A DNA stretch of 64,000 nucleotides from Beijerinckiaceae bacterium (GTDB lineage: Bacteria; Pseudomonadota; Alphaproteobacteria; Rhizobiales; Beijerinckiaceae): positions 62,001 to 126,000 of the forward strand of contig CANGBX010000003.1 of assembly GCA_947452455.1 (NCBI GenBank). Reading direction: 5' to 3'. Below are positions 1-64,000 of the stretch, in pieces (positions within the stretch are counted from its first letter, which is position 1; each line of letters starts with the position of its first letter). The notes beneath the pieces are model-generated. The model searched no databases. It had not been told where the DNA came from and saw nothing but the letters and a program-made list of their open reading frames with translations. A program made the position numbers and the translations under genes.

Positions 1-341
1 ACCGCATCGCGCGCAATCGACGCATCGACCTCTTGCGCCGCGACCGTGTTGATTACGTCGATCCGGATGATTTCGCGCTCGACATTCCAGATGAAAGCGG
101 CGTGGATGCAGACCGTCTGCTCGACTCGCAAACGCGCGATGACATTCTGCGCAGCGCGATGAAGCAATTGCCGTCCGAACAATTGGCGCTGGTGCAAATG
201 GCGTTCTTTGAAAGCCTGTCGCATTCAGAAATAGCTGAAAAAACGGGACTTCCACTCGGAACCGTAAAATCGCGTATTCGCCTTGCCTTCACGCGTCTTC
301 GTCGCGCGCTCGAGGCCAGCGGCGTTGTCGAAGCCGATTGA
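1..341 (+). CDS. ECF-type RNA polymerase sigma factor, C-terminal part (5' end outside window)
   Basis: This is the end of a sigma-70 family (ECF) factor that directs RNA polymerase to a stress or envelope regulon. The reading frame is open to the left edge and begins with RIARNRRIDLLRR, the end of sigma region 2, so the gene starts outside the window. An internal TTG at 33 is not the start. Region 4 follows: a helix-turn-helix with HSEIAEKTGLPLGTVKSRIR and a final basic helix. The stop at 339-341 lies directly against the stop of the convergent DUF1223 gene. No anti-sigma gene (ChrR-like) lies downstream on this strand, so any partner would be upstream of the window. The sigma-70 family assignment is firm; the subgroup and regulon are unknown. 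Confidence 0.9.
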   Translation, partial: RIARNRRIDLLRRDRVDYVDPDDFALDIPDESGVDADRLLDSQTRDDILRSAMKQLPSEQLALVQMAFFESLSHSEIAEKTGLPLGTVKSRIRLAFTRLRRALEASGVVEAD

Positions 342-1094
342 TTAGAGCGCGCCGCCCTTGCTGGCTGCGAGAATGGGCCCCAGCGTATCGCCCCAGGCCT
401 TCTGCACAATCACCACATAACCATCCGCATCATCCGCGCGCGCTTCGGGCAGGGGGATTTCAAATCGCGCCGGCGCGCCTGTCCAAAAACCAAGACGCAC
501 AATCGAGCGAACAACATTCGTATAGGTCACTTCGCGCCCGCGATTTTCACCGCGCCCGATAGCAACTGTGCGGTGCTTAACAATACGTAATAATTTGACG
601 CTGGCGCCACGCTCCATCTGCTCTTGGGCTTCACCCAGATCGACAATCAGCATGCCGTTGCGCTCGCTGAGTGAGAGAGGCGCCACCTCTTTCACGCGGG
701 CCGGTGATGTCTCTTCAACGAGCGACAGAATCTGCGAGCGATCCGAGCCCACGCCATGGGCCTGGCCATCGACAATCACTTGGGGCGTATAGACCTGATG
801 GTCTCCCCGGCTCTGGGAATAATGTTTCTGGCGTTGAGAGAATTCGGGGCGGGCGAGCGTGTCTTTCCAGCCGTTGTAATCCCAAATGTCCACCGGAAGT
901 GACAAGACGATCATATCTGCGCGATTGCGCGCCAGATCAGCCATCAGCGTATCGGCAGGCGGGCAAGACGAGCAGCCTTGGCTGGTAAAGAGCTCGACAA
1001 TGACGGGCCGCTCGCCCGCTTGGACTGGCGCAAGAGGAGCCGTCAGCGTGGCGCCAACCACGAAAGCTCCCAAAATAGCGCGCGCAAAACCCAT
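342..1094 (-). CDS. DUF1223 secreted thioredoxin-fold protein
   Basis: This is a secreted protein of the DUF1223 family, which has a thioredoxin-like fold and no settled function. An N-terminal hydrophobic segment ending APVQA looks like a signal peptide. It is followed by VELFTSQGCSSCPPAD, with a CSSC pair where thioredoxins have CxxC, and by YTPQVIVDG, the usual family motif before a cis-Pro-like position. The ATG at 1094 is preferred over a GTG nine bases upstream because AGAGGTGG lies 7-14 bases before it. Length (250 residues) is normal for the family. A role in periplasmic thiol-disulfide exchange is inference only. Confidence 0.88.
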   Translation of the reverse strand: MGFARAILGAFVVGATLTAPLAPVQAGERPVIVELFTSQGCSSCPPADTLMADLARNRADMIVLSLPVDIWDYNGWKDTLARPEFSQRQKHYSQSRGDHQVYTPQVIVDGQAHGVGSDRSQILSLVEETSPARVKEVAPLSLSERNGMLIVDLGEAQEQMERGASVKLLRIVKHRTVAIGRGENRGREVTYTNVVRSIVRLGFWTGAPARFEIPLPEARADDADGYVVIVQKAWGDTLGPILAASKGGAL

Positions 1095-1170
1095 TTCGAC
1101 CACCTCTGCAGGCTGTTTTAAAACAACTGCGGCAGAGGGCCACTCACATGCGGGTGAGCGGGGAGGTGGG

Positions 1171-2412
1171 CTAACGTCCTCTCAACATTGTGAGAACCTT
1201 GAGCCCAGGCCGACCATCCTCGGCCAGATTGGCGCGGCGCTGAATGTCGGCAATGGCGCCACGGGTCTTGGCGCCTATCGCTCCATCGGGTTCGCCTACA
1301 TCATAGCCGCGCGCAATCAGGAGCCGCTGCAGCTCACGTTTTTCAGCGCGCGACAGGCCCGGATCATCTGTGGGCCAAGGTGTGCGGATGCCGCCATGGC
1401 CCTTGAGCTGCTCCGACAGAAGCGAAATGGCGAGCGCGTAAGATGTCGCGCCATTGTAGGAAAAAATCGTATCGTAATTTTTGAAGACGAGAAAGGCGGG
1501 GCCTTCTGCTCCGGCTGGCAAAATAAGCCCGGCCGGACCCGGCCCGCTCAGCGGCTTTCCATCCAAACGCTGGATTCCAAGCTTCTTCCATTGCGCGAGC
1601 GGCTTCTTGTTTGAACGACCGGAAGCCCCGCCATATCCGGCGGGCACGCGCACTTCATAGCCCCAGATGGCGCCCGGCTGCCAACCGGCATTGCGCAAGA
1701 AATTCGCCGTCGAAGCCAGCGCATCGGGAATGGAATCGACGAGATTGGAATGGCCATCGCCGTCGCCATCAACGGCCAAGCGCAAATAAGTTGACGGCAT
1801 GAATTGCGTATGGCCGAAGGCGCCCGCCCAAGAACCGCGCAACTTCTCTGGCGCGAGATCACCGCGCGCGACAATCTTCAAAGCGGCCATGAATTCGGAG
1901 CGGAAATAATCACGCCGACGCGGCGCTGTGCAGGCGAGTGTCGAAAGAGATTGCGGAAGATAATAGCGACCTGCGATGCGGCCATAATCACTCTCTACGC
2001 CCCAGACGGCGGCCACAACATGATGATCGACACCAAATTGTTTTTCGGCTGAGCGCAAAGGTGTCGCGTATTTTTTCAACATGGCGCGACCATCGGTAAT
2101 TTTCTCAGCATCGACGAGCGAAGCAAGATAATCCCAAATGGGCGTCACAAATTCGGGCTGGGCTTCGGAGAGCTCAACAATCTTAGGATCAGGCTCAACG
2201 CCGCGCATCACACGATCAAAGAGCGCGGCAGGCACTCCTTGCGCTTCAGCTTGCGTGCGCAAATCGCCCACGCAGGATGCAAATTGCGCCTGCGCTGGAG
2301 CGGCACAGAATAAAAAAACCGTCATTGCGAGCATAGCGAAGCAATCCAGCCTTCGGCGTGAGGCTTTCTGGATTGTTTCGCCTTCGGCTCGCAATGACGG
2401 CTCGAATATCAC
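1171..2412 (-). CDS. Lytic murein transglycosylase, MltB/SLT_2 type with peptidoglycan-binding domain
   Basis: This periplasmic enzyme would cleave the glycan strands of peptidoglycan to 1,6-anhydro muropeptides. The SLT_2 domain fills about residues 45-340, with the likely catalytic Glu140 in WGVESDYGR and the family signature [13 protein letters not shown] peptidoglycan-binding domain 1 occupies the last 60 residues ([20 protein letters not shown]). The 5' end is odd. The longest frame begins with a GTG at 2412 that overlaps the leuD stop (GTGA), and residues 5-31 are then the translation of a palindromic repeat (2319-2400). Alternative starts, ATG 2334 or ATG 2325, also lie inside that repeat. 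The n-region RRRLD before the hydrophobic stretch favours reading through it. Product call is firm; start is unresolved. Confidence 0.9.
2319..2400. repeat. REP-like palindrome copy 1 (between leuD and the transglycosylase)
   Basis: An 82-base element with perfect 13-base inverted ends, CCGTCATTGCGAG and CTCGCAATGACGG. The inner arms GAAGCAATCCAG and CTGGATTGTTTC are also inverted, so the whole can fold into one long imperfect hairpin. It lies 8 bases after the leuD stop and covers the start region of the transglycosylase. It shares ends and inner arms with the copies at 7547, 9413, 11803 and 22873. Confidence 0.9.
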
Positions 2413-3011
2413 GCCCAGGCGTGCTTGTTATGCTTCTCTTCGAAAGAGGTGATCTGGGCTTCCTTGACCAAAGTCAGGCCGATCGCATCAAGACCGTTCA
2501 ACAAGCAATGCTTGTTGGACTCGTCGATATCGAATTTCACCACGCCACCATCGGGGCCGGTGATTTCCTGCTTGGCCAGATCAATGGAGAGCGTGGCATT
2601 GGAGCCGCGCGAGGCATCATCCATCAGCTTCTTGAGATCTTCTTTCGAGACCTTGGCCGGCAGAATGCCGTTCTGGAAGCAATTGTTGTAAAAGATGTCA
2701 GCAAAGCTCGTCGAGATGACGCAGCGAATGCCGTAGTCGAGCAGAGCCCAAGGCGCATGTTCACGCGAAGAGCCGCAGCCGAAATTATCTTCAGCCACGA
2801 TGATCGTTGCCTTGCGATATGCGGGCTTGTTGAGCACGAAATCGGGGTTCTCCGAACCATCATCCTTGAAGCGCAGCTCCGAGAAGAGACCCGAGCCCAG
2901 ACCCGTGCGGGCAATGGTCTTCAGATACTGCTTCGGGATGATCATATCCGTGTCGATATTGGTGATCGGCAGGGGGGCTGCGACGCCCGTGAGGGTCGTG
3001 AACTTGTCCAT
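2409..3011 (-). CDS. leuD: 3-isopropylmalate dehydratase small subunit
   Basis: The small subunit of isopropylmalate isomerase pairs with LeuC (4438-5847) to convert 2- to 3-isopropylmalate in leucine synthesis. The 200-residue length and the motifs [14 protein letters not shown] near residue 20 and [13 protein letters not shown] near residue 76 are typical. The start is the ATG at 3011 (MDKFTTLTG). LeuC lies upstream on the same strand, but a toxin-antitoxin pair, a metallopeptidase and a terminator intervene, so leuC and leuD are not one simple operon here. The stop overlaps a possible GTG start of the following transglycosylase. Confidence 0.97.
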
Positions 3012-3096
3012 CGGGTTTAAGTCCGTTGTGTCAGAGCAGATGCCGCCCGAAGGGCAGCAGGATCGGGCTTTTCAATGAAGCCTCAGGGCGCGCGGG

Positions 3097-3468
3097 TCAA
3101 GGGGAAGTGACGGGCTCTGGCTGGAGAGCTTCCTCGACCATGCGCGGGTTTTTGCCAATGACACGTAGGAAAGCCATGGAAAAACTGTCCGGCAAATAGC
3201 GGCCCTGCTCCCAATCCCTCAAGCGAGCAACATTGAGGGCAAAGCGCTCGGCAAACTTATCTTGGCTCAAGCCCGTCGCCTCGCGCGTATGACGCACGAA
3301 ACGACCTGTCCAACCGCGCTGCAGCTCCTCATCTGTCGAGGGCGGATTGTCAGGATCATCGAGTGCATTCTGCTCGATCTCTTCAGGTGTCATCGCCTCA
3401 AGGCGCGCCCACTCTTCGGGCGTCATTTTGCTCGGGACCTCACCACGCTTATAGCGAACGATACCCAT
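3097..3468 (-). CDS. XRE-family helix-turn-helix antitoxin (partner of BrnT-like toxin)
   Basis: This is a DNA-binding protein, probably the antitoxin of a type II pair with the toxin gene that overlaps it upstream. The N-terminal half is acidic and carries a TPEEWARLEAMTPEEIEQ helix. The C-terminal half is an XRE/Cro-type HTH (TGLSQDKFAERFALNVARLRDWEQGR) followed by PDSFSMAFLRVI. The ATG at 3468 (MGIVRYKRGE) is chosen because AGAGGA lies 9-14 bases upstream; the longer reading to 3528 would run 80 bases into the toxin. From 3468 the overlap with the toxin is 20 bases, which implies translational coupling. Classical BrnA antitoxins have a ribbon-helix-helix fold, so this HTH partner is a variant arrangement. 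Confidence 0.85.
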   Translation of the reverse strand: MGIVRYKRGEVPSKMTPEEWARLEAMTPEEIEQNALDDPDNPPSTDEELQRGWTGRFVRHTREATGLSQDKFAERFALNVARLRDWEQGRYLPDSFSMAFLRVIGKNPRMVEEALQPEPVTSP

Positions 3469-3736
3469 ATTGACGTTCCTCTTTAGGGTTTGCTCTTCTC
3501 GCTGAAATGATCCGGCAGATGGTTCCACGAACCGTGAAAACGACTGTGAAGAGCTGTCCGCGAAAGCGCCCCACCACTTTCAAGCGATCCTCAAGATCAA
3601 GGCTGCGGGTCGCATCCCATTCTTGACGCTTTGGATCCTCGAAAATGAGCACAGCTTCGTTAAAGGCAAAGCCATGTTTCTTCAGGTTGGACGTAGCTTT
3701 TGGCTCGTCCCATTCAAAATCACTGGGCTCAAACAT
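3449..3736 (-). CDS. brnT: BrnT-family ribonuclease toxin
   Basis: This is a BrnT/DUF497 toxin, a family of RelE-like mRNA-cleaving toxins. The family motifs are FEWDEPKATSNLKKHG at the start, FNEAVLIFEDP, then EDRLKVVGRFRGQLFTVVFTVRG and IISARRANPKEERQY, matching the usual catalytic and C-terminal region. The ATG at 3736 gives 95 residues, the family's usual size; an upstream TTG at 3760 would add eight residues. A perfect palindrome covers this start codon and may be the autoregulatory operator. The toxin precedes its antitoxin and overlaps it by 20 bases, the order seen in brnTA. Confidence 0.88.
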   Translation of the reverse strand: MFEPSDFEWDEPKATSNLKKHGFAFNEAVLIFEDPKRQEWDATRSLDLEDRLKVVGRFRGQLFTVVFTVRGTICRIISARRANPKEERQYGYRSL

Positions 3737-3751
3737 ACGGGTATCCCGTAT
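3735..3751. promoter_or_regulatory. Palindromic operator candidate of the toxin-antitoxin pair
   Basis: ATACGGGTATCCCGTAT is a perfect 7-base inverted repeat with a 3-base centre, overlapping the likely ATG start of brnT. An AT-rich stretch with TTGATT lies just upstream on the minus strand. Such a site fits binding by the XRE antitoxin to repress the pair. This is inference from position and symmetry. Confidence 0.55.
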
Positions 3752-3790
3752 AAAAATCAATTAAAAATCACATCTCAAAAAACAATGTCA

Positions 3791-4195
3791 TCATACCACA
3801 CCCGCCTCAATCGCCTCCATATCCTCGTCCGAAAAGCCGAAATGGTGGCCGATCTCGTGCACGAGCACATGGGTGATGATGGCGCCCAGCGTCTCGTCAT
3901 GGGCTGCCCAATAATCGAGGATCGGTCGGCGGTAGAGCCAGATCATATTGGGGAATTCGCCCGTCTCCATCATCGCCTCGCGCTGCGCCAGGCCGCGCCC
4001 GCGAAACAGACCCAACAGATCAAACTCGCTCTCGCACTCCATGTCATCGAGCGTTTCCTCATCAGGAAAATCATCGATGTGAATGATGAGGCCCTCGCAC
4101 AGCGCGCGAAATTCTTCCGGCAGCGCGCCATAGGCTGCATCGGCTAGCCCTTGGAAATCTTCAAGTGAGGGCGCCTTGGCGTGGCTCCAATCCAT
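3791..4195 (-). CDS. Zincin-like metallopeptidase family protein (PF06262)
   Basis: A small cytoplasmic protein of the 'metallopeptidase family' (zincin_1, formerly DUF1025) whose substrate is unknown. The zinc motif HEIGHHFG with a downstream Glu (EDMEAIE) is at the C-terminal end, preceded by the family's IIHIDDFPDEET segment and IWLYRRPILDYW. The ATG at 4195 gives 134 residues beginning MDWSHAKAPSLEDF. Longer readings would run through the preceding small membrane peptide gene, whose TGA ends 3 bases before this ATG, so the two are probably co-translated. The family call is firm; proteolytic activity is not shown. Confidence 0.88.
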   Translation of the reverse strand: MDWSHAKAPSLEDFQGLADAAYGALPEEFRALCEGLIIHIDDFPDEETLDDMECESEFDLLGLFRGRGLAQREAMMETGEFPNMIWLYRRPILDYWAAHDETLGAIITHVLVHEIGHHFGFSDEDMEAIEAGVV

Positions 4196-4197
4196 TT

Positions 4198-4314
4198 TCA
4201 GAAAAACCATCCCGTTGCCAAATTGAGCGCGAGCAAGCCCAGAAACAGAAAGCCGAGCGTGCGCCCAATCCGCCGCGCCCAAATCTCAACTTCATCTGGC
4301 CTGTCTTCTCTCAT
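4198..4314 (-). CDS. Small single-span membrane protein, 38 residues
   Basis: This is a short open frame, ATG at 4314 to TGA at 4198. It encodes a charged N-terminus (MREDRPDEVEIWARRIG) and one hydrophobic helix (FLFLGLLALNLATGWFF). The charge distribution is that of a real one-span inner-membrane peptide. The stop lies 2 bases before the metallopeptidase ATG, so the two genes form a tight pair. No clear Shine-Dalgarno sequence precedes it. No function is known; it may position or regulate the metallopeptidase. Confidence 0.6.
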   Translation of the reverse strand: MREDRPDEVEIWARRIGRTLGFLFLGLLALNLATGWFF

Positions 4315-4334
4315 GAAAAAAATCTAGCACAGCT

Positions 4335-4370
4335 GCAAAAGAAAAGGACCGGCACTCAGGCCGGCCCTTC
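4335..4370 (-). terminator. Rho-independent terminator after leuC
   Basis: On the minus strand AAGGGCCGGC, a 6-base loop and GCCGGTCCTT form a 10-pair stem with one mismatch, followed by TTCTTTT. It lies about 70 bases past the leuC stop and ends that transcript before the small membrane peptide gene. Confidence 0.75.
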
Positions 4371-4388
4371 AAACACCTTCGCGTCAAA

Positions 4389-4424
4389 TGGATTGCCGCG
4401 TCGCTACGCTCCTCGCAATGACGA
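4389..4424. repeat. Half copy of the REP-like palindrome, after leuC
   Basis: Only one arm is present: GGATTGCC, a variable spacer, and the outer end CTCGCAATGACG. It lies about 14 bases past the leuC stop at 4438, the same stop-proximal position as the full copies, and is followed on the minus strand by a normal terminator. Confidence 0.7.
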
Positions 4425-4437
4425 CCCTATGGGTTCG

Positions 4438-5847
4438 TCAGTTCCACTTGCGAATATCGACAAAGTGGCCCGCAATCGCGGCGGCTGCCGCCATGGCTGG
4501 CGAGACAAGATGCGTGCGGCCCTTGAAGCCTTGGCGGCCTTCAAAGTTGCGGTTCGAGGTTGACGCACAACGCTCGCCTGGTGCCAGCTTGTCGGGGTTC
4601 ATCGCCAGACACATGGAGCAGCCAGGTTCACGCCATTCGAAACCGGCGGCCACAAAAATCTTGTCGAGACCTTCGGCTTCCGCCTGATCTTTCACAAGAC
4701 CAGAGCCGGGCACAACCATCGCATTCACATGGGCTGCCACCTTCTTGCCTTCGACAACCTTTGCAGCTGCGCGCAAATCTTCGATGCGGCCATTGGTGCA
4801 TGAGCCGATGAAAGCGCGGTCGATCTTCAGATCGGTGATCTTCTCACCGCCCTTGAGACCCATGTAATCGAGCGAACGCTGCAGCTTCGCTTTGTGCTGA
4901 TCATCGCGACCATCTTCCACACGCGGCACTTGGCCTTCAATCGAAGACACGTCTTCAGGAGACGTGCCCCAAGTGACGATAGGCGGCAGATTGGCGGCAT
5001 CAAGTTCGATGACGGAATCGAAATGCGCGCCTTCATCCGTGTGCAGCGTTTTCCAATAGCGCACGGCTTCATCCCACGCCGCACCCTTGGGCGCTTTCGG
5101 GCGATCTTTCAGATAAGCGAACGTCTTTTCATCGGGCGCGATGAGACCTGCGCGTGCACCACCTTCAATGGTCATGTTGCAGACAGTCATGCGGCCTTCC
5201 ATCGACAGATCGCGAATGGCTTCACCCGCGAATTCGATGACGTGGCCCGTGCCGCCTGCTGTGCCGATCTTACCGATGATGGCGAGAATGATGTCTTTCG
5301 CAGTGACGCCAGCCGGCAGCTTGCCGTTGACCTTCACCAACATGTTCTTGGCTTTTTTCTGGATCAGCGTTTGGGTGGCGAGCACATGCTCGACTTCCGA
5401 TGTGCCGATGCCATGCGCAAGCGCACCAAAAGCGCCATGCGTGGATGTGTGGCTATCGCCGCAGACAATCGTTGTGCCAGGCAGCGTGAAACCCTGCTCC
5501 GGGCCGATGATGTGCACAATGCCCTGACGCTTGTCGAAAGCATCATAATATTCGAGACCGAAGTCAGCGGCGTTCTGCGCCAGCTGTTCGATCTGTGCCT
5601 TGGATTCCGGATCGATGACATCGGCACGCGCATCAGCGGTCGTGGGCACATTGTGGTCCACCACAAGCAGCGTCTTTTCCGGCGCGCGCACTTTGCGCTT
5701 GGCCATGCGCAGGCCTTCGAACGCCTGCGGGCTGGTCACTTCATGGACGAGATGGCGGTCGATATAGAGAAGCGAAGCACCATCTGGCTGAGCGTCGACA
5801 ACATGGTCATCCCAGATCTTGTCATAGAGTGTGCGCAGCTTTGCCAT
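4438..5847 (-). CDS. leuC: 3-isopropylmalate dehydratase large subunit
   Basis: This is the iron-sulfur catalytic subunit of isopropylmalate isomerase, working with LeuD in leucine synthesis. It has the normal 469 residues. Visible motifs are [21 protein letters not shown] near residue 130, [14 protein letters not shown] near residue 348 (first cluster cysteine) and [19 protein letters not shown] near residue 400 (remaining cluster cysteines). The ATG at 5847 is preceded by GAGGACG at about 8-14 bases. It is separately terminated and not directly joined to leuD. No leucine-codon leader peptide is seen in the 190 bases upstream. Confidence 0.97.
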
Positions 5848-6037
5848 GTTGTCTCGTCCTCGGATCGTGCCGGAGCGCCCCTTGGGCGGGCGGTCTCTTC
5901 ATTTAATGGCCGTCTCATAGCCGAAAAAGGGGGGCGAGGGGAAGGATTTTGGGCCAAAGACATGCGCAATCGCCGCTGGCGGCGAGGCTCGGCTCCCGAT
6001 AGTTTGTGGTCTGTCCGGACCTTGTGAGGAAAACACC

Positions 6038-6445
6038 GTGTTTGAGCGCCCAAAAGTTGCCCCCTATCTGACGGTTTCCCCTGCCATGGGGGCGATTGCC
6101 TTTTACACGGCCGTCTTTGGCGCAACGCAAAAAGCGCTGATGCCCTCACCCGATGGCCTGCGGATCATGCACTGCGAGCTTACCATCAATGGCGGCTCGG
6201 TCATGCTGGCCGATGCCTTTCTCGAATATGGCCAGACGCGCCCGCCCATCCCTGGCGAGCCCGTGACCATGTCAGTCAGTCTCGAATTCGACAGCAAGCA
6301 GCAGCTGGAAGATGTTTTTGCCAAAGCGACCAGCCTGGGCGCCAAGGGCGATGTGCAGCCGACCAATTCCTTCTGGGGCACACGTTTTGCGGTGATCCGT
6401 GATCCGTTCGGCCACCGCTGGATGCTGAATGGGCCTTTGAGCTGA
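6038..6445 (+). CDS. VOC-superfamily (PhnB/glyoxalase-like) protein
   Basis: A 135-residue vicinal oxygen chelate protein of the PhnB-like subgroup. The first beta-alpha-beta unit starts VAPYLTVSPAMGAIAFYTAVFGATQK, and the end has the typical FWGTRFAVIRDPFGHRWML. The family includes metalloenzymes and antibiotic-binding proteins; the substrate cannot be told here. The start is a GTG at 6038 with GAGGAAA 7-13 bases before it. It is transcribed opposite to leuC and probably monocistronic, with the beta-lactamase-fold gene 124 bases downstream. Confidence 0.85.
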   Translation: MFERPKVAPYLTVSPAMGAIAFYTAVFGATQKALMPSPDGLRIMHCELTINGGSVMLADAFLEYGQTRPPIPGEPVTMSVSLEFDSKQQLEDVFAKATSLGAKGDVQPTNSFWGTRFAVIRDPFGHRWMLNGPLS

Positions 6446-6569
6446 GCTTCTCCAAAGCTGGACTTGCAGAGGGCCGTAAAAACAGCGAGCCTCCTTCAGC
6501 GAACGCAAACCGGCGGCCCATCTTGGCCGTAAACCAAGCGTTCCAAAAATTTTGAAGGAGGAATTGCCC

Positions 6570-7541
6570 ATGATAGAGATCACGCGCCGTGACGCGCTCG
6601 GCACATTGGCTGCCGGTGCCGCTCTTGCTGCCACTCCCGCTTTCGCAGCCGCCCCGATTGTCGGCAAACAGGCTGCTGGCGTCTATCGCAACAAGATCGG
6701 CGATATGGAAGTCACCATCGTCACCGATGGTGCCCGCACATTCCCCATGCCCGAGACCTTCGTGCGCAATGTCGCCAAGGAAGAAGTTGGCAAGTCGCTC
6801 GAAGCCTCCGCCATGTCGCTGGCGCGCATGACGGTGCCTTACAATCCCATGCTCATCAACACGGGCGGCAAGCTTGTGCTTGTCGACACAGGCAATGGTG
6901 AAGGCGATACCAAGGGCGAAGTCGGCTACCTGCTCCCCAATATGGCTGCGGCGGGCGTTGACCCCAAGCAAGTCGATGTTGTGGTCATCACCCATTTCCA
7001 CGGCGATCATATTATGGGTCTGCGCCGTGCAGATGGTGCACTCGCTTTCCCCAATGCCGAAGTGAAAGTTCCGGCCGCCGAATGGGCGTTTTGGATGAGC
7101 GACGAGAATATGAACAAAGCGCCCGACGCGATGAAGGGTGCTTTCCAACTCGTGCGCAAAATCTTTGGCAATATGGGTGATCGCCTCACCCAATATGAAA
7201 TGGATAAAGAAGTTGCGTCCGGCATCACGCCTTTTGCAACACCGGGCCACACACCGGGTCACACATCGCTTGCTTTGCAATCGGGCAATGCGCGCATGAT
7301 TGTGCAGGGTGATGTCACCAATATCCCCGCGCTCTTCCTGCGCAATCCGGGCTGGCATGTGATGTTTGATATGGATGCAGCCAAGGCCGAAGACACACGC
7401 CGCCGCTTCTATGATCGCGCCTCTGCCGACAAAACTTTGGTCGGCGGCTTCCACTTCCCCTTCCCAGCCCTTGGCTATGTCGAGAAAGATGGCGCGAATA
7501 ATTTCAAACTTGTGCCGGTTGTGTGGAGCCCCACGCTTTAA
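6570..7541 (+). CDS. Tat-exported metallo-beta-lactamase-fold hydrolase
   Basis: A periplasmic MBL-fold hydrolase of unknown substrate. The N-terminus EITRRDALGTLAAGAALAAT is a twin-arginine signal ending at AFA. The metal-binding motif THFHGDH is near residue 142, with further ligands at TPGHTPGH and QGDVTN and a C-terminal GGFHFPFP. The ATG at 6570 is 7 bases after a strong AAGGAGGA. At 323 residues it resembles the quorum-quenching/lactonase-like subgroup, but that assignment is not certain. A REP-like palindrome begins 6 bases after the stop, followed by a strong terminator. Confidence 0.88.
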   Translation: MIEITRRDALGTLAAGAALAATPAFAAAPIVGKQAAGVYRNKIGDMEVTIVTDGARTFPMPETFVRNVAKEEVGKSLEASAMSLARMTVPYNPMLINTGGKLVLVDTGNGEGDTKGEVGYLLPNMAAAGVDPKQVDVVVITHFHGDHIMGLRRADGALAFPNAEVKVPAAEWAFWMSDENMNKAPDAMKGAFQLVRKIFGNMGDRLTQYEMDKEVASGITPFATPGHTPGHTSLALQSGNARMIVQGDVTNIPALFLRNPGWHVMFDMDAAKAEDTRRRFYDRASADKTLVGGFHFPFPALGYVEKDGANNFKLVPVVWSPTL

Positions 7542-7546
7542 GCGCT

Positions 7547-7636
7547 CGTCATTGCGAGGAGGGCTTTAGCCCGACGCGGCAAACCAGAAGCCACATGTGA
7601 GTATTCTGGTTTGCTTCGCTTCGCTCGCAATGACGG
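7547..7636. repeat. REP-like palindrome copy 2 (after the MBL-fold gene)
   Basis: A 90-base element with ends CGTCATTGCGAG and CTCGCAATGACG and inner inverted arms GCAAACCAGAA and TTCTGGTTTGC. It begins 6 bases past the stop of the MBL-fold hydrolase gene. The arms differ in bases from copy 1 but keep pairing, which argues for selection on the fold. Confidence 0.9.
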
Positions 7637-7652
7637 GGGACACACCAAAAAG

Positions 7653-7684
7653 AAAAAGCCCGGCGCGAAGCCGGGCTTTTTTAT
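7653..7684. terminator. Bidirectional rho-independent terminator between the MBL-fold gene and rplS
   Basis: GCCCGGC, loop GCGAA, GCCGGGC, with an A-run before and TTTTTT after, so it works on both strands. It ends the plus-strand MBL-fold gene and the minus-strand rpsP-rimM-trmD-rplS operon. Confidence 0.9.
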
Positions 7685-7704
7685 TCTCGTTACGAGGAGA
7701 CCGA

Positions 7705-8082
7705 TTAGGCCTTCTTCTCGCTGTAATCCTGACGCTCGGCGATACGGGCCGACTTACCGCGACGATCGCGCAGGTAGTACAGCTTGGCGCGACGCACCTT
7801 ACCGCGACGGACGACCTTGATGGAGTCGATGTTCGGCGAGTGGATCGGGAACACGCGCTCCACGCCTTCGCCATAAGAAATCTTGCGGACGGTGAAGCTC
7901 TCATTGAGACCACCGCCATTGCGCGCGATGCAAACGCCTTCGTAAGCCTGAACGCGCGAGCGCTCGCCTTCCTTGACCTTCACATTGACGATGACAGTAT
8001 CACCCGGCTGGAAAGCAGGGATGGGACGAGCGGCGACAAGCTTGGCAGCCTGCTCGGCTTCGAGCTGCTGAATAATGTTCAT
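7705..8082 (-). CDS. rplS: 50S ribosomal protein L19
   Basis: L19 sits at the interface of the two ribosomal subunits. The 125-residue protein starts [13 protein letters not shown], contains [24 protein letters not shown] and [31 protein letters not shown], and has the short alphaproteobacterial lysine-rich tail. It is last in the rpsP-rimM-trmD-rplS order, 96 bases after trmD. A small hairpin (AGCGTT-AACGCT) lies in that interval. A bidirectional terminator follows. Confidence 0.98.
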
Positions 8083-8178
8083 TTTGGTATCTCCGTTTCG
8101 CCTCGTTGGGCGAGCGTTTCGGAACGCTGTTTTAATTGATGGGGGGTCTATACAGGCCCCAAATGGCCTTGTCGACTC

Positions 8179-8862
8179 TTAATCCCGAGGCAAAAGGTCC
8201 GGCCGACGCTCAGCCGTGAGCCGCTCAGCCTGCTCCCGCCGCCAGCGGGCGATCCGGGCGTGATCGCCCGACAGCAGCACTTCGGGGATCTCCCGCCCCT
8301 CCCATTCGCGGGGCCGCGTGTAATGGGGATATTCGAGCAGCCCGCCCTCAAAGCTCTCCTCCGAGCCCGAAGCCTCCTTGCCCATGACGCCGGGCAAAAG
8401 CCGCACACAGGCGTCCAGAAGCACCATGGAGGCGATTTCGCCGCCCGAGAGCACGTAATCGCCGATGGAGACCTCCTCCAGCCCACGGCCCGCGATCACC
8501 CGCTCGTCCACGCCCTCAAAGCGGCCACAGACGATGGCCACACCTGGCCCCGCCGCCAGAGCCCGGACCCGCTCTTGGGTCAGTGGGCGCCCGCGCGGGC
8601 TCATCAGGAGGCGCGGACGGGGATCATCGGCTGGCAGACCAGCATCGAGAGAGGCTGCCAGCACATCGGCGCGGATGACCATGCCCGGGCCACCGCCCGC
8701 TGGCGTATCATCCACCGCGCGGTGGCGGCCAAGGCCATGCTCGCGGATCTGGTGGGCTTCAAGAGACCATGTGCCGCGCTTGAGCGCCTCACCTGACAGC
8801 GATGTGCCCAGTGGGCCCGGGAACATATCGGGATAGAGCGTGAAGATGGAGGCCTGCCACAT
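8179..8862 (-). CDS. trmD: tRNA (guanine-N1-)-methyltransferase
   Basis: TrmD puts the m1G37 methyl group on tRNAs with a G next to the anticodon and so protects the reading frame. The 227-residue protein starts [22 protein letters not shown], and the trefoil-knot SAM site is seen in [13 protein letters not shown] and [11 protein letters not shown], with [12 protein letters not shown] earlier. Its start codon overlaps the rimM stop by one base (8862), so the two are translationally coupled. The C-terminal RRPDLL is typical. Confidence 0.97.
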
Positions 8863-9395
8863 CAGGCGTCATCCGCTTCATCTTCGCGGACAATCACCTC
8901 TTCGGGCATGTCGACGATGACACGCTTGTTGGCGATCTCGACAATGGGCACGACTTTTTTGGTGAAGGGCAAAAGCAGATTGTCGCCAATCTCCGGGCGC
9001 ACATCGAGAATATCGCCCGCGCCGAAATTCAGCACATTGGCGATGGTGCCAATCAGCACACCCTCGCGCGTTTCAGCGCGCAGGCTGATAAGATCGGCAT
9101 GATAAAATTCGTCTTCATCTGCGGGCGGCAAATCTGCACGCGGCATGTAGATGGAGGTGTTGGTGAGTTTTTCGGCAGCCGTGCGATCAGCCACGCCATC
9201 CACGCGCACGACAAGAATGTCGTCTTTGATGGGACGGGCTGAGACAATTTTGAATTTGGTTTTGCCGCTCTCATCGGTGAGGCGCGGATAATCGGCGATC
9301 GCCAGCGGATCGCCTGTGTAGGATTTCAGCCGCACTTCGCCGCGCACGCCATGCGCTGCGCCGAAGATTCCAACAAGGACGAGATCCTGCGGCAT
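8862..9395 (-). CDS. rimM: Ribosome maturation factor RimM
   Basis: RimM helps 16S rRNA processing and assembly of the 30S head and binds S19. The N-terminal barrel has [24 protein letters not shown], and the C-terminal PRC-barrel has [32 protein letters not shown]. Length is 177 residues. The ATG at 9395 has GAGGAAAC just upstream. It overlaps trmD by one base. A REP-like palindrome (9413-9502) lies between rpsP and this gene, which is unusual for this operon. Confidence 0.97.
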
Positions 9396-9412
9396 GTTTC
9401 CTCAACATCTCA

Positions 9413-9502
9413 CCGTCATTGCGAGCGTCAGCGAAGCAATCCAGAAGCCGCATTTGAGGCTTGCTGGATTGCTTCGTCGCTGACGCTCCTCGCAATGACG
9501 AG
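9413..9502. repeat. REP-like palindrome copy 3 (inside the rpsP-rimM interval)
   Basis: It has ends CCGTCATTGCGAG and CTCGCAATGACG and inner arms GAAGCAATCCAG and CTGGATTGCTTC. It begins about 12 bases past the rpsP stop and ends 18 bases before the rimM start, with the rimM Shine-Dalgarno just outside it. It therefore sits within one transcript of ribosomal genes. Confidence 0.9.
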
Positions 9503-9513
9503 GAAAAGACCAC

Positions 9514-9936
9514 TTACTCAGCAGCAGGCGCTTCTTCAGCCGGAGCAGCGGCGGCAGCGGCAGCGGCTTCCTTTGCAGCAGCGGCGGCATCAGCAGCGGC
9601 GGTCGCAGCAGCGGCGGCAGCAGCCAGACGCTCCTGAGCCTTCTTCTTCGGCAGAGCCTTTTCCGGATTGTTGCGCGCATCGCGCTTCAACACGCCCAGA
9701 TTGCTGAGCAGACGCTCGACGCGATCGGTCGGCTGCGCGCCCTTTGCGAGCCAATCCTTGGCCTTTTCAACATCGAGCACGAGACGCGATGCATCGTCCT
9801 TGGCCTTCAGCGGATCAAACGTGCCGATCTTTTCGATGAAACGGCCATCACGCGGCATGCGCGCATCGGCAACAACCACGCGATAGAATGGACGCTTCTT
9901 GGCACCGCCACGCGACAAACGAATTTTGAGAGACAT
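9514..9936 (-). CDS. rpsP: 30S ribosomal protein S16 with alanine-rich C-terminal extension
   Basis: S16 is a 30S assembly protein. Residues 1-85 match the family ([42 protein letters not shown]). The protein then continues about 55 residues beyond the usual end with [10 protein letters not shown] followed by an almost pure Ala/Glu tail ending PAEEAPAAE. Alphaproteobacterial S16 proteins often have short low-complexity tails; this one is on the long side. It heads the rpsP-rimM-trmD-rplS run and lies 77 bases after ffh. Confidence 0.97.
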
Positions 9937-9968
9937 GCTTTCTTCCTTTCAGATCATTTTCATTCACT

Positions 9969-9988
9969 GCAAGACGAGTGCGTCTTGC
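9969..9988. other. Perfect hairpin between ffh and rpsP
   Basis: GCAAGACG, loop AGTG, CGTCTTGC form a perfect 8-pair stem 26 bases after the ffh stop. On the minus strand, where both genes lie, no T-run follows, so it is more likely a processing or stabilising stem than a full terminator. The T-rich stretch follows it only on the plus strand. Confidence 0.6.
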
Positions 9989-10013
9989 GATTTCTTTTTC
10001 ATTCCTTCGAAAT

Positions 10014-11576
10014 TCACTTCTTCTTTCCGAAGGGATTGAAACCACCAAGCCCGGGAAGACCCGGACCTTTTGAACCCAGACCCGGGAGCCCCGGCATTCC
10101 AGGTTTTGGCCCGAACGCACCGGCAGGCGGTGCATCAGGCAATTTCGGCATAGCGGGCGCGTTACCGCCCATCTGCTTTTGCATTTCAGCCATTTCTTCG
10201 GGGCTCGGCATGCCAGCACCCATGCCACCACCCATGCCAAACATTTGCGCCATTTTGCCCAACGGGCCGCGCTTGTTCGCGCCACCCATGGCTTTCATCA
10301 TGTCGGCCATCTGGCGATGCTGCTTGAGCAGACGATTGACGTCTTCAACCTTTGTTCCCGAGCCCGCTGCAATGCGCTTCTTGCGCGAGGCTTTCAGCAC
10401 ATCGGGATGACGGCGCTCATCGCGCGTCATGGACGAGATGATGGCGCGCTGGCGCTTGATGACACGATCATCAAGATTGGCGGCGGCAATCTGGTCTTTC
10501 ATCTTGGCCATGCCGGGCATCATGCCCATGATGCCGCCAAGACCGCCGATCTTTTCAACCTGCGCCAATTGCTCGGACAGATCATCGAGATCGAATTTGC
10601 CCTTGCGCATTTTCTCGGCAATGCGCTGGGCTTTTTCGGCATCAATATTCTGCGCGGCTTTTTCGACGAGCGAGACAATGTCGCCCATGCCCAAAATACG
10701 ATTGGCAATGCGTTGGGGATGAAACTCGTCGAGATCATCGACCTTTTCACCCGTACCAATGAGCTTGATCGGCTTGCCCGTGACTGCGCGCATCGACAGC
10801 GCAGCACCGCCGCGGCCATCGCCATCCACACGCGTCAGAACAATACCGGTGATGCCGACACGCTCGTTGAAATTCTTGGCGAGATTGACGGCGTCCTGGC
10901 CGGTCAGCGAATCCGCCACGAGCAGAATTTCATGCGGGTTGGAAACGGCCTTGATCTCGGCCATTTCCGCCATCAGCGGCTCATCAATATGTGTGCGGCC
11001 TGCCGTGTCGAGAATGATGACATCAAAGCCCTGCAGGCGGGCGGCTTCTTCTGCGCGGCGTGCAATCTGCACAGGTGTCTGGCCAGCCACGATCGGCAAA
11101 GTCTCGATGCCGATCTGGCGGCCGAGCACAGCGAGCTGTTCTTGCGCGGCCGGGCGCTTCACGTCGAGCGAGGCCATCAGCACTTTGCGCTTTTCGCGAT
11201 CACGCAGGCGCTTGGCGATCTTGGCCGCGGTGGTGGTTTTACCCGCGCCCTGCAGGCCGACCATCATAATGCCGACAGGTGCCGCCGCATTGAGATCGAT
11301 GGGGTCAGCGGTCGCCCCCAAAGTGTCGATCAGAACGTCATTGACGATCTTGATGACCATCTGGCCGGGCGTGACGGATTTGACGACATTGGCGCCAATG
11401 GCGCGCTCGCGCACTTTGTCGGTGAAGGAACGCACGACATCGAGCGCAACGTCGGCCTCGAGAAGCGCACGACGCACCTCGCGCAGGGCGTTGTTCACGT
11501 CCTCGTCGCTCAAGACGCCGCGCTTGGTCAGCGCGTCGAAAATGCCGGTGAGCTTTTCGCTCAGGCCTTCGAACAT
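10014..11576 (-). CDS. ffh: Signal recognition particle protein (SRP54)
   Basis: Ffh is the SRP GTPase that binds 4.5S RNA and signal sequences and docks with FtsY (21051-22079). The N domain begins MFEGLSEKLTGIFDALTKRG, the G domain has GLQGAGKTTTAAKIA near residue 107 and DTAGRTHID, and the C-terminal M domain is Met/Gly/Pro-rich (FGMGGGMGAGMPSPEEMAEM). The ATG at 11576 gives 520 residues; a longer frame to 11654 adds non-family sequence. A promoter-like TTGACT/CTAAAA pair lies about 160-190 bases upstream. Confidence 0.97.
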   Translation of the reverse strand: MFEGLSEKLTGIFDALTKRGVLSDEDVNNALREVRRALLEADVALDVVRSFTDKVRERAIGANVVKSVTPGQMVIKIVNDVLIDTLGATADPIDLNAAAPVGIMMVGLQGAGKTTTAAKIAKRLRDREKRKVLMASLDVKRPAAQEQLAVLGRQIGIETLPIVAGQTPVQIARRAEEAARLQGFDVIILDTAGRTHIDEPLMAEMAEIKAVSNPHEILLVADSLTGQDAVNLAKNFNERVGITGIVLTRVDGDGRGGAALSMRAVTGKPIKLIGTGEKVDDLDEFHPQRIANRILGMGDIVSLVEKAAQNIDAEKAQRIAEKMRKGKFDLDDLSEQLAQVEKIGGLGGIMGMMPGMAKMKDQIAAANLDDRVIKRQRAIISSMTRDERRHPDVLKASRKKRIAAGSGTKVEDVNRLLKQHRQMADMMKAMGGANKRGPLGKMAQMFGMGGGMGAGMPSPEEMAEMQKQMGGNAPAMPKLPDAPPAGAFGPKPGMPGLPGLGSKGPGLPGLGGFNPFGKKK

Positions 11577-11734
11577 GTGCGGTCCGTTCCTCGTGGATGC
11601 GCCAAGACCCTGATGAAGCGACCGCCAAAAAGGTTTTCGCGCCCGGGGGCGCATCGCGCTGCCGGGCGTGGACCTCCAGCCTCAGGGGCTGGTCGGCGGG
11701 TCAGATCGTCAGGTTTTGACGCTAGATGAAGAGC

Positions 11735-11763
11735 TTTTAGGCCGGGGGCCTGAAAAGAGTCAA
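11735..11763 (-). promoter_or_regulatory. Putative sigma-70 promoter of ffh
   Basis: On the minus strand TTGACT (11758-11763) is followed after 17 bases by CTAAAA (11735-11740). Spacing is ideal and the -35 box is good; the -10 box is weak. The remaining bases between ffh and the repeat at 11803 hold no gene that I can see. Confidence 0.4.
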
Positions 11764-11802
11764 CCGGAGACGGTCATTTCGGAGGCGTTCCGAGCTCCTG
11801 AG

Positions 11803-11892
11803 CCGTCATTGCGAGGAGCCGAAGGCGACGCGGCAACCCAGAAAGCCGCTTTTGGGGCCTCTGGGTTGCTTCGCTTCGCTCGCAAAGACGGG
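11803..11892. repeat. REP-like palindrome copy 4 (after asd)
   Basis: It has ends CCGTCATTGCGAG and CTCGCAAAGACGG (one base changed) and inner arms GCAACCCAGAAAG and CTCTGGGTTGC. The outer end lies 6 bases past the asd stop. It occupies the asd-proximal third of the 322-base asd/ffh interval. Confidence 0.88.
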
Positions 11893-11898
11893 TGGTGA

Positions 11899-12927
11899 TT
11901 AAGCCTTCTTCGGAGCGATCAGCTTGCGCTTGACCAGCTCTTCGGCGATCTGCACCGCGTTGAGAGCCGCGCCTTTACGCAGATTGTCGGACACACACCA
12001 GAAGGCGAGGCCATTTTCAACCGTCGCATCTTCGCGAATACGCGAGATGAAGGTTGCGTCTTCACCAGCCGCTTCATGCGGGGTGACGTAGCCACCATTC
12101 TCATGCTTGTCGATGACGATAATGCCCGGCGCATTGCGCAGAACGTCGCGCGCGGAATCCGCGCTGATCGTCTTTTCGCATTCAATGTTCACTGATTCCG
12201 AATGGGCAATGAACACCGGCACGCGCACGCAAGTGGCGGTCAGCTTGATCTTGGGATCGAGAATCTTCTTGGTCTCGACCATCATCTTCCATTCTTCCTT
12301 GGTAAAGCCGTCTTCCATGAAGACGTCGATATGCGGGATGAGATTGAAAGCGATGCGCTTGGTGAATTTCTTCGAGACAACATCGCCCAATGAATAGAGC
12401 GACTTTGTTTGACGATCGAGCTCGTCCATGCCTTCTTTGCCGGCACCCGACACCGATTGATAGGTCGAGACCACCACGCGCGTGATGTGGAACTTGTCGT
12501 GCAAAGGCTTGAGCGCAACAACAAGCTGCGCCGTCGAGCAATTCGGATTGGCGATGATGTTCTTCTTCTTGAAGCCATCGAGCGCAGCCGCGTTCACTTC
12601 CGGCACGACGAGCGGCACGTCCGGATCCATGCGCCAAACGGAAGAATTGTCGATCACGACGCAGCCCTGCTGGCCGATCTTGGGGGACCAGACCTTGGAC
12701 ACATCTCCACCCGCCGACATCAGCGCGATATCGGTGCCGGAGAAGTCATAATTATCGAGGGCCTTGCACTTGAGCACCTTGTCGCCAAAGCTGACCTCTG
12801 TGCCAACCGAACGCGACGAGGCAAGCGCCACGACTTCGGACACGGGAAACTGGCGTTCGGCCAGAATGGCAAGCATTTCGCGGCCCACATTGCCTGTGGC
12901 GCCGACAACGGCGACTTTGAAACCCAT
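11899..12927 (-). CDS. asd: Aspartate-semialdehyde dehydrogenase
   Basis: Asd reduces aspartyl phosphate to the semialdehyde for lysine/diaminopimelate, threonine and methionine synthesis, and so feeds DapF (25320-26168). The nucleotide-binding start is MGFKVAVVGATGNVGREML, the catalytic cysteine is in NPNCSTAQLV near residue 130, and the active-site stretch YQSVSGAGKEG follows. The ATG at 12927 gives 342 residues; an in-frame TTG six bases upstream is less likely. A REP-like palindrome follows the stop at 6 bases. Confidence 0.97.
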   Translation of the reverse strand: MGFKVAVVGATGNVGREMLAILAERQFPVSEVVALASSRSVGTEVSFGDKVLKCKALDNYDFSGTDIALMSAGGDVSKVWSPKIGQQGCVVIDNSSVWRMDPDVPLVVPEVNAAALDGFKKKNIIANPNCSTAQLVVALKPLHDKFHITRVVVSTYQSVSGAGKEGMDELDRQTKSLYSLGDVVSKKFTKRIAFNLIPHIDVFMEDGFTKEEWKMMVETKKILDPKIKLTATCVRVPVFIAHSESVNIECEKTISADSARDVLRNAPGIIVIDKHENGGYVTPHEAAGEDATFISRIREDATVENGLAFWCVSDNLRKGAALNAVQIAEELVKRKLIAPKKA

Positions 12928-13004
12928 GGTCAAACCCTCATGTGAACTTGGGCGCTGAAGTGCACCCGTGAGGCATGCTTGTCAATGAAGGGGCTTGCGC
13001 CCCA

Positions 13005-14111
13005 TCACTTGATCTTCTGAAGCTCTGCCACAATCGCATCGCCCATCTGTGTGGTCGACACGGTTGCTGCCGCATCGCCCTTGATGTCAGCTGTGCGCAG
13101 GCCCGCGGCCAGAACATTGGCACAAGCCTTGTCGATCATATCGGCGGCTTCGCCCATGTTGAAGGAATAGCGCAAAGCCATGCCGAACGAGGCAATCATC
13201 GCAATCGGATTGGCGAGGCCCTTGCCCGCAATATCAGGCGCCGAGCCGTGCACGGGCTCATACATCGCCTTGCGCTTACCGTTCTTGTCCGCTTCGCCCA
13301 GCGAGGCCGACGGCAGCATGCCGAGCGAACCCGTGAGCATGGAAGCCACATCCGACAACATGTCGCCAAACAAATTGTCGGTGACAATCACATCGAACTG
13401 CTTGGGCCAACGCACGAGCTGCATGCCCAGCGCATCAGCCAGCATGTGATCGAGCTGCACATCGGGATATTCGCGCTTGTGCAGAGCATTGGTGACTTCA
13501 TGCCACAAAACGCCTGACTTCATGACATTGCGCTTTTCAGACGATGTCACTTTGTTGTTGCGCTTGCGCGCGAGTTCAAAAGCCACGCGACCGATGCGCT
13601 CGATTTCATAAGTGTCATAGACCTGCGTATCGATGCCGCGCTTCTGGCCATTGCCCAGATCGATGATTTCTTTCGGCTCACCGAAATAAACACCGCCCGT
13701 CAATTCGCGCACGATCATAATGTCGAGGCCCTCGACAATCTCGCGCTTCAGCGAAGACGCATCAGCCAATGCCGGATAGCAAATGGCCGGGCGCAGATTG
13801 GCAAACAGGCCGAGATCTTTGCGCAGACGCAAGAGGCCCGCTTCGGGGCGCACATCATAGGGGACCGCATCCCACTTGGGGCCGCCGACCGCACCGAAGA
13901 TCACGGCGTCGCATTCCATCGCGAGCTTCATATCGCTTTCGGAAATCGCCTTGCCATGCGCGTCATAGGCTGCACCGCCCACGAGGCCGTTTTCGGTCTC
14001 GAACGAGGCAATGCCAGCACCAGCCATCCAATCGGCCACTTTCACGACTTCGGTCATGACTTCGGGGCCAATGCCGTCACCGGCCAGAAGGAGGAGTTTA
14101 AACGTCGCCAT
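13005..14111 (-). CDS. leuB: 3-isopropylmalate dehydrogenase
   Basis: LeuB oxidatively decarboxylates 3-isopropylmalate, the step after LeuCD. The protein has 368 residues with the family start [14 protein letters not shown], a substrate loop [21 protein letters not shown], the NAD/metal region [30 protein letters not shown], and [18 protein letters not shown]. The start is the ATG at 14111. It lies 77 bases before asd on the same strand, so a leuB-asd transcript is likely. Confidence 0.97.
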
Positions 14112-14229
14112 GGAGGGCTCCCGTGGGAAAGGGTGAATAAGAGGCCCGTTTGCTAGCCTCTGGCTGGGGCCTTGGCAAGATCAGGCGGGCTTTGTCGCGC
14201 TGGCCTGTGCGCCAACGGGTCGTTTCATC

Positions 14230-14264
14230 AAAAAAAAGCCGCCGGGGATGCCTCCCCGACGGCC
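14230..14264 (-). terminator. Rho-independent terminator after acnA
   Basis: On the minus strand GCCGTCGGGG, a short loop and CCCCGGCGGC form a 10-pair stem with one mismatch, followed by eight T residues. It lies 25-60 bases past the acnA stop. Confidence 0.9.
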
Positions 14265-14288
14265 TTGATCTGTTTCAGACAGATGCGA

Positions 14289-17018
14289 TCAGGCAGCAGC
14301 GAGCTGGCGGATCACGTACTGCAGAATGCCGCCGTGGCGGAAATAGGTGAGCTCGTCTTCGGTCGCGATGCGGCCCAAGAGCGGGATCTTCTTCACGCTG
14401 CCATCGCCATAGACGATCTCGGCTTCCATCTTCTGGCGTGGCTTGAGCTCTTCACCCAGACCCAGGATCGTGACCTGTTCGTCACCCTTGAGGCCCAGTG
14501 TTGCCCATGACGTGCCAGGCTCGAAGGTGAGCGGCAGAATGCCCATGCCAACGAGGTTGGAACGATGGATGCGCTCGAAGCTCTGCGCAATCACCGCGCG
14601 AACGCCGAGCAGATACGTGCCCTTTGCAGCCCAGTCACGCGAAGAGCCATTGCCGTATTCTTCGCCAGCGAAGACGACGAGCGGTGTGCCCTCATCCTTG
14701 TACTTCATCGCTGCATCATAGATCGACAGGTTCTTGCCTGACGGATAATGCACGGTGTTGCCACCTTCCGGCACATTGCCGCTGGCATCACGCTGCATGA
14801 AGTTCTTGATGCGGATGTTGGCGAATGTGCCGCGCATCATGACTTCGTGGTTGCCGCGACGTGTGCCGTACTGGTTGAAGTCTTCAACGCGCACCTGGCG
14901 CTCAGACAGCCACTTGCCTGCAGGCGACGCCACCTTGATCGAACCGGCCGGTGAAATGTGGTCGGTGGTAATCTTGTCGCCGAACATCGCAAGAATACGG
15001 GCCTTTTTGATGTCCTCGACCTTGGCCGGTGTCATCGTCATGCCTTCGAAGTAAGGCGGGTTCTGCACATAGGTGGAGCCCATTTCCCACTTGTAGGTTT
15101 CTGACGTCGGCACCTTGACCTTGCGCCAGTTGACGTCGCCCTTGAACACGTCAGCATAGCGCGCCTTGTAGGCCTTCTTCGTCACATTGCGACGGATGAA
15201 GAGATCGATCTCTTTCGAGGTCGGCCAGATGTCGCGCAGGAAGACGGGCTTGCCCTTCTTGTCCATGCCGAGCGGCTCTTTGGTCAGATCCTTCGTCACC
15301 GAACCAGCGAGTGCGTAAGCAACAACCAGCGGAGGTGAGGCGAGATAATTCGCCTGCACGTCAGCCGACACGCGGCCTTCGAAATTGCGGTTACCTGAGA
15401 GAACGGCGGACGCGACAATGCCATTGTCATTGATCGACTTGGAAATGGCTTCCGGCAGCGGGCCCGAATTGCCGATGCAGGTCGTGCAACCAAAGCCGAC
15501 GAGGTTGAAGCCAACCTTGTCGAGATGCTTCTGCAAGCCAGCGGTTTCAAGATATTCAGCCACAACCTGCGAGCCGGGTGCGAGCGAAGTCTTCACCCAC
15601 GGCTTGGAAGTCAGGCCCTTTTCAGCGGCGTTACGTGCGAGCAAGCCGGCTGCAATCAACACAGATGGGTTCGAGGTGTTGGTGCACGACGTGATCGCTG
15701 CAATCACGACATCGCCGTGACCGAGATCGAAATTCGCGCCCTTGACCGGGAAACGCTTGGCTTCTTCGCCGGGCTTCTTGTATTCGCCAGCCAGAGCGGT
15801 CGCGAAATTGTCGCCAACAGCTTCGAGATTGACGCGGCCTTCCGGACGCTTCGGGCCAGCCATAGACGGCACAACGTCGGCGAGGTTGAGTTCCATGACT
15901 TCGGTGAAGACCGGATCAGGCGACTTGGCTGTGCGGAACAAGCCCTGCGACTTGGCATATTTTTCAACGAGCGAAACGCGCGACGGCGAACGGTTCGTGG
16001 TCTTCATATAATCAATGGTTTCACCATCGACCGGGAAGAAGCCGCAAGTTGCGCCATATTCCGGCGCCATATTGCCGATCGTTGCGCGATCAGCCAGCGT
16101 CAGATGATCCACGCCGGGGCCGCAGAATTCGACGAACTTGCCGACAACGCCCTTCTTGCGCAGCATCTGCGTGACAGTCAGCGCGAGATCGGTGGCGGTG
16201 ACGCCTTCCTTCATCTTGCCGCTGAGCTTGAAGCCGATGACTTCCGGCAGCAGCATGGAGAGCGGCTGGCCGAGCATGCAAGCTTCGGCTTCAATGCCGC
16301 CGACACCCCAACCCAGAACGGCCATGCCGTTGACCATAGTCGTGTGCGAGTCGGTGCCGACGAGTGAATCGGGATAAGCGACTTCAACAGTCGATGCCGC
16401 ACCACGCGCGGGCTTGTACTTTTCTTTCTTCGTCCAGACCGTCTGCGACAGATATTCCAAATTCACCTGATGGCAGATGCCGGTGCCCGGAGGAACGACG
16501 GAGAAATTCGAGAAGGCCTGCTGGCCCCACTTCAAAAAGCGATAACGCTCGCCGTTGCGCGCATATTCGAGATCGACGTTCTTCTTGAAAGCTTTGTTGT
16601 TGCCGAATTCGTCGACGATGACCGAATGGTCGATAACGAGATCAACCGGCACCAGCGGATTGATTTTCTGCGCATCGCCACCGAGCTTGGTCATGGCATC
16701 GCGCATCGCGGCCAGATCGACGACGGCGGGAACGCCGGTGAAATCCTGCATCAGAACGCGGGACGGACGGAACGCGATTTCACGCTCCTTCTTGCCCTTG
16801 TTGACGAGCCATTCGGCAACGCCCTTGATGTCTTCCTTGGTGACGGAGCGACCATCTTCGAAGCGCAGAAGGTTTTCGAGCAAAACCTTCATCGACATCG
16901 GCAGATTGGAAATGCCTTTCAGGCCGTTCTTTTCGGCGGCCTTGAGCGAAAAGTAATGATAGGTCTTAGCGCCTACCGTGAGCTTCTTGCGGCATTTAAA
17001 ACTGTCGAGCGAGGCCAT
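14289..17018 (-). CDS. acnA: Aconitate hydratase A
   Basis: AcnA interconverts citrate and isocitrate in the TCA cycle with a [4Fe-4S] cluster. It is full length at 909 residues. Cluster cysteines are in ITSCTNTSNPSVLIAAG and GFGCTTCIGNSGPLPE. Other signatures are GTDSHTTMVNGMAVLGWGVGG and GEEYGNGSSRDWAAKG. The ATG at 17018 starts MASLDSFKCRKKL, a sequence common to AcnA of this group. The gene is monocistronic with its own terminator and is divergent from ccmA, sharing a 186-base promoter region. Confidence 0.98.
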   Translation of the reverse strand: MASLDSFKCRKKLTVGAKTYHYFSLKAAEKNGLKGISNLPMSMKVLLENLLRFEDGRSVTKEDIKGVAEWLVNKGKKEREIAFRPSRVLMQDFTGVPAVVDLAAMRDAMTKLGGDAQKINPLVPVDLVIDHSVIVDEFGNNKAFKKNVDLEYARNGERYRFLKWGQQAFSNFSVVPPGTGICHQVNLEYLSQTVWTKKEKYKPARGAASTVEVAYPDSLVGTDSHTTMVNGMAVLGWGVGGIEAEACMLGQPLSMLLPEVIGFKLSGKMKEGVTATDLALTVTQMLRKKGVVGKFVEFCGPGVDHLTLADRATIGNMAPEYGATCGFFPVDGETIDYMKTTNRSPSRVSLVEKYAKSQGLFRTAKSPDPVFTEVMELNLADVVPSMAGPKRPEGRVNLEAVGDNFATALAGEYKKPGEEAKRFPVKGANFDLGHGDVVIAAITSCTNTSNPSVLIAAGLLARNAAEKGLTSKPWVKTSLAPGSQVVAEYLETAGLQKHLDKVGFNLVGFGCTTCIGNSGPLPEAISKSINDNGIVASAVLSGNRNFEGRVSADVQANYLASPPLVVAYALAGSVTKDLTKEPLGMDKKGKPVFLRDIWPTSKEIDLFIRRNVTKKAYKARYADVFKGDVNWRKVKVPTSETYKWEMGSTYVQNPPYFEGMTMTPAKVEDIKKARILAMFGDKITTDHISPAGSIKVASPAGKWLSERQVRVEDFNQYGTRRGNHEVMMRGTFANIRIKNFMQRDASGNVPEGGNTVHYPSGKNLSIYDAAMKYKDEGTPLVVFAGEEYGNGSSRDWAAKGTYLLGVRAVIAQSFERIHRSNLVGMGILPLTFEPGTSWATLGLKGDEQVTILGLGEELKPRQKMEAEIVYGDGSVKKIPLLGRIATEDELTYFRHGGILQYVIRQLAAA

Positions 17019-17204
17019 CAGAATCCGTCCCAGAATGGAGTGTGAATGGAGGTATAGCGAGGGGCTTATAGATAATTTATGAAGCCCGCGCTACACGGAC
17101 GAAAGTAAGGCTTGGAAAAATGTTCCGAGCCCGTGCCAAATGCAATCAAGAATTAAGCAGGCGTCATTCAAACATGGACGTCTGGTTCCAAAACTCGAGG
17201 ACGC

Positions 17205-17852
17205 GTGACCGCTAGCCCTTTCACATTTCCGACCTTCCGGCTACAGGCCGAGAAGCTCGCCTTGCGTCGCGGCAGCCGGCTCCTCGTCGAAAATCTTTCT
17301 TTTTCGCTGACCAATGGGCAGGCACTTGTGGTGACGGGTGCCAATGGGACAGGCAAATCGACCCTGCTGCGCGGTCTGGCGGGCTTCCTGCCGCCTGTCG
17401 CAGGCCAAGCGCACCTCGAAGATGGAGCGGGCGCGCGCGAGACCATCGCCTCACATGCCCATTATGTAGGCCATCAAGAGGGCTCAAAACCCGCCCTCAC
17501 GGCACATGAAAACCTCGCCTTCTGGCGGGCCATGCTGGCGCTGCCCGGCTTGACCAGCGACCTGACGCCCGAGGCTGCCCTGAGGCAACTGGGCGTGCCA
17601 CAGGTGGCCGATCTGCCCGTCGCCTATCTCTCGGCTGGCCAGAAGCGGCGTGTGGGGCTGGCCCGCTTGCTCCTGGCCCCGCGACCGGTCTGGATTCTGG
17701 ACGAACCCCTGACCGCTCTGGATGCCGCAGGGCAGACCCTGCTCACCGAGCTCATGAAAGACCACCTCAAAATGGGCGGGATGGTGATTGCCGCCACCCA
17801 TGCCCCACTGGGCATCGAGAGCCTGCACCTGTCACTGGGAGAAGCCACATGA
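17205..17852 (+). CDS. ccmA: Haem exporter ATP-binding protein CcmA
   Basis: CcmA is the ATPase of the CcmABCD complex, which loads haem onto the chaperone CcmE for cytochrome c maturation. Visible motifs are Walker A GANGTGKSTLL near residue 47, the ABC signature YLSAGQKRRVGLARLLL and Walker B VWILDEPLTALD. The start is a GTG at 17205, and the length of 215 residues is normal. Its stop overlaps the ccmB start (ATGA). The cluster continues B, C, D, G; ccmE, F and H are not in this window. Confidence 0.95.
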   Translation: MTASPFTFPTFRLQAEKLALRRGSRLLVENLSFSLTNGQALVVTGANGTGKSTLLRGLAGFLPPVAGQAHLEDGAGARETIASHAHYVGHQEGSKPALTAHENLAFWRAMLALPGLTSDLTPEAALRQLGVPQVADLPVAYLSAGQKRRVGLARLLLAPRPVWILDEPLTALDAAGQTLLTELMKDHLKMGGMVIAATHAPLGIESLHLSLGEAT

Positions 17853-18523
17853 GCGCCTCCCCGCTGGCCGCCTTGTTTTCACGTGAAATCCGCGTTGCCC
17901 GCCGCATTGGCGGGGGCGGCACGATGGGAGTCATTTTCTTCCTGATCCTCGTCACCATTGTGCCCTTTGCCATCGGGCCGGACCTCAATCTCCTGTCGCG
18001 CATCGGCCCGGCGATCCTGTGGATTGCGGCTTTGCTCGCCACGCTTTTGGGCCTCGACCGGCTGTTTCAGGCCGATCAGGAAGATGGCTCGCTCGATCTG
18101 ATCCTGACCAGTGACACGCCTCTGGAGCTGATTGTTCTGGTCAAATGCCTCGCCCATTGGGTTGTCACAGGCCTGCCGCTGGTCATTGCCGCCCCGCTCT
18201 TCGGCCTGATGCTGGCGCTCGATCCGCAGGCTTTATGGGGCGTCACTCTCTCGCTGCTGGCGGGCACGCCCGCGCTCGCCCTGCTGGGCGCCATTGGTGC
18301 GGCACTGACGGTGACGCTGCGCCGTGGTGGGCTGCTGATGGCCATTCTCATTCTGCCGCTCGCCATCCCCGTGCTGATCTTCGGGGTCTCGGCGGCCGCC
18401 GCCTCTTTCTCGGCGACCACGCCTTTCCTTCCGCCCTTCCTCATTCTCTGCGCTTTGACGCTTGGCACTTTGGCAGCTGCCCCCTTTGCGGTGGCCGCAG
18501 CACTGCGTCACATGTCGGAATAA
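17849..18523 (+). CDS. ccmB: Haem exporter membrane protein CcmB
   Basis: CcmB is the six-helix membrane partner of CcmA. The 224-residue protein starts with AALFSREIRVARRIGGGGTMG and contains the family segment LFQADQEDGSLDLILTSDTPLELIVLVKCLAHW. Multiple hydrophobic spans follow, ending RHMSE. It overlaps ccmA by four bases (ATGA), and ccmC begins 46 bases after it. Confidence 0.95.
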   Translation: MSASPLAALFSREIRVARRIGGGGTMGVIFFLILVTIVPFAIGPDLNLLSRIGPAILWIAALLATLLGLDRLFQADQEDGSLDLILTSDTPLELIVLVKCLAHWVVTGLPLVIAAPLFGLMLALDPQALWGVTLSLLAGTPALALLGAIGAALTVTLRRGGLLMAILILPLAIPVLIFGVSAAAASFSATTPFLPPFLILCALTLGTLAAAPFAVAAALRHMSE

Positions 18524-18569
18524 GCCCACACAATTGCCTTACGCGTCCGAGGCCTCTAGAAATTTCATC

Positions 18570-19340
18570 ATGTGGAAATACGCCAACCCGACATTCTTCC
18601 TGCCGCTCGTCGCCACGCTCTTGCCGTGGTTGATCGGCGCCACTGTTGCGGCTTTTGCCATTGGTCTGTGGGGCGCGTTTTTTTCCGCACCCGCCGATTA
18701 CCAACAAGGCGAGACGGTGCGCATCATGTACATTCATGTGCCCGCCGCGTGGCTCTCCATGTTCTGCTACGCCACTATGGCGGCGTCAGCACTGGGCACA
18801 TTGGTGTGGCGCCATCCGCTCGCCGATGCGGCCCAAAAAGCTGCCGCACCGATTGGCGCTGCTTTTACTTTCATCTGCCTCGTCACCGGCTCGCTGTGGG
18901 GAAAACCCATGTGGGGCACATGGTGGGTTTGGGATGCACGCCTCACCTCGGTGCTCGTGCTGTTTGTGATTTATCTCGGCCTGATTGCGCTGTGGCAGAC
19001 GATTGAAGATGCAAGCCGCGCGGCGCGCGGTGCTGCCATTCTCACTCTGGTGGGCGTCGTCAATCTGCCGATCATCAAATTCTCGGTTGATTGGTGGAAC
19101 ACATTGCATCAACCCGCGTCCGTCTTCCGCATGAGCGGACCGACGATTGCGCCCTCCATGCTCTGGCCTTTGCTGGTGATGGGCATTGCTTTCACGCTTC
19201 TCTTCACGACGCTGCATCTGATGGCCACACGCAATGAAATCTTGCGACGCCGCGCACGCCGCCTCGCGATTCAAGCCGCGAGCGGCGAGACAGATGCGCA
19301 ACCCACACACCGCCTGACGATGACAGGAGGTGCTCAATGA
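18570..19340 (+). CDS. ccmC: Haem exporter protein CcmC
   Basis: CcmC handles haem on the periplasmic side and passes it to CcmE. The tryptophan-rich WWD-type motif is seen in GKPMWGTWWVWDARLTSVLVLF near residue 115, with conserved histidines in YIHVPAAW and VDWWNTLHQPASVF. The ATG at 18570 (MWKYANPTFF) gives 256 residues; the frame stays open upstream into ccmB but that part is not family sequence. The C-terminal tail after the last helix is basic. An ATGA overlap joins it to ccmD. Confidence 0.95.
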   Translation: MWKYANPTFFLPLVATLLPWLIGATVAAFAIGLWGAFFSAPADYQQGETVRIMYIHVPAAWLSMFCYATMAASALGTLVWRHPLADAAQKAAAPIGAAFTFICLVTGSLWGKPMWGTWWVWDARLTSVLVLFVIYLGLIALWQTIEDASRAARGAAILTLVGVVNLPIIKFSVDWWNTLHQPASVFRMSGPTIAPSMLWPLLVMGIAFTLLFTTLHLMATRNEILRRRARRLAIQAASGETDAQPTHRLTMTGGAQ

Positions 19341-19486
19341 ATGTCGCCCATGCAGGCTTTATCATCGCCGCTTATGCGATCTGCATCGGCGTTGTCGGCG
19401 GGCTCGTTCTCGCCATCTATCTCGACCATCGCCGCTTGAAACGCGAACTCGCACGATTGGGAGATCGGCGCGGGAGTGATGCGTGA
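19337..19486 (+). CDS. ccmD: Haem exporter small subunit CcmD
   Basis: This is a 49-residue one-span membrane protein that stabilises CcmC-CcmE complexes. The sequence begins MNVAHAGFIIAAYAICIG, continues through a single hydrophobic helix to LAIYLDHRRLKREL, and ends with a basic tail. This is the typical CcmD pattern of HAGFIIAAY followed by LDHRxLKR. The ATG at 19337 overlaps the ccmC stop by four bases, and its TGA shares one base with the ccmG ATG at 19486. Its position between ccmC and ccmG supports the call. Confidence 0.9.
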   Translation: MNVAHAGFIIAAYAICIGVVGGLVLAIYLDHRRLKRELARLGDRRGSDA

Positions 19487-20073
19487 TGAGCGAGACAAAG
19501 AAGCGGCGCATTCCTTGGCTTGCCATTCTGCCGCTGGTTTTATTTGCCAGCCTCGCGGGACTCTTCAAATTTCAGCTTGACCGAGCCAAAGACAATCCCG
19601 AAGCGAAATCGCTCCCATCTGCGCTCATTGGCAAGAAAACTCCAACATTCACTTTGCCCGCCGTAGACGGCATGGCTGGTGGCTTTTCGGATGCCGATCT
19701 TGCCAAGGGCAAAGTCTCGCTCGTCAATGTCTTTGCATCTTGGTGCGTGCCTTGCCGCGATGAGCATCCCTTGCTTGTGCAAATGGCGAAGGATGACAAA
19801 TTGCGCGGGCTTGGCGTGAAACTCTACGGGCTCAATTACAAAGATGATGCTGCCAATGCGCGCGGTTTCATCACGCAATTTGGCAATCCTTACGATGTGA
19901 TCGGCGCAGATCGTTCTGGGCGCACAGGCATTGATTGGGGCGTCTATGGCGTGCCGGAAACTTTCGTCCTGCGCGGTGATGGCACGATTGCCTATAAGCA
20001 TATCGGCCCGATTACACCGGAGAGTTTGCGCGAGAAACTCATGCCCGCCATTGAAGCGGCCGCCAAAAACTAA
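19486..20073 (+). CDS. ccmG: Thiol:disulfide interchange protein CcmG/DsbE
   Basis: CcmG is a membrane-anchored periplasmic thioredoxin that keeps apocytochrome c cysteines reduced for haem attachment. The N-terminal anchor is IPWLAILPLVLFASLAGLF. The active site is FASWCVPCRDEHPLL near residue 84, followed by YGLNYKDDA and the cis-Pro region VYGVPETFVLRGDG. Start ATG 19486; an in-frame GTG one codon earlier is possible. It ends 4 bases into the 3' end of the convergent SMR exporter gene. Confidence 0.95.
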   Translation: MSETKKRRIPWLAILPLVLFASLAGLFKFQLDRAKDNPEAKSLPSALIGKKTPTFTLPAVDGMAGGFSDADLAKGKVSLVNVFASWCVPCRDEHPLLVQMAKDDKLRGLGVKLYGLNYKDDAANARGFITQFGNPYDVIGADRSGRTGIDWGVYGVPETFVLRGDGTIAYKHIGPITPESLREKLMPAIEAAAKN

Positions 20074-20414
20074 TCGATCAGCTTCAAGCCGATGATGCCC
20101 AGCACAATCGCCATCATGCTGGCGATGCGAAGCCATGTGGCGGGCTCATCGAAAAGCCAAATGCCCAAAGCCGCCACGCCAATCGTACCTATGCCGCCCC
20201 AGACCGCATAGGCCGTGCCCAGTGGAATGGCTTTGAGCGACAGGCCCAACAGCAAGACGCTGCCGCCCATCGCTGACAAAGTGAACACACTCGGCCAGAG
20301 TTTTGTGAAACCGTCGGAATAGCGCAGGGCAATCGCCCAGATGATTTCCAGCGCGCCTGCGCCCAGAAGAAAAACCCAAGCCAAAGTCGGTGTGATTGTG
20401 AAAGGCAGTGTCAT
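20070..20414 (-). CDS. sugE: SMR-family exporter, SugE/Gdx subtype
   Basis: This is a four-helix small multidrug resistance protein. The Gdx/SugE subtype exports guanidinium. The subtype markers are LEIIWAIALRYSDGFTKLWPS, with the essential membrane Glu at residue 23, and AIPLGTAYAVWGGIGTIG. The ATG at 20414 gives 114 residues. It starts 5 bases after the yciB stop, so it is read with ftsY-yciB rather than behind a guanidine riboswitch, and none is visible. The stop overlaps ccmG by four bases on the opposite strand. Confidence 0.88.
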   Translation of the reverse strand: MTLPFTITPTLAWVFLLGAGALEIIWAIALRYSDGFTKLWPSVFTLSAMGGSVLLLGLSLKAIPLGTAYAVWGGIGTIGVAALGIWLFDEPATWLRIASMMAIVLGIIGLKLID

Positions 20415-20419
20415 GCGTC

Positions 20420-21037
20420 TCACCAATGTGGCTTATCAGCCTCGTTGTCTTTCAATTCATATTTCATAATCAGCGGCACTTGTGCCAAGGCAAAGACGAT
20501 GGTGATCGGCATGGTGCCAAAGGTCTTGAACAAAGCCCAGACATCTTCAGTCTGTGTGCGCCAGACAATCTCGTTCAACGCCGCCAGCACATAAAAGAAC
20601 AGGCCCCAACGAAAGGTCAGCTTGCGCCAGCCTTCTTCTGTCAGATGAAGCGCGCTATCGAGCACAATCGGCAGAAGCAGCTTTTTGAAGAACAAAGCGC
20701 CAAGCAATGCCGAACCGAAAATCACATTCACAATCGTCGGCTTGAGCTTGATGAACATGGAATCTTGAAAATACAATGTCAGCGCGCCGAAGAAGAGCAC
20801 GGCCACAGCTGTGACCATCGGCATGACAGGCAGATGGCGCGTCAAAAACCACGAGGCGATGAGCGAGGCAACAACGCCAACCATCAAAACAGCGGTCGCT
20901 GTCATAATGCCGAATTTGAAATTGGTGACGAGAAACAGAACCAGCGGCCCCATTTCCAAAACGAGTTTCAGCATCGGATTTTGCGCGCGACGACGCACCA
21001 TGGTCGGCAAGGGCTGTGTTTCTGGCGTGTCGTTCAT
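20420..21037 (-). CDS. yciB: Inner membrane septation protein A family (YciB/IspZ)
   Basis: A multi-span inner-membrane protein linked in enterobacteria to cell envelope and septum integrity; its exact function is unknown. Family features are KLVLEMGPLVLFLVTNFKFGIMTATAVLM, then LTLYFQDSMFIKLKPTIVNVIFGSALLGALFF and the C-terminal GTMPITIVFALAQVPLIMKYEL. The ATG at 21037 gives 205 residues; a longer frame reaches into ftsY but is not family sequence. It follows ftsY by 13 bases. Confidence 0.93.
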   Translation of the reverse strand: MNDTPETQPLPTMVRRRAQNPMLKLVLEMGPLVLFLVTNFKFGIMTATAVLMVGVVASLIASWFLTRHLPVMPMVTAVAVLFFGALTLYFQDSMFIKLKPTIVNVIFGSALLGALFFKKLLLPIVLDSALHLTEEGWRKLTFRWGLFFYVLAALNEIVWRTQTEDVWALFKTFGTMPITIVFALAQVPLIMKYELKDNEADKPHW

Positions 21038-21050
21038 GAGAATTCCTGCG

Positions 21051-22079
21051 TCAGGCGTCCAAGCCTGCAATGGCGCGGGCAAATTCGCGCGCCGTGAAAG
21101 GTTCGAGATCGTCGGCCTGTTCGCCCACGCCGATATAATGCACGGGCAATTTGAACTTTTCAGCAATGGCCACAAGAATACCGCCGCGCGCCGTGCCATC
21201 GAGCTTGGTCATCACCAGACCCGTGACGCCAGCAACTTTTCCGAAAATCTCGACTTGTGACAAAGCATTCTGGCCGACCGTGGCGTCGAGCACCAGAAGC
21301 ACGGCATGAGGCGCGGTTTCATCAACCTTCTTCATCACGCGCACGACTTTTTCGAGTTCCGCCATCAGCTCGGTGCGGTTTTGCAAACGCCCCGCCGTAT
21401 CCATCAAGAGAATATCGGCTTGCGCTTCGCGCGCCTGATTGATCGCATCAAAGGCAAGGCCCGCAGCATCGGCGCCTTGCGGACGCGCAACCACTTCAGA
21501 GCCCGTGCGCGCGCCCCAGATTTGCAATTGCTCAATGGCAGCCGCGCGGAATGTATCGCCCGCCGCCAACACAACCTTCTTGCCTTCGCGCGTGAAATTG
21601 GTGGCGAGCTTGCCGATGGTCGTCGTCTTGCCCGAGCCGTTCACGCCAACCACCAGAATGATGAAAGGCTTTTGCGCCGCCTCGATCTCGATGGGCTTGG
21701 CGACAGGGGCGAGCACGCTTTCGATTTCATCGGCCAGCACTTGCTTCACTTCGCCGGGCTCGATGTCTTTATCAAAGCGCCCCTTGCCCACCGCCTCGCG
21801 GATGCGGGTTGCCATGGAGACGCCGAGATCCGCCTGGATGAGAATATCTTCGAGATCATCCAGCATTGCGGCGTCGAGCCGCCGTTTGGTGAAAATATCC
21901 GCAATGCCTTGACCAATGGCCGAGGACGAACGCGACAGGCCCGAGGAGAGACGCTCCCACCAGCTCTTTTTCGGCGCAGGCGCCTCAGCGGGTGCGGGTG
22001 CCTCTGCGCCACGGCCAAACAGCCGGCCCAAAAAGCCGGTCTTGTTTGCCTTGGTGGGGTCGTTCTCGTCGCTCGCCAT
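21051..22079 (-). CDS. ftsY: Signal recognition particle receptor FtsY
   Basis: FtsY is the membrane receptor GTPase for SRP and partners Ffh (10014-11576). It has a short Ala/Pro/Glu-rich A region (GAEAPAPAEAPAPKK), then the N domain, and a G domain with GVNGSGKTTTIGKLA near residue 143, DTAGRLQNRTELMAEL, TKLDGTARGG and the C-terminal GVGEQADDLEPF. At 342 residues its acidic A domain is short, as in many alphaproteobacteria. It is first in ftsY-yciB-sugE on the minus strand. Confidence 0.97.
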   Translation of the reverse strand: MASDENDPTKANKTGFLGRLFGRGAEAPAPAEAPAPKKSWWERLSSGLSRSSSAIGQGIADIFTKRRLDAAMLDDLEDILIQADLGVSMATRIREAVGKGRFDKDIEPGEVKQVLADEIESVLAPVAKPIEIEAAQKPFIILVVGVNGSGKTTTIGKLATNFTREGKKVVLAAGDTFRAAAIEQLQIWGARTGSEVVARPQGADAAGLAFDAINQAREAQADILLMDTAGRLQNRTELMAELEKVVRVMKKVDETAPHAVLLVLDATVGQNALSQVEIFGKVAGVTGLVMTKLDGTARGGILVAIAEKFKLPVHYIGVGEQADDLEPFTAREFARAIAGLDA

Positions 22080-22177
22080 CAGGTCCCGAATGTGCCAGTG
22101 AAGCGCTGCTCACATGCGGCGCCTGTCCTTTGGCCACCGCAATAGCCTTTTCGCGCGCTGACCGGAAGAGAAGAACG

Positions 22178-22870
22178 GTGACACCAGACGAGATCCTTGC
22201 CCGCCTCATTTATCGTGACGGGCTGATCCTCATCATCGACAAGCCCGCGGGCATTGCCGTCCATCGTGGCCCCAAGGGGGGACCAAGCCTTGAGGATTGG
22301 TTCGACACGCTGCGCTTCGGCCTGCCGCGCCTGCCAGCACTCGGCCACAGGCTCGACCGCGACACATCCGGCTGTCTGGTGCTCGGCCGCCACCGCAAGG
22401 CGCTGGAGACGGTCGGCAATCTGTTCAAACAGGGCAAGGTCGGCAAAACCTATTGGGCGGTGGTGGAAGGCGGCCCCGCCGAAGAGGAAGGGCTCATCGA
22501 TCTGCCGCTCGGGCGCCTTGATGCAGGCCGTGGCTGGTGGATGAAGGTCGATCCGCTGGCAGGCCAACCCTCCAAGACGCGCTGGCGCGTGATGGGGCGC
22601 GGTGAACATGAGGGCAAGAAGATTGCGTGGATTGAATTCAATCCGCTGACGGGACGCACGCATCAATTGCGTGTTCATTCCTCATCCGTCGGCTGGCCGA
22701 TTGTCGGCGACCCGATTTACGGAAGTGCCGGCCGCGACAGCGTGCTGCCTTTGCATTTGCACGCCCGCCACATCAGCCTGCCCTTGTCGAACAACAAGCC
22801 GCCTGTGGAAGCAACAGCGCCCGTGCCCGATCATATGAAAGAATTATTGACGCTGTGTGGTTGGAGTTAG
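22178..22870 (+). CDS. RluA-family pseudouridine synthase
   Basis: Isomerises uridine to pseudouridine in rRNA or tRNA. The RluA signature HRLDRDTSGCLVLGR, with the catalytic Asp, is near residue 52, followed by KTYWAVVEG and the NPLTGRTHQLRVHSSSVGWPIVGDPIYG block. Start GTG at 22178 (VTPDEILARLIYRDG) is preceded by GGAAGAGAAG; the frame is open further upstream into ftsY but there is no family sequence there. No S4 domain is present, so it is the short (RluA/RluF-like) form of 230 residues. Target site unknown. Confidence 0.92.
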   Translation: MTPDEILARLIYRDGLILIIDKPAGIAVHRGPKGGPSLEDWFDTLRFGLPRLPALGHRLDRDTSGCLVLGRHRKALETVGNLFKQGKVGKTYWAVVEGGPAEEEGLIDLPLGRLDAGRGWWMKVDPLAGQPSKTRWRVMGRGEHEGKKIAWIEFNPLTGRTHQLRVHSSSVGWPIVGDPIYGSAGRDSVLPLHLHARHISLPLSNNKPPVEATAPVPDHMKELLTLCGWS

Positions 22871-22872
22871 AT

Positions 22873-22956
22873 CCGTCACTGCGAGCCGCAGGCGAAGCAA
22901 CCCAGAAAGCCTCACGTGGTGCCTCTGGCTTGCTTCGCTCCGCTCGCAATGACGGC
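22873..22956. repeat. REP-like palindrome copy 5 (after the pseudouridine synthase)
   Basis: Ends CCGTCACTGCGAG (one base changed) and CTCGCAATGACGG, with inner arms GAAGCAACCCAGA and CTCTGGCTTGCTTC. It starts 2 bases after the stop at 22870. No copy was found in the remaining 41 kb. Confidence 0.88.
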
Positions 22957-22961
22957 GAATA

Positions 22962-23936
22962 TTACTGGGCCTTGATATTGCCCTTCTTGATCGCGTCGGT
23001 CCAACGCGCAGCTTCTTTTTGCGTGAAAGCGCCCAGAGCCTCAGGCGTATTCTGACCCGCGGCCGGCATTTCGGAGGCGAGATCTTCGATGCGCTTGCGC
23101 AATTCTGCATCCTTGTAAGCTGCGGCCATTGTGTTCACGAGTTTCGTGCGCACATTGGCTGGCAGGCCCGCGGGTGCATACATGGCTGTGGCAGCGGTCA
23201 CTTCAAAGCCAGGCAAGCCGGCCTCTGCCGAGGTCGGAATTTCCGGCAGTCCGGTGAAACGTGCGCTCTGTGCCACAGCGAGAACTTTCACCGTGCTGCC
23301 CTTATATTGGCCCATCATATTGAGGCCTTGGTCGCACATGAAATCGAGCGTGCCTGCGACCAGATCATTCAAAGCCGGGCCCGTGCCGCGATATGGCACG
23401 TGGACAATGTCCGTTCCTGTCTGCTGGCCAAACAACACGCAAGCCAGATGGGTGGCCGAGCCCGCACCGGCCGAGCCATAATTCAGCTTGCCCGGATTGG
23501 CTTTGGCATAAGCGATAAATTCTTTCAGATCATTGGCCGGAAAATTCTTGCGCGTCACAATGTAATGCGCCGCAAAAGCCAGCGTGCCGATCGGCTCGAA
23601 ATTCTTCACCGGATCATATTGCGTGGAAGGATAAAGCGCGGGGCCCGCGACATGGGGCGCCACATTATGCACGAAGAGCGTATAGCCATCGGGCGCAGAG
23701 CGCGCCGCGCGCACGGCCCCTGTCGTGCCGCCAGCGCCCGCAACATTTTCGATCACCAATTGCTGGCCGAGCTGGCGTGAAAAATATTCGCCATAAATGC
23801 GCGCAGCCACATCGGTCGGGCCACCGGCTGCAAAAGGCACGATGATCGTGATGGGCTTTGTCGGATAGTCTTGGGCGAGAGCGGGGGCGGCTGCAACAAG
23901 ACCACAGGCGAGAGCCAAAAGGCTGCGAAAATTCAT
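22962..23936 (-). CDS. Tripartite tricarboxylate transporter substrate-binding protein (TctC/Bug family)
   Basis: A periplasmic binding protein for carboxylate-like solutes. The signal peptide MNFRSLLALACGLVAAAPALAQ is followed by the Bug-family start YPTKPITIIVPFAAGGPTDVAAR and GSAGAGSATHLA. The ATG at 23936 has TTGGAGGAAC just upstream, so the start is good; 324 residues. The membrane partners TctA and TctB are not next to it, which is usual for the expanded Bug family. The ligand cannot be told. It resembles the two later TctC proteins only at family level. Confidence 0.92.
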   Translation of the reverse strand: MNFRSLLALACGLVAAAPALAQDYPTKPITIIVPFAAGGPTDVAARIYGEYFSRQLGQQLVIENVAGAGGTTGAVRAARSAPDGYTLFVHNVAPHVAGPALYPSTQYDPVKNFEPIGTLAFAAHYIVTRKNFPANDLKEFIAYAKANPGKLNYGSAGAGSATHLACVLFGQQTGTDIVHVPYRGTGPALNDLVAGTLDFMCDQGLNMMGQYKGSTVKVLAVAQSARFTGLPEIPTSAEAGLPGFEVTAATAMYAPAGLPANVRTKLVNTMAAAYKDAELRKRIEDLASEMPAAGQNTPEALGAFTQKEAARWTDAIKKGNIKAQ

Positions 23937-24050
23937 GCGTTCCTCCAAACTACTTTTCGGCCCGCCGAAAGGCGGCGCCGTTATTGGGGGATGCTAGTGG
24001 CTTAAACAAAGGCCGCAAGCACGACCTCTGGCGCATAGCCCGCCTTGGAG

Positions 24051-25307
24051 TCACTTATCCGCGAGAAGTAGGCGCGACCCGTCATGGCCCGTCACACGCG
24101 CCTCGAACAAGGCCCCCGGCGGGCGGTCCGGCGTGGCGACAGGCGTGAAATCCTGTGCGCGGCCTGTGCCGCCCCGTTCCGTCAAAACGACAATGCTACG
24201 CCCGACCTGCGCCTCAAGATGAGCGCGCAAAGCGGTTTCACCCTGTTCACGCAAGGCCTTGGCGCGGGCCTTGATGAGTGGGCCCGCCACTTGCGGCATG
24301 CGCGCAGCCGGTGTGCCGGGGCGCGGCGAATAGGGAAAGACATGCAGATGGGTCAGGCCGCATTCGTCCACCATCGCCAAAGTCTGCACAAACATCTCAT
24401 CCGTTTCAGTCGGAAAGCCCGCAATGAAATCGGCGCCAAAGACCATATCGGGACGAAGGGCGCGCACTTGCTGGCAAAAGGCCACCGCATCGGCGCGCGC
24501 ATGGCGGCGCTTCATGCGTTTCAAAATCAGATCATCACCCGATTGCAGCGAGAGATGCAGATGGGGCATGAACCGCGGCTCATTGGCAATCACTTCAAAG
24601 AGATGTTCATCGGCTTCAATGCAATCGATGGAGGAAACGCGCAGCCGCTCCAATTCCGGCACGGCTTTGAGAATTTGCTTCACCAGCCAACCGAAGGATG
24701 GTGCACCGGGCAAATCATGCCCCCAAGAGGTAATATCCACGCCGGTGAGCACAGCTTCGCGATAGCCATTGGCGCAAAGCTTCCGGATTTGCGCCACCAC
24801 ATCACCCGCAGGGGCCGAGCGCGAATTGCCGCGACCGAAGGGAATGATGCAAAAAGTGCAGCGATGATCGCAGCCATTCTGCACTTCGACAAAAGCGCGC
24901 GTATGGCCTTCGATGGAATCAACCGCACCCGCCACAAAGTGATGCGCCGTTTCATCGAGCGCAAAAATATCATTGACCTTGGCCACACCCTCTTGTGCGA
25001 GATTGCGCCACACATCGGGCTTGGCCTTGTCGGCATTGCCAATGACGGCTGTGACTTCCGGCATGCTGCTGAATTTTTGCGGATCAATCTGCGCCGCACA
25101 GCCTGTTACGATCAGGCGTGCCTCGGGCTGCTCGCGTCCGGCGCGGCGAATGGCTTGGCGGGCTTGGCGCACGGCCTCTTCTGTTACCGCGCATGTGTTG
25201 AAGATAATCGTTTGCGTCTCGCTCGCCGCTTCAGCAGCGCGGCGCACGGCTTCTGATTCCACCGCATTGAGGCGGCAACCAAAGGTGACGACTTCGACCT
25301 TGCTCAC
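24051..25307 (-). CDS. mtaB: tRNA t6A37 methylthiotransferase MtaB
   Basis: A radical-SAM enzyme that converts t6A to ms2t6A at position 37 of tRNAs reading ANN codons. The N-terminal UPF0004 domain carries FGCRLNAVES and FNTCAVTEEAVRQAR; the radical-SAM cluster is in GCDHRCTFCIIPFGRGNSRS near residue 150; the TRAM domain is at the end. At 418 residues it is normal. The start is GTG at 25307, 12 bases after the dapF stop, so dapF-mtaB form an operon. Confidence 0.95.
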   Translation of the reverse strand: MSKVEVVTFGCRLNAVESEAVRRAAEAASETQTIIFNTCAVTEEAVRQARQAIRRAGREQPEARLIVTGCAAQIDPQKFSSMPEVTAVIGNADKAKPDVWRNLAQEGVAKVNDIFALDETAHHFVAGAVDSIEGHTRAFVEVQNGCDHRCTFCIIPFGRGNSRSAPAGDVVAQIRKLCANGYREAVLTGVDITSWGHDLPGAPSFGWLVKQILKAVPELERLRVSSIDCIEADEHLFEVIANEPRFMPHLHLSLQSGDDLILKRMKRRHARADAVAFCQQVRALRPDMVFGADFIAGFPTETDEMFVQTLAMVDECGLTHLHVFPYSPRPGTPAARMPQVAGPLIKARAKALREQGETALRAHLEAQVGRSIVVLTERGGTGRAQDFTPVATPDRPPGALFEARVTGHDGSRLLLADK

Positions 25308-25319
25308 GCTTGCGGCCTT

Positions 25320-26168
25320 TTAGAAAATCGAAGCTGCAAAATGATCCTGGAATTCGAGCTCGACAGGACCGCGCATCAGCACATGATTGTCGCTCTCGCG
25401 CCAATCAATGAAAAGATCCCCGCCCGGCAGAGTGATCCTGACCTTGCGCTCAGTCAGGCTCAGGCGTGCAGCCGCAACCGCTGTGGCGCAAGCTGCAGAA
25501 CCGCAGGCTTGTGTCAGGCCCACACCGCGCTCCCAGACTTTCAACATCACATGATCACGCGTGACGACATGGGCGAGCGAAATATTGGCGCGCTCGGGAA
25601 ACATCGTATGGTGTTCCAGCCGCACGCCATGGGTCTCCAGCGCATGGGCTTGAACATCGTCGACAAAGAAGATCGCATGGGGATTGCCCATGTTCACAGC
25701 CGAAAATTGCGTCAAAGCCGGCACGTCGAAATCCAGCGTGACGTTACGCGTATCAGCCAGCTTGTCGGACAGCGGGATTTGAGCCGCCTCCAACAGGGGG
25801 GCGCCCATATCAACCGTGAAATCCCATGCACCTTCGCGACGGCATTCGAGTTGCCCGCGAATGGTCTCGACAAACATCACCGCGCGCGGATCATTTTGTA
25901 TCAACACCCATGCCACGCAGCGCGTGCCATTGCCGCAAGCGCCCGACTCGCTGCCATCATTGTTGAGGATGCGCACGAAGGCTTCTGTTCCCGCACTCAC
26001 CGGATCATGCAGCACCATGAGCTGGTCATAGGCCAAACGCGGCGCACGGTGAATCGCGCGTGCCTCTTCGGGCGCGACCTTGAGTGCCGTGCCGCGCAGA
26101 TCCAGAACGATGATTTCATTGCCGAGCCCATTCATCTTGAAAAAGGGCCGGCCTGCGAGCGCGCTCAT
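25320..26168 (-). CDS. dapF: Diaminopimelate epimerase
   Basis: Converts LL- to meso-diaminopimelate for lysine and peptidoglycan, using two cysteines. They are visible in SGACGNGTRCVAW near residue 79 and LTQACGSAACATAV near residue 225. The N-terminus FFKMNGLGNEIIVLDLRG is the family start, in 282 residues. The ATG at 26168 is the likely start. It is divergent from the GyrI-like gene across 222 bases and co-directional with mtaB. Confidence 0.97.
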   Translation of the reverse strand: MSALAGRPFFKMNGLGNEIIVLDLRGTALKVAPEEARAIHRAPRLAYDQLMVLHDPVSAGTEAFVRILNNDGSESGACGNGTRCVAWVLIQNDPRAVMFVETIRGQLECRREGAWDFTVDMGAPLLEAAQIPLSDKLADTRNVTLDFDVPALTQFSAVNMGNPHAIFFVDDVQAHALETHGVRLEHHTMFPERANISLAHVVTRDHVMLKVWERGVGLTQACGSAACATAVAAARLSLTERKVRITLPGGDLFIDWRESDNHVLMRGPVELEFQDHFAASIF

Positions 26169-26390
26169 CTTGCCTCGAAGAGTGTCAGATTGACGCGCTT
26201 ATAGGCGCAAAACGGCTTTACGACCAGAGACGCAACGTCAAAGATGAACCGCTTCGCCACCTCAAGCGTGACTGAAATGCCAATGCACGTCACGAAACCG
26301 TTCGAAATGGTTTTATCTCCTTGGCAGGGGCGGCCACTTCGCCTCATATGGAGACTATCCAAGTGATTTGCCGGATCTGGAGCCGGAGCC

Positions 26391-26969
26391 ATGCCCCTTC
26401 TCAGCCTTTCCTCCCTCGCCCGTGCCGCCTGTGTCGGTTTGATGATGGCGCTGGCTGCCCCCGCATTTGCGCAGGTGAATGACGGCCGCTCGGTCGGCGA
26501 TGCCTCGACCGGACAGTCTATCGATCTCAAAGCCCGCCCGGCTTTGGTACTGGCCGGCGCTGCTGACTGGGAAGATGGCTTTGCCAAGCTCAACAAAGCT
26601 TTTGCCGATCTGCGCACGGCTATGGACCGGGCCAATCTGAAGCCGAGCGGGCGCCCGCTTGCGGTTTTTGTCGATACGGATGATCAGGGCTTCAAATTCC
26701 AGGCGATGATCCCGCTGGAAGCAGCGCCCCCCGCGACGCCCTCATTCCCGGCAAGCATCAAGCTCGGTGAAACACCGCCCGGCAAGACGATGAAGTTCGA
26801 ACATCGCAGCGCCTACGATGACATTGATTCCACCTATGAGGCGATCACCGCCTATCTGGATGAAAAAGGCATTGAAGCAAAACCCATGTTCGTTGAGCAA
26901 TATCTCAATGATGTGGCGTCCGCAGATGATGCCTCCCTGCAAGTCGATATTTATGTCTTTGTGAAATAA
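26391..26969 (+). CDS. Secreted GyrI-like (effector-binding fold) protein
   Basis: A 192-residue exported protein with a signal peptide ending APAFA, followed by a domain with the GyrI-like or AraC effector-binding fold: a first strand pair RPLAVFVDTDDQGFKFQAMIPLE, GKTMKFEHRSAYDDIDSTYEAITAYLDEKG, and the closing VDIYVFVK. Such domains usually bind small hydrophobic ligands; here there is no DNA-binding part and the protein is exported, so it may be a ligand scavenger. The ATG at 26391 follows GGAGCCGGAGCC. The Nudix gene starts about 20 bases after it. Confidence 0.8.
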   Translation: MPLLSLSSLARAACVGLMMALAAPAFAQVNDGRSVGDASTGQSIDLKARPALVLAGAADWEDGFAKLNKAFADLRTAMDRANLKPSGRPLAVFVDTDDQGFKFQAMIPLEAAPPATPSFPASIKLGETPPGKTMKFEHRSAYDDIDSTYEAITAYLDEKGIEAKPMFVEQYLNDVASADDASLQVDIYVFVK

Positions 26970-26988
26970 GCCGGAGCCACAACAGGAA

Positions 26989-27459
26989 TTGCAGCCGCTC
27001 AACGAAGCACCGCCGGTTCATGGCGAACAAGCCCGCAGCCAAATCGCTGCCTTGCCATGGCGGCGCGGCCAGCAGGGGCTTGAGATCATGCTCTTGTCTT
27101 CACGCCAGACAAAGCGCTGGGTGATTCCCAAAGGCTGGCCGATGAAAGGCCGCAAGCCTTATGCGGCAGCCGCGCAAGAAGCGCGAGAAGAAGCGGGACT
27201 GCTTGGCAAAATTGCCAAAGAGCCGATGGGCCATTTCCACTATGTGAAAAATATGTCCAATGGCGCTGCCCTTCTGTGTCGTGTCGATGTCTTTGCGCTG
27301 CAAGTTGAAAAACAACTCAAGAGCTGGCCGGAACGCGATCAGCGCATCACGCGCTGGTTTGCGCTGGAAGAAGCAGCCGAGCTTGTGCGCGAGCCAGAAC
27401 TGACCGCGCTGATCCGCGCTTTCTCTCCGCCTATGCGTGAAAAAACAAAGACTGCGTGA
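26989..27459 (+). CDS. Nudix hydrolase with divergent Nudix box
   Basis: A 156-residue hydrolase, probably of a nucleoside diphosphate-linked compound. The Nudix helix is PKGWPMKGRKPYAAAAQEAREEAG: the EE-x-G end is intact, but the first Glu of the G-x5-E consensus is Arg and the Arg of R-E is Gln. This PKGWPMKG form is common in related proteins of Rhizobiales, so it is probably a subgroup feature and not decay. The start is the first available codon, TTG at 26989; there is no ATG in this part. It follows the GyrI-like gene by 19 bases. Confidence 0.85.
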   Translation: MQPLNEAPPVHGEQARSQIAALPWRRGQQGLEIMLLSSRQTKRWVIPKGWPMKGRKPYAAAAQEAREEAGLLGKIAKEPMGHFHYVKNMSNGAALLCRVDVFALQVEKQLKSWPERDQRITRWFALEEAAELVREPELTALIRAFSPPMREKTKTA

Positions 27460-27462
27460 GTC

Positions 27463-28173
27463 TCAAAAGCGCGGTTCAGAAAGCGCTGCGGCATGCAGCT
27501 CTTTGGCAACAGGGGTGAAAGCATCCGCCTCGCCATTATAAACCAGCAAACGCCCATCCATCACGCCGAAATAAGCGCCGTGCACTTTCAACTTGCCGCG
27601 CTCTTCCAACGTGCGAATACAAGGGAAGGTGCGCAGATTGGCCATGCTTTGCTTGATCGATTCAAGCGCCAACTGCTCAAGATATTCGGGGCCTGCGGGC
27701 ACAGGTGCGGGGCCCAATTTCTCGGCTGATGGACCCATGAGACGAATCCAGCTGCCGATGAAATCACCCGGCGACAAAGGTGCGTGAAACGGATCGGCCT
27801 GGAATTCGGCAAAAGCGCGCACGCCGCCGCATTGCGCATGACCCATGACGACAATGTGCTCGACGCGCAAAGCCATCACGCCAAATTCAAGCGCTGCTGA
27901 TGTGCCGTGATAATCATCATCAGGCGCATAGGGCGGCACGAGATTGGCGACGTTGCGCACGACAAAAATCTCGCCCGGCCCCGCATCGAAAATCACTTCC
28001 GGCGCCACGCGCGAGTCGCAGCAACCGATCATCATGATGCGCGGCTTCTGCCCTTTTTCCGCCAATTCGCGGTAGCGCGCTTGTTCGCCGGAAAAGCGAC
28101 CTGAGACAAAGGCCTCGTATCCCTCGACCAAGGGGATCGGAAAGGGATGGGATTTCTGGGACGCGCTTGTCAT
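27463..28173 (-). CDS. Beta-class carbonic anhydrase
   Basis: Zinc enzyme that hydrates CO2. The zinc ligands are Cys51 in CCDSRV, His112 and Cys115 in GHAQCGGVRAF; the Asp-Arg dyad is D53-R55. Other family parts are GPGEIFVVRNVANLVPPY and ALEFGVMALRVEHIVVMGH. 236 residues. Start ATG at 28173. It is convergent with the Nudix gene (stops 3 bases apart) and divergent from the CitE-like gene. Confidence 0.96.
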   Translation of the reverse strand: MTSASQKSHPFPIPLVEGYEAFVSGRFSGEQARYRELAEKGQKPRIMMIGCCDSRVAPEVIFDAGPGEIFVVRNVANLVPPYAPDDDYHGTSAALEFGVMALRVEHIVVMGHAQCGGVRAFAEFQADPFHAPLSPGDFIGSWIRLMGPSAEKLGPAPVPAGPEYLEQLALESIKQSMANLRTFPCIRTLEERGKLKVHGAYFGVMDGRLLVYNGEADAFTPVAKELHAAALSEPRF

Positions 28174-28330
28174 GGTCGCAGGGCTTTCTTGCCAGAATCA
28201 AAGATTTGGACTGGCGCTGTCCTAAACCCCGGAGGACCGAAGGTCGAGGCAGCACCGGACCAAGGACGCATGGTCAGACAAACTGTCCCCGTTTATGCTG
28301 CACCGCAATGACACCTTAGGAGGCCCCGCC

Positions 28331-29206
28331 ATGATCCGTCCGCGCCGCAGCGCCCTCTATATGCCCGGCTCCAACGCCCGCGCGCTGGAAAAGGCCCGCA
28401 CCCTGCCTGCTGATGCGATTCTTCTGGATTTGGAGGATTCGGTCGCCCCCGAGCAGAAAGAGCTTGCCCGCGCACAGGTCTGCGGGGCGGTGAAGGAAGG
28501 GGGCTTTGGCACACGCGAAGTCGTCATTCGCACCAACGGGCTGGAGACAGATTGGGGCAAAGCCGATCTGGTGGCAGCCGCCGCCGTGGGGCCGGACGCC
28601 ATTCTCCTGCCAAAAGTCTCCCACCCCGGCGATATTACGCTCGCCGCCCATGCGCTGAATGAGGCGGGCGCACCCGCCCATACCCGCATCTGGGCCATGA
28701 TCGAGACGCCGGCCGGCCTTCTCAATGTCGGTGCCATTGCCCGCACCGCTGCTGACCCTGCCTCGCGGCTCTCGGTCTTCATCATGGGGACGAATGACAT
28801 TGCCAAGGAAACGCGCGCCCGCATGGTGCCGGGACGTGCCCCCATGCTGGCCTGGCTCTCCCAATGCGTGCTGGCCGCGCGGGCCTATGGCATCGATATT
28901 TTGGACGGCGTCTATAACCAGCTCGCTGATCCGGAGGGCTTGCGCGCCGAATGCGAACAGGGCCGCGATCTGGGCATGGACGGGAAAACCGTCATCCACC
29001 CCAATCAGATTCCGATCGCCAATGAGATTTTCGCCCCGCCCGCCAGTGAAGTGGAATGGGCGACCAAAGTCATCGCCGCTTTCGATCTGCCCGATAACAA
29101 GGGCAAGGGCGCCATTTCGCTGGATGGCAAAATGGTCGAACTGCTCCATGCCGAAATGGCCAAGCGCACGCTGGCCTTGGCTGCAGCCATCGCTGCCCGC
29201 GGGTAA
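28331..29206 (+). CDS. CitE/malyl-CoA lyase-like CoA ester lyase
   Basis: A HpcH/HpaI-fold lyase or thioesterase acting on citramalyl-, malyl- or related CoA esters. Family segments are RRSALYMPGSNARALEKAR, ADAILLDLEDSVAPEQKE, IWAMIETPAGLLNVGAIA and MDGKTVIHPNQIPIANEIF, with the metal-binding Glu/Asp in these. The ATG at 28331 is preceded by AGGAGG with 7-base spacing, giving 292 residues. Which ester is used cannot be told. No neighbouring CoA ligase or transferase is present. The Mic60-like gene follows 95 bases later. Confidence 0.88.
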   Translation: MIRPRRSALYMPGSNARALEKARTLPADAILLDLEDSVAPEQKELARAQVCGAVKEGGFGTREVVIRTNGLETDWGKADLVAAAAVGPDAILLPKVSHPGDITLAAHALNEAGAPAHTRIWAMIETPAGLLNVGAIARTAADPASRLSVFIMGTNDIAKETRARMVPGRAPMLAWLSQCVLAARAYGIDILDGVYNQLADPEGLRAECEQGRDLGMDGKTVIHPNQIPIANEIFAPPASEVEWATKVIAAFDLPDNKGKGAISLDGKMVELLHAEMAKRTLALAAAIAARG

Positions 29207-29301
29207 GGGAACCAAACAAGCCCGCAGGCGATTCCCAAAAGGGGTGCTGATCGCCTAGACTGTCAGCGCGATTTGCAAGCGTGAGGGGCGCCGGTGTCGA
29301 G

Positions 29302-30393
29302 ATGAGCGAAGACAGCGACAGGGCGGGCGCGGAAGACGTTGCGCCCAACCGCGGGCGCCGCCGCGAACCGCCAATCATTGAAGCGCAGGCCAATGAGACG
29401 GCCCAAGCCAAGCCCGCACGCCCGCGCGGCCATGGATTTGCGCTTGCCCTCTCACTGCTCGCGCTCACAGGCGCTGGCGCAAGCTTATGGTTCACGCTCA
29501 ATACGCGCGACACAGCCACCAACAGCGAAGCATCTGCGGCCTTGGCGCAACGCCTCGATCGTTTGGAGCGCCGTGTCGGCGCGCTTGAAAATAAACCTGC
29601 GCCAACAATTCCCGACACAGCGCCACTGGCCGCGCGCATTGCCTCGCTCGACACCAAGGCAGATCGCATCGCGGCAGAAGCCGCACGCGCCGCGCAACTG
29701 GCAGAAGAAGCTCTCCGCAGGCCTGCTGCGCAAGGCACATCCGAGCCCGCGGATCTCGCACCGCTTGAAAAACGCATCATCGCATTAGAGCAGCGCCCCA
29801 CGCCGCAAAATGAGGATGCGCGCTTGGGCAAGATTGAAAGCGAGATTTCGTCTCTCAATAAAAATATCGCAGCTTCACCCAACACGGCCTCTGCCATGGC
29901 TGTTGTGGCGACAAGCCTGCAGCAAAAGCTGCAACGGGGTGAGGCTTTCGTGCGCGAAATTGCTGCGCTTGAAAAACTCGGCGCGGATGCCAAAAGCATC
30001 AATGCTTTGAAGCCGCTCGCGCAAGGTGCACCAGCTGCGCAGAAACTGGCGCAGGATTTTTCATCGCTCACCTCGGCCATGTTGCGCGCAGCACAACCTG
30101 TGCAAGAGAGCGAGGATTTGCTGGATCGTCTGGGCCGCTCAGCGGCGAGCTTGGTGCGAATTCGCCCCGTTGGTGATGGTACGCAAGAAAATGCGCCCGC
30201 CCTCATCTCACGCATCGAAGCCCATTTGCAGCGCCAAGAGATCAATGCGGCACTGACGCTTTTTGAAAAACTGCCAGCATCCGCGCAAGAACCTGCACGC
30301 GCATGGTCACTCAATGCCAAAGCCCGCGCGCAAGCCGATGAAGCCGCCCGCACACTCATCGCGCAAGCGATCAACCTGATCGCGGAGAAATAA
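29302..30393 (+). CDS. Mic60/mitofilin-like inner membrane protein
   Basis: The alphaproteobacterial counterpart of the mitochondrial inner-membrane protein mitofilin (COG4223). It has a cytoplasmic basic/disordered N-terminus, one helix (FALALSLLALTGAGASLWF) near residue 50, a long coiled coil (LAQRLDRLERRVGALENK onwards), and the C-terminal mitofilin signature SLVRIRPVGDGTQ followed by a paired-helix end. It lies 4 bases before hemY, the known arrangement in this order, but here uroporphyrinogen synthase (hemD) is not upstream. Start ATG at 29302 is chosen over the GTG at 29281; both are plausible. It shapes intracytoplasmic membranes in photosynthetic relatives. Confidence 0.82.
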   Translation: MSEDSDRAGAEDVAPNRGRRREPPIIEAQANETAQAKPARPRGHGFALALSLLALTGAGASLWFTLNTRDTATNSEASAALAQRLDRLERRVGALENKPAPTIPDTAPLAARIASLDTKADRIAAEAARAAQLAEEALRRPAAQGTSEPADLAPLEKRIIALEQRPTPQNEDARLGKIESEISSLNKNIAASPNTASAMAVVATSLQQKLQRGEAFVREIAALEKLGADAKSINALKPLAQGAPAAQKLAQDFSSLTSAMLRAAQPVQESEDLLDRLGRSAASLVRIRPVGDGTQENAPALISRIEAHLQRQEINAALTLFEKLPASAQEPARAWSLNAKARAQADEAARTLIAQAINLIAEK

Positions 30394-30397
30394 GCGG

Positions 30398-31885
30398 ATG
30401 ATCCGCCTCATTCTCTTTCTCGCCATTCTCGCATTTGCAGCGCTCGGCCTGTCATGGTTGGCAGATCGACCGGGTGAGATCAGCATTACGTGGCAAGGCT
30501 ATCAGATCGAAACCTCTGTGCTGGTGGGCATAGCGGCTGTTCTTGCCACCTGTCTTGTCTTTCTGATCCTCTGGTCAATCATTCGCTTTGTTTTGCGCCT
30601 GCCCTCTTTCATCGCGCTGACAGCGCGGGTTCGCCGCCGCAACAAGGGCTATCAAGCGCTGACGCGTGGCATGATTGCGGCAGCTGCGGGCGATATGCGT
30701 CATGCCGCACGGGCCACACGCGAAGCAGAAAAACTCATCGGGCAAGACCCGCTGACCTTGCTCTTGCGCGCACAAACCGCGCAGCTGGAAGGCGACCGCG
30801 TGCTGTCTGAAAAAACTTTTGCGCAAATGGTGGAAGATCCAGAAACGCGCTTGCTGGGCTTGCGCGGACTGCATGCCGAGGCTTTGCGACGGGGCGACGC
30901 AGACAGCGCGCATCTCTATGCCGCGCAGGCGCAAACGATTACACCGCTGACATGGGCGGGTGAGGCTTTGCTCGACTGGCATGTGCGCCGCGCCGAATGG
31001 GCGCCAGCCCTCGAGATTGTCGAGGCCAATCGCAAACACAAGCTCACAGTCCGCGATGCAGCTGAGCGCCAACGCGCTGTTTTGCTCACAGCGCTTGCGC
31101 GCGACATGGCTGACAGCCAGCCCGAACAAGCTTTGCGTGATGCGCGTGAAGCAGCCAAACTGGCGCCCTCGCTTGTGCCAGCCCATGTGCTTGCGGCGCA
31201 ATTGCTGGCGCGGCGCAGTGATTTGCGCAAAGCCTCCCGCCTCATTGAATCCGTCTGGCGCATCACGCCACATCCCGAGCTTGCCGAAACATATGTTCAT
31301 TTGCGCGCAGGCGATGCCGCCCAAGAACGTTATGAGCGCGCGCAGCGCTTGGCTGGTCTCATGCTGCAAGATGCAGACAGCGTGCTGGCCTTGGCACGCG
31401 CCGCGATAGATGCGCGCCATTTCGAAAAAGCGCGCGCAGCCCTTGGCCCATTGCTGATGACGGAAGGGCGCCCCTCGCGGCGGCTCTGCCTGCTGATGGC
31501 TGATCTCGAACAGATGGAACATGGCGCGCAAAGCGGACCCGTGCGTGAATGGCTGGCACGCGCCGCACGTGCGCCGCGCGATGCGGCATGGATTGCCGAT
31601 GGCGTAATTTCTGATCGTTGGGAGCCTGCCTCGCCAGTGACAGGCAAGCTGGATGCATTCCGCTGGGACGTGCCCCAAGAACGCGTGTCAGGCGCGGTTG
31701 AAAATATCGCGCTTGAAAGCTTGCCCGTGATGGATGTGGACGCCGAACCCGTCTCCGCCAACGCGCCCGCCGCGCCGCGCCCCAAGCCATTGGCTGGGCA
31801 AGCCCTTTACCCCATGCCCGCCGTGCCCGATGACCCGGGCCCCGGCGCGGATGATAAAGACGAGACGGAGCGGCGCTTCACCTGA
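30398..31885 (+). CDS. hemY: HemY-like TPR membrane protein
   Basis: Inner-membrane protein with two N-terminal transmembrane helices (LILFLAILAFAALGLSWLAD and a second near residue 50), the HemY_N domain (ARVRRRNKGYQALTRGMIAAAAGD), and TPR-like helical repeats up to about residue 400. The last 80 residues are Pro/Ala-rich and disordered. It has been linked to haem synthesis, but its direct role is unclear. 495 residues from ATG 30398. Follows the Mic60-like gene by 4 bases, clearly one operon. Confidence 0.93.
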   Translation: MIRLILFLAILAFAALGLSWLADRPGEISITWQGYQIETSVLVGIAAVLATCLVFLILWSIIRFVLRLPSFIALTARVRRRNKGYQALTRGMIAAAAGDMRHAARATREAEKLIGQDPLTLLLRAQTAQLEGDRVLSEKTFAQMVEDPETRLLGLRGLHAEALRRGDADSAHLYAAQAQTITPLTWAGEALLDWHVRRAEWAPALEIVEANRKHKLTVRDAAERQRAVLLTALARDMADSQPEQALRDAREAAKLAPSLVPAHVLAAQLLARRSDLRKASRLIESVWRITPHPELAETYVHLRAGDAAQERYERAQRLAGLMLQDADSVLALARAAIDARHFEKARAALGPLLMTEGRPSRRLCLLMADLEQMEHGAQSGPVREWLARAARAPRDAAWIADGVISDRWEPASPVTGKLDAFRWDVPQERVSGAVENIALESLPVMDVDAEPVSANAPAAPRPKPLAGQALYPMPAVPDDPGPGADDKDETERRFT

Positions 31886-31972
31886 GTGGCGCCCGCGCGC
31901 CTTGCCAAGCGAAAGCCCCTTCGCTATGAGGACGGGGCTTCGCGCGGGGCTCGCTCCCCACGCCAACAAGAT

Positions 31973-32048
31973 GCCGCTTTAGCTCAGCTGGTAGAGCACC
32001 TCATTCGTAATGAGGGGGTCGGGGGTTCGAATCCCTCAAGCGGCACCA
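31973..32048 (+). tRNA. tRNA-Thr (anticodon CGT)
   Basis: Acceptor stem GCCGCTT/AAGCGGC, D-arm GCTCAGCTGGTAGAGC, anticodon stem CCTCA/TGAGG with loop TTCGTAA (anticodon CGT, reads ACG), T-loop TTCGAAT, discriminator A and an encoded CCA. 76 bases. It lies 87 bases after hemY. Confidence 0.96.
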
Positions 32049-32061
32049 GTATTTTTTCCCA

Positions 32062-33273
32062 TCACCTCAAGCTGCGCGTCATCCGCACGAAAAATGCGAC
32101 CAGCACGCAATTGGTGAGTGTGAGAACGGCGAGAACCTGCAAGGCGCTTTCGCTGCCATGCGCTTCCATCAAAAAAGCAACCAATGCCGGTGCGCAGGCT
32201 TGCGCAAGGAGTTGCGGGAGCGCCAAGCGACCCATGATGCGCGCATAAAAACGCGGGCCGAACAAAGCCAGGGGGACAGTGCCCTTGGCAATGGAATTAA
32301 TGCCGTTGCCCGCGCCATAAAAGATCAATGCGATGGCAACAACTCCGGGATCAATATTCAATCCCAACATCACAAGACCAAGGCAGGTGAGCGTGATGGA
32401 AATCGCCAATGTCCAAACCGCATGGAGCCGCCCGCCAAAGACTCGCTCCAAAATGCGGGCGGTCACTTGGGCCGGACCAAACAGCGAGCCTGTTGCAACA
32501 GCTGTTGCCAGTGACAAACCGCGCCCTTGCAACATGGCAATCAAATGAACCGATACAATCGCCAAAACAGCTGCGGACATAGCCAGAATGAGTGCGAGCA
32601 ATAAAGTCATCGGTGCACCATAATTGGGTTCTGCACCTTCTGCTTCCGCCGCATGTTTTGGCGCAACAAGATTGCGCTGCACTTTCGGCACAAAAAACAA
32701 ATGGACCGGCAGCATCACAAACAGATGGATGGCGGCAAAAGCGAAACAGGCTTCGCGCCAGCCATAATGCGCCATTATATAAGCGGTGAAAGGCCAGCAA
32801 ATCGTGCTGGCGAGGCCGCCAAACAAAGTGACATTGGTAATGGCAGGCCGCGCTTTCGCGCCATAAATCTGGCCGAGCGTCGAAAAGGCTGCATCATAAA
32901 GGCCGCAGGCCATAGCAAGACCAAGCACAACCCATGCGGCGTACCAGAGATTGAGATGGGTGGAGAGTGCAAGCAACACATGCCCGCTCGCCATCAAGAC
33001 GGAGCTCAGCGCGAGAACGGAGCGCCCGCCCCATGTCTCGATCAACAGGCCGACACGCGGCGCAGATAGCCCCGCCACCAGCAAGGCCAATGCGTGACCC
33101 GCGATAATGCTGGTGAAAGACCAGCCGGTCTCCCGCGCGACAGGCGATGCGATGACGGCCATCAAATAAAAAGCCGAACCCCAGCCGAGAATTTGCCCAA
33201 TGCCGATGGTAAAAATCGTCCGCAGCGATTTTTGCTCCGCCAGAGGAGTGCTTGAGGCCGGATCGCCGCTCAT
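32062..33273 (-). CDS. MFS transporter
   Basis: A 12-helix major facilitator family transporter of unknown substrate. The first helix has IFTIGIGQILGWGSAFYLMAV, and the A-motif-like loop is weak (APRVGLLIETWGGRSVLALS). An extended cytoplasmic loop lies in the middle (KHAAEAEGAEPNYG). The ATG at 33273 (MSGDPASSTPLAEQKS) gives 403 residues with AGGGAGA upstream; two earlier in-frame ATGs exist but add a charged non-membrane lead. It stands alone, convergent with the tRNA gene and divergent from the LprI-like gene. Confidence 0.9.
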   Translation of the reverse strand: MSGDPASSTPLAEQKSLRTIFTIGIGQILGWGSAFYLMAVIASPVARETGWSFTSIIAGHALALLVAGLSAPRVGLLIETWGGRSVLALSSVLMASGHVLLALSTHLNLWYAAWVVLGLAMACGLYDAAFSTLGQIYGAKARPAITNVTLFGGLASTICWPFTAYIMAHYGWREACFAFAAIHLFVMLPVHLFFVPKVQRNLVAPKHAAEAEGAEPNYGAPMTLLLALILAMSAAVLAIVSVHLIAMLQGRGLSLATAVATGSLFGPAQVTARILERVFGGRLHAVWTLAISITLTCLGLVMLGLNIDPGVVAIALIFYGAGNGINSIAKGTVPLALFGPRFYARIMGRLALPQLLAQACAPALVAFLMEAHGSESALQVLAVLTLTNCVLVAFFVRMTRSLR

Positions 33274-33444
33274 TCCAAGCCATCTCCCTGCGGTGACATG
33301 AATTCTGCTCATACCACATCTGCCATGCCAGAAAGGACGCACCAAGCCTAGGGTCGAGACCTAAAATGGGTGCAAATTTTACTAGACCTCATCGGAGAAT
33401 AGAGGAATGTGCCGCTCATCATCTGGCTAACTTTAGCGGTCACC

Positions 33445-35295
33445 ATGCGCGCCTCTGCTTTTTTTGCTGCTCTTCTCGCCATTGGCCTTGCCTCTTCGCA
33501 AAGCGTGCAAGCCCAACCTATTCCGCTGGGCAATATTATCGGCGGTGTGATGCAGGCTGCCGCGCAAGAAAATGCGCGCAAGGAATGGCAGTCGCTCTCG
33601 CCCGTTGAACGCTATTGCCTCAATGCCGGCTTGCAGCGCAGCGGCAATGACATCAACCGTCTTATCCAGCAGGGCATTGCCCCCAGCGATCAGCGCTTAC
33701 AAAATTTGCAAAACACCTGCATGCAAATTACCGCACGTGATTTGAACCCCGATATTGAATGCACCATGCCCGCTGCAGGTGGTGCGACCTATGTCTCGCG
33801 TTGCCGACAGGCTTTCGCGCGTCTTGATCCGCGCGGCAATTATATTGAGGTCGATCTCGAAACGGCCATCACCGATACATTCGCCGGCCGCAAGCCCGAG
33901 ATCGGCACATTCCAACGCCCCGATGCGGCCAATCGCTGGCGCGAACAACAAGCCGCGGGCGGTGATCGTACGCGTGTTGTGACGCCAAGCTTCTCTTGCG
34001 AAAAAGCCAAGCGCCCCGTCGAATTGGCGATCTGCAATTCCTATGATTTGTCGCGCTATGATCGCGAATATGCAGATTTGTGGACGCGCGCCAAACCGAT
34101 GGATCCAAAGGGCGACATTGGCAAGCAGTTGGCAACCCGCAACAAGGCGCGCGAAGCCTGCAATGCCAATGCTGCATGCATCCGCGACAATACGGAAAAG
34201 AGCATTGAGATCGTCGGCACATTTTTGCGCTCCAAAGGCGTGAGCGTGACGACTTTGGCGGATGAAGCCACCGCACGCCGCACAAAAGAAGCTGAAGATA
34301 AAGCGCGCGCCGATGAAGCCGCGCGCCTCAAAGCAGAGCAGATGAAAGCGGAAGCCGACGCTGCGCGCGAAGCCGCCGCCAAGCGCGCAGAAGAGGCCAA
34401 GAAGCGTGAAGGCGAAGCGGCTGATTATGCAGCCTTCAAACGCGATTTGGTGGCCTCCTATAAGGCTGGCCGCAAACCTGAAGAGATCGCGTTCCTGCCG
34501 CCGCAAAAGCAAGATCTGGATGAAGAAGAAGCCAAACTTGTCGATAGCCCGTGCGGCAGCGCCATTCGCACACAAGAAGCGCAATTTGCAGCTTTCACCC
34601 TTTTGCGCCAGACGAAAAATGATCTCATCCAGCGCTCCTGCCGCGTTGAACTGGGCATTTATGAATTGGCCCAAAACCGCCGCGAGGATGCGCTTGCTCT
34701 CATCTGGACGGCCGTCAACAATGCGCCTTATGCATCAGGCCGCCTTGTTTGGGGCTGGACCAATCTGACGACAGAATGGATCAAAGAAAACGAAGTGAAG
34801 AAGGATAAAGCCTGCGCGGCCATTCAAGCGCGCGAGGTCGCCTTTTTCGCCAATCCTTTCCGCAAGCGTGACGGAAAGATTGTTGCCATTGTGGCATCTC
34901 CCTTCTCGGCGCAAGCTGTGCTTGGCTGCGATCAGCAAATGCCGATTGCCGATCTGATCAACCAACAGGTAAAGCTCTGCGCGGTTACAGCACCGGACGG
35001 GGCGCTCGATAATTTCACCGAACAAACGCGCAGCACATGCTGGGTGAATGCATCAGGCCATAATGAATTCCGCGGCAAGCTGGCTGCGCGGATCGACAAA
35101 GAAACGGCTGAAAATTACGAGGAATTGCGACTGCAAAAAGTGGTCTCCGTGTCTTCGACAGAGCGTCGGGCTTTCCAGGAAAGCTATGAGGCTTGCCGCG
35201 AAGAAGTCGGCAAATATCCGGCCGCAAAAGCTGATGAGATTGCAAAGGCTCCCGCTAAAATCGAGGCTCTTTGCCGCGAATTTTTGAAAAAGTAA
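33445..35295 (+). CDS. Secreted LprI-like/coiled-coil multi-domain protein
   Basis: Large periplasmic protein of unknown function. Signal peptide MRASAFFAALLAIGLASSQSVQA precedes a 110-residue cysteine-containing part. A DUF1311/LprI-like block follows (SFSCEKAKRPVELAICNSYDLSRYDREY, then NKAREACNANAACIRDN), with the cysteine spacing of lysozyme-inhibitor LprI. Then come a long charged Ala/Lys/Glu coiled coil around residues 290-345 and a C-terminal region with paired cysteines (SPCGSAIR, QRSCRVELGIYELAQNRR, STCWVNASGH). ATG 33445 fits a signal peptide best; GTG 33409 is possible. The next gene begins 13 bases after it. Confidence 0.75.
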   Translation: MRASAFFAALLAIGLASSQSVQAQPIPLGNIIGGVMQAAAQENARKEWQSLSPVERYCLNAGLQRSGNDINRLIQQGIAPSDQRLQNLQNTCMQITARDLNPDIECTMPAAGGATYVSRCRQAFARLDPRGNYIEVDLETAITDTFAGRKPEIGTFQRPDAANRWREQQAAGGDRTRVVTPSFSCEKAKRPVELAICNSYDLSRYDREYADLWTRAKPMDPKGDIGKQLATRNKAREACNANAACIRDNTEKSIEIVGTFLRSKGVSVTTLADEATARRTKEAEDKARADEAARLKAEQMKAEADAAREAAAKRAEEAKKREGEAADYAAFKRDLVASYKAGRKPEEIAFLPPQKQDLDEEEAKLVDSPCGSAIRTQEAQFAAFTLLRQTKNDLIQRSCRVELGIYELAQNRREDALALIWTAVNNAPYASGRLVWGWTNLTTEWIKENEVKKDKACAAIQAREVAFFANPFRKRDGKIVAIVASPFSAQAVLGCDQQMPIADLINQQVKLCAVTAPDGALDNFTEQTRSTCWVNASGHNEFRGKLAARIDKETAENYEELRLQKVVSVSSTERRAFQESYEACREEVGKYPAAKADEIAKAPAKIEALCREFLKK

Positions 35296-35308
35296 GGATG
35301 TGACAATC

Positions 35309-35710
35309 ATGAGCGAACAACTAAAGACGGATTCGGGCGCAACCATCACAATGGTGCAGCAGGGCGCAAAAGCTTTGGCCTATCTCGCCATTGCTTTCAC
35401 TTTTTTGATGGTCGGCATTTATGTCCCGACCATTGCGGGCGTGGCACAAGAACAAGTGAAGCTTGCCCAATTGCAAAATCGCCAGCTGACGAAACTGGTT
35501 GCTGATACGGAAAATCTCTCGGCAGCCATCAATGATGCAGGTCTGATTTATGCCGCGCGCATGGCAGCCAGCGAAAAGTCGATCCCTGTTCGCAGCGCCG
35601 ACCAGATTGTCGACACAGCCACAGACCGTCTCGCACAGCGCTTCGGCAAGGATTGGGAAGTCATCATTCGCGGCATGGCAGCGAAGCTCGACACGATCAC
35701 GCGCCGCTAA
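35309..35710 (+). CDS. Single-span membrane protein, uncharacterised
   Basis: 133-residue protein with one hydrophobic helix (LAYLAIAFTFLMVGIYVPTIAG) near residue 25 and an extracytoplasmic or cytoplasmic helical remainder (QVKLAQLQNRQLTKLVADTENL). It is not a family I recognise. ATG 35309 has AAGGA ten bases upstream and is only 13 bases after the LprI-like gene's stop, so the two form a transcript that ends at the following terminator. It may anchor the secreted partner to the inner membrane. Confidence 0.7.
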   Translation: MSEQLKTDSGATITMVQQGAKALAYLAIAFTFLMVGIYVPTIAGVAQEQVKLAQLQNRQLTKLVADTENLSAAINDAGLIYAARMAASEKSIPVRSADQIVDTATDRLAQRFGKDWEVIIRGMAAKLDTITRR

Positions 35711-35727
35711 GACAAGCGCACATCTCA

Positions 35728-35761
35728 TAAAAAAAGGCGGCCATCTGGCCGCCTTTTCTTT
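35728..35761. terminator. Rho-independent terminator after the LprI-like cassette
   Basis: AAGGCGGCC, loop ATCT, GGCCGCCTTTTCTTTT; a perfect 9-pair stem with A-run before and T-run after. It can serve both strands and separates the plus-strand cassette from the minus-strand DUF6580 gene. Confidence 0.9.
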
Positions 35762-35778
35762 TGCCGTGATAAGAGAAC

Positions 35779-36291
35779 TTATTGCGCGGGCGACAAAGCC
35801 GGCACGCGACGACGCAGCAGTTCAAAGGCGCCGAAGAGAGCCGCTGTGAAGAAGAGATCGCCAAGCACAGAATTCTGGAAGAAGGGAATGGCGAGCACAT
35901 AGCAATCAGCCAGACCGGCAAGGCTCTTCTCATACAAGCCATCCAGCAAGAAGACGCCGAAATTGGTGACGACGAAGAAGAGGATGGAGCCAGCCAGCGA
36001 AGCGCCAGCCAGTTTCATCAGCTGCGGGCGCGAACCCAAAATCTGCCCAACCAAAACCATGGCGGCCATGCAGGCATAGACGAAAAGCATGCCCGTATGC
36101 AGACCCAGCACCAGATCGGTGGCAAAGAGCGCGGCCAGCGGCACGAAAAAGGCCAGACGACGATCGGCAATCTGCGCGCCGGCAAAGAGTGCAATCGCCG
36201 AAACGGCGGTCGCATTCGGCGGATGGGGCAGCAGGCGGGTCAAAGCCGCAAAGACGATCATGCCCAAGATGGTTGTCAGCCTGATTTCCAC
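35779..36291 (-). CDS. DUF6580 family membrane protein (ECF S-component-like)
   Basis: 170-residue polytopic membrane protein of the DUF6580 family. It has five to six helices, including TTILGMIVFAALTRLLPHPPNATAVSAIALFAGAQ, and the family motif NFGVFLLDGLYEKSLAGLADCYVLAIPFF. The fold resembles ECF transporter S components. The start is GTG at 36291, with AAAGGA 8-13 bases before it; upstream readings have no family sequence. It follows btuB by 143 bases on the same strand, downstream of a cobalamin riboswitch, so a link with B12 or cobalt is likely. Confidence 0.82.
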   Translation of the reverse strand: MEIRLTTILGMIVFAALTRLLPHPPNATAVSAIALFAGAQIADRRLAFFVPLAALFATDLVLGLHTGMLFVYACMAAMVLVGQILGSRPQLMKLAGASLAGSILFFVVTNFGVFLLDGLYEKSLAGLADCYVLAIPFFQNSVLGDLFFTAALFGAFELLRRRVPALSPAQ

Positions 36292-36434
36292 CGCAAGAAT
36301 CCTTTCAAAGTCCGGGGCGCCGGGATTGTCTGCCAAATCCGACGCATCATTAAAACACATCTAGCCGAAGCCGGAAGCCCGGTCCATGCCAGACAATAGT
36401 GGCAAGGGGGCCCGCGAGAGCGAACCCACAGGCC

Positions 36435-38378
36435 TTACCAGGTCATTTGCAAGCCGGCATAGGCCGAGCGGCCCGCCGTCCCGTAATTATAGACATTCTC
36501 GTATTTCACATTGGTCAGATTTTCGGCCCGCATAAAGAAAGAGATATTGCGGCTCATTTTATATTGGGCCAGCGCATCAAAGCGGACATAGGGTTTCAGC
36601 TCGACGCGCAATTCATTGCCGGCGGGGTCAAAGGTCTTATCGGCCCGCGAACCAACAAAACGCACAGTCGGCTCCAAGGTCCAATCAGGTGCCGGCGTGA
36701 TGGGCATCGAGACACGCAGACTATGCCCAGGCCGCCGCAAAAGACGTGCACCATTATCAATATCACTTGGGTCCGCAGGATTGGGATCAATGCGCGTATC
36801 AAGCCACGTATAGGCGAGCTTCACCTTCGCGAAAGTCGGCACCAGATTATATTCAGCCGAAACTTCCGTGCCGGAAATATGCGCCCTGTTCACATTGAAA
36901 TAGGAACCCGAGTATGGGCCTGTCGACAGCCAATCAATCAGATTGGAGACGCGATTATTGAACCACGTCACATCCACACGTGCGTCACCACTCAAAAATG
37001 TCTGCTCAATCCCGACATCATAACCTGTTGAGCGTTCAGGCTTGAGGGCTGCATTACCGTAGAAGCCGTCAAAGAGCTGATAGAGCGAAGGTGACTTGGC
37101 GCCCGTTCCGTAAGACCCATGCAAGCGTGTTGTGGGTGTCAGCGCATAAGAGCCCGTCGCGCGATAGGTCGTAAATGAGCCGAATGACGAGACGTGATCA
37201 AGCCGCGTCCCAAAAGACAGATTCAAACGATCAATGGGCGAGATTTGATAAAGAGCAAAAATCGATTTGGTATCTTGCCGTTTGATATCAGGCAGACCTG
37301 TATCGGATTTTTCTTCCTCATAACGCGTGCCCAAAGTCAGCGTACCCATGCTACCCAGACGCACATCTTCCTGCAATTCGGCGCCAAGCCGTGTACCACG
37401 ATAATGATAATTATAGCGATCATCATAAATCGTGCCGAGATAATCATAGATACTATGCGTTTTCGTATCCTTGACGAAACGCGTCATGAATGTGCTCAGC
37501 GTCGTGCGAAAGGCGCCCTGTTCCGCAATCATTTTTTGGTAAGTTGAGCCCTGCCAAGCAGTCTGAAAATTCGGTAACAGAGGTGCAAGCGGGCTATTGT
37601 CGCCGCCATCAAATTGAATCTTGCTCCAGCCGGCTTGCAGACCAAATTCAAAAGTCAGCCAATCATTGAGCTTTTTAGAAATGCGGGCATTGCCACCATA
37701 GCGATTAACAGGATCCGTGCCGCTTGGGTTGATCGCGGCCAGTCGCGGAATCCGATAGCCATAACGTTTGAACCCATCTGCATGAAACTGATCAAAGCCT
37801 ATGCTATAGCTCGTATCGTCAGTAGCACCTGATACGGAAACATTATTGGTCAGCGTACCATAGCTGCCGCCCTCTGTGCGCAAACGCCAAACCGGAGGAC
37901 CTTTTTTGCCCTTTTTCGTGATGATATTGATCACGCCGCCAATCGCATCCGAACCATAGAGTGCGGATTGCGGGCCACGCGTAATCTCAATCCGCTCCAC
38001 ATCTGAAGGTGGGATCAGAGACAAATCAATTTCATTACCTGTGGAGGTCGGATCACCAATGCGAACACCGTCGATCAAAATCAATGTGTGACGCGATTCA
38101 GCACCCCGCATCAGGACCGACACAAAACCACCCGGCCCACCATTCTCTACGGCATGAAGACCAGGCTGGCCGACGAACACGTCATAAAGTGATTTCGTAC
38201 CCTGCTTCTCAATCTCGTCTTGCGTGATCACTGTCACCGATGAGCCGATCTGCTGGATCGACATAGGCACGCGATTGGGTGTGATGACGAGATCGGGTTG
38301 TTGGTCCTGCGCAAAGAGCGGCAGGGTATTTAAGGCGCAGCCCACCAATAGGGTGGCGCGCAAAGCACGCTTGGACAT
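36435..38378 (-). CDS. btuB: TonB-dependent vitamin B12 receptor
   Basis: Outer-membrane receptor for cobalamins, energised by TonB. Signal peptide MSKRALRATLLVGCALNTLPLFAQ, a plug domain with the TonB-box-like DLVITPNR, then ESRHTLILIDGVRIGDPTS and RGPQSALYGSDAIGGVINI, and a 22-strand barrel ending YAGLQMTW (aromatic last residue). The ATG at 38378 follows GGAGGATC. 647 residues. A cobalamin riboswitch lies just upstream, so it is repressed by B12. BtuF, BtuC and BtuD are not in this window. Confidence 0.95.
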   Translation of the reverse strand: MSKRALRATLLVGCALNTLPLFAQDQQPDLVITPNRVPMSIQQIGSSVTVITQDEIEKQGTKSLYDVFVGQPGLHAVENGGPGGFVSVLMRGAESRHTLILIDGVRIGDPTSTGNEIDLSLIPPSDVERIEITRGPQSALYGSDAIGGVINIITKKGKKGPPVWRLRTEGGSYGTLTNNVSVSGATDDTSYSIGFDQFHADGFKRYGYRIPRLAAINPSGTDPVNRYGGNARISKKLNDWLTFEFGLQAGWSKIQFDGGDNSPLAPLLPNFQTAWQGSTYQKMIAEQGAFRTTLSTFMTRFVKDTKTHSIYDYLGTIYDDRYNYHYRGTRLGAELQEDVRLGSMGTLTLGTRYEEEKSDTGLPDIKRQDTKSIFALYQISPIDRLNLSFGTRLDHVSSFGSFTTYRATGSYALTPTTRLHGSYGTGAKSPSLYQLFDGFYGNAALKPERSTGYDVGIEQTFLSGDARVDVTWFNNRVSNLIDWLSTGPYSGSYFNVNRAHISGTEVSAEYNLVPTFAKVKLAYTWLDTRIDPNPADPSDIDNGARLLRRPGHSLRVSMPITPAPDWTLEPTVRFVGSRADKTFDPAGNELRVELKPYVRFDALAQYKMSRNISFFMRAENLTNVKYENVYNYGTAGRSAYAGLQMTW

Positions 38379-38423
38379 CAGATCCTCCAACCGACCCACC
38401 GTCGGTTTTTAGGGTTTCAAAAA

Positions 38424-38580
38424 GGACCTGGCCGGTATCCTGACTTCGGCGGCATATAGTTCTGGCCTTCCCAGCTTATCGCCAGTGACCAGAACCGACC
38501 GCTTGACAGTTGCGGGGGCAGTGCGGCGCTAACCGACTTCCCGTTTAACCCCGGCTTCATCCGGGGCACCCGATCCTGCA
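38424..38580 (-). promoter_or_regulatory. Cobalamin (B12) riboswitch
   Basis: On the minus strand the leader contains GCACTGCCCCCGCAACTGT, then CTGGTCACTGGCGATA-like sequence holding the conserved B12 box, then AAGTCAGGATACCGGCC, the standard 3' end of the aptamer. The hairpin CCCCGGATGAAGCCGGGG precedes it. It is 46 bases from the btuB ATG. It should shut off btuB, and probably the following DUF6580 gene, when adenosylcobalamin is bound. Confidence 0.9.
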
Positions 38581-38661
38581 TACAGACTAAACAGCAAGTT
38601 GCTGGGACGAAAGCGGAAAGAATCGCGTTTCCATGATTCTTTTTGCTTGCGCTCAGCAAAT

Positions 38662-38685
38662 GGAGGCCGGAGCGTTCCGGCCTCT
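38662..38685 (-). terminator. Hairpin after the alpha/beta hydrolase gene (possible terminator)
   Basis: GAGGCCGGA, loop GCGT, TCCGGCCTC; perfect 9-pair stem 15 bases past the hydrolase stop. Only CATTTG follows on the minus strand, so termination by a U-run is weak; a stabilising role is possible. Confidence 0.5.
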
Positions 38686-38698
38686 ATCATTGATTGTT

Positions 38699-40006
38699 TT
38701 ATGCGAGCTTTGTTTTCTGCACGCGCCCGCTGCCTTCCACATACCAGCGCTCGTTTTCCAATGGCTTGCCTGCCAAACGCCGCGTAATCCATTCCGCCTG
38801 CATGATGCGTGGATCAGGCCCGTTGGATACAGATGGCCCGCGTAAAGAGTGACGTGAATCCTGATAGATCACGAGTTGCTTGGGTCCGCCGAGTGCCTTT
38901 GTAAAAGCTTCCGTATGTTCGAGTGGACACAATTCATCTGACTCGCCGGCTGCAATCAGGAAAGGCGCTTTGATTTTGCCGGCGAAGCCGTGCCAATCAA
39001 TCGTCTTGCGGAATTTTTCAAACTCCGCCTCATCAACAATGCCCGACATAAACATGAAACGCTTTTTGAATGTCGGGGAGGCTTCATCGAAAATAGCGCC
39101 CCCGCCCGGATCATAGCATGTACCCGTGACAGCACAGGCTTTGAATGTTGGCTCTTCCGAAATCATCGCGGCTGAAAAGAAAGAACCAAAGCTCGACCCT
39201 GTAGCAGCCACACGATTGATATCGATTTCAGGCCTGTTACGCAGCCATTTCACAACTTCCTTGCCGGTTTCCGCCCAGCCTTTCACATCGACAAAAATGC
39301 CGCGCAACGGGGTTTCCCAATAACCGGGGCCTTCAATAGCAAGCACCGCATATTTGCGTTCCATCCAACCATCTGCATAAAGCGAAACAGAACGCTCTTT
39401 AAATCCGTCCATGCCCGGAACCGCGACGATGACAGGCAATTTTTGTCCCGGTTGATAAGTTGGCGGCAGATGCAAAATAGCCGGCAGCGATTTACCGCGA
39501 TAGGGAATCTCGACCCATTCAATTTTATGATCGGCGAGCGCCATATATTTTTTGAAATTCTCAAGCTTCTTGTCGTTGTTGCGCTGAAGGCGCGGCCCGT
39601 GTTCTTCAACGCCCCACATGGCTGTCGCCCAATAGGCTGCAGCAATGTAATAATTATCGCGCGCAGGGATCATCTCCTCGGCTTTTTCATGTTCGATGGC
39701 CAGCGCCTCACGCTTGCGCGCCAAAGCTTCCATGGCTGGGACAATGTCGGCATATTTTTTCACGCGCTGACGCCATGTGGCCATGTCATCTTGAATGGCC
39801 AGACCGCAAGCTCGCAGCAATGTGCTGGTGTGGCCCTGATCCCAATCAATACCATTGGCTTGGATGATATTATCAAGCACCCAACGCTGATCATCAAAGC
39901 GCTTCATTTTGGGCTCGCCGACCGGCAAGCCCTCGGCTTGAGCCGCGCTGGTCAAGCCAGCGGCAGCGGCAAGCGGAATCGAACGCAGAAATTGGCGACG
40001 TAGCAT
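38699..40006 (-). CDS. Tat-exported alpha/beta hydrolase (esterase)
   Basis: Exported hydrolase with a twin-arginine-like signal (LRRQFLRSIPLAAAAGL). After a helical lid domain, the alpha/beta-hydrolase core has VAVPGMDGFKERSV, the nucleophile in ATGSSFGSFFSA, an acid in AAGESDELCP and the His in YQDSRHSLRG. It resembles the DUF1100/FrsA and pseudooxynicotine-hydrolase type with an N-terminal helical cap. 435 residues from ATG 40006, GGGAGGATC upstream. Substrate unknown. The divergent TctC gene shares a 183-base region with it, suggesting a common substrate pathway. Confidence 0.85.
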   Translation of the reverse strand: MLRRQFLRSIPLAAAAGLTSAAQAEGLPVGEPKMKRFDDQRWVLDNIIQANGIDWDQGHTSTLLRACGLAIQDDMATWRQRVKKYADIVPAMEALARKREALAIEHEKAEEMIPARDNYYIAAAYWATAMWGVEEHGPRLQRNNDKKLENFKKYMALADHKIEWVEIPYRGKSLPAILHLPPTYQPGQKLPVIVAVPGMDGFKERSVSLYADGWMERKYAVLAIEGPGYWETPLRGIFVDVKGWAETGKEVVKWLRNRPEIDINRVAATGSSFGSFFSAAMISEEPTFKACAVTGTCYDPGGGAIFDEASPTFKKRFMFMSGIVDEAEFEKFRKTIDWHGFAGKIKAPFLIAAGESDELCPLEHTEAFTKALGGPKQLVIYQDSRHSLRGPSVSNGPDPRIMQAEWITRRLAGKPLENERWYVEGSGRVQKTKLA

Positions 40007-40189
40007 GCGGATCCTCCCAAGAATGTTTTGTCTCCGGCCTGAACCGCGGCGCCGGGATGGGGCAAAGCCTAGCAAGAAGTTTGCGCCCGGCGAATGCCGC
40101 CCTTCGTCTTAGTCACTCTTGCTTTCAGGGCCACCGGCTGCTCAACTTGAGGCATCAGGCGGCGCAAGACCGCAATGGGGAGGATCGAC

Positions 40190-41215
40190 ATGGCTCGGCT
40201 GAACAGGCTCGCCTCTGGCGTGGCGGCTTTTTCATGTTTCTGGATGGCAGCGGCGGGCGCTTTCGCGCAGACGGTCGAAGATTTCTACAAATCAAAGCCC
40301 CTCACCATTGTCGTCGGTGTGCCGACAGGCGGGGGCTACGATTTGATCGCGCGCCTGCTCTCGCGTCACATGCCGCGCCATATCCCCGGCAATCCCGCAC
40401 CCATTGTGCAAAATATGCCGGGCTCGGGCAGCGTGGTGGCGTCTGGCTATCTTTACGCAGTCGCGCCCAAAGATGGCTCTGTCATCGGCACATTGGCGCG
40501 TATTGCTTTGATTGAACCACTCTTCACATCGCAACGATATGACAGCACCAAATTCACCGCGATCGGCAGCGTGTCAAAAGACATCAGCACCTGCATTTCG
40601 TGGAAGAATGCCAAAGTGAAAAGCTGGGATGATATGATGACGAAAGAATTCATCGCATCCGGTCAGGCCACGGGCGCAGACCCCGATGCTTTCGCCAATA
40701 TGATCCGCCATCTCTTCAACGCGCCGATCAAACTTGTCACCGGTTATCCCGGCACGAACGAGCAGGCGCTCTCCATGGAGCGAGGCGAGACGGAAGGCTA
40801 TTGCGGCGTGTCCTATTCGACCATCAAAACGCGCTACACAAAATGGCTTGATGAAGGCTCGATCAATATCATCGTACAAAATGCCGTTGAAAAACACCCT
40901 GATCTGCCCAATGTGCCGCTCATCACCGACATGGCAAAAGATGCCGAGCAATTGCAGATCATCCGCTTGATTGTTGCCACCCAAAATATGGCACGCCCCT
41001 TCTTTGCTCCGCCCGGCATTCCAGCAGACCGCGCGGCGGCGCTGCGCAAAGCCTTTGATGCCACAATGAAGGACGCCGAATTTTTGGCCGAGGCCGACAA
41101 GATGAAAGTCGAAGTCACGCCGATGACGGGTGATGAAGTGAATGGGCTTTTGAAAGAGCTTTATGCCACGCCCAAACCTGCCGTTGAGAAAGCCGCCAAA
41201 GCCATGGCGCCCTGA
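40190..41215 (+). CDS. TctC/Bug-family solute-binding protein
   Basis: Periplasmic binding protein with signal peptide ending GAFAQ, then TVEDFYKSKPLTIVVGVPTGGGYDLIARLLSRHMPRHIPG and NMPGSGSVVASGYLYAVAPKDGSVIG. The FYKxKxxTIVVG start and RHMPRHIPG motif are shared with the paralogue at 44646, so they form their own subgroup. The ATG at 40190 follows GGGGAGG. 341 residues. No TctAB genes are nearby. It is divergent from the alpha/beta hydrolase. A hairpin with TTTT follows. Confidence 0.88.
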   Translation: MARLNRLASGVAAFSCFWMAAAGAFAQTVEDFYKSKPLTIVVGVPTGGGYDLIARLLSRHMPRHIPGNPAPIVQNMPGSGSVVASGYLYAVAPKDGSVIGTLARIALIEPLFTSQRYDSTKFTAIGSVSKDISTCISWKNAKVKSWDDMMTKEFIASGQATGADPDAFANMIRHLFNAPIKLVTGYPGTNEQALSMERGETEGYCGVSYSTIKTRYTKWLDEGSINIIVQNAVEKHPDLPNVPLITDMAKDAEQLQIIRLIVATQNMARPFFAPPGIPADRAAALRKAFDATMKDAEFLAEADKMKVEVTPMTGDEVNGLLKELYATPKPAVEKAAKAMAP

Positions 41216-41261
41216 CAGCAGGATTTTTCTCTTCTTCGCCTCAAGAAAGAAAAAACCATCT

Positions 41262-41296
41262 CCCGGCGGCGGCCCTCTGCGGCCGCCGTTTTGGCT
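41262..41296 (+). terminator. Rho-independent terminator after the TctC gene
   Basis: CGGCGGC, an 11-base loop and GCCGCCGTTTT; a strong GC stem with a short T-run, about 50 bases past the TctC stop. An A-rich run lies before it. Confidence 0.6.
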
Positions 41297-41307
41297 AAAG
41301 TCCCCGG

Positions 41308-41424
41308 ATGATCAGTTCGTTCCGAGGACGTCACGTGGCCATGATACGCGAACATGTCTGGCATTTTGCTTTTGCCGCAGGCCTGACCTTGCTCGCCTTG
41401 CTGACGAGCATGAACAGCCATTGA
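41308..41424 (+). CDS. Possible small membrane peptide, 38 residues
   Basis: Open frame ATG 41308 to TGA 41424 giving MISSFRGRHVAMIREHVWH and then a hydrophobic helix FAFAAGLTLLALLTSM. A second ATG at 41341 would give 27 residues. Basic start followed by one helix looks like a one-span peptide, but no strong ribosome site is seen and it is short. Its end is 9 bases before the end of the convergent EamA gene. Confidence 0.35.
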   Translation: MISSFRGRHVAMIREHVWHFAFAAGLTLLALLTSMNSH

Positions 41425-41433
41425 TGCTGTTGG

Positions 41434-42426
41434 CTATGATGGCCAGGACCATGTGAACAGCGGCGCCATCCAGATTGGCAGGTCCATCACATCGCGCACC
41501 TGATCAATCGACATGGACAAGCAGACCGCGCCAAGCAGAGACACAATCGTGCCGGCGACCATGCGCGAATTGAAAATCTCATATTGGCGATTCAGCATGT
41601 AGCTGAAGACCAGACGAAAAACGAGAGACAGACGCTGGATGGGCGACACCACAGACACAGGTGCAAAAGACAAAGCGATGTAACGCAGCAATTGCGAGAA
41701 GCCGACGAAGAACCCCGCCCAGCAAAACCATTTTGTCGCTTCGCCAGAAATTTCCGTGACGTGTTTTACTTTTCCCAAAAGCGGAATGGCGATGAGCACG
41801 ACAACAGAAGCTGCCACATAAGAGACAAGGCCGCCCGCAATGCTCGCGTGCCAGCTCACATTTTCAAGCGCCATACGCACAAGAATCGGGCTCGTGCCAT
41901 AGGCCGAAGCCGCAAGCAGTGAGAAGATATAGCCTTCAATATAATTGGGCGTGAAAGCGAGTTTCACATCGCTCGCCGCTTTTGCCTTGCCTTTGCTTTC
42001 CACGGTGAGCAAAGGGCCGGCCAAGATAAGAGCAATGCCGAGCACTTTCATGATGGTGAGTTTTTCACCCAGCAAAGTCACAGCAAGCACCAACGCGAAA
42101 AGAACCGAAGTTTCCATCAAAGGGCCGGAGAGATTGGCGCCAATGGCTTTGACCGCGCGATAATTGCAATAGCGACCGAAAACGAAATGGGCGATGCCGG
42201 CTGCCGAGAAGGCGACATAAGTATTCAGCGAAAAGCCATCGAGTGCTGGCAGTGCGCCAAATATAAGCGCTGCGATCAGCATCAGCGGCACGCCAAAAGG
42301 AACTGTGATCGCCATGGCCTGAAGAACAGAGCCTGAGAGAACACCGCGCCGCGCCAAAGTATTGTTGATGGCGAAAGTCGCCGCTGCGCAAAGCGCTAAA
42401 AGTCCACCCAAGAAACCCTCCCCCAC
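41434..42426 (-). CDS. EamA/DMT-superfamily transporter
   Basis: 330-residue protein with ten predicted helices in two EamA repeats: FLGGLLALCAAATFAINNTLARRG in the first and YIFSLLAASAYGTSPILVRMALE in the second. The family exports or imports small metabolites; substrate unknown. Start GTG at 42426. It lies 69 bases after the SGNH gene on the same strand, so it may be the third gene of that unit. Confidence 0.88.
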   Translation of the reverse strand: MGEGFLGGLLALCAAATFAINNTLARRGVLSGSVLQAMAITVPFGVPLMLIAALIFGALPALDGFSLNTYVAFSAAGIAHFVFGRYCNYRAVKAIGANLSGPLMETSVLFALVLAVTLLGEKLTIMKVLGIALILAGPLLTVESKGKAKAASDVKLAFTPNYIEGYIFSLLAASAYGTSPILVRMALENVSWHASIAGGLVSYVAASVVVLIAIPLLGKVKHVTEISGEATKWFCWAGFFVGFSQLLRYIALSFAPVSVVSPIQRLSLVFRLVFSYMLNRQYEIFNSRMVAGTIVSLLGAVCLSMSIDQVRDVMDLPIWMAPLFTWSWPS

Positions 42427-42495
42427 CCGGCTCTTGTTTTATTCAACGTCCGGCTAGGAGCGAGTTTAATCTGCAAAGGGTAAGCTTTGCAATTG

Positions 42496-43368
42496 TTAGC
42501 GCACAGGTGCGGGCTCGGCGCCGCGGCGGTCACCACTGCGGCGCAGGAAAATATTGGCAACCATAGCTTGGGCAATATGTTCCGCCATGCAGGGGAAGCC
42601 GAGATCTGACAGGCTGAATTCATCATCCGCCGCCACATCAGCGGCGGCGCGTGTTTGCGCTAAAAATTCCATCGCCTTGTCACGACGCACATAGAGCAGA
42701 TTCTCATCAGCCGCGACGCGGTCAAGCGCGTTACGGATCGCAAACCAATGATCATCGCGCGCGAATTTAGACGTATACTGCAGGCCAACCAGCACAACGT
42801 CGATTTTATTCTTTTGCAACATGCGCACTGTCGCGCGCACGGTTGTTTCAAATTCAACCAGCGGCACACGGGCAACCGCATCATTCGTGCCCAATTGCCA
42901 CAGAACGAGTGTCGGCTTCAGAATGGCTGCTTCATTGATCAGACGACGAGCACTGACTGATGCAATCTCGCCCGAGACGCCGCGGTTCACCACCTCGACA
43001 TCGACACCCTTCCAGACATTCTCAAGCAGCTTTTCCAAACGCGAGGGGTAACTGCCCGAGCGATTTCCGGTCCATGTGGCGGAAGAGCCAATGGCAAGCA
43101 CGCGCATCTTCTTGTTGGTCTCAATGCGCGCGGCCGTATTGGTCAATGGAGCGGGCTTGGCGACCTCGGATTGGGGCACAGAACATTGCAAGGCGAGGGC
43201 CGCCGATTGCGGGGGCAGCGGGGGATAAAGTGTCTGCGGGTCCAAGGCCTCAATATTCGCAGGCGCAGAATCGCTCTTCTGCACCGCAGCATCTTGCGAT
43301 GCTGCGGGGGCACCTGCCATAGCGAGCAGGAGCAGCCCAGAAATCAGCGCGGCCAGGTGATGCGCCAT
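42496..43368 (-). CDS. Periplasmic SGNH/GDSL-family hydrolase
   Basis: Exported SGNH hydrolase, typically an esterase or acyltransferase on carbohydrates. Signal peptide ending APAAS. Block I is VLAIGSSATWTGNR (GSS in place of GDS), block II NRGVSGEIAS, block III WQLGTNDAV, and the C-terminal catalytic His is in CMAEHIAQ. 290 residues. It overlaps the upstream opgC gene by 25 bases, so the two are translated together and probably act on the same glycan substituent. Confidence 0.85.
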   Translation of the reverse strand: MAHHLAALISGLLLLAMAGAPAASQDAAVQKSDSAPANIEALDPQTLYPPLPPQSAALALQCSVPQSEVAKPAPLTNTAARIETNKKMRVLAIGSSATWTGNRSGSYPSRLEKLLENVWKGVDVEVVNRGVSGEIASVSARRLINEAAILKPTLVLWQLGTNDAVARVPLVEFETTVRATVRMLQKNKIDVVLVGLQYTSKFARDDHWFAIRNALDRVAADENLLYVRRDKAMEFLAQTRAAADVAADDEFSLSDLGFPCMAEHIAQAMVANIFLRRSGDRRGAEPAPVR

Positions 43369-44498
43369 TCATTTCCCCAAGCAATGGCGAGCATTGCAGC
43401 CACGCCAATCAATAGCACCAGCGTGTCTATGACAAGACCCGCTGGCGTGGTGAAACGCACGATTTGACCAGCCAGGCTCAAAAGCGAGCCCGCGCAAAAG
43501 ACGTGCAGTGAATTGCGGCCCAGCAGACAGAGGGGGCCTGAGATGAACCGGAAACCACTCCAACGCGACACCCAGTCGAACAATCCGCCAAACAACATGA
43601 CCAGACCCAGCATGTGCAGAATACGCATGGGCGAGAGCGATGTTTTGTCATTCATGAAGAAAAGGCGCGGTTCAGGCAGCTCGAAGGGATTGGGGGCCCA
43701 CTGAATGATCGCGAGCCACAGCCCGATGCCTGTTAGGACGAGACCAAGAACACGAAATTCCGTGCGCTTGCTCTCAATAAAATCCATCGCCTGTTTGGGG
43801 CGGGCAAGCACATAGCCCAAAACAAATTGCAATTGCCATGCGAAAGGATTGAAGAACCAGACACCTTCAACCGGCCACGTCGGCAGATTGAGCTCTGAAA
43901 AAAGCGTCAAAGCCCAAACTGTGACTGAGTAAAACAATAGAATGCGCAGTGACAGACGACCAAGCGCAACCACCAAAGGCGCAAAACACATCATGACAAT
44001 ATAAAGCGGCAGCACATCGAAATAACCCATTTGATGGGCAAGCAAGATGATGCCGACTTGGGTCTGCACCGGACTTTCGAAAAAGGCGCTCGCATTGTTC
44101 CATTGCAGAATGAGTGGCGTGTCGAGCATGAGGGCGGCCGCTGCCATCATGGCAAGCGCAAGCGCGACAATCACAATCTGTGCGGCATAGAGCGTGAAGG
44201 CACGCGCCTCCAAGCGCATGAACAGACGCATGCCAACCAGATTTTCTGTGCGGCTTTCCGCCAGATAGCGCAACGAAAAGCCTGCTAGAAACACGAAGAG
44301 CTCAGCAGAATCCGAAAGGCCAAAAGCGCGGTGGGTAAATTGCTCGAAATAAATGCCCGGAATGTGATTGATGAAAATCGCTATCAGCGCATAGCCGCGC
44401 CAGAAATCGACCTCATTGAGCGCGCGCGCAGCCACCCGTCGCGGTTGCGCCGTGTGTTTCGGGTCGTGGCTCACGGCCGGTGTCGAATCGTCTGCCAT
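43344..44498 (-). CDS. opgC: OpgC-family membrane acyltransferase
   Basis: Multi-span membrane protein of the OpgC family (PF10129), which adds succinyl groups to periplasmic glucans. Family features are NEVDFWRGYALIAIFINHIPGIYFEQFTHRAFGLSDSAELFVFLAGFSL near the start and a VWFFNPFAWQLQFVLGYVLA block. The ATG at 44498 (MADDSTPAVSHDP) gives 384 residues; the longer frame is not family sequence. It is followed by an SGNH hydrolase that overlaps it. The glucan synthases OpgG and OpgH are not in the window. Confidence 0.88.
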   Translation of the reverse strand: MADDSTPAVSHDPKHTAQPRRVAARALNEVDFWRGYALIAIFINHIPGIYFEQFTHRAFGLSDSAELFVFLAGFSLRYLAESRTENLVGMRLFMRLEARAFTLYAAQIVIVALALAMMAAAALMLDTPLILQWNNASAFFESPVQTQVGIILLAHQMGYFDVLPLYIVMMCFAPLVVALGRLSLRILLFYSVTVWALTLFSELNLPTWPVEGVWFFNPFAWQLQFVLGYVLARPKQAMDFIESKRTEFRVLGLVLTGIGLWLAIIQWAPNPFELPEPRLFFMNDKTSLSPMRILHMLGLVMLFGGLFDWVSRWSGFRFISGPLCLLGRNSLHVFCAGSLLSLAGQIVRFTTPAGLVIDTLVLLIGVAAMLAIAWGNEWRITWPR

Positions 44499-44645
44499 TC
44501 TGCGGGCAACATACGCCTCCCCGAGAAGGGTTAGAAGCCGCGAGTAGCCATTTTGGCACCTCTGATCGCTTGCAGCACAACCCATCTCTGTGCGACCATA
44601 AGGTTCAGAAAAAACAACCCGCTCAGCGGGGAATAGGAGGGACAA

Positions 44646-45680
44646 ATGAAGTCGCGTCTGACACGACGTATCGCTCTGATGACCGGCCTTGCGCTGGCGG
44701 CTGGCGCCGCCGCCCCGGCACAGGCGCAATCTCCGGAGGTTTTCTACAAAGGCCGCCAGATGGTCATGGTGGTCTATTCGCCGGGCGGCTCCACTTACGA
44801 TATTTATGCCCGCGCCCTCGTGCGCCACATGCCGCGCCATATTCCGGGCGAACCCAATTTCGTGGTTCAGAACATGCCGGGCGCCGGCGGCCTGAAATCC
44901 ATGGATTACCTGTATAATATCGCGCCGAAAGACGGCTCGGTGATTGGCACGGTCGGCCGCGGTCTAGCCTTTGAGCCAATCTTGGGAAAAACCGAATTCA
45001 AATATGACCCGCTGCGCTTCAATTGGATCGGCAGCATGAACCGCGACGTGAGCTTGGCCATTTCTTGGCACACGTCGAAAGTGAAGACGCTGGCGGATCT
45101 GCAAAAGATTGAATTGCTGAGCCCAGGCACGGGTGCGGGCGCCGATTCCGAAATCATGCCGCTCGCGTTCAACTCGCTGGCAGGCACGAAATTCAAGATC
45201 ATCAATGGCTATCCCAACACCATCCAGGCTGCACTGGCGATGGAGCGGGGCGAATTGGACGGGGTCGGCTATTGGTCATGGGGGTCGATCATCTCGGCCC
45301 ATCCGGACTGGATCCGCGACAAGAAGATCAATTTCCTCTTCCACACGGGCGCGCAGCCTCTCCCGCAGCTGCCGGGCGTGCCCTCAATCCGCTCGGCCGC
45401 CAAGAGCGAGCTTGATTCCAAGGCCATGGAATTTCTCCTCGCACGTGAAATTCTGGGTCGCCCCTTCCTCGGCCCGCCGGATATTCCGGCTGACCGCGTG
45501 CGCGTCTTGCGCAATGCCTTTGCCGCCACTCTCAAGAGCCCTGACTTCCTGAAGGAGGCAGAAAAGGCCGCGCTTGAAATTGATCTGGTTACAGGCGAGG
45601 AGGTCGAGAACGTGATTAAAACGGCGACCAACGCCCCCAAAGACGTCATCGAACGGGTGAAAAACCTTTTGGGCCGCTGA
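44646..45680 (+). CDS. TctC/Bug-family solute-binding protein (paralogue of the gene at 40190)
   Basis: Signal peptide MKSRLTRRIALMTGLALAAG to AQAQ, then SPEVFYKGRQMVMVVYSPGGSTYDIYARALVRHMPRHIPG and QNMPGAGGLKSMDYLYNIAPKDGSVIG. The FYK and RHMPRHIPG motifs match the protein at 40190, so this is a related paralogue. ATG 44646 follows TAGGAGGGACAA. 344 residues. The LLM oxidoreductase follows after 75 bases with a hairpin between, so they may be co-transcribed to take up and oxidise one compound. Confidence 0.9.
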   Translation: MKSRLTRRIALMTGLALAAGAAAPAQAQSPEVFYKGRQMVMVVYSPGGSTYDIYARALVRHMPRHIPGEPNFVVQNMPGAGGLKSMDYLYNIAPKDGSVIGTVGRGLAFEPILGKTEFKYDPLRFNWIGSMNRDVSLAISWHTSKVKTLADLQKIELLSPGTGAGADSEIMPLAFNSLAGTKFKIINGYPNTIQAALAMERGELDGVGYWSWGSIISAHPDWIRDKKINFLFHTGAQPLPQLPGVPSIRSAAKSELDSKAMEFLLAREILGRPFLGPPDIPADRVRVLRNAFAATLKSPDFLKEAEKAALEIDLVTGEEVENVIKTATNAPKDVIERVKNLLGR

Positions 45681-45692
45681 TCGTACAAGCCT

Positions 45693-45715
45693 GCTGCCCC
45701 GGCTTACGGGGCAGC
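45693..45715 (+). other. Intergenic hairpin between the TctC and LLM genes
   Basis: GCTGCCCC, 7-base loop, GGGGCAGC; perfect 8-pair stem about 12 bases past the TctC stop with no T-run. It fits a 3'-end stem that would keep the binding-protein message more abundant than that of the downstream enzyme. Confidence 0.6.
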
Positions 45716-45755
45716 CACGGCCGGCCACAAGACCGGCGAATAAGGGAAGAGAATT

Positions 45756-46778
45756 ATGTCACTTGAATTCGGCCTCTATGCCCCGATCCCCATGGCCGCA
45801 GTCGGCTCGCCCGAAATTGCGCAAGCCGTCACGGAATCTCTGCACCCGCTTCCCGATGGGCGTCGCGATGCGCAATATGATCTGGGTATTGATGTTCTGC
45901 TGACCGCAGACAAAGTCGGTTTTGATCTCACCCTTTTCGCCGAGCGCCATCTCGGCCACGACATTCATGGCTGGGTGAATGCTGCCGCCATTGCCTCACG
46001 CTATGAACATATGCGGGCACTCGTTGCCGTTCATCCGGGCCTGTGGGATCCGGTGATGATTGCCAAAATGTCAGCATCTCTCGATCGTATCGTCAAAGGT
46101 CGTATGGCCGTTAACATCGTCAATGGCTGGTTCGATCAAGAATTTGAAATGTTCGGCGGCACTGTGCTGCAAGGTGAAGACCGCTATCAGCGCACGATTG
46201 AATTCATCGATATTTTGCGCGGTCTCTGGGAAAACGAGACCTACACAAAACACGGTAAATTCTACAATGTTGAAAAAGGCCAGTTGCTGCTGAAGCCGCG
46301 AACAAAAGAAGGCCCGGAAATCTATTCCGTCTCAACCAGCGATCGTGGCCGCGACTTTATCGCCGATCATTGTGATTGGTGGTTTGTCGAATTTCCCAAA
46401 GAAGCCGAAAATGCTGATGAAATTCTGCGTTCTCTGGAAATCTCCATCGCCGATATGAACAACCGCACGCAACGCACGGGACGCAAAGTGCGCTATGCGC
46501 TCAATCCGTTTGTGGCGATTGGCAAGACCTCGCAAGAGGCTTTCGACGACACCATCGCGCAGATCTTTAAATTTGATTCCGATCCCGACACACGCAAAAT
46601 CGAGCGGCGCATGATTCCGGCCACGCGCGCGGGCTGCATGGGCACGCCCGAAGATGTGCGCAAACAACTCAAGCGCTTCAACGACATCGGCATTGAGCTC
46701 GTTTTGATGAAGCTCTTGCCCAATGTCGAAAATGTTCGTCGCTTGGGTGAAGAAGTCATCCAGCCCTTGCGGCGCTAA
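45756..46778 (+). CDS. Luciferase-like monooxygenase (LLM class flavin-dependent oxidoreductase)
   Basis: 340-residue FMN-dependent oxidoreductase of the bacterial luciferase fold. Visible parts are FDLTLFAERHLGHD, LVAVHPGLWDPVMIAKMSASLDRI with NIVNGWFDQEFEMFGG, and the substrate-side YSVSTSDRGRDFIADHCDWWF, as in SsuD/DmoA/RutA-type enzymes. Start ATG 45756 with GGGAAGAGAA upstream. It follows a TctC binding protein, so it may oxidise the imported solute. A flavin reductase is not adjacent. Confidence 0.88.
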   Translation: MSLEFGLYAPIPMAAVGSPEIAQAVTESLHPLPDGRRDAQYDLGIDVLLTADKVGFDLTLFAERHLGHDIHGWVNAAAIASRYEHMRALVAVHPGLWDPVMIAKMSASLDRIVKGRMAVNIVNGWFDQEFEMFGGTVLQGEDRYQRTIEFIDILRGLWENETYTKHGKFYNVEKGQLLLKPRTKEGPEIYSVSTSDRGRDFIADHCDWWFVEFPKEAENADEILRSLEISIADMNNRTQRTGRKVRYALNPFVAIGKTSQEAFDDTIAQIFKFDSDPDTRKIERRMIPATRAGCMGTPEDVRKQLKRFNDIGIELVLMKLLPNVENVRRLGEEVIQPLRR

Positions 46779-46779
46779 A

Positions 46780-46812
46780 GAAAAGGCGGCCACAAAGGCC
46801 ACCTTTTTTATT
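46780..46812. terminator. Terminator between the LLM gene and msrB
   Basis: AAGGCGGCC, loop ACAAA, GGCCACCTTTTTT. One mismatch on the plus strand becomes a G-U pair on the minus strand. It overlaps the msrB stop codon and separates two convergent transcripts. Confidence 0.85.
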
Positions 46813-47209
46813 CGGGCTTGAAATTCAAAGCCACGCCGTTGATGCAATAGCGCAAGCCCGTAGGCGGCGGCCCGTCTGGGAAAACATGGCCCAAATGCGA
46901 ACCGCATGTGGCGCAATGAACTTCTGTGCGCGCCATGCCGTAGCTGCGATCCGTTTCTGTCTCGACGGAGCCCGGAACCGGATCATTGAAGCTTGGCCAA
47001 CCTGTGCCGCTTTCGAATTTCAGCTTGGAAGCAAACAGCTCCTGCTCACATCCCGCACAGGTGAAAACACCCGCGCGCTTTTCATGCAGCAAAGCGCAGG
47101 AGCCCGGCCGCTCCGTGCCATGCTCGCGCATGACATGATATTGCTCGGGCGTGAGACGCTTGCGCCATTCCTCATTGCTCAAGGTGAAAGGAAAGTCTGA
47201 ATTTGTCAT
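46808..47209 (-). CDS. msrB: Peptide-methionine (R)-S-oxide reductase
   Basis: Repairs methionine-R-sulfoxide in proteins. The zinc cysteines are in FTCAGCEQEL and VHCATCGSHLGHVFPDGPP, the substrate stretch is SGTGWPSFNDPVPG and the catalytic cysteine is in GLRYCINGVALNF. 133 residues from ATG 47209, of usual single-domain length. It overlaps the upstream esterase gene by four bases (ATGA). Confidence 0.96.
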   Translation of the reverse strand: MTNSDFPFTLSNEEWRKRLTPEQYHVMREHGTERPGSCALLHEKRAGVFTCAGCEQELFASKLKFESGTGWPSFNDPVPGSVETETDRSYGMARTEVHCATCGSHLGHVFPDGPPPTGLRYCINGVALNFKPE

Positions 47210-48237
47210 GGCTGCTTGCTCCGGCCCGCGATCAGACTTCGCATATCGGTGAGCCCGGCCACTTTTTCCAGTGCCTTGTCGATGAAACTTGGCGGTTTGA
47301 GACCGAAGAAGGCGGCAATGACTGCGGTTGATAGAGGCATCAGCATGTGACCGAGGCCCGGCACAGCGTTATATTCAATCACATCGCGGCCTTTGGCATC
47401 GCGCCAGATGCGGCGACGCAGACCACCAGGCATCAAGCGATCAAAATCAGGCGCCGCAGCCAGCCCATGCACATGCCGCCATTGGCGGACCAGCCCGTTT
47501 GCATTGGCTGGCGCAACAACGTCATCCACGAGCCCGTGCCAGATGAGAAGGCGCGGCCAATCTTTTGCCTCGCTTGTCAGGCGCACAGCAGCGGCCGCTT
47601 GCGGGCCAGTCCGTTTGTCGCCGTGCGACATGGCCTCCAAAGCTTGCGGCACAGTGTCGGCCACACCCACCGGCAATCCGGATATGACGGCCCCCGCCGC
47701 AAAGACTTCCGGATAGGCGGCAAGCAGTGCCGCTGTCATCGAGCCGCCTGCAGAAAACCCCGTGATGAAAATCCGCGCAGGATCGAGCGCATGAGCCTGC
47801 GCAAGATGGGCGACCATGGCGCGGATGGAAGCCGCCTCTCCCAGATCGCGCCCACGGCGGCGCGGACTGAACCAATTGAAACAGGTCTGCGCATTATTTG
47901 CCTCCTGTTGCTGCGGGTAGCAGACAAGAAAACCGAGCTCGGCGGCCAATGCACACCAGCCCGCGCGGAGTTCATATTGTGCGGGGGTCTGCCCGCAGCC
48001 GTGCAGAACCACGACCAAGGCCGGATGAGCGCTGACTTGTGGCGGCACAAAGACATGCATCCGCAAATTGCCGGGGTTGGGCCCGAAATCCGCGATCTCG
48101 GCCAATGGCCCCGAGACGGTCGGCGGATCAGCCGGCATCAGATCGAAAAGCCGCAGCCATTGCTGGCGTGCGCGCTTCAGCTCCTCAATTGTGCGGCCGA
48201 GACGATGCATTCGAGAGATTTCCCGATCATGCTGCAT
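47206..48237 (-). CDS. PHB-depolymerase-like esterase (LpqC family)
   Basis: Alpha/beta hydrolase of the 'extracellular catalytic domain type 1' PHB-depolymerase family. The oxyanion region is VVLHGCGQTPAQYELRAGW, the nucleophile serine is in TGFSAGGSMTAALLAAYPEVF, the acid in WHGLVDDVVAPANA and the His in PGLGHML. No clear signal peptide is present, so it may be cytoplasmic despite the family name. 343 residues from ATG 48237; ATG 48210 is possible. Translationally coupled to msrB, an uncommon partner. Confidence 0.85.
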   Translation of the reverse strand: MQHDREISRMHRLGRTIEELKRARQQWLRLFDLMPADPPTVSGPLAEIADFGPNPGNLRMHVFVPPQVSAHPALVVVLHGCGQTPAQYELRAGWCALAAELGFLVCYPQQQEANNAQTCFNWFSPRRRGRDLGEAASIRAMVAHLAQAHALDPARIFITGFSAGGSMTAALLAAYPEVFAAGAVISGLPVGVADTVPQALEAMSHGDKRTGPQAAAAVRLTSEAKDWPRLLIWHGLVDDVVAPANANGLVRQWRHVHGLAAAPDFDRLMPGGLRRRIWRDAKGRDVIEYNAVPGLGHMLMPLSTAVIAAFFGLKPPSFIDKALEKVAGLTDMRSLIAGRSKQP

Positions 48238-48305
48238 TGCAGCAAAAATGCACCTTAGCCGAGATCAGCCCAAGACGCCAATCGGCAAAGCGGTTCCGGG
48301 TCTGG

Positions 48306-48821
48306 TCAATCCGTCAGGATGAGCGCCCAGAAAACCTTGTATTTGGATTCAGCAACATAGGCGGTCGCAATGCCCATGCGGCGCATGGCCGGATTGAGCA
48401 TGTTCTTATTGTGCGAAGGCGATTCACGCCAACCCGAGAAAGCTTCAGCCAGAGTGTAATAGCCCGCGCCCACATTTTCGGTGGCTGTCTTGTGATCGAG
48501 CTTGTTCCACAACCGCGATTGCAGCGAGCCGCCAATGTCATGGCTCATGCGGTCGGCACGCGCCATGGCCAGCGCTTGCTCTTGGGCCGCATCCATCAGC
48601 GCCGGGTCGAGCGACAAAGCCGACAGGCCATTATTCGTGCGATAGATCGAGATCATATCGCGCGCGGCAACAGCATCGACCTTCTCGGCACGAGCATTCA
48701 GCCTTTTATAAAAGCCGGGGCCGCCATCCATGGTGAAGCCCACGGGCGCGGAGGAACAGCCTGCCAAAGACAAGCTGCCTGCAGCGAGAAGAAATGCACG
48801 GCGTGACGCGACAAATGTCAT
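48306..48821 (-). CDS. CAP-domain lipoprotein
   Basis: Exported protein with the CAP/SCP fold. The start SRRAFLLAAGSLSLAGCSS combines a twin-arginine signal and a lipobox cysteine. Domain motifs are RTNNGLSALSLDPALMDAAQEQALAMA, MSHDIG and the SHNKNMLNP signature, with TENVGAGY. 171 residues from ATG 48821; it starts 7 bases after the MscS gene stop, so the two are co-transcribed. Function of bacterial CAP proteins is mostly unknown. Confidence 0.88.
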   Translation of the reverse strand: MTFVASRRAFLLAAGSLSLAGCSSAPVGFTMDGGPGFYKRLNARAEKVDAVAARDMISIYRTNNGLSALSLDPALMDAAQEQALAMARADRMSHDIGGSLQSRLWNKLDHKTATENVGAGYYTLAEAFSGWRESPSHNKNMLNPAMRRMGIATAYVAESKYKVFWALILTD

Positions 48822-48828
48822 CTGAGGA

Positions 48829-51222
48829 TCAATCCTGTTTCTTGAGTGTCTCGAGCCCGTCAATATGAATGATGGGGGCAGGAGCTGCGGGCGGCGAAAG
48901 GCTGATTTTTTCGATCTTGAAGCGCGCATGAATAGCGAAATGCAAATCACTCTTCACGCGGCCTGCTTTTTCAACATCACCCACAAAACAAATCAGCTCG
49001 AATTTGAGCAGGCTCTCGGTCATGGCGATGAACATGACATTCGGCGCGGGCAGCTTTTCGACCATCTCATGTTGCTTGGCGACATCAATCAAGACGGTGC
49101 GCACATGGTCTGGATCAGCTTCAAGATTGACAGCAACCGGAATTTTGATACGGCCAATCTTGTCGCCCCGCACCCAGTTTTTCACGACACCCGTGACGAG
49201 ATTGGAATTGGGCACAATCATCGTCACGCGATCAAAAGTTTCGATCTCGGTTGAGCGCACATTGATGCGCCTGACATAGCCCTGTTCTTCACCCAGAACG
49301 ACAAGATCACCCACGCGCACGGCGCGCTCCCACAAAAGGATCAAGCCGGAGACAAAATTATTGACGATGGATTGCAGACCAAAACCGATACCGACAGACA
49401 GGGCGCCTGCGACAATGGCCAGCTTTTCAAACGAGAAGCCCAGATAACCAAGCGATATGGCAACCGCGACGATAAAGCCGACATAACCAATGCTGGTGCG
49501 GATGGAATTGCGCAGGCCGGTATCAAGTTGTGTATGGGGCAGAAACTTCTTTTCAAGCCAGCGCTGCACTGTGCGGGTGACAAACAGCACGACACCAAAG
49601 AAGAAGAGCGCCAAAGCAATGCTGGCCAGCGAGATGGTCACATCACCAATCTTGAAGCCGAAAAAAGCCGAGCGCAGATTGGCCAGCATATCATCTGACT
49701 CGATGCCCCAAGGCGCCAATACGAGCAGAATGGCTGCGGCTGTCAGGCTGACGGTGGCAAGACCTGCCAGCAAGACGCCCAATTTTTCGAGTGATTCACG
49801 TCGCAGGCCCAAGCTCGACATGACAGCGCGTGCAATGGGCGCGGGCGGGCGCAGAGCATGTTCAAAACCTTCATTGGCAAAGAGCACGAGCATATAGGTG
49901 AGGCAGCCAACAAAAGTGACCCAGACAATCTGATCGGTCACGAAAGCGCCGAAGGCGACATAGCCAATCAGCACCGAGCCCAACACAGCCACAATGGCAA
50001 TCCAGGCCACAAAACGTAATGGGCCCGACCAATCTTGTCCCGGCTCCACCACAGGCCCGAGACATTCATCATCGCTTTGAGAGGGCGCCATAATGCCTTT
50101 AAGCGACGCGGCCATCAGTAGCGCAACAGCCGTTGCACCCATGGCACGCACGGCCACTGCGACAGGCAGCGACACGGCGATCAATTCATTGATCGCTTCT
50201 ATAACTTTCATCATCGAGACGATGATGACAACGCCCATGACGAGATTAGCCAGACGCAATGCTGCCGAATCTGAAAATTCCATTAGACGCCATGTCGGAC
50301 GCAAAGGCGCGAGCAAACCACGCACAATGCCTGCGGCCAGCGCAATTCGCCGGACAGATTCAATAAACGCCTGCAAAACAGGTTCAAGTCGTGCGTTGAC
50401 GAGATCAAAAGCATGCAAAACTTGCGCAAATGCCAAAGCTGCAAGAATGGGGACAACAGCCGTCACCGCGCCGATCCAGAGAGCGCCCACGACTTTCTGT
50501 AAACGCGTAGGCTCCGCTGCTTGTGGTGCACGCGCCAACACACGATGTGCGAGACGATCAACCAGCACATAGAGCGCGGCAATCAGCGCCAAGATGGCTG
50601 CAAACAAAATACCGCGCCACTGGGCGAGACGCGTGCTCGCACCAGACAGCCAATCCTGACCAATGGTAGCGGCAGCCTTCATGTCGTGCGGAATTTCGGC
50701 AGCAACAGACACCCACAAATCCGGGCTCAGAATTGAGAAAGAACGCTGGAAGAGCGCGTGATTGAACAAGGCGCGGCGCTTGGCGACGATTTGCGCTTTT
50801 ACCTGATCAATCTCAACCGACAGCACGCGGGCGCGCTTCAATTGGCCATCAAGATCATTGAAAGCTTTTTGCTGTTCAGCGCGATCCGCATCGACGCTTG
50901 CATCTTTGTCAGGTGCGGGGCCCAACTGATCAAGGCGGGCTTTTACCGCATCAAATTGCGGGCTGATGTGTTCGATCAACGCATCAACGGTGCCATCCAA
51001 TCGCTCAAGATCGCCACGACGGGAGGCCAGATCCTGATCGGTCACCTGCTCGCGTCGCAAGATCGAAGCGATCTGGTCGAGTTCGGCACGAGCAAGATCC
51101 AGCCGCTGCTGGACGCTTTGGCGCGCGGGATCGGATTGCCCCCAGCTCTCAGGCGAAGCCGCGAGCAGGAAGCCAAGAACGAGGGCGCCAAACAGCGCGG
51201 GAAGGGAAAGACGTCTGATCAT
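48829..51222 (-). CDS. Large mechanosensitive channel (MscS family, DUF3772)
   Basis: 797-residue inner-membrane channel. A signal peptide (PALFGALVLGFLLAAS) and a periplasmic coiled-coil part including DUF3772 (residues about 30-180) are followed by many helices. The C-terminal MscS core has TM3-like GFIVAVAISLGYLGFSFEKLAIVAGALSVGIGFGLQSIVNNFVSGLILLWERAVRVGD near residue 590 and the beta domain VRRINVRSTEIETFDRVTMIVPNSNL. It resembles the E. coli MscK/YbdG-type large members. Start ATG 51222. Confidence 0.93.
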   Translation of the reverse strand: MIRRLSLPALFGALVLGFLLAASPESWGQSDPARQSVQQRLDLARAELDQIASILRREQVTDQDLASRRGDLERLDGTVDALIEHISPQFDAVKARLDQLGPAPDKDASVDADRAEQQKAFNDLDGQLKRARVLSVEIDQVKAQIVAKRRALFNHALFQRSFSILSPDLWVSVAAEIPHDMKAAATIGQDWLSGASTRLAQWRGILFAAILALIAALYVLVDRLAHRVLARAPQAAEPTRLQKVVGALWIGAVTAVVPILAALAFAQVLHAFDLVNARLEPVLQAFIESVRRIALAAGIVRGLLAPLRPTWRLMEFSDSAALRLANLVMGVVIIVSMMKVIEAINELIAVSLPVAVAVRAMGATAVALLMAASLKGIMAPSQSDDECLGPVVEPGQDWSGPLRFVAWIAIVAVLGSVLIGYVAFGAFVTDQIVWVTFVGCLTYMLVLFANEGFEHALRPPAPIARAVMSSLGLRRESLEKLGVLLAGLATVSLTAAAILLVLAPWGIESDDMLANLRSAFFGFKIGDVTISLASIALALFFFGVVLFVTRTVQRWLEKKFLPHTQLDTGLRNSIRTSIGYVGFIVAVAISLGYLGFSFEKLAIVAGALSVGIGFGLQSIVNNFVSGLILLWERAVRVGDLVVLGEEQGYVRRINVRSTEIETFDRVTMIVPNSNLVTGVVKNWVRGDKIGRIKIPVAVNLEADPDHVRTVLIDVAKQHEMVEKLPAPNVMFIAMTESLLKFELICFVGDVEKAGRVKSDLHFAIHARFKIEKISLSPPAAPAPIIHIDGLETLKKQD

Positions 51223-51279
51223 GAACTGACAAGAGATGATTCGGGTAAACGGGGCCTTGAGGCCGAGCCCTTTTCAGCC

Positions 51280-52329
51280 TCAAAAATCAGGTTTTCCCGC
51301 GGCAGGGGCCGGATAGGCATGGGTCTCGCCCTGATGATCCAGCACGCCCGCGCCGCTCAGATGGTCGGGGCCGACCGGAACCTTGCCAAAACCGCCCGGA
51401 ATATCGAGCACGAAAGTCGGCTGGCAAAGGCCCGAGATTTTCGCACGCAGCTCGCCAACCAGCGCGCGGGCCTCATCCAGACCGACGCGAAAATGCGCTG
51501 TGCCGGGCGCCAGATCAGCCTGATGCAAATAATAGGGTTTGACGCGCAATTCGACGAAACGGCGCATGAGAGCCGCCAGCGTTTCAAAATCATCATTCAC
51601 ACCGCGCAAAAGCACCGTCTGGCTGACCAGCGGAATGCCTGCATCCACAAGCCGCGCCAGTGACCGTTGCGCATCCGCACCCAATTCGCGCGGGTGATTG
51701 GCGTGAAGCGCAACATAGAGCGTCTTCTTGGTTGCCTTTAACGCATCGATCATGCGATCATCGACGCGTGCGGGATCAACAGCAGGCACGCGTGTATGAA
51801 TGCGCACAATTTTGACATGCGCGATCTGATCGATCTGTTGCAGAACATCCGCCAAGCGACGCGATGACAGTGCGAGCGGATCACCCCCCGTCAGGATGAC
51901 TTCCCAGATATCTGAATGACTGCGGATATAGTCGAGTGCTGCTTCAAGCGCTGCCGGCGACAAGACCTGCTCGGCGCCCGGCCCCACCATTTCGCGTCGA
52001 AAGCAGAAGCGGCAATAGACAGGACACACATGCAAGAGTTTCAGCAAGACGCGATCAGGATAGCGATGCACAATGCCTTCGATAGGCGAATGAACACCAT
52101 CGCCAATCGGATCGGCTAATTCTTCCGGACGCGTGTCCGCCTCACGCAGATCGGGGATGAATTGGCGCGCGATCGGATCATTGGGATCTGACGGATTGAT
52201 GAGATCAGCCATAGCGGGCGTGACCGAGAGCGCATAGCGCTCAACAATCGATTCAAGCCCTGCAGCAGAGGCATTTTTAACAAATCCGCGCGCGACAAGA
52301 TCGCTGATACGATGCAATCCGGCGCTCAC
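51280..52329 (-). CDS. epmB: EF-P beta-lysine aminomutase EpmB
   Basis: Radical-SAM, PLP-dependent lysine 2,3-aminomutase that makes the beta-lysine used on EF-P Lys34. The cluster motif is LLHVCPVYCRFCFRREMVG near residue 103, with ILTGGDPLALSS next and the PLP lysine region near VKPYYLHQADLAPGTAHFR. 349 residues from ATG 52329, overlapping epmA by four bases. Pairs with EpmA and the divergent efp. Confidence 0.95.
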   Translation of the reverse strand: MSAGLHRISDLVARGFVKNASAAGLESIVERYALSVTPAMADLINPSDPNDPIARQFIPDLREADTRPEELADPIGDGVHSPIEGIVHRYPDRVLLKLLHVCPVYCRFCFRREMVGPGAEQVLSPAALEAALDYIRSHSDIWEVILTGGDPLALSSRRLADVLQQIDQIAHVKIVRIHTRVPAVDPARVDDRMIDALKATKKTLYVALHANHPRELGADAQRSLARLVDAGIPLVSQTVLLRGVNDDFETLAALMRRFVELRVKPYYLHQADLAPGTAHFRVGLDEARALVGELRAKISGLCQPTFVLDIPGGFGKVPVGPDHLSGAGVLDHQGETHAYPAPAAGKPDF

Positions 52330-53378
52330 TTTTGCGCTCCCGCCAATGGCGTCCAGATCACATCTTCAATGTGGTTTGCACCCGTTGCCAGCATCACCAA
52401 ACGATCGAAGCCCAGCGCAATGCCGCTGGCTTGCGGCATCTGCGCAAGCGCTGCCAGAAAATCCTCATCAACCGGATAGGTCTCGCCATAAATGCGCTGG
52501 CGCTCCTGCATGGCATGCGCAAAGCGGCGGCGCTGTTCTTCGGCATCGGTCAATTCACCAAAGGCATTGGCGAGTTCAACACCACAGGCATAAAGCTCGA
52601 AGCGCTCAGCAAAGCGCGGATCATGAGGCGCAGCCCGCGCCAGAGCGGCTTCAGAGACCGGATAAAGATCAAGCACAGTCGAGCGACCTTCCCCCAGATG
52701 CGGCTCAATACGGTCTGACAAAATTTTGGAAAACAGATCAGACCAATGATCATCCTCGACAACACGCAAACCAAGACGCTGCGCTTCTTGTGCGAGCTTG
52801 GTGCGATCATCAAGGCAAGCAGCGAGATCGATCTGCGCGTAACGCGCAAAGGCCTCGCATAAAGTGAGGCGTTCGGGTTCTGCAAAAGGATCGCAAGTCA
52901 GCCCACGAAAAGAAAAACTTTCCACACCAGCCGTCTTGGCAGCCAGCGCCAGAATTGCGCGGCAATCCTCGATCAACGCATCATAGGGCGTATGCGCGCG
53001 ATACCATTCGAGCATGGTGAATTCGGGATGATGCAAAGGCCCGCGCTCGCTATTTCGCCACACGGGGGTCAGCGCATAAATCCGCTCTTCCCCTGCTGCC
53101 AGCAGCTTCTTGCAAGCGAACTCGGGCGAGGAATGGAGATAGTAGCGCTGGCGCTCACCCTCGAGCGTCACGAAATCCGTAGCGAAGCCGCCGATATGGG
53201 CCTCATTGCCGGGGCTCACCTGAAGGGCCGCCGGCTCGACCTCCACAAAAGCCTGCCCTTCAAAAAAGCCCCGCAGTGCCGCACGGATCCGGGCCCGCGC
53301 CAAAAGGCGGGGGCGGCGGTCCTGATGGACGCCTTTGTCCCAAAAGGGCGAGGCTTTGGCTGGGTCTGCCGGGGTCAT
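52326..53378 (-). CDS. epmA: EF-P lysine ligase EpmA (PoxA/GenX)
   Basis: A class II lysyl-tRNA synthetase-like enzyme that attaches beta-lysine to EF-P. Class II motifs are seen in [50 protein letters not shown] and [17 protein letters not shown]. There is no anticodon-binding domain, matching EpmA and not LysS; 350 residues from ATG 53378. It lies head-to-head with efp over a 123-base interval and overlaps epmB. Confidence 0.95.
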
Positions 53379-53501
53379 GAGGGGAAATCGGTCCTCTTAA
53401 GGGCTAGCGCTGGCTGGCAAGATCGCTATACATGCCCGCAACTCAGCAGGCAGATGCTTATTCTGCCACGGCCCGCCCATCAACCTCGAGGAAGCATTCC
53501 C

Positions 53502-54071
53502 GTGAAAGTCATCGCCAGTTCGATCCGCAAGGGCAATATTATCGAGCGCGAGGATGGACAGCTCTATGTCGTTCTGTCCGCCGAAAGCTTCCATCCCGGC
53601 AAGGGCACGCCCACGACCCAGATCGACATGCGCCGCCTCTCGGATGGTGTGAAGACGACCGATCGCTACAAAACGACCGAACAGGTCGAGCGCGCCTTCG
53701 TGGAAGATCGCGACTTCTCCTTCCTTTATCAGGATGGTGAAGGCTATCACTTCATGAATGACGAAAGCTTCGAACAGCTGCAGGTGTCGGAAGACATTCT
53801 CGGTGATCAGTCGCAATGGCTGCAGGAAGGCATGAAGGTCATTCTGTCGCTGTTTAACGGCGTGCCGGTTGCCATTCAGCTGCCAGCCCGCGTGACGCTT
53901 GAAATCATCGAGACGGAACCAGCGATGAAAGGCCAGACGGCCTCTTCATCTTACAAGCCTGCCAAAGTAGCCAATGGCGCACGCGTCATGGTGCCGCCGC
54001 ATGTGTCAGCTGGCACGCGCATTGTGGTGCAGACGGAAGACGGAACTTACGTCGAGCGCGCCAAAGACTGA
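53502..54071 (+). CDS. efp: Elongation factor P
   Basis: Relieves ribosome stalling at proline runs. 189 residues; start GTG at 53502, since the longer frame upstream overlaps epmA and is not EF-P sequence. The modified lysine falls at residue 34, in SFHPGKGTP. The second and third OB domains are seen from [14 protein letters not shown] to the C-terminal [22 protein letters not shown]. EpmA and EpmB next to it are the enzymes for this lysine. A strong terminator follows. Confidence 0.97.
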
Positions 54072-54093
54072 TCGTCTCAGATTTCGCATTCTC

Positions 54094-54126
54094 AAAAACG
54101 CCGCCCGAACAAGGCGGCGTTTTTTG
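54094..54126 (+). terminator. Rho-independent terminator after efp
   Basis: AAAACGCCGCC, loop CGAACAA, GGCGGCGTTTTTT; a very strong stem with a six-T run, about 25 bases past the efp stop. Confidence 0.95.
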
Positions 54127-54211
54127 TGGCCGCAATCCGATGAGAGAATTTGCACGAGTGGTCCGCACCCACTTAAAGTCAGGCCATTATGGCGGACAGA
54201 TGCAGACAGAC

Positions 54212-54288
<77 letters not shown>

Positions 54289-54317
54289 GCGCGCGGCACT
54301 ATTCGCCCAAAGCCCTC

Positions 54318-55091
54318 ATTCGTTCAAGAGCCCTGTGCTTCGTCTTGCTTGCCCTGCTCTGGCCAGGGCTCGGTCTGGCCCAGACCTGCCCGCGCCCCGA
54401 ACAAAATGCCGGCCCGGCCGCAAAGGTCCATTCCCGGCTTGAAATCGAATTGCAGGATGGGCGGCTGATCCGCGCTCCGCATCTGGCACCCTTTGAAGCC
54501 AGCGCCCGCGGCAGCTCGCGGATGGCGCAAGCACGCGCCGCTTTGGAAGACTGGACACGGGGTGAGGCCATCGCAATCGGCCAACGCCTGCCGCTGGCTG
54601 ATCGCTGGGGACGAATTCTGACACCCGTGTTTCTTGCCAACGGACAGGATCTTGGCCTGAGGCTTGTCGCGCAAGGCCTTGTGCGTGTTGGCCCCGCCCA
54701 CACAGACCCCTGTCTCATTCCGCTGCTAGCGGCTGAAATCCAGGCGCGCAAAGCCAAGCTTGGTCTCTGGGCAGATTCCTACTATTCCGTGCTACCTGCC
54801 CATTCATCTGCGGCTCTGGCAGCCCATGCAGGAGAATTTGTCATTGCGGAAGGAATGGTCCAGCGGATCGGCCAAACCTCGACCCGAATTTATATCGACC
54901 TTGGGCCTGCGCGGGGCAGTAACCTCAGCGTCACTTTTACCCGTCAAAATGCCAAAGCTTTTGCAGACGGGGGCATTGTGCCAGATGCGCTGGTAGGCAA
55001 AACAATCCGCGTGCGCGGACTGCTCGAATATCGCACAAGGCCGCAGATCGAAATTTATACGCCTGCGGCCATTGAAGTGATGGGATCGTGA
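54318..55091 (+). CDS. Exported thermonuclease-like (SNase-fold) protein
   Basis: Secreted protein with a staphylococcal-nuclease-like OB fold: LEIELQDGRLIRAPHLAPFEA, RLPLADRWGRILTPVFLANGQDLGLRLVAQGLVRVG and ARKAKLGLWAD. A second OB-like part follows (FVIAEGMVQRIGQTSTRIYIDLG). The start is unresolved. There is no ATG or GTG between the tRNA-Arg gene and the mature domain; ATT 54318 gives the best signal peptide (RSRALCFVLLALLWPGLGLAQ), with CTG 54333 and TTG 54345 as shorter options. Reading further up would run antisense through the tRNA. It overlaps the M48 gene by four bases. Confidence 0.75.
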   Translation: MRSRALCFVLLALLWPGLGLAQTCPRPEQNAGPAAKVHSRLEIELQDGRLIRAPHLAPFEASARGSSRMAQARAALEDWTRGEAIAIGQRLPLADRWGRILTPVFLANGQDLGLRLVAQGLVRVGPAHTDPCLIPLLAAEIQARKAKLGLWADSYYSVLPAHSSAALAAHAGEFVIAEGMVQRIGQTSTRIYIDLGPARGSNLSVTFTRQNAKAFADGGIVPDALVGKTIRVRGLLEYRTRPQIEIYTPAAIEVMGS

Positions 55092-56578
55092 TTGTGAGTG
55101 CGTTTGTGTCGAAAGCCAATGTGAAGCGTGGTGTCGCCTTGAGCGGCATGTTCGCGCTCGCGCTGGCGCTATCGGCCTGCGCAGCTCTTGATCCGGGCGG
55201 TCGGCGCGCTGAACTGCCAGCAGTGCCCACAGCCGCGCCCCGCACCACGGGCGGCGACACGCCGCAAGCTTCCGAACACAAGCGTCTCGTTGCGCTCTTT
55301 GGTGGCGAATATCGTTTTGCTGCAGCCGAGATTTATCTCAACGGCATTTTGGTGCGCCTCGCCCAGTCAAGCGAAACACCATCGGAAGCCTATCGCGTGA
55401 CGATTTTGAACACGCCACTGGTCAATGCTTTTGCGCTGCCGTCGGGCAATCTCTATGTGACGCGCGGTCTTTTGGCGCTGGCCAATGATTCATCAGAAAT
55501 CGCCGCCGTCATGGCGCATGAAATTGCCCATGTCACAGCCCGCCATGCCAGCGCACGCGCTGAATTGGAAAAAAATGCCGCTGTCATTTCAAAAGCTGCC
55601 TCGCTCATACAAGGCACGCAGAAGAGCAATGAGGTGAAAAACTCTGGCCGCCTGTCGCTTGCCAGCTTCTCGCGCCAGCAAGAATTGGAGGCTGACCAGA
55701 TCGGTGTGCGTGCCATTGCGCGCGCGGGTTATGATCCTTATGGCGCAGCGCGCTTCCTTACATCTTTGGGGCGCGCCTCAACTCTGCGCGCTTCGCTCTT
55801 TGGTCAAAAGGGCGGCGATGAACAGCCTGATATTCTCGCAACCCATCCATCAACGCCCGAGCGTATTCGTCAAGCGGTCGCAGCTGCACGGCAACTGGGC
55901 GCGCCGGGTCTCGGCCTTGGTGCGCGTGATGAATATTTCAATGCGATTGACGGGATGGATTTCGGTGATGATCCCAGTGAAGGCTTTGTCCGCGGCCGCC
56001 GCTTCATTCATCCCAAACTCGGCTTTACCGTCTCTGCGCCCGAAGGCTTTGTGCTGGAAAATTCAGCGCAAGCTTTGCTCGGCATTGCCAATGGCGGCGC
56101 GCAAGCTCTGCGCCTAGATAGTGTGAATGTCTCATCCGCGCAGGATTTGAGCACCTATCTCGCATCAGGCTGGATGGAGGGGCTTGATCCCAATTCTGTT
56201 CGCGCCATTTCGCTGAACGGAATTCCTGCAGCCACCGGCACGGCCAAGGGTGGTGATTGGCAGTTTCGTGTCGCTGTGATCCGCTATAGCGGCGACGTTT
56301 ATCGATTGATCTTTGCCACCCGCAATCTCACAGCCGCCATGGATGCACGCTTCATGGAAGCGATTGAAAGCTTCCGCAAGATTGAAAGCGAAGAGGCCAT
56401 GCGCACACGCCCGCTGCGCCTCAAAATTGTCACCGCAGCGGCGGGCGATACGCCCGCCATGCTCGCGCGCCGCATGTCCGTGACCGAACAACAGGTCGAA
56501 CAATTCTTGTTGCTCAACGGGCTCGAAGCTGGAACAGCGCTGCGGCCCGATGAGCGTTACAAGATCGTCGTCGAATGA
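55088..56578 (+). CDS. M48-family metalloprotease lipoprotein with C-terminal LysM-like part
   Basis: BepA/YfgC-like periplasmic zinc protease, likely for outer-membrane protein quality control. A lipobox cysteine at residue 31 follows MFALALALSAC. The zinc site is HEIAH at residues 144-148 with the third ligand in ELEADQIGVRAIARAGYDP. The C-terminal 50 residues look like a LysM repeat (DTPAMLARRMSVTEQQVEQFLLLNG). No TPR domain of BepA is obvious. GTG at 55088 overlaps the previous stop (GTGA). 496 residues. Its stop directly abuts the stop of the next convergent gene. Confidence 0.92.
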   Translation: MIVSAFVSKANVKRGVALSGMFALALALSACAALDPGGRRAELPAVPTAAPRTTGGDTPQASEHKRLVALFGGEYRFAAAEIYLNGILVRLAQSSETPSEAYRVTILNTPLVNAFALPSGNLYVTRGLLALANDSSEIAAVMAHEIAHVTARHASARAELEKNAAVISKAASLIQGTQKSNEVKNSGRLSLASFSRQQELEADQIGVRAIARAGYDPYGAARFLTSLGRASTLRASLFGQKGGDEQPDILATHPSTPERIRQAVAAARQLGAPGLGLGARDEYFNAIDGMDFGDDPSEGFVRGRRFIHPKLGFTVSAPEGFVLENSAQALLGIANGGAQALRLDSVNVSSAQDLSTYLASGWMEGLDPNSVRAISLNGIPAATGTAKGGDWQFRVAVIRYSGDVYRLIFATRNLTAAMDARFMEAIESFRKIESEEAMRTRPLRLKIVTAAAGDTPAMLARRMSVTEQQVEQFLLLNGLEAGTALRPDERYKIVVE

Positions 56579-57433
56579 TCAGGCAAGCTTCTGCTTGAAC
56601 AAATCCATCGATCGTTGCCAAGCCAGTTTGGCAGCTGCTTCCACATAGCGTTCCGGCGATGTGTCATTGTGGAAAGCGTGGTTGGCGCCCTCATACATAA
56701 AGCCTTGATGCGCAACACCGGCTGCTTTCATCGCGTTTTCAAATGGCTCTTTGGTTGCATTCACACGCGCATCCAGCGCGCCGTAATGCATCATCATGCT
56801 TGCTTTGATCTTCGGCACATCTTCCAGCTTGGGCGCCACGCCATAGAAAGACACGCCTGCATCAAGACCGGGTGCCGCAGTCGCAATGGAATTCACCGCG
56901 CCACCGCCCCAACAGAAACCAACTGCCCCAATCTTCATGCGCGGATTCTTCAACTTCAAACCAGCAACGAGATCGGCCGCTGACTTGACGACGCGGCCCA
57001 TGTCGATCTTGGCAAACATGTCGCGTGCCTGATCTTCATCCTTGGGCGTGCCGCCATAGGGGGTTAGAAAATCTGTCGCAAAAGCGTGGAAACCTTCCAG
57101 CGCAACACGGCGTGCCACATCCTCAATATGTGGATTAAGGCCGCGATTCTCATGGATCACAATCACGAGATTGTCTTTGATCTCGGAGCCCTTGGCTTTC
57201 GGAAAAGCGAGATAGCCTTTGAGATCGGGTGAAGCTTCAAGCGGGATGCTGCCGACGCGCGGATCATCCGCGGCAACGACAGCCGCGAGTGCATAATTGG
57301 GCTCGATGACGGAGAGAAACGCCTGTGCTGCAGTCGCAGAACCAGCCAGAGCGATGAGCCGCTCCAAAAAGACGCGGCGGTCCAGCGGACGGTGCGTATA
57401 TTCATCGTAAAGTTCGATCAATTGCTGATTCAT
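56579..57433 (-). CDS. Dienelactone hydrolase family protein
   Basis: Alpha/beta hydrolase of the dienelactone hydrolase family. The nucleophile Cys is in GAVGFCWGGGAVNS, the acid in YGALDARVNA and the His in EGANHAFHNDT. The N-terminal 60 residues hold RPLDRRVFLERLIALAGSATAAQAFLSV, a twin-arginine-like export signal placed unusually far inside. ATG 57433 follows AAGGATTCGG. 284 residues. It is divergent from rpoH. The substrate is unknown; homologues often occur outside aromatic degradation. Confidence 0.9.
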   Translation of the reverse strand: MNQQLIELYDEYTHRPLDRRVFLERLIALAGSATAAQAFLSVIEPNYALAAVVAADDPRVGSIPLEASPDLKGYLAFPKAKGSEIKDNLVIVIHENRGLNPHIEDVARRVALEGFHAFATDFLTPYGGTPKDEDQARDMFAKIDMGRVVKSAADLVAGLKLKNPRMKIGAVGFCWGGGAVNSIATAAPGLDAGVSFYGVAPKLEDVPKIKASMMMHYGALDARVNATKEPFENAMKAAGVAHQGFMYEGANHAFHNDTSPERYVEAAAKLAWQRSMDLFKQKLA

Positions 57434-57581
57434 GGGCCGAATCCTTCCTGAAAAGCACAGATCAAACCCATCCGTGCGCACATGTGTCACAGGCCTGCCG
57501 GGTTGATCCCGGTCCCCGTTCCGGTTGATCCGGAAGGCAGCCTGCCGCGTAAAAACCCATAGAGGTTAGCAGGAGTTAGCC

Positions 57582-58460
57582 ATGGCGCAATTGGCAGGTG
57601 TCGGACGGCAATTCGTCAAGGCGGCTATGTCGGCGCCTTACCTTGAGCGCGAACAGGAACGCTCGCTCGCTGTGCGCTGGAAAGACCAGCGTGATGAGCA
57701 GGCTCTGCATCACTTAGCCCATGCGCATATGCGCCTCGTGATTGCTCTGGCAGGCCGCTTCCGTCATTACGGCTTGCCCGCCGCCGATCTGATTCAGGAA
57801 GGCCATGTCGGCCTGTTGGAAGCAGCCGCCCGTTTCGAGCCTGAGCGTGATGTGCGCTTTTCAACCTATGCGACCTGGTGGATCCGCGCATCCATGCAAG
57901 ACTATATCCTGCGCAATTGGTCGATTGTGCGCGGCGGGACATCCTCTGCGCAAAAGGCGCTCTTCTTCAATCTGCGTCGTCTGCGCGCCAAATTGTCACG
58001 CGATAATTGCCCCGGCGATTCCGCGCGCATTTATGCCACCATCGCGCAGGCCATCGGCGTCTCGAAAGCCGATGTTGCCACAATGGATGCGCGCCTCTCG
58101 GGCCCCGATGTGTCGCTCAATGCGCCAGTGTCGCAGGGTGATGATTCATCCATGTCGGAGCATGTTGAATTTTTGGTCGACAATCGCCCCTTGCCCGACG
58201 AAGTCGTGACAGAAAGTATCGACACCGACCGCCGCATCCATTGGCTGCATGATGCAATGGCGGTTTTGTCAGAGCGTGAAATGCGCATTTTGCGCGAGCG
58301 CCGCCTTGCGGAAGAAAGCGCCACGCTCGAAGCTTTGGGCGACCGTCTCGGCATTTCGAAGGAACGCGTGCGCCAGATTGAAAATCGGGCGATGGAAAAA
58401 CTGCGGCGCGTTTTGATCGAGCGCCATCCGGAAGAAGTGATGGCTCGCACCGGTCCTTAA
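57582..58460 (+). CDS. rpoH: RNA polymerase sigma-32 factor (RpoH family)
   Basis: Heat-shock sigma factor. Region 2 has AHMRLVIALAGRFRHYGLPAADLIQEGHVGLLEAAARFEPERDVRFSTYATWWIRASMQDYILRNWSIVR, and the RpoH box is QKALFFNLRRLRAKL. Region 4 has ESATLEALGDRLGISKERVRQIENRAMEKLR. 292 residues, from ATG 57582 with AGGAG nearby. Rhizobiales often carry two rpoH genes; this one resembles the shorter-leader RpoH2 type, but that is uncertain. A terminator follows. Confidence 0.93.
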   Translation: MAQLAGVGRQFVKAAMSAPYLEREQERSLAVRWKDQRDEQALHHLAHAHMRLVIALAGRFRHYGLPAADLIQEGHVGLLEAAARFEPERDVRFSTYATWWIRASMQDYILRNWSIVRGGTSSAQKALFFNLRRLRAKLSRDNCPGDSARIYATIAQAIGVSKADVATMDARLSGPDVSLNAPVSQGDDSSMSEHVEFLVDNRPLPDEVVTESIDTDRRIHWLHDAMAVLSEREMRILRERRLAEESATLEALGDRLGISKERVRQIENRAMEKLRRVLIERHPEEVMARTGP

Positions 58461-58470
58461 ACAGGACGCA

Positions 58471-58503
58471 TAAAAAAAGCCCGGCAATGCCGGGCTTTCT
58501 TAG
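58471..58503. terminator. Bidirectional terminator between rpoH and carD
   Basis: AAAGCCCGGCA and TGCCGGGCTTT with an A-run before and TTCTT after. It ends the convergent rpoH (plus) and carD (minus) transcripts. Confidence 0.9.
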
Positions 58504-58506
58504 ATC

Positions 58507-60078
58507 TTAGGCCGCCTCTTCGACGTCACCGTCGGCTTCGCCTTCATCGGCATCAATATCGCCGTCGGCAGCATCAACCTCGACATCGACCTTGCCACCA
58601 CGACGCGGGCCCTTTTGCAGCTGCGATTCAATCAGCTTCAAAGATTCCATTTCGGTCAGCTTTTGCACGGCAGCAATTTCACGCGCCATGCGGTCGAGTG
58701 CCGCTTCATAGAGCTGGCGTTCGGAGTAAGATTGTTCGGGCTGTGCATCGGAGCGATACAAATCGCGCACGACTTCTGCGATGGATTGCAGATCGCCCGA
58801 GTTGATCTTGGCTTCATATTCCTGCGCACGACGCGACCACATGGTGCGCTTGATGCGTGCACGACCTGTCAGCGTATCGAGCGCCTTCTGCACGGTTTCC
58901 GCATCAGCCAGCTTGCGGATCGCACCTGCCAGAACTTTCGGCAGCGGCACTTTCAACGTCATTTTGTCTTTGAAGAAATTGATGACGAAGAGTTCGAGCT
59001 TGAAGCCAGCGACTTCCTGCTCTTCGATCGCGATGATCTGGCCCACACCGTGAGCCGGATAAACGATATATTCGCTCTGCTTAAATCCCGAGCGGTTGGC
59101 GCTCGGTTTCGCTGCGGGCTTTTCCGCAGGCTTTGCAGCGGCCGGAGCAGCTGCGGGCTTACCCTTATTCGCAGACCCTGAAGACTTCACACCTTCGTCC
59201 TTCAAAACATAAGTGGGGACGGCCGAAGGTCCGGCCGAAGATCCCACCGCAAGACGCACAGGCGACAATCGCTCAGTTGGAATCGGCGCAGCTTTGGCCG
59301 CTTTGGAAGTTCCCTTCCCTCCCGCTTTTCGTGCGGCGGGAGCGGCCGCTTTCACTGGTGCAACGTCTGGAGCCACTTTTGGTTCCGGTGCGGCACTCTT
59401 CTTTTTTGTGGCCGCCTTTTCAGCGGGTTTAGCCTTGTCTTCTGCCTTGGCGGGCTTTTCAGCCGCTTTGGCAGGCGCTGCCTTCTCAGGCGCCTTGGCT
59501 TTCACAGTTTCTTTGGTCGCAGGCTTTTCAGCCTTGGCGGGAGCTTTAGCGGCAGGAGCTGCCTTACTCGCGGGCTTGGCGGCCTCTTTGGCGGATTTGG
59601 CAGGAGCCTTTTCTGGAGCCTTTTCTGGCGCCTTCACAGCCGCTTTGGCCGGTGCCTTGGCGACCGGCTTCTCAGCTTTCTTCTCAGGGGCCTTGGCAGG
59701 CGCTTTGACTGCGGCTTTGGCGGGGGCTTTAGCGGCGGGCTTGTCGGGGGTCTTCGCCGGAGCCTTCGCAGGAGCCTTGGCGGGAACCTTGGCAGGCGCT
59801 TTCACAGCAGCCTTAGCGGAAGCCTTGGCAGCAGCTTTGGCAGGAGCTTTGACAGGAGCCTTCACAGGGGCCTTGGCGGCTGCTTTGGCAGCAGCAGCCT
59901 TTTTGTCGGCTTTCTTGTCGGCCTTCTTGTCAGCCTTGGTCACAACAGGCGCCTTGGTCTTTGCAGCCTGAGCTTTCGTCTCGGTCTTACCCTTGGCAGA
60001 AGCCGCGGAACCTGACTTTGAGCCGGACTTGGAGCTCTTTGATTTCGATGCGGTGACGGTCTTCTTCGACGACGCCAT
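58507..60078 (-). CDS. carD: CarD-family regulator with long histone H1-like N-terminal tail
   Basis: CarD/CdnL proteins bind the RNA polymerase beta subunit and stabilise open complexes. The last 196 residues are a full CarD protein: SEYIVYPAHGVGQIIAIEEQEVAGFKLELFVINF, then MTLKVPL, the WSRRAQEYEAKINSGDLQSIAEVVRDLYR helices, and an acidic tail (DADEGEADGDVEEAA). It is preceded by about 327 residues made mainly of Lys, Ala and Pro in KAPAKAP-type repeats, as in histone H1 tails. ATG 60078 (MASSKKTVTASKSKS), AAGGAGT upstream, gives 523 residues; the usual family size is about 165-230. The tail is in frame, without a break. Confidence 0.93.
   Translation of the reverse strand: MASSKKTVTASKSKSSKSGSKSGSAASAKGKTETKAQAAKTKAPVVTKADKKADKKADKKAAAAKAAAKAPVKAPVKAPAKAAAKASAKAAVKAPAKVPAKAPAKAPAKTPDKPAAKAPAKAAVKAPAKAPEKKAEKPVAKAPAKAAVKAPEKAPEKAPAKSAKEAAKPASKAAPAAKAPAKAEKPATKETVKAKAPEKAAPAKAAEKPAKAEDKAKPAEKAATKKKSAAPEPKVAPDVAPVKAAAPAARKAGGKGTSKAAKAAPIPTERLSPVRLAVGSSAGPSAVPTYVLKDEGVKSSGSANKGKPAAAPAAAKPAEKPAAKPSANRSGFKQSEYIVYPAHGVGQIIAIEEQEVAGFKLELFVINFFKDKMTLKVPLPKVLAGAIRKLADAETVQKALDTLTGRARIKRTMWSRRAQEYEAKINSGDLQSIAEVVRDLYRSDAQPEQSYSERQLYEAALDRMAREIAAVQKLTEMESLKLIESQLQKGPRRGGKVDVEVDAADGDIDADEGEADGDVEEAA
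59250..60000 (-). repeat. Degenerate tandem repeat coding for the KAPAKAP tail of CarD
   Basis: This stretch is built from variants of a 9-12-base unit (GCCAAGGCTCCT, GCAAAGCCTGCC and relatives) coding for K-A-P, K-A-A and K-A-P-A. Codon choice varies between units, so the protein pattern is better kept than the DNA. The reverse strand shows an apparent open frame rich in Ala/Gly that is only a shadow of this repeat. Confidence 0.85.
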
Positions 60079-60482
60079 AACGTGGGCACTCCTTGTCATG
60101 CCCCGGGATTGGAAACCGGGACGGGGGCCGGGAGCGATACGCTCTCCCGGTGCGGAGCCCAGCACACCTACCAGCACAGGTCACCCTCCCTTCAGGCGGT
60201 GGCCAGACGGCAAAATGCGCGACTCCTCAGTCGCTTCGCGATGTGTTCGGATGTCAAACTCCGCCGCTGGCCAAGGCCGTGGCAGAGCCCCTGTTTGACT
60301 CTGGGTCAGGCTCAAGCCCGACCAAAACCGACACGAAAACAGAAAACTCGACTGTTAATACTATCAGTAACACAAAAATCGCACGAAATCAAAGAATTCC
60401 GGCCCGACGGGCAGGCTTTGCCCCCGGCTGGTTAACTTTTGTGACAATCAAAGCCGCAGTTTTTGCAACTTTAATTGGCTGA
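60079..60482 (-). other. 404-base intergenic region between fdxA and carD, probable carD promoter
   Basis: No gene is seen. A promoter-like pair on the minus strand is TTGATT (60387-60392) and, 17 bases on, TACTGA (60364-60369), overlapped by the 11-base palindrome TACTATCAGTA; an alternative -10 is TAGTAT next to it. The long leader of nearly 290 bases to the carD start would be unusual. No convincing fdxA terminator is found here. Confidence 0.35.
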
Positions 60483-60821
60483 TCAGTCGCCTTGACCGGG
60501 CTTGTTCGAGAAATGAGCCTCGAATTTGCCGGGCTTGCCGTCCCAATCCTTGGCGTCATCCGGCGGCTCGCGCTTGACCGTGATGTTGGGCCAGGACTTG
60601 GCCATATCGGCATTGAGGGTCAGCCACTTTTCAAGGCCCGGCTCCGTATCCGGCTTGATGGCCTCAGCCGGGCATTCCGGCTCGCAGACGCCGCAATCGA
60701 TACATTCATCGGGATGGATGACGAGCATATTTTCGCCCTCGTAGAAACAGTCCACGGGGCAAACCTCCACGCAATCCATATATTTGCACTTGATGCAATT
60801 TTCGCCGACGACGTAGGTCAT
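60483..60821 (-). CDS. fdxA: Seven-iron ferredoxin FdxA
   Basis: Ferredoxin with a [3Fe-4S] and a [4Fe-4S] cluster. The N-terminus is [54 protein letters not shown], with the cysteine pattern of the FdxA (azotobacter FdI-like) family, followed by a C-terminal extension of about 50 residues. The ATG at 60821 follows GGAGATCGGA. 112 residues; the longer frame is not family sequence. The order carD-fdxA-S4-helicase is typical of Rhizobiales. Confidence 0.95.
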
Positions 60822-60927
60822 TCCGATCTCCAGATGCGGCACCGCCCATGCCGCCGCTTTTCTATGATGTTCGTTTGCTAGCGCCTTCAGCCGAGCCGCG
60901 CAAGAACCCCTAGTAAAAGAGAAGAAT

Positions 60928-61308
60928 TCACTCCTGATCAAGCCATGCGGATAATTGGCGGCGATCGCGCTTGGTCGGGCGCCCCGCGCCCTGATCACGC
61001 ACCGGCCCCAGATCCGGCAGGGCATCCTTGGCAGGAGGCTCGGGCGATAAATCCTCAAAGAGAAGGCGGGCTTCTTCAAAAGGGCCGCGCCGCTCGCCAG
61101 GCTCAAGCACTTTCAAGATGCGCACCTGGCGTTCCAGCGAAATGGTCAGCACATCACCGGGACTGAGCGCTTTGGCGGGTGCATCGACCTTCTGGGCGTT
61201 CACACGCACATGCCCCTCGCTCACGAGTTTGGCCGCGAGCGTGCGCGTTTTCACAACGCGGGCAAACCAGAGCCATTTATCGAGGCGCTGCCGACCCGCT
61301 GCCGCCAT
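60928..61308 (-). CDS. S4-domain RNA-binding protein (Hsp15-like)
   Basis: 126-residue RNA-binding protein related to heat-shock protein 15, which recycles stalled 50S subunits. The S4 domain covers residues 6-70: [50 protein letters not shown] basic C-terminus has [13 protein letters not shown]. It overlaps the helicase stop by one base (TAATG), so the two are translationally coupled and may both act on structured RNA. Confidence 0.92.
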
Positions 61309-64000
61309 TAGTCTTTCTTCTTTGCCTCAAGCTCGCCTTTCAGAGCCAAAAGCTTGGCAAAAGGCGAATTGGGGTCGGGCTGGCGCTCGCGACCGGCTGG
61401 CTTTTCGGTCGAGGCAAAGGTGCGATCACCGCCACGACGCTGGTCGTTGCGGTCGGGGCGACCCTTGCCACCCTTGTGCGGCGGACGACCCCCGCGATTG
61501 TCGGGACGGCCTTCGCCTTCACGACGGAAGTTGGCAAATTTGCCGCGACGATCTTCGCGCTTTTGTCCTTCAGCGCCACCTTCTGTCGCAGGCTGAGCTT
61601 CAGTCGGCTTCTGGTCACCACGCGCATGTTGCGGACGGCCTTTGCCGCGCTCGGGTCGCTGACCACGATTGACGCGATGCGGACGCCAGACTTCGATGAG
61701 TTCCGGTTCTGCAACAACGGCAGCTTCTGTTTCAGATCCAGCTTCAACAACAGGTGTTTCAGCAATGGCCTCGACAGGTGCTTGTTCAACAGGCGCTGTC
61801 TCTTCAACAGGCGCGACCACTTCAGCTGGCGCTTCGCTTGGTGTTTGCGTTGCTTCTTCTGTCACCGGCTTCAAAGCTTCGCGAGACGCTTCAGCCAGCA
61901 GAGGAACAGTAATCGCAGGGCCCGCGCGCTTGTCGCTTTGATAACCCAGCGAACGCAGGATGGTGGAGAAAGCTTCTCCCGAACAACCGGCCAGCGATGT
62001 CATGGCAACAGTGACGACAAAACCTTCGCCATCAGCACTGCCTGCTGGCGGCTCACCGGCTGTCACGCCCGGACGATAAGCAATCGCGGGACGAATGAGA
62101 TCGGCCAAGCGCTCCAGAATATCGACACGCACGCAGCGTTCGCCGCAGACGCGGAAACCTGCTGCGCGATAAAAGCCCTTTGGCACAGCCTTATCTGCTG
62201 CAAAAGAGGTGCGGCCCGAGGCTGCCAGATGCGGCACTTCATCAATGCCTGCGACACCTTCAATGCCGCCATGTTTCAGCGCCCACAATTGCGCAGCCAA
62301 AGCGCGCGGTGCGGGCTTCAACAAAGCCGGCATGTAAATGTGGTAAGCGCCAAAGCGAATGCCGACTTTGCGCAAAGCCGCACGACCATCTTGATCGAGA
62401 GCCTTCACATCGTCTGCAACTTTTCCACGCTCCAACACGCCGAGCGATTCGGCGACTTGGAACGCAATGCCGCGGCCCATGCCTTCAAGGCCTTCGCCCT
62501 TTTCCAGATCCTGCAAAGGTCCGAGCAATTTCTTGATATGCGCTGCAAGCCACAAATCCAGACGCGCTTGCACCAACTCAAGCGCAGGACCTGTCAGCTG
62601 TTCATCGGCCAGCACGCGCACGCGCGGTGACAGCACATGATCGCCGGCGACCATTTTGCCGACAGCTTCACCAAGCCAGCGGATCGTGCCGTCATTGGCG
62701 AGAACGAAAGCTTCATCCACCGCTTCATGAATGCGTTGTGCGCGGCCTTCGATTTCGCTCGCCAAGGCTTTCTGTGCGGCCGCATTCAGCGTGCGCGCAG
62801 CCTCGCCATCGGCTTGCGGATCCGCGGTAAAGCGAAACCCATGAAGTTGACCAATGTGCTGACCCTCGACCAGCACATCCCCATTTGCGGTGATTTCCGC
62901 TTCCAACATCGCATTCTCTCTCAAGCGGCGCATCAGAACGCTCGTTCTCCGGTCCACGAACCGTTGGGCGAGGCGCTCATGTAAAGCGTCCGAAAGACTG
63001 TCCTCTACCTGACGCGTGACGCCCTGCCAATGCTCTGGATCACGCAACCAGTCCGGTCTGTTCGAAATGTAGTTGAAGGTTCGCACCTGTGCGATACGGG
63101 CCGAGAGGGCATCGATGTCCCCATCCGTGCGATTGAAGGCCTCCAAATGCCTTGAAAACCACTCATCAGGCACGCGCCCTGCCCGCACGACATAGCCATA
63201 GAGCGTCAGCACCAGCTCGGCATGGGCCGCTGGGGACAACTTTCGGTAATCGGGGACCTGACAGACCTCCCAGAGCCGCTGAATGTCGGCCCGTGTCTTG
63301 GATTGGCGCTGCACATCGGCATCACGCGAGACGAAATCCAGCACGATCACATCTTCGGCCAAAGGCGCGCGGGTCAGCCCCGGCTCATCGGGCAGGCGCT
63401 CCAGCGAGGCTTGCAAAGCCTCAATGGAGGAAAAGTCGAGCTGCGCATTGCGCCATTGAAAAAGGGTCAGCGGATCAAACCGGTGCTGCTCCAGCATTTC
63501 GACGAGCTCTTCATCGAAGGGCGGGCACCGTCCGGTCGTGCCAAATGTGCCATCGCGAATATGGCGTCCGGCACGCCCGGCAATCTGTGCCATTTCGGAG
63601 GGCTTGAGGCGGCGATATTGCCAGCCGTCATATTTGCGGTCTCCCGCAAAGGCGACGTGATCGACATCGAGATTGAGGCCCATACCGATCGCATCGGTCG
63701 CAATAATGTAATCGACTTCGCCATTCTGGTAGAGCTCGACTTGCGCATTGCGTGTGCGCGGGCTGAGCGCGCCTAACACGACAGCCGCACCACCGCGTGT
63801 GCGGCGAATGAGTTCGGCAATGGCGTAAACTTCTTCTGCCGAGAAAGCGACAATCGCCGAGCGGCGCGGCAAGCGCGAGAGTTTGCGCTCTCCTGCAAAG
63901 GTCAATTGCGACAGACGCGGACGCGTGACAATAGTCACGCCCGGCAAGAGGCGCTCGATCAGACCGCGCACAGTTTCTGCGCCCAGTAGAAGCGTTTCTT
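61308..64000 (-). CDS. Suv3-type superfamily 2 RNA helicase, C-terminal part (5' end outside window)
   Basis: The large SF2 helicase conserved in alphaproteobacteria and related to mitochondrial Suv3. The frame is open to the right edge (ETLLLGAETVRGLIERLLPG in front), so the ATPase N-domain lies outside. Helicase motifs visible are SRLPRRSAIVAFSAEEVYAI, DYIIATDAIGMGLNLDVDHVAF (motif V) and SEMAQIAGRAGRHIRDGTFG (motif VI). A Suv3-C-like middle follows. After about residue 700 the protein becomes an acidic Ala/Pro/Glu stretch and then an Arg/Gly/Lys-rich tail with repeats of RPxNRGGRPPHKGGKGRP type, a likely RNA-binding tail. Coupled to the S4 gene. Confidence 0.9.
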   Translation of the reverse strand, partial: ETLLLGAETVRGLIERLLPGVTIVTRPRLSQLTFAGERKLSRLPRRSAIVAFSAEEVYAIAELIRRTRGGAAVVLGALSPRTRNAQVELYQNGEVDYIIATDAIGMGLNLDVDHVAFAGDRKYDGWQYRRLKPSEMAQIAGRAGRHIRDGTFGTTGRCPPFDEELVEMLEQHRFDPLTLFQWRNAQLDFSSIEALQASLERLPDEPGLTRAPLAEDVIVLDFVSRDADVQRQSKTRADIQRLWEVCQVPDYRKLSPAAHAELVLTLYGYVVRAGRVPDEWFSRHLEAFNRTDGDIDALSARIAQVRTFNYISNRPDWLRDPEHWQGVTRQVEDSLSDALHERLAQRFVDRRTSVLMRRLRENAMLEAEITANGDVLVEGQHIGQLHGFRFTADPQADGEAARTLNAAAQKALASEIEGRAQRIHEAVDEAFVLANDGTIRWLGEAVGKMVAGDHVLSPRVRVLADEQLTGPALELVQARLDLWLAAHIKKLLGPLQDLEKGEGLEGMGRGIAFQVAESLGVLERGKVADDVKALDQDGRAALRKVGIRFGAYHIYMPALLKPAPRALAAQLWALKHGGIEGVAGIDEVPHLAASGRTSFAADKAVPKGFYRAAGFRVCGERCVRVDILERLADLIRPAIAYRPGVTAGEPPAGSADGEGFVVTVAMTSLAGCSGEAFSTILRSLGYQSDKRAGPAITVPLLAEASREALKPVTEEATQTPSEAPAEVVAPVEETAPVEQAPVEAIAETPVVEAGSETEAAVVAEPELIEVWRPHRVNRGQRPERGKGRPQHARGDQKPTEAQPATEGGAEGQKREDRRGKFANFRREGEGRPDNRGGRPPHKGGKGRPDRNDQRRGGDRTFASTEKPAGRERQPDPNSPFAKLLALKGELEAKKKD

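Follow-up and report, generated by a model that had tools for sequence, protein, structure and literature searches.

In the excerpts of the cited papers on which this account draws, CdnL figures as the N-terminal domain of CarD in standalone form (PMC5324124), and CarD is said to contact the beta lobe of RNA polymerase and to position a tryptophan at the upstream boundary of the promoter bubble (PMC4593161). The DNA binding of Caulobacter CdnL is weak and non-specific, and the AA end of the protein serves for its turnover (PMC5324124); many alphaproteobacterial sigma-70 promoters have been proposed to need CarD/CdnL (PMC8407463). In myxobacterial CarD, whose partner is CarG, a basic, disordered segment rich in K/A/P is attached to the core that bears the RID. 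In Myxococcus CarD the HMGA part can be exchanged for human H1 or for the disordered tail of H1 (PMC8156234), and the protein keeps reduced activity when its basic disordered part is missing (PMC8156234, PMC4374960). Some myxobacterial CarD proteins, including those of A. dehalogenans and V. incomptus, have an H1-like C-terminal part, and two myxobacterial orthologues lack AT-hooks (PMC9304148). Word searches of the open-access literature found no description of N-terminal tails on CdnL among the matches listed. Since a CarD survey, as excerpted, accepted just proteins of 120-200 residues (PMC4593161), tailed forms would have been left out of it.

The window analysed here is a stretch of 64,000 nucleotides from the genome of a Beijerinckiaceae bacterium (3.05 Mb, 13 contigs, 95.6% complete). 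It contains a cdnL gene whose frame opens with an ATG at 60078 and encodes a 327-residue in-frame tail followed by a 196-residue core (Table 1). An earlier note on this DNA had described the same frame, strand, start and stop, the same core and extension lengths, and an acidic C-terminus, all of which we recovered; the final residues of the protein are AA, as they are in 186/197 of the CdnL rows described below. The scanned neighbours of cdnL encode a sigma-70-family protein, a ferredoxin-type protein, an S4 protein, a helicase and a dienelactone hydrolase. The Helicase_C protein at 61308-63971 (-) has a long, low-complexity C-terminal part rich in K, R, G and E. A 252-codon antisense frame crosses the tail repeat at 59213-59971 (+); it has no Pfam match and was set aside as a gene, being probably a by-product of the repeat.

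Table 1. Features of the cdnL locus, in window coordinates.
Feature	Position	Strand	Basis or remark
cdnL/carD coding sequence	58507..60078	-	523 aa + stop
N-terminal K/A/P tail, residues 1-327	59098..60078	-	composition, selection, frame-keeping indels, pLDDT
RNA polymerase interaction domain CarD_TRCF_RID, residues 332-389	58912..59085	-	Pfam
CarD C-terminal helical domain CarD_C, residues 398-483	58630..58887	-	Pfam; holds W414, R416, R417, Y451, R454
Acidic C-terminal end, last residues AA	58510..58599	-	sequence; candidate Clp degron, by comparison with Caulobacter CdnL
Shine-Dalgarno AAGGAG serving the start codon of the tail	60089..60094	-	sequence, start-site analysis
Hairpin directly upstream of the Shine-Dalgarno	60100..60122	-	stem covaries in relatives
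Internal GTG, candidate minor second start	59188..59190	-	31 codons before the core, AGGA upstream
Tail motif RLSPVRLAVGSSAGPS	59224..59271	-	alignments; kept in nearest relatives

Both CdnL domains were detected in the window protein (PF02559, 41.3 bits against a cut-off of 23; PF21095, 82.3 bits against 23.1), in agreement with the complete core reported earlier. A phmmer search of PDB sequences returned CdnL/CarD matches, the best being M. xanthus CdnL (2lwj; 2.5e-22). When the modelled core was compared with known structures using Foldseek, it matched CarD chains, among them that of the M. tuberculosis open promoter complex (6edt_M; TM-score by target length, 0.89) and that of M. xanthus CdnL (2lwj; 0.57). 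Residues P378, W414, R416, R417, Y451 and R454, a functional set that covers the wedge tryptophan, the basic patch and the contact with the beta lobe, were invariant in 46/46 aligned rows. They correspond to P54, W90, R92, R93, Y127 and R130 of Caulobacter CdnL by a constant offset of 324, which we applied by hand to the residue numbers given in the excerpted text of PMC5324124; under the same offset V39 and R52 become L363 and K376, so that two of the eight residues compared differ. The open-complex control that the earlier note had proposed is thus supported by homology, through the six invariant residues and the match of the model to open-complex CarD, and we infer that the core binds the beta subunit of RNA polymerase and gives open complexes greater stability.

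The best reading of the sequence is that the window protein is a housekeeping CdnL with an added arm. It has the two core domains of Caulobacter and M. xanthus CdnL, its six functional residues are identical by offset to those of Caulobacter, and it shares the AA end with Caulobacter. Those proteins are standalone, with a core and no further domains, whereas the window protein adds the 327-residue N-terminal tail and is therefore filed as a CdnL variant and not as a typical standalone CdnL. In its own genome one further RID match was detected, in a 1185-residue open frame that is presumably Mfd, and the RID matches of this 95.6% complete assembly thus include no second CdnL.

Residues 1-327 comprise 76 K, 109 A, 41 P and 3 R, giving a net charge of +56 and a K:R ratio of 76:3. 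The earlier wording, that the extension is almost all Lys, Ala and Pro, holds for its general character but is slightly strong, as K+A+P amounts to 69% (226/327). Lysine pairs four residues apart number 39, versus a mean of 8.0 and a maximum of 20 in 2000 shuffles, and repeats are also visible at the DNA level; the RGRP motif does not occur in the tail. Using a 46-sequence alignment, AlphaFold2 assigned residues 1-330 no secondary structure and a pLDDT of 45-57 per ten-residue block; the pLDDT was 73-93 for residues 331-490 and dropped again at the acidic C-terminal end. The tail is accordingly predicted to be disordered, and its composition, lysine spacing and low pLDDT bear out the proposal of a charge-patterned low-complexity segment, here a disordered polycation. 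It thus has the make-up of an H1-like tail, that is, a disordered K/A/P repeat in which K far exceeds R. When the tail was used as a query, its sole match at E <=0.001 was itself (150/246 first-look candidates scored). Within the tail, the motif RLSPVRLAVGSSAGPS has hardly changed in the relatives L003, L093 and L094, and it can still be made out in L006, while the surrounding repeat drifts; VTQKK-like motifs recur in other relatives.

The tail is under purifying selection. Compared with its nearest relative, L003, it had a dN/dS of 0.097 (core, 0.045), with 96.5 synonymous and 36.5 non-synonymous changes and 101/133 differences at third positions. The values against L093, L094 and L095 were 0.187, 0.161 and 0.121, respectively, with synonymous sites saturated in L095; these estimates come from protein-guided alignments, which on repeats may overstate conservation at larger distances. 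A frame-blind DNA alignment with L003 placed five gaps within the tail, of 6, 12, 24, 12 and 9 bases, and the remaining gaps were single bases in the non-coding region before the start. Since the indels in the tail are multiples of three and the relatives keep the frame, a frameshift or artefact within the repeat of the window was ruled out.

The ATG of the tail is preceded by AAGGAG, a strong Shine-Dalgarno site, and there is no later in-frame ATG between it and the core. We considered whether an internal start might instead deliver a short CdnL as the principal form, with the long form a minor or regulated product. The candidate GTG 31 codons before the core has an AGGA upstream and is GTG in 5/5 sequences compared, the window included, and in Xanthobacteraceae-type loci an AAGGAG and ATG adjoin the core while the in-frame frame extends upstream. 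The AGGA is missing in L093, however, 10/19 of the valines in the tail are encoded by GTG, its most frequent codon for that residue, and the distal ATG has the stronger site, which leaves such an isoform switch very improbable. The full-length protein, tail plus core, is the product best supported by the sequence, and a minor short isoform from the internal GTG is possible.

The Xanthobacteraceae-type relatives (L039, L044, L049, L055, L058, L060, L061, L073, L075, L076 and similar loci) have a basic in-frame extension into cdnL that begins at a conserved GTG, 64-78 codons before the core, and this GTG is preceded by a different hairpin, GGCGTG...CACGC. As AAGGAG and ATG stand right before the core in all 15 loci inspected, we set aside the idea that this extension is a hidden tail. 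With a median dN/dS of 0.4 (105 pairs) versus 0.094 for the core, the extension may yet be a tail, and dual starts of cdnL are possible in these loci.

Among the matches listed, the core was found in 385/397 genomes of the order, 195/199 of the family and 208/240 of the class, and the best 80 loci among the core matches of relatives were mixed, long K/A/P-rich extensions being present in many and absent from many. A set of 80 stretches was retrieved. Outside the order of the window, we compared 36 genomes with a listed open frame of at least 250 and four with shorter frames; the 36 are part of the eligible rows, with G610, G619, G624, G721 and G748 among those left. A tail was present in 27/36 of the long-frame genomes and 0/4 of the short-frame ones, across 17 family codes, but since the 36 were chosen for their long frames, this fraction gives no prevalence. 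The earlier view that CarD/CdnL proteins normally consist of the core alone needs correction for Alphaproteobacteria, where K/A/P-rich N-terminal extensions recur, and the proposed genome comparison for tail-plus-CarD proteins found the architecture in other genomes and so removed its uniqueness.

To classify tails, we took the best 60-residue window of each extension and called a tail at K >=12 and K+A+P >=42%, which gave 91 tails, 102 rows without and 4 undeterminable among 197 CdnL rows; the rule labels as tail-less some long but less K-rich extensions (e.g. L017, L027, L043, L086, L104, L120 and L132). The 197 rows leave out the window copies L002 and L083, the Mfd-type L001, the stub L182 and loci from the own-genome hairpin-model and tail-query searches; several rows are one genome from two collections, and the picks are biased. 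An initial rule, applied to the last 100 residues before the core with a FastTree tree (74 tails, 120 without, 3 unknown, 27 changes), was replaced because long tails with the K-rich part further out were mislabelled. On a quick tree of the 197 rows, tail state changed at least 25 times, with 8 changes forced by starred branches, versus a mean of 64.6 for shuffled labels; as this count does not separate gain from loss, an old tail with many losses is possible.

The 91 tails had a median length of 206 residues (64-531); the count starts at the first in-frame ATG, or where the frame opens, and so takes in some residues that are not part of the repeat. Their net charge was positive in every case, with a median of +41 (10-79). 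K exceeded R in 90/91. The modal K-K spacing was 4 in 33/91 and 5 in 31/91, and a spacing of 4 was enriched (z >3) in only 25/91. Across the rows examined, basic composition is therefore kept while length and sequence drift. That the tail is a near-neutral repeat expansion, a tolerated disordered insert between start and core that is weakly constrained as basic, would suit the widely varying lengths, the DNA-level repeats, the tail-less same-family relatives and the number of changes on the tree, but it has to be set against the purifying selection on the tail and the near-uniform excess of K and positive charge, and we regard it as quite improbable. Basic CdnL function does not depend on the tail, as same-family relatives, among them L166-L174, lack it. 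L103, L109, L110 and L111 have long in-frame upstream extensions with a net charge of just +1 to +9; together with tails as low as +10, these weakly basic extensions fit poorly with a uniform DNA-grip role.

The first residues, M-x-x-x-KK, are common to tailed (L003, L026 from Methylocapsa acidiphila, L098) and tail-less (L029, L032, L068, L166, L171) relatives, and given these shared residues the tail looks as if it had grown between the start and the core. In L052 (Rhodoblastus SSC7), the open frame reaches back only 67 codons from the core, while the start-site hairpin lies 1184 bases upstream; there is probably a frame break within the tail in that assembly, which is titled a complete genome.

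Many long-tailed relatives of the clade of the window have a short hairpin directly upstream of the Shine-Dalgarno site, which we modelled as R1 (window 60073-60130 (-)). Covariation was assessed on 42 sites chosen for showing the hairpin or a start with AGGAG; RNAalifold gave 6 pairs, and a 7-pair stem was named by hand on the same alignment. In this stem 90.1% of cells were paired, 6 pairs had double changes, and 35 cells were changed on both sides versus 12.8 in shuffles (0/500). The loop UCC could pair with the Shine-Dalgarno GGA in 91% of cells, but this pairing was rejected, as it has no double changes and the loops of L013, L015, L019 and L022 lack UCC-type complementarity. The model recovered L012, L041 and L052, all outside the training set, and gave weak matches in the long-tailed loci L028 (E 0.28) and L059 (E 0.73) and none up to E 1 in the long-tailed L040, L046, L047, L057, L066 and L067. 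The best E among 71 additional loci, most of them more distant or without a tail, was 0.023. The cdnL start site was the sole strong match in the own genome (next E 0.116), and 36/41 genomes of the genus had a match below E 0.001; the match lay directly upstream of cdnL in the own genome and in eight others with a located cdnL. The hairpin sequence of the window itself folds no better than shuffles (z +0.94), and a known RNA family was ruled out, as an Rfam search of 58000-61000 returned nothing at gathering score. Hairpin-based translational control of cdnL is possible and is offered as a lead; it would fit the long 5' regions reported for alphaproteobacterial cdnL in the excerpts of PMC5324124 and the finding, as cited in the excerpted PMC10232725, that R. 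sphaeroides CarD represses its own promoter.

With regard to known basic arms, the earlier note had contrasted the window protein with Myxococcus CarD. The contrast in position stands, as the basic part of myxobacterial CarD is C-terminal and that of the window CdnL is N-terminal, with an acidic C-terminus; to the HMGA-like part that the note named, the H1-like myxobacterial forms in the excerpts of PMC9304148 have to be added. Myxobacterial CarD usually has AT-hooks (RGRP), which the window tail lacks, and coexists with a separate CdnL, whereas none was found in the 95.6% complete own genome. Since the basic part is at the opposite end, RGRP is absent and no second CdnL was found, we rejected membership in myxobacterial CarD. 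The tails of Pseudomonas AlgP and PhaF are, like that of the window, disordered K/A/P repeats with a four-residue unit, but they are C-terminal on unrelated N-terminal domains, and the excerpts name no RNA polymerase partner for them.

Taken together, we lean towards a reading in which the arm grips DNA near the promoter and prolongs the stay of CdnL and polymerase there. The core would bind the polymerase beta lobe, as in its relatives, and insert its tryptophan as a wedge at the upstream end of the promoter bubble, thereby stabilising open complexes. Ahead of it, the translated and predictedly disordered K/A/P arm would provide a non-specific electrostatic grip on nearby DNA, lengthening the stay of CdnL and hence of promoter-bound polymerase, and the AA-ending C-terminus probably marks the protein for Clp turnover, by analogy with Caulobacter. 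The window CdnL may in this respect work like Myxococcus CarD, its arm doing the job of the C-terminal HMGA/H1-like part from the other end. DNA binding by the tail would be consistent with the in vitro binding of DNA by AlgP KPAA-repeat peptides reported in the excerpts of PMC9239181, and with the DNA binding described for the HMGA/H1-like part of Myxococcus CarD. According to excerpts of PMC5324124, a Caulobacter strain with N-terminally FLAG-tagged CdnL alone could not be made, which argues that an N-terminal addition is not automatically harmless.

Two other roles for a polycationic arm were weighed. The protein could be a nucleoid protein fused to a polymerase factor, its tail binding the chromosome broadly in an H1-like manner and compacting it while the core couples this to transcription. 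The resemblance of the tail to H1-like tails such as that of AlgP points this way, and its length and charge appear to go beyond what local contact would need, but mycobacterial CdnL/CarD is, in the excerpts consulted, placed at promoters through RNA polymerase, and we judge this reading unlikely. It is the composition of the tail that suggests bulk DNA compaction or condensates, both of which had been proposed earlier. Similarly, the main ligand of the tail could be a polyanion other than DNA (polyphosphate or RNA), which would bring CdnL into granules or condensates or adjust it during starvation. AlgP, with its KPAA-repeat tail, is found on polyphosphate granules and needs that tail for their spacing, as excerpted from PMC9239181; nothing at the present locus points to polyphosphate or RNA, though, and the partner of the core is RNA polymerase at promoters, making this reading improbable.

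Tailed CdnL offers a natural counterpart to the HMGA/H1 arm that Myxococcus CarD carries at its other end. A bolder and doubtful extension is that Alphaproteobacteria repeatedly made CdnL into an H1-like chromatin protein, joining initiation and nucleoid organisation in one molecule, with its dose set by the hairpin in some lineages. The recurrence of the H1-like arm makes it testable whether a non-specific grip on DNA tunes the lifetime of open complexes.
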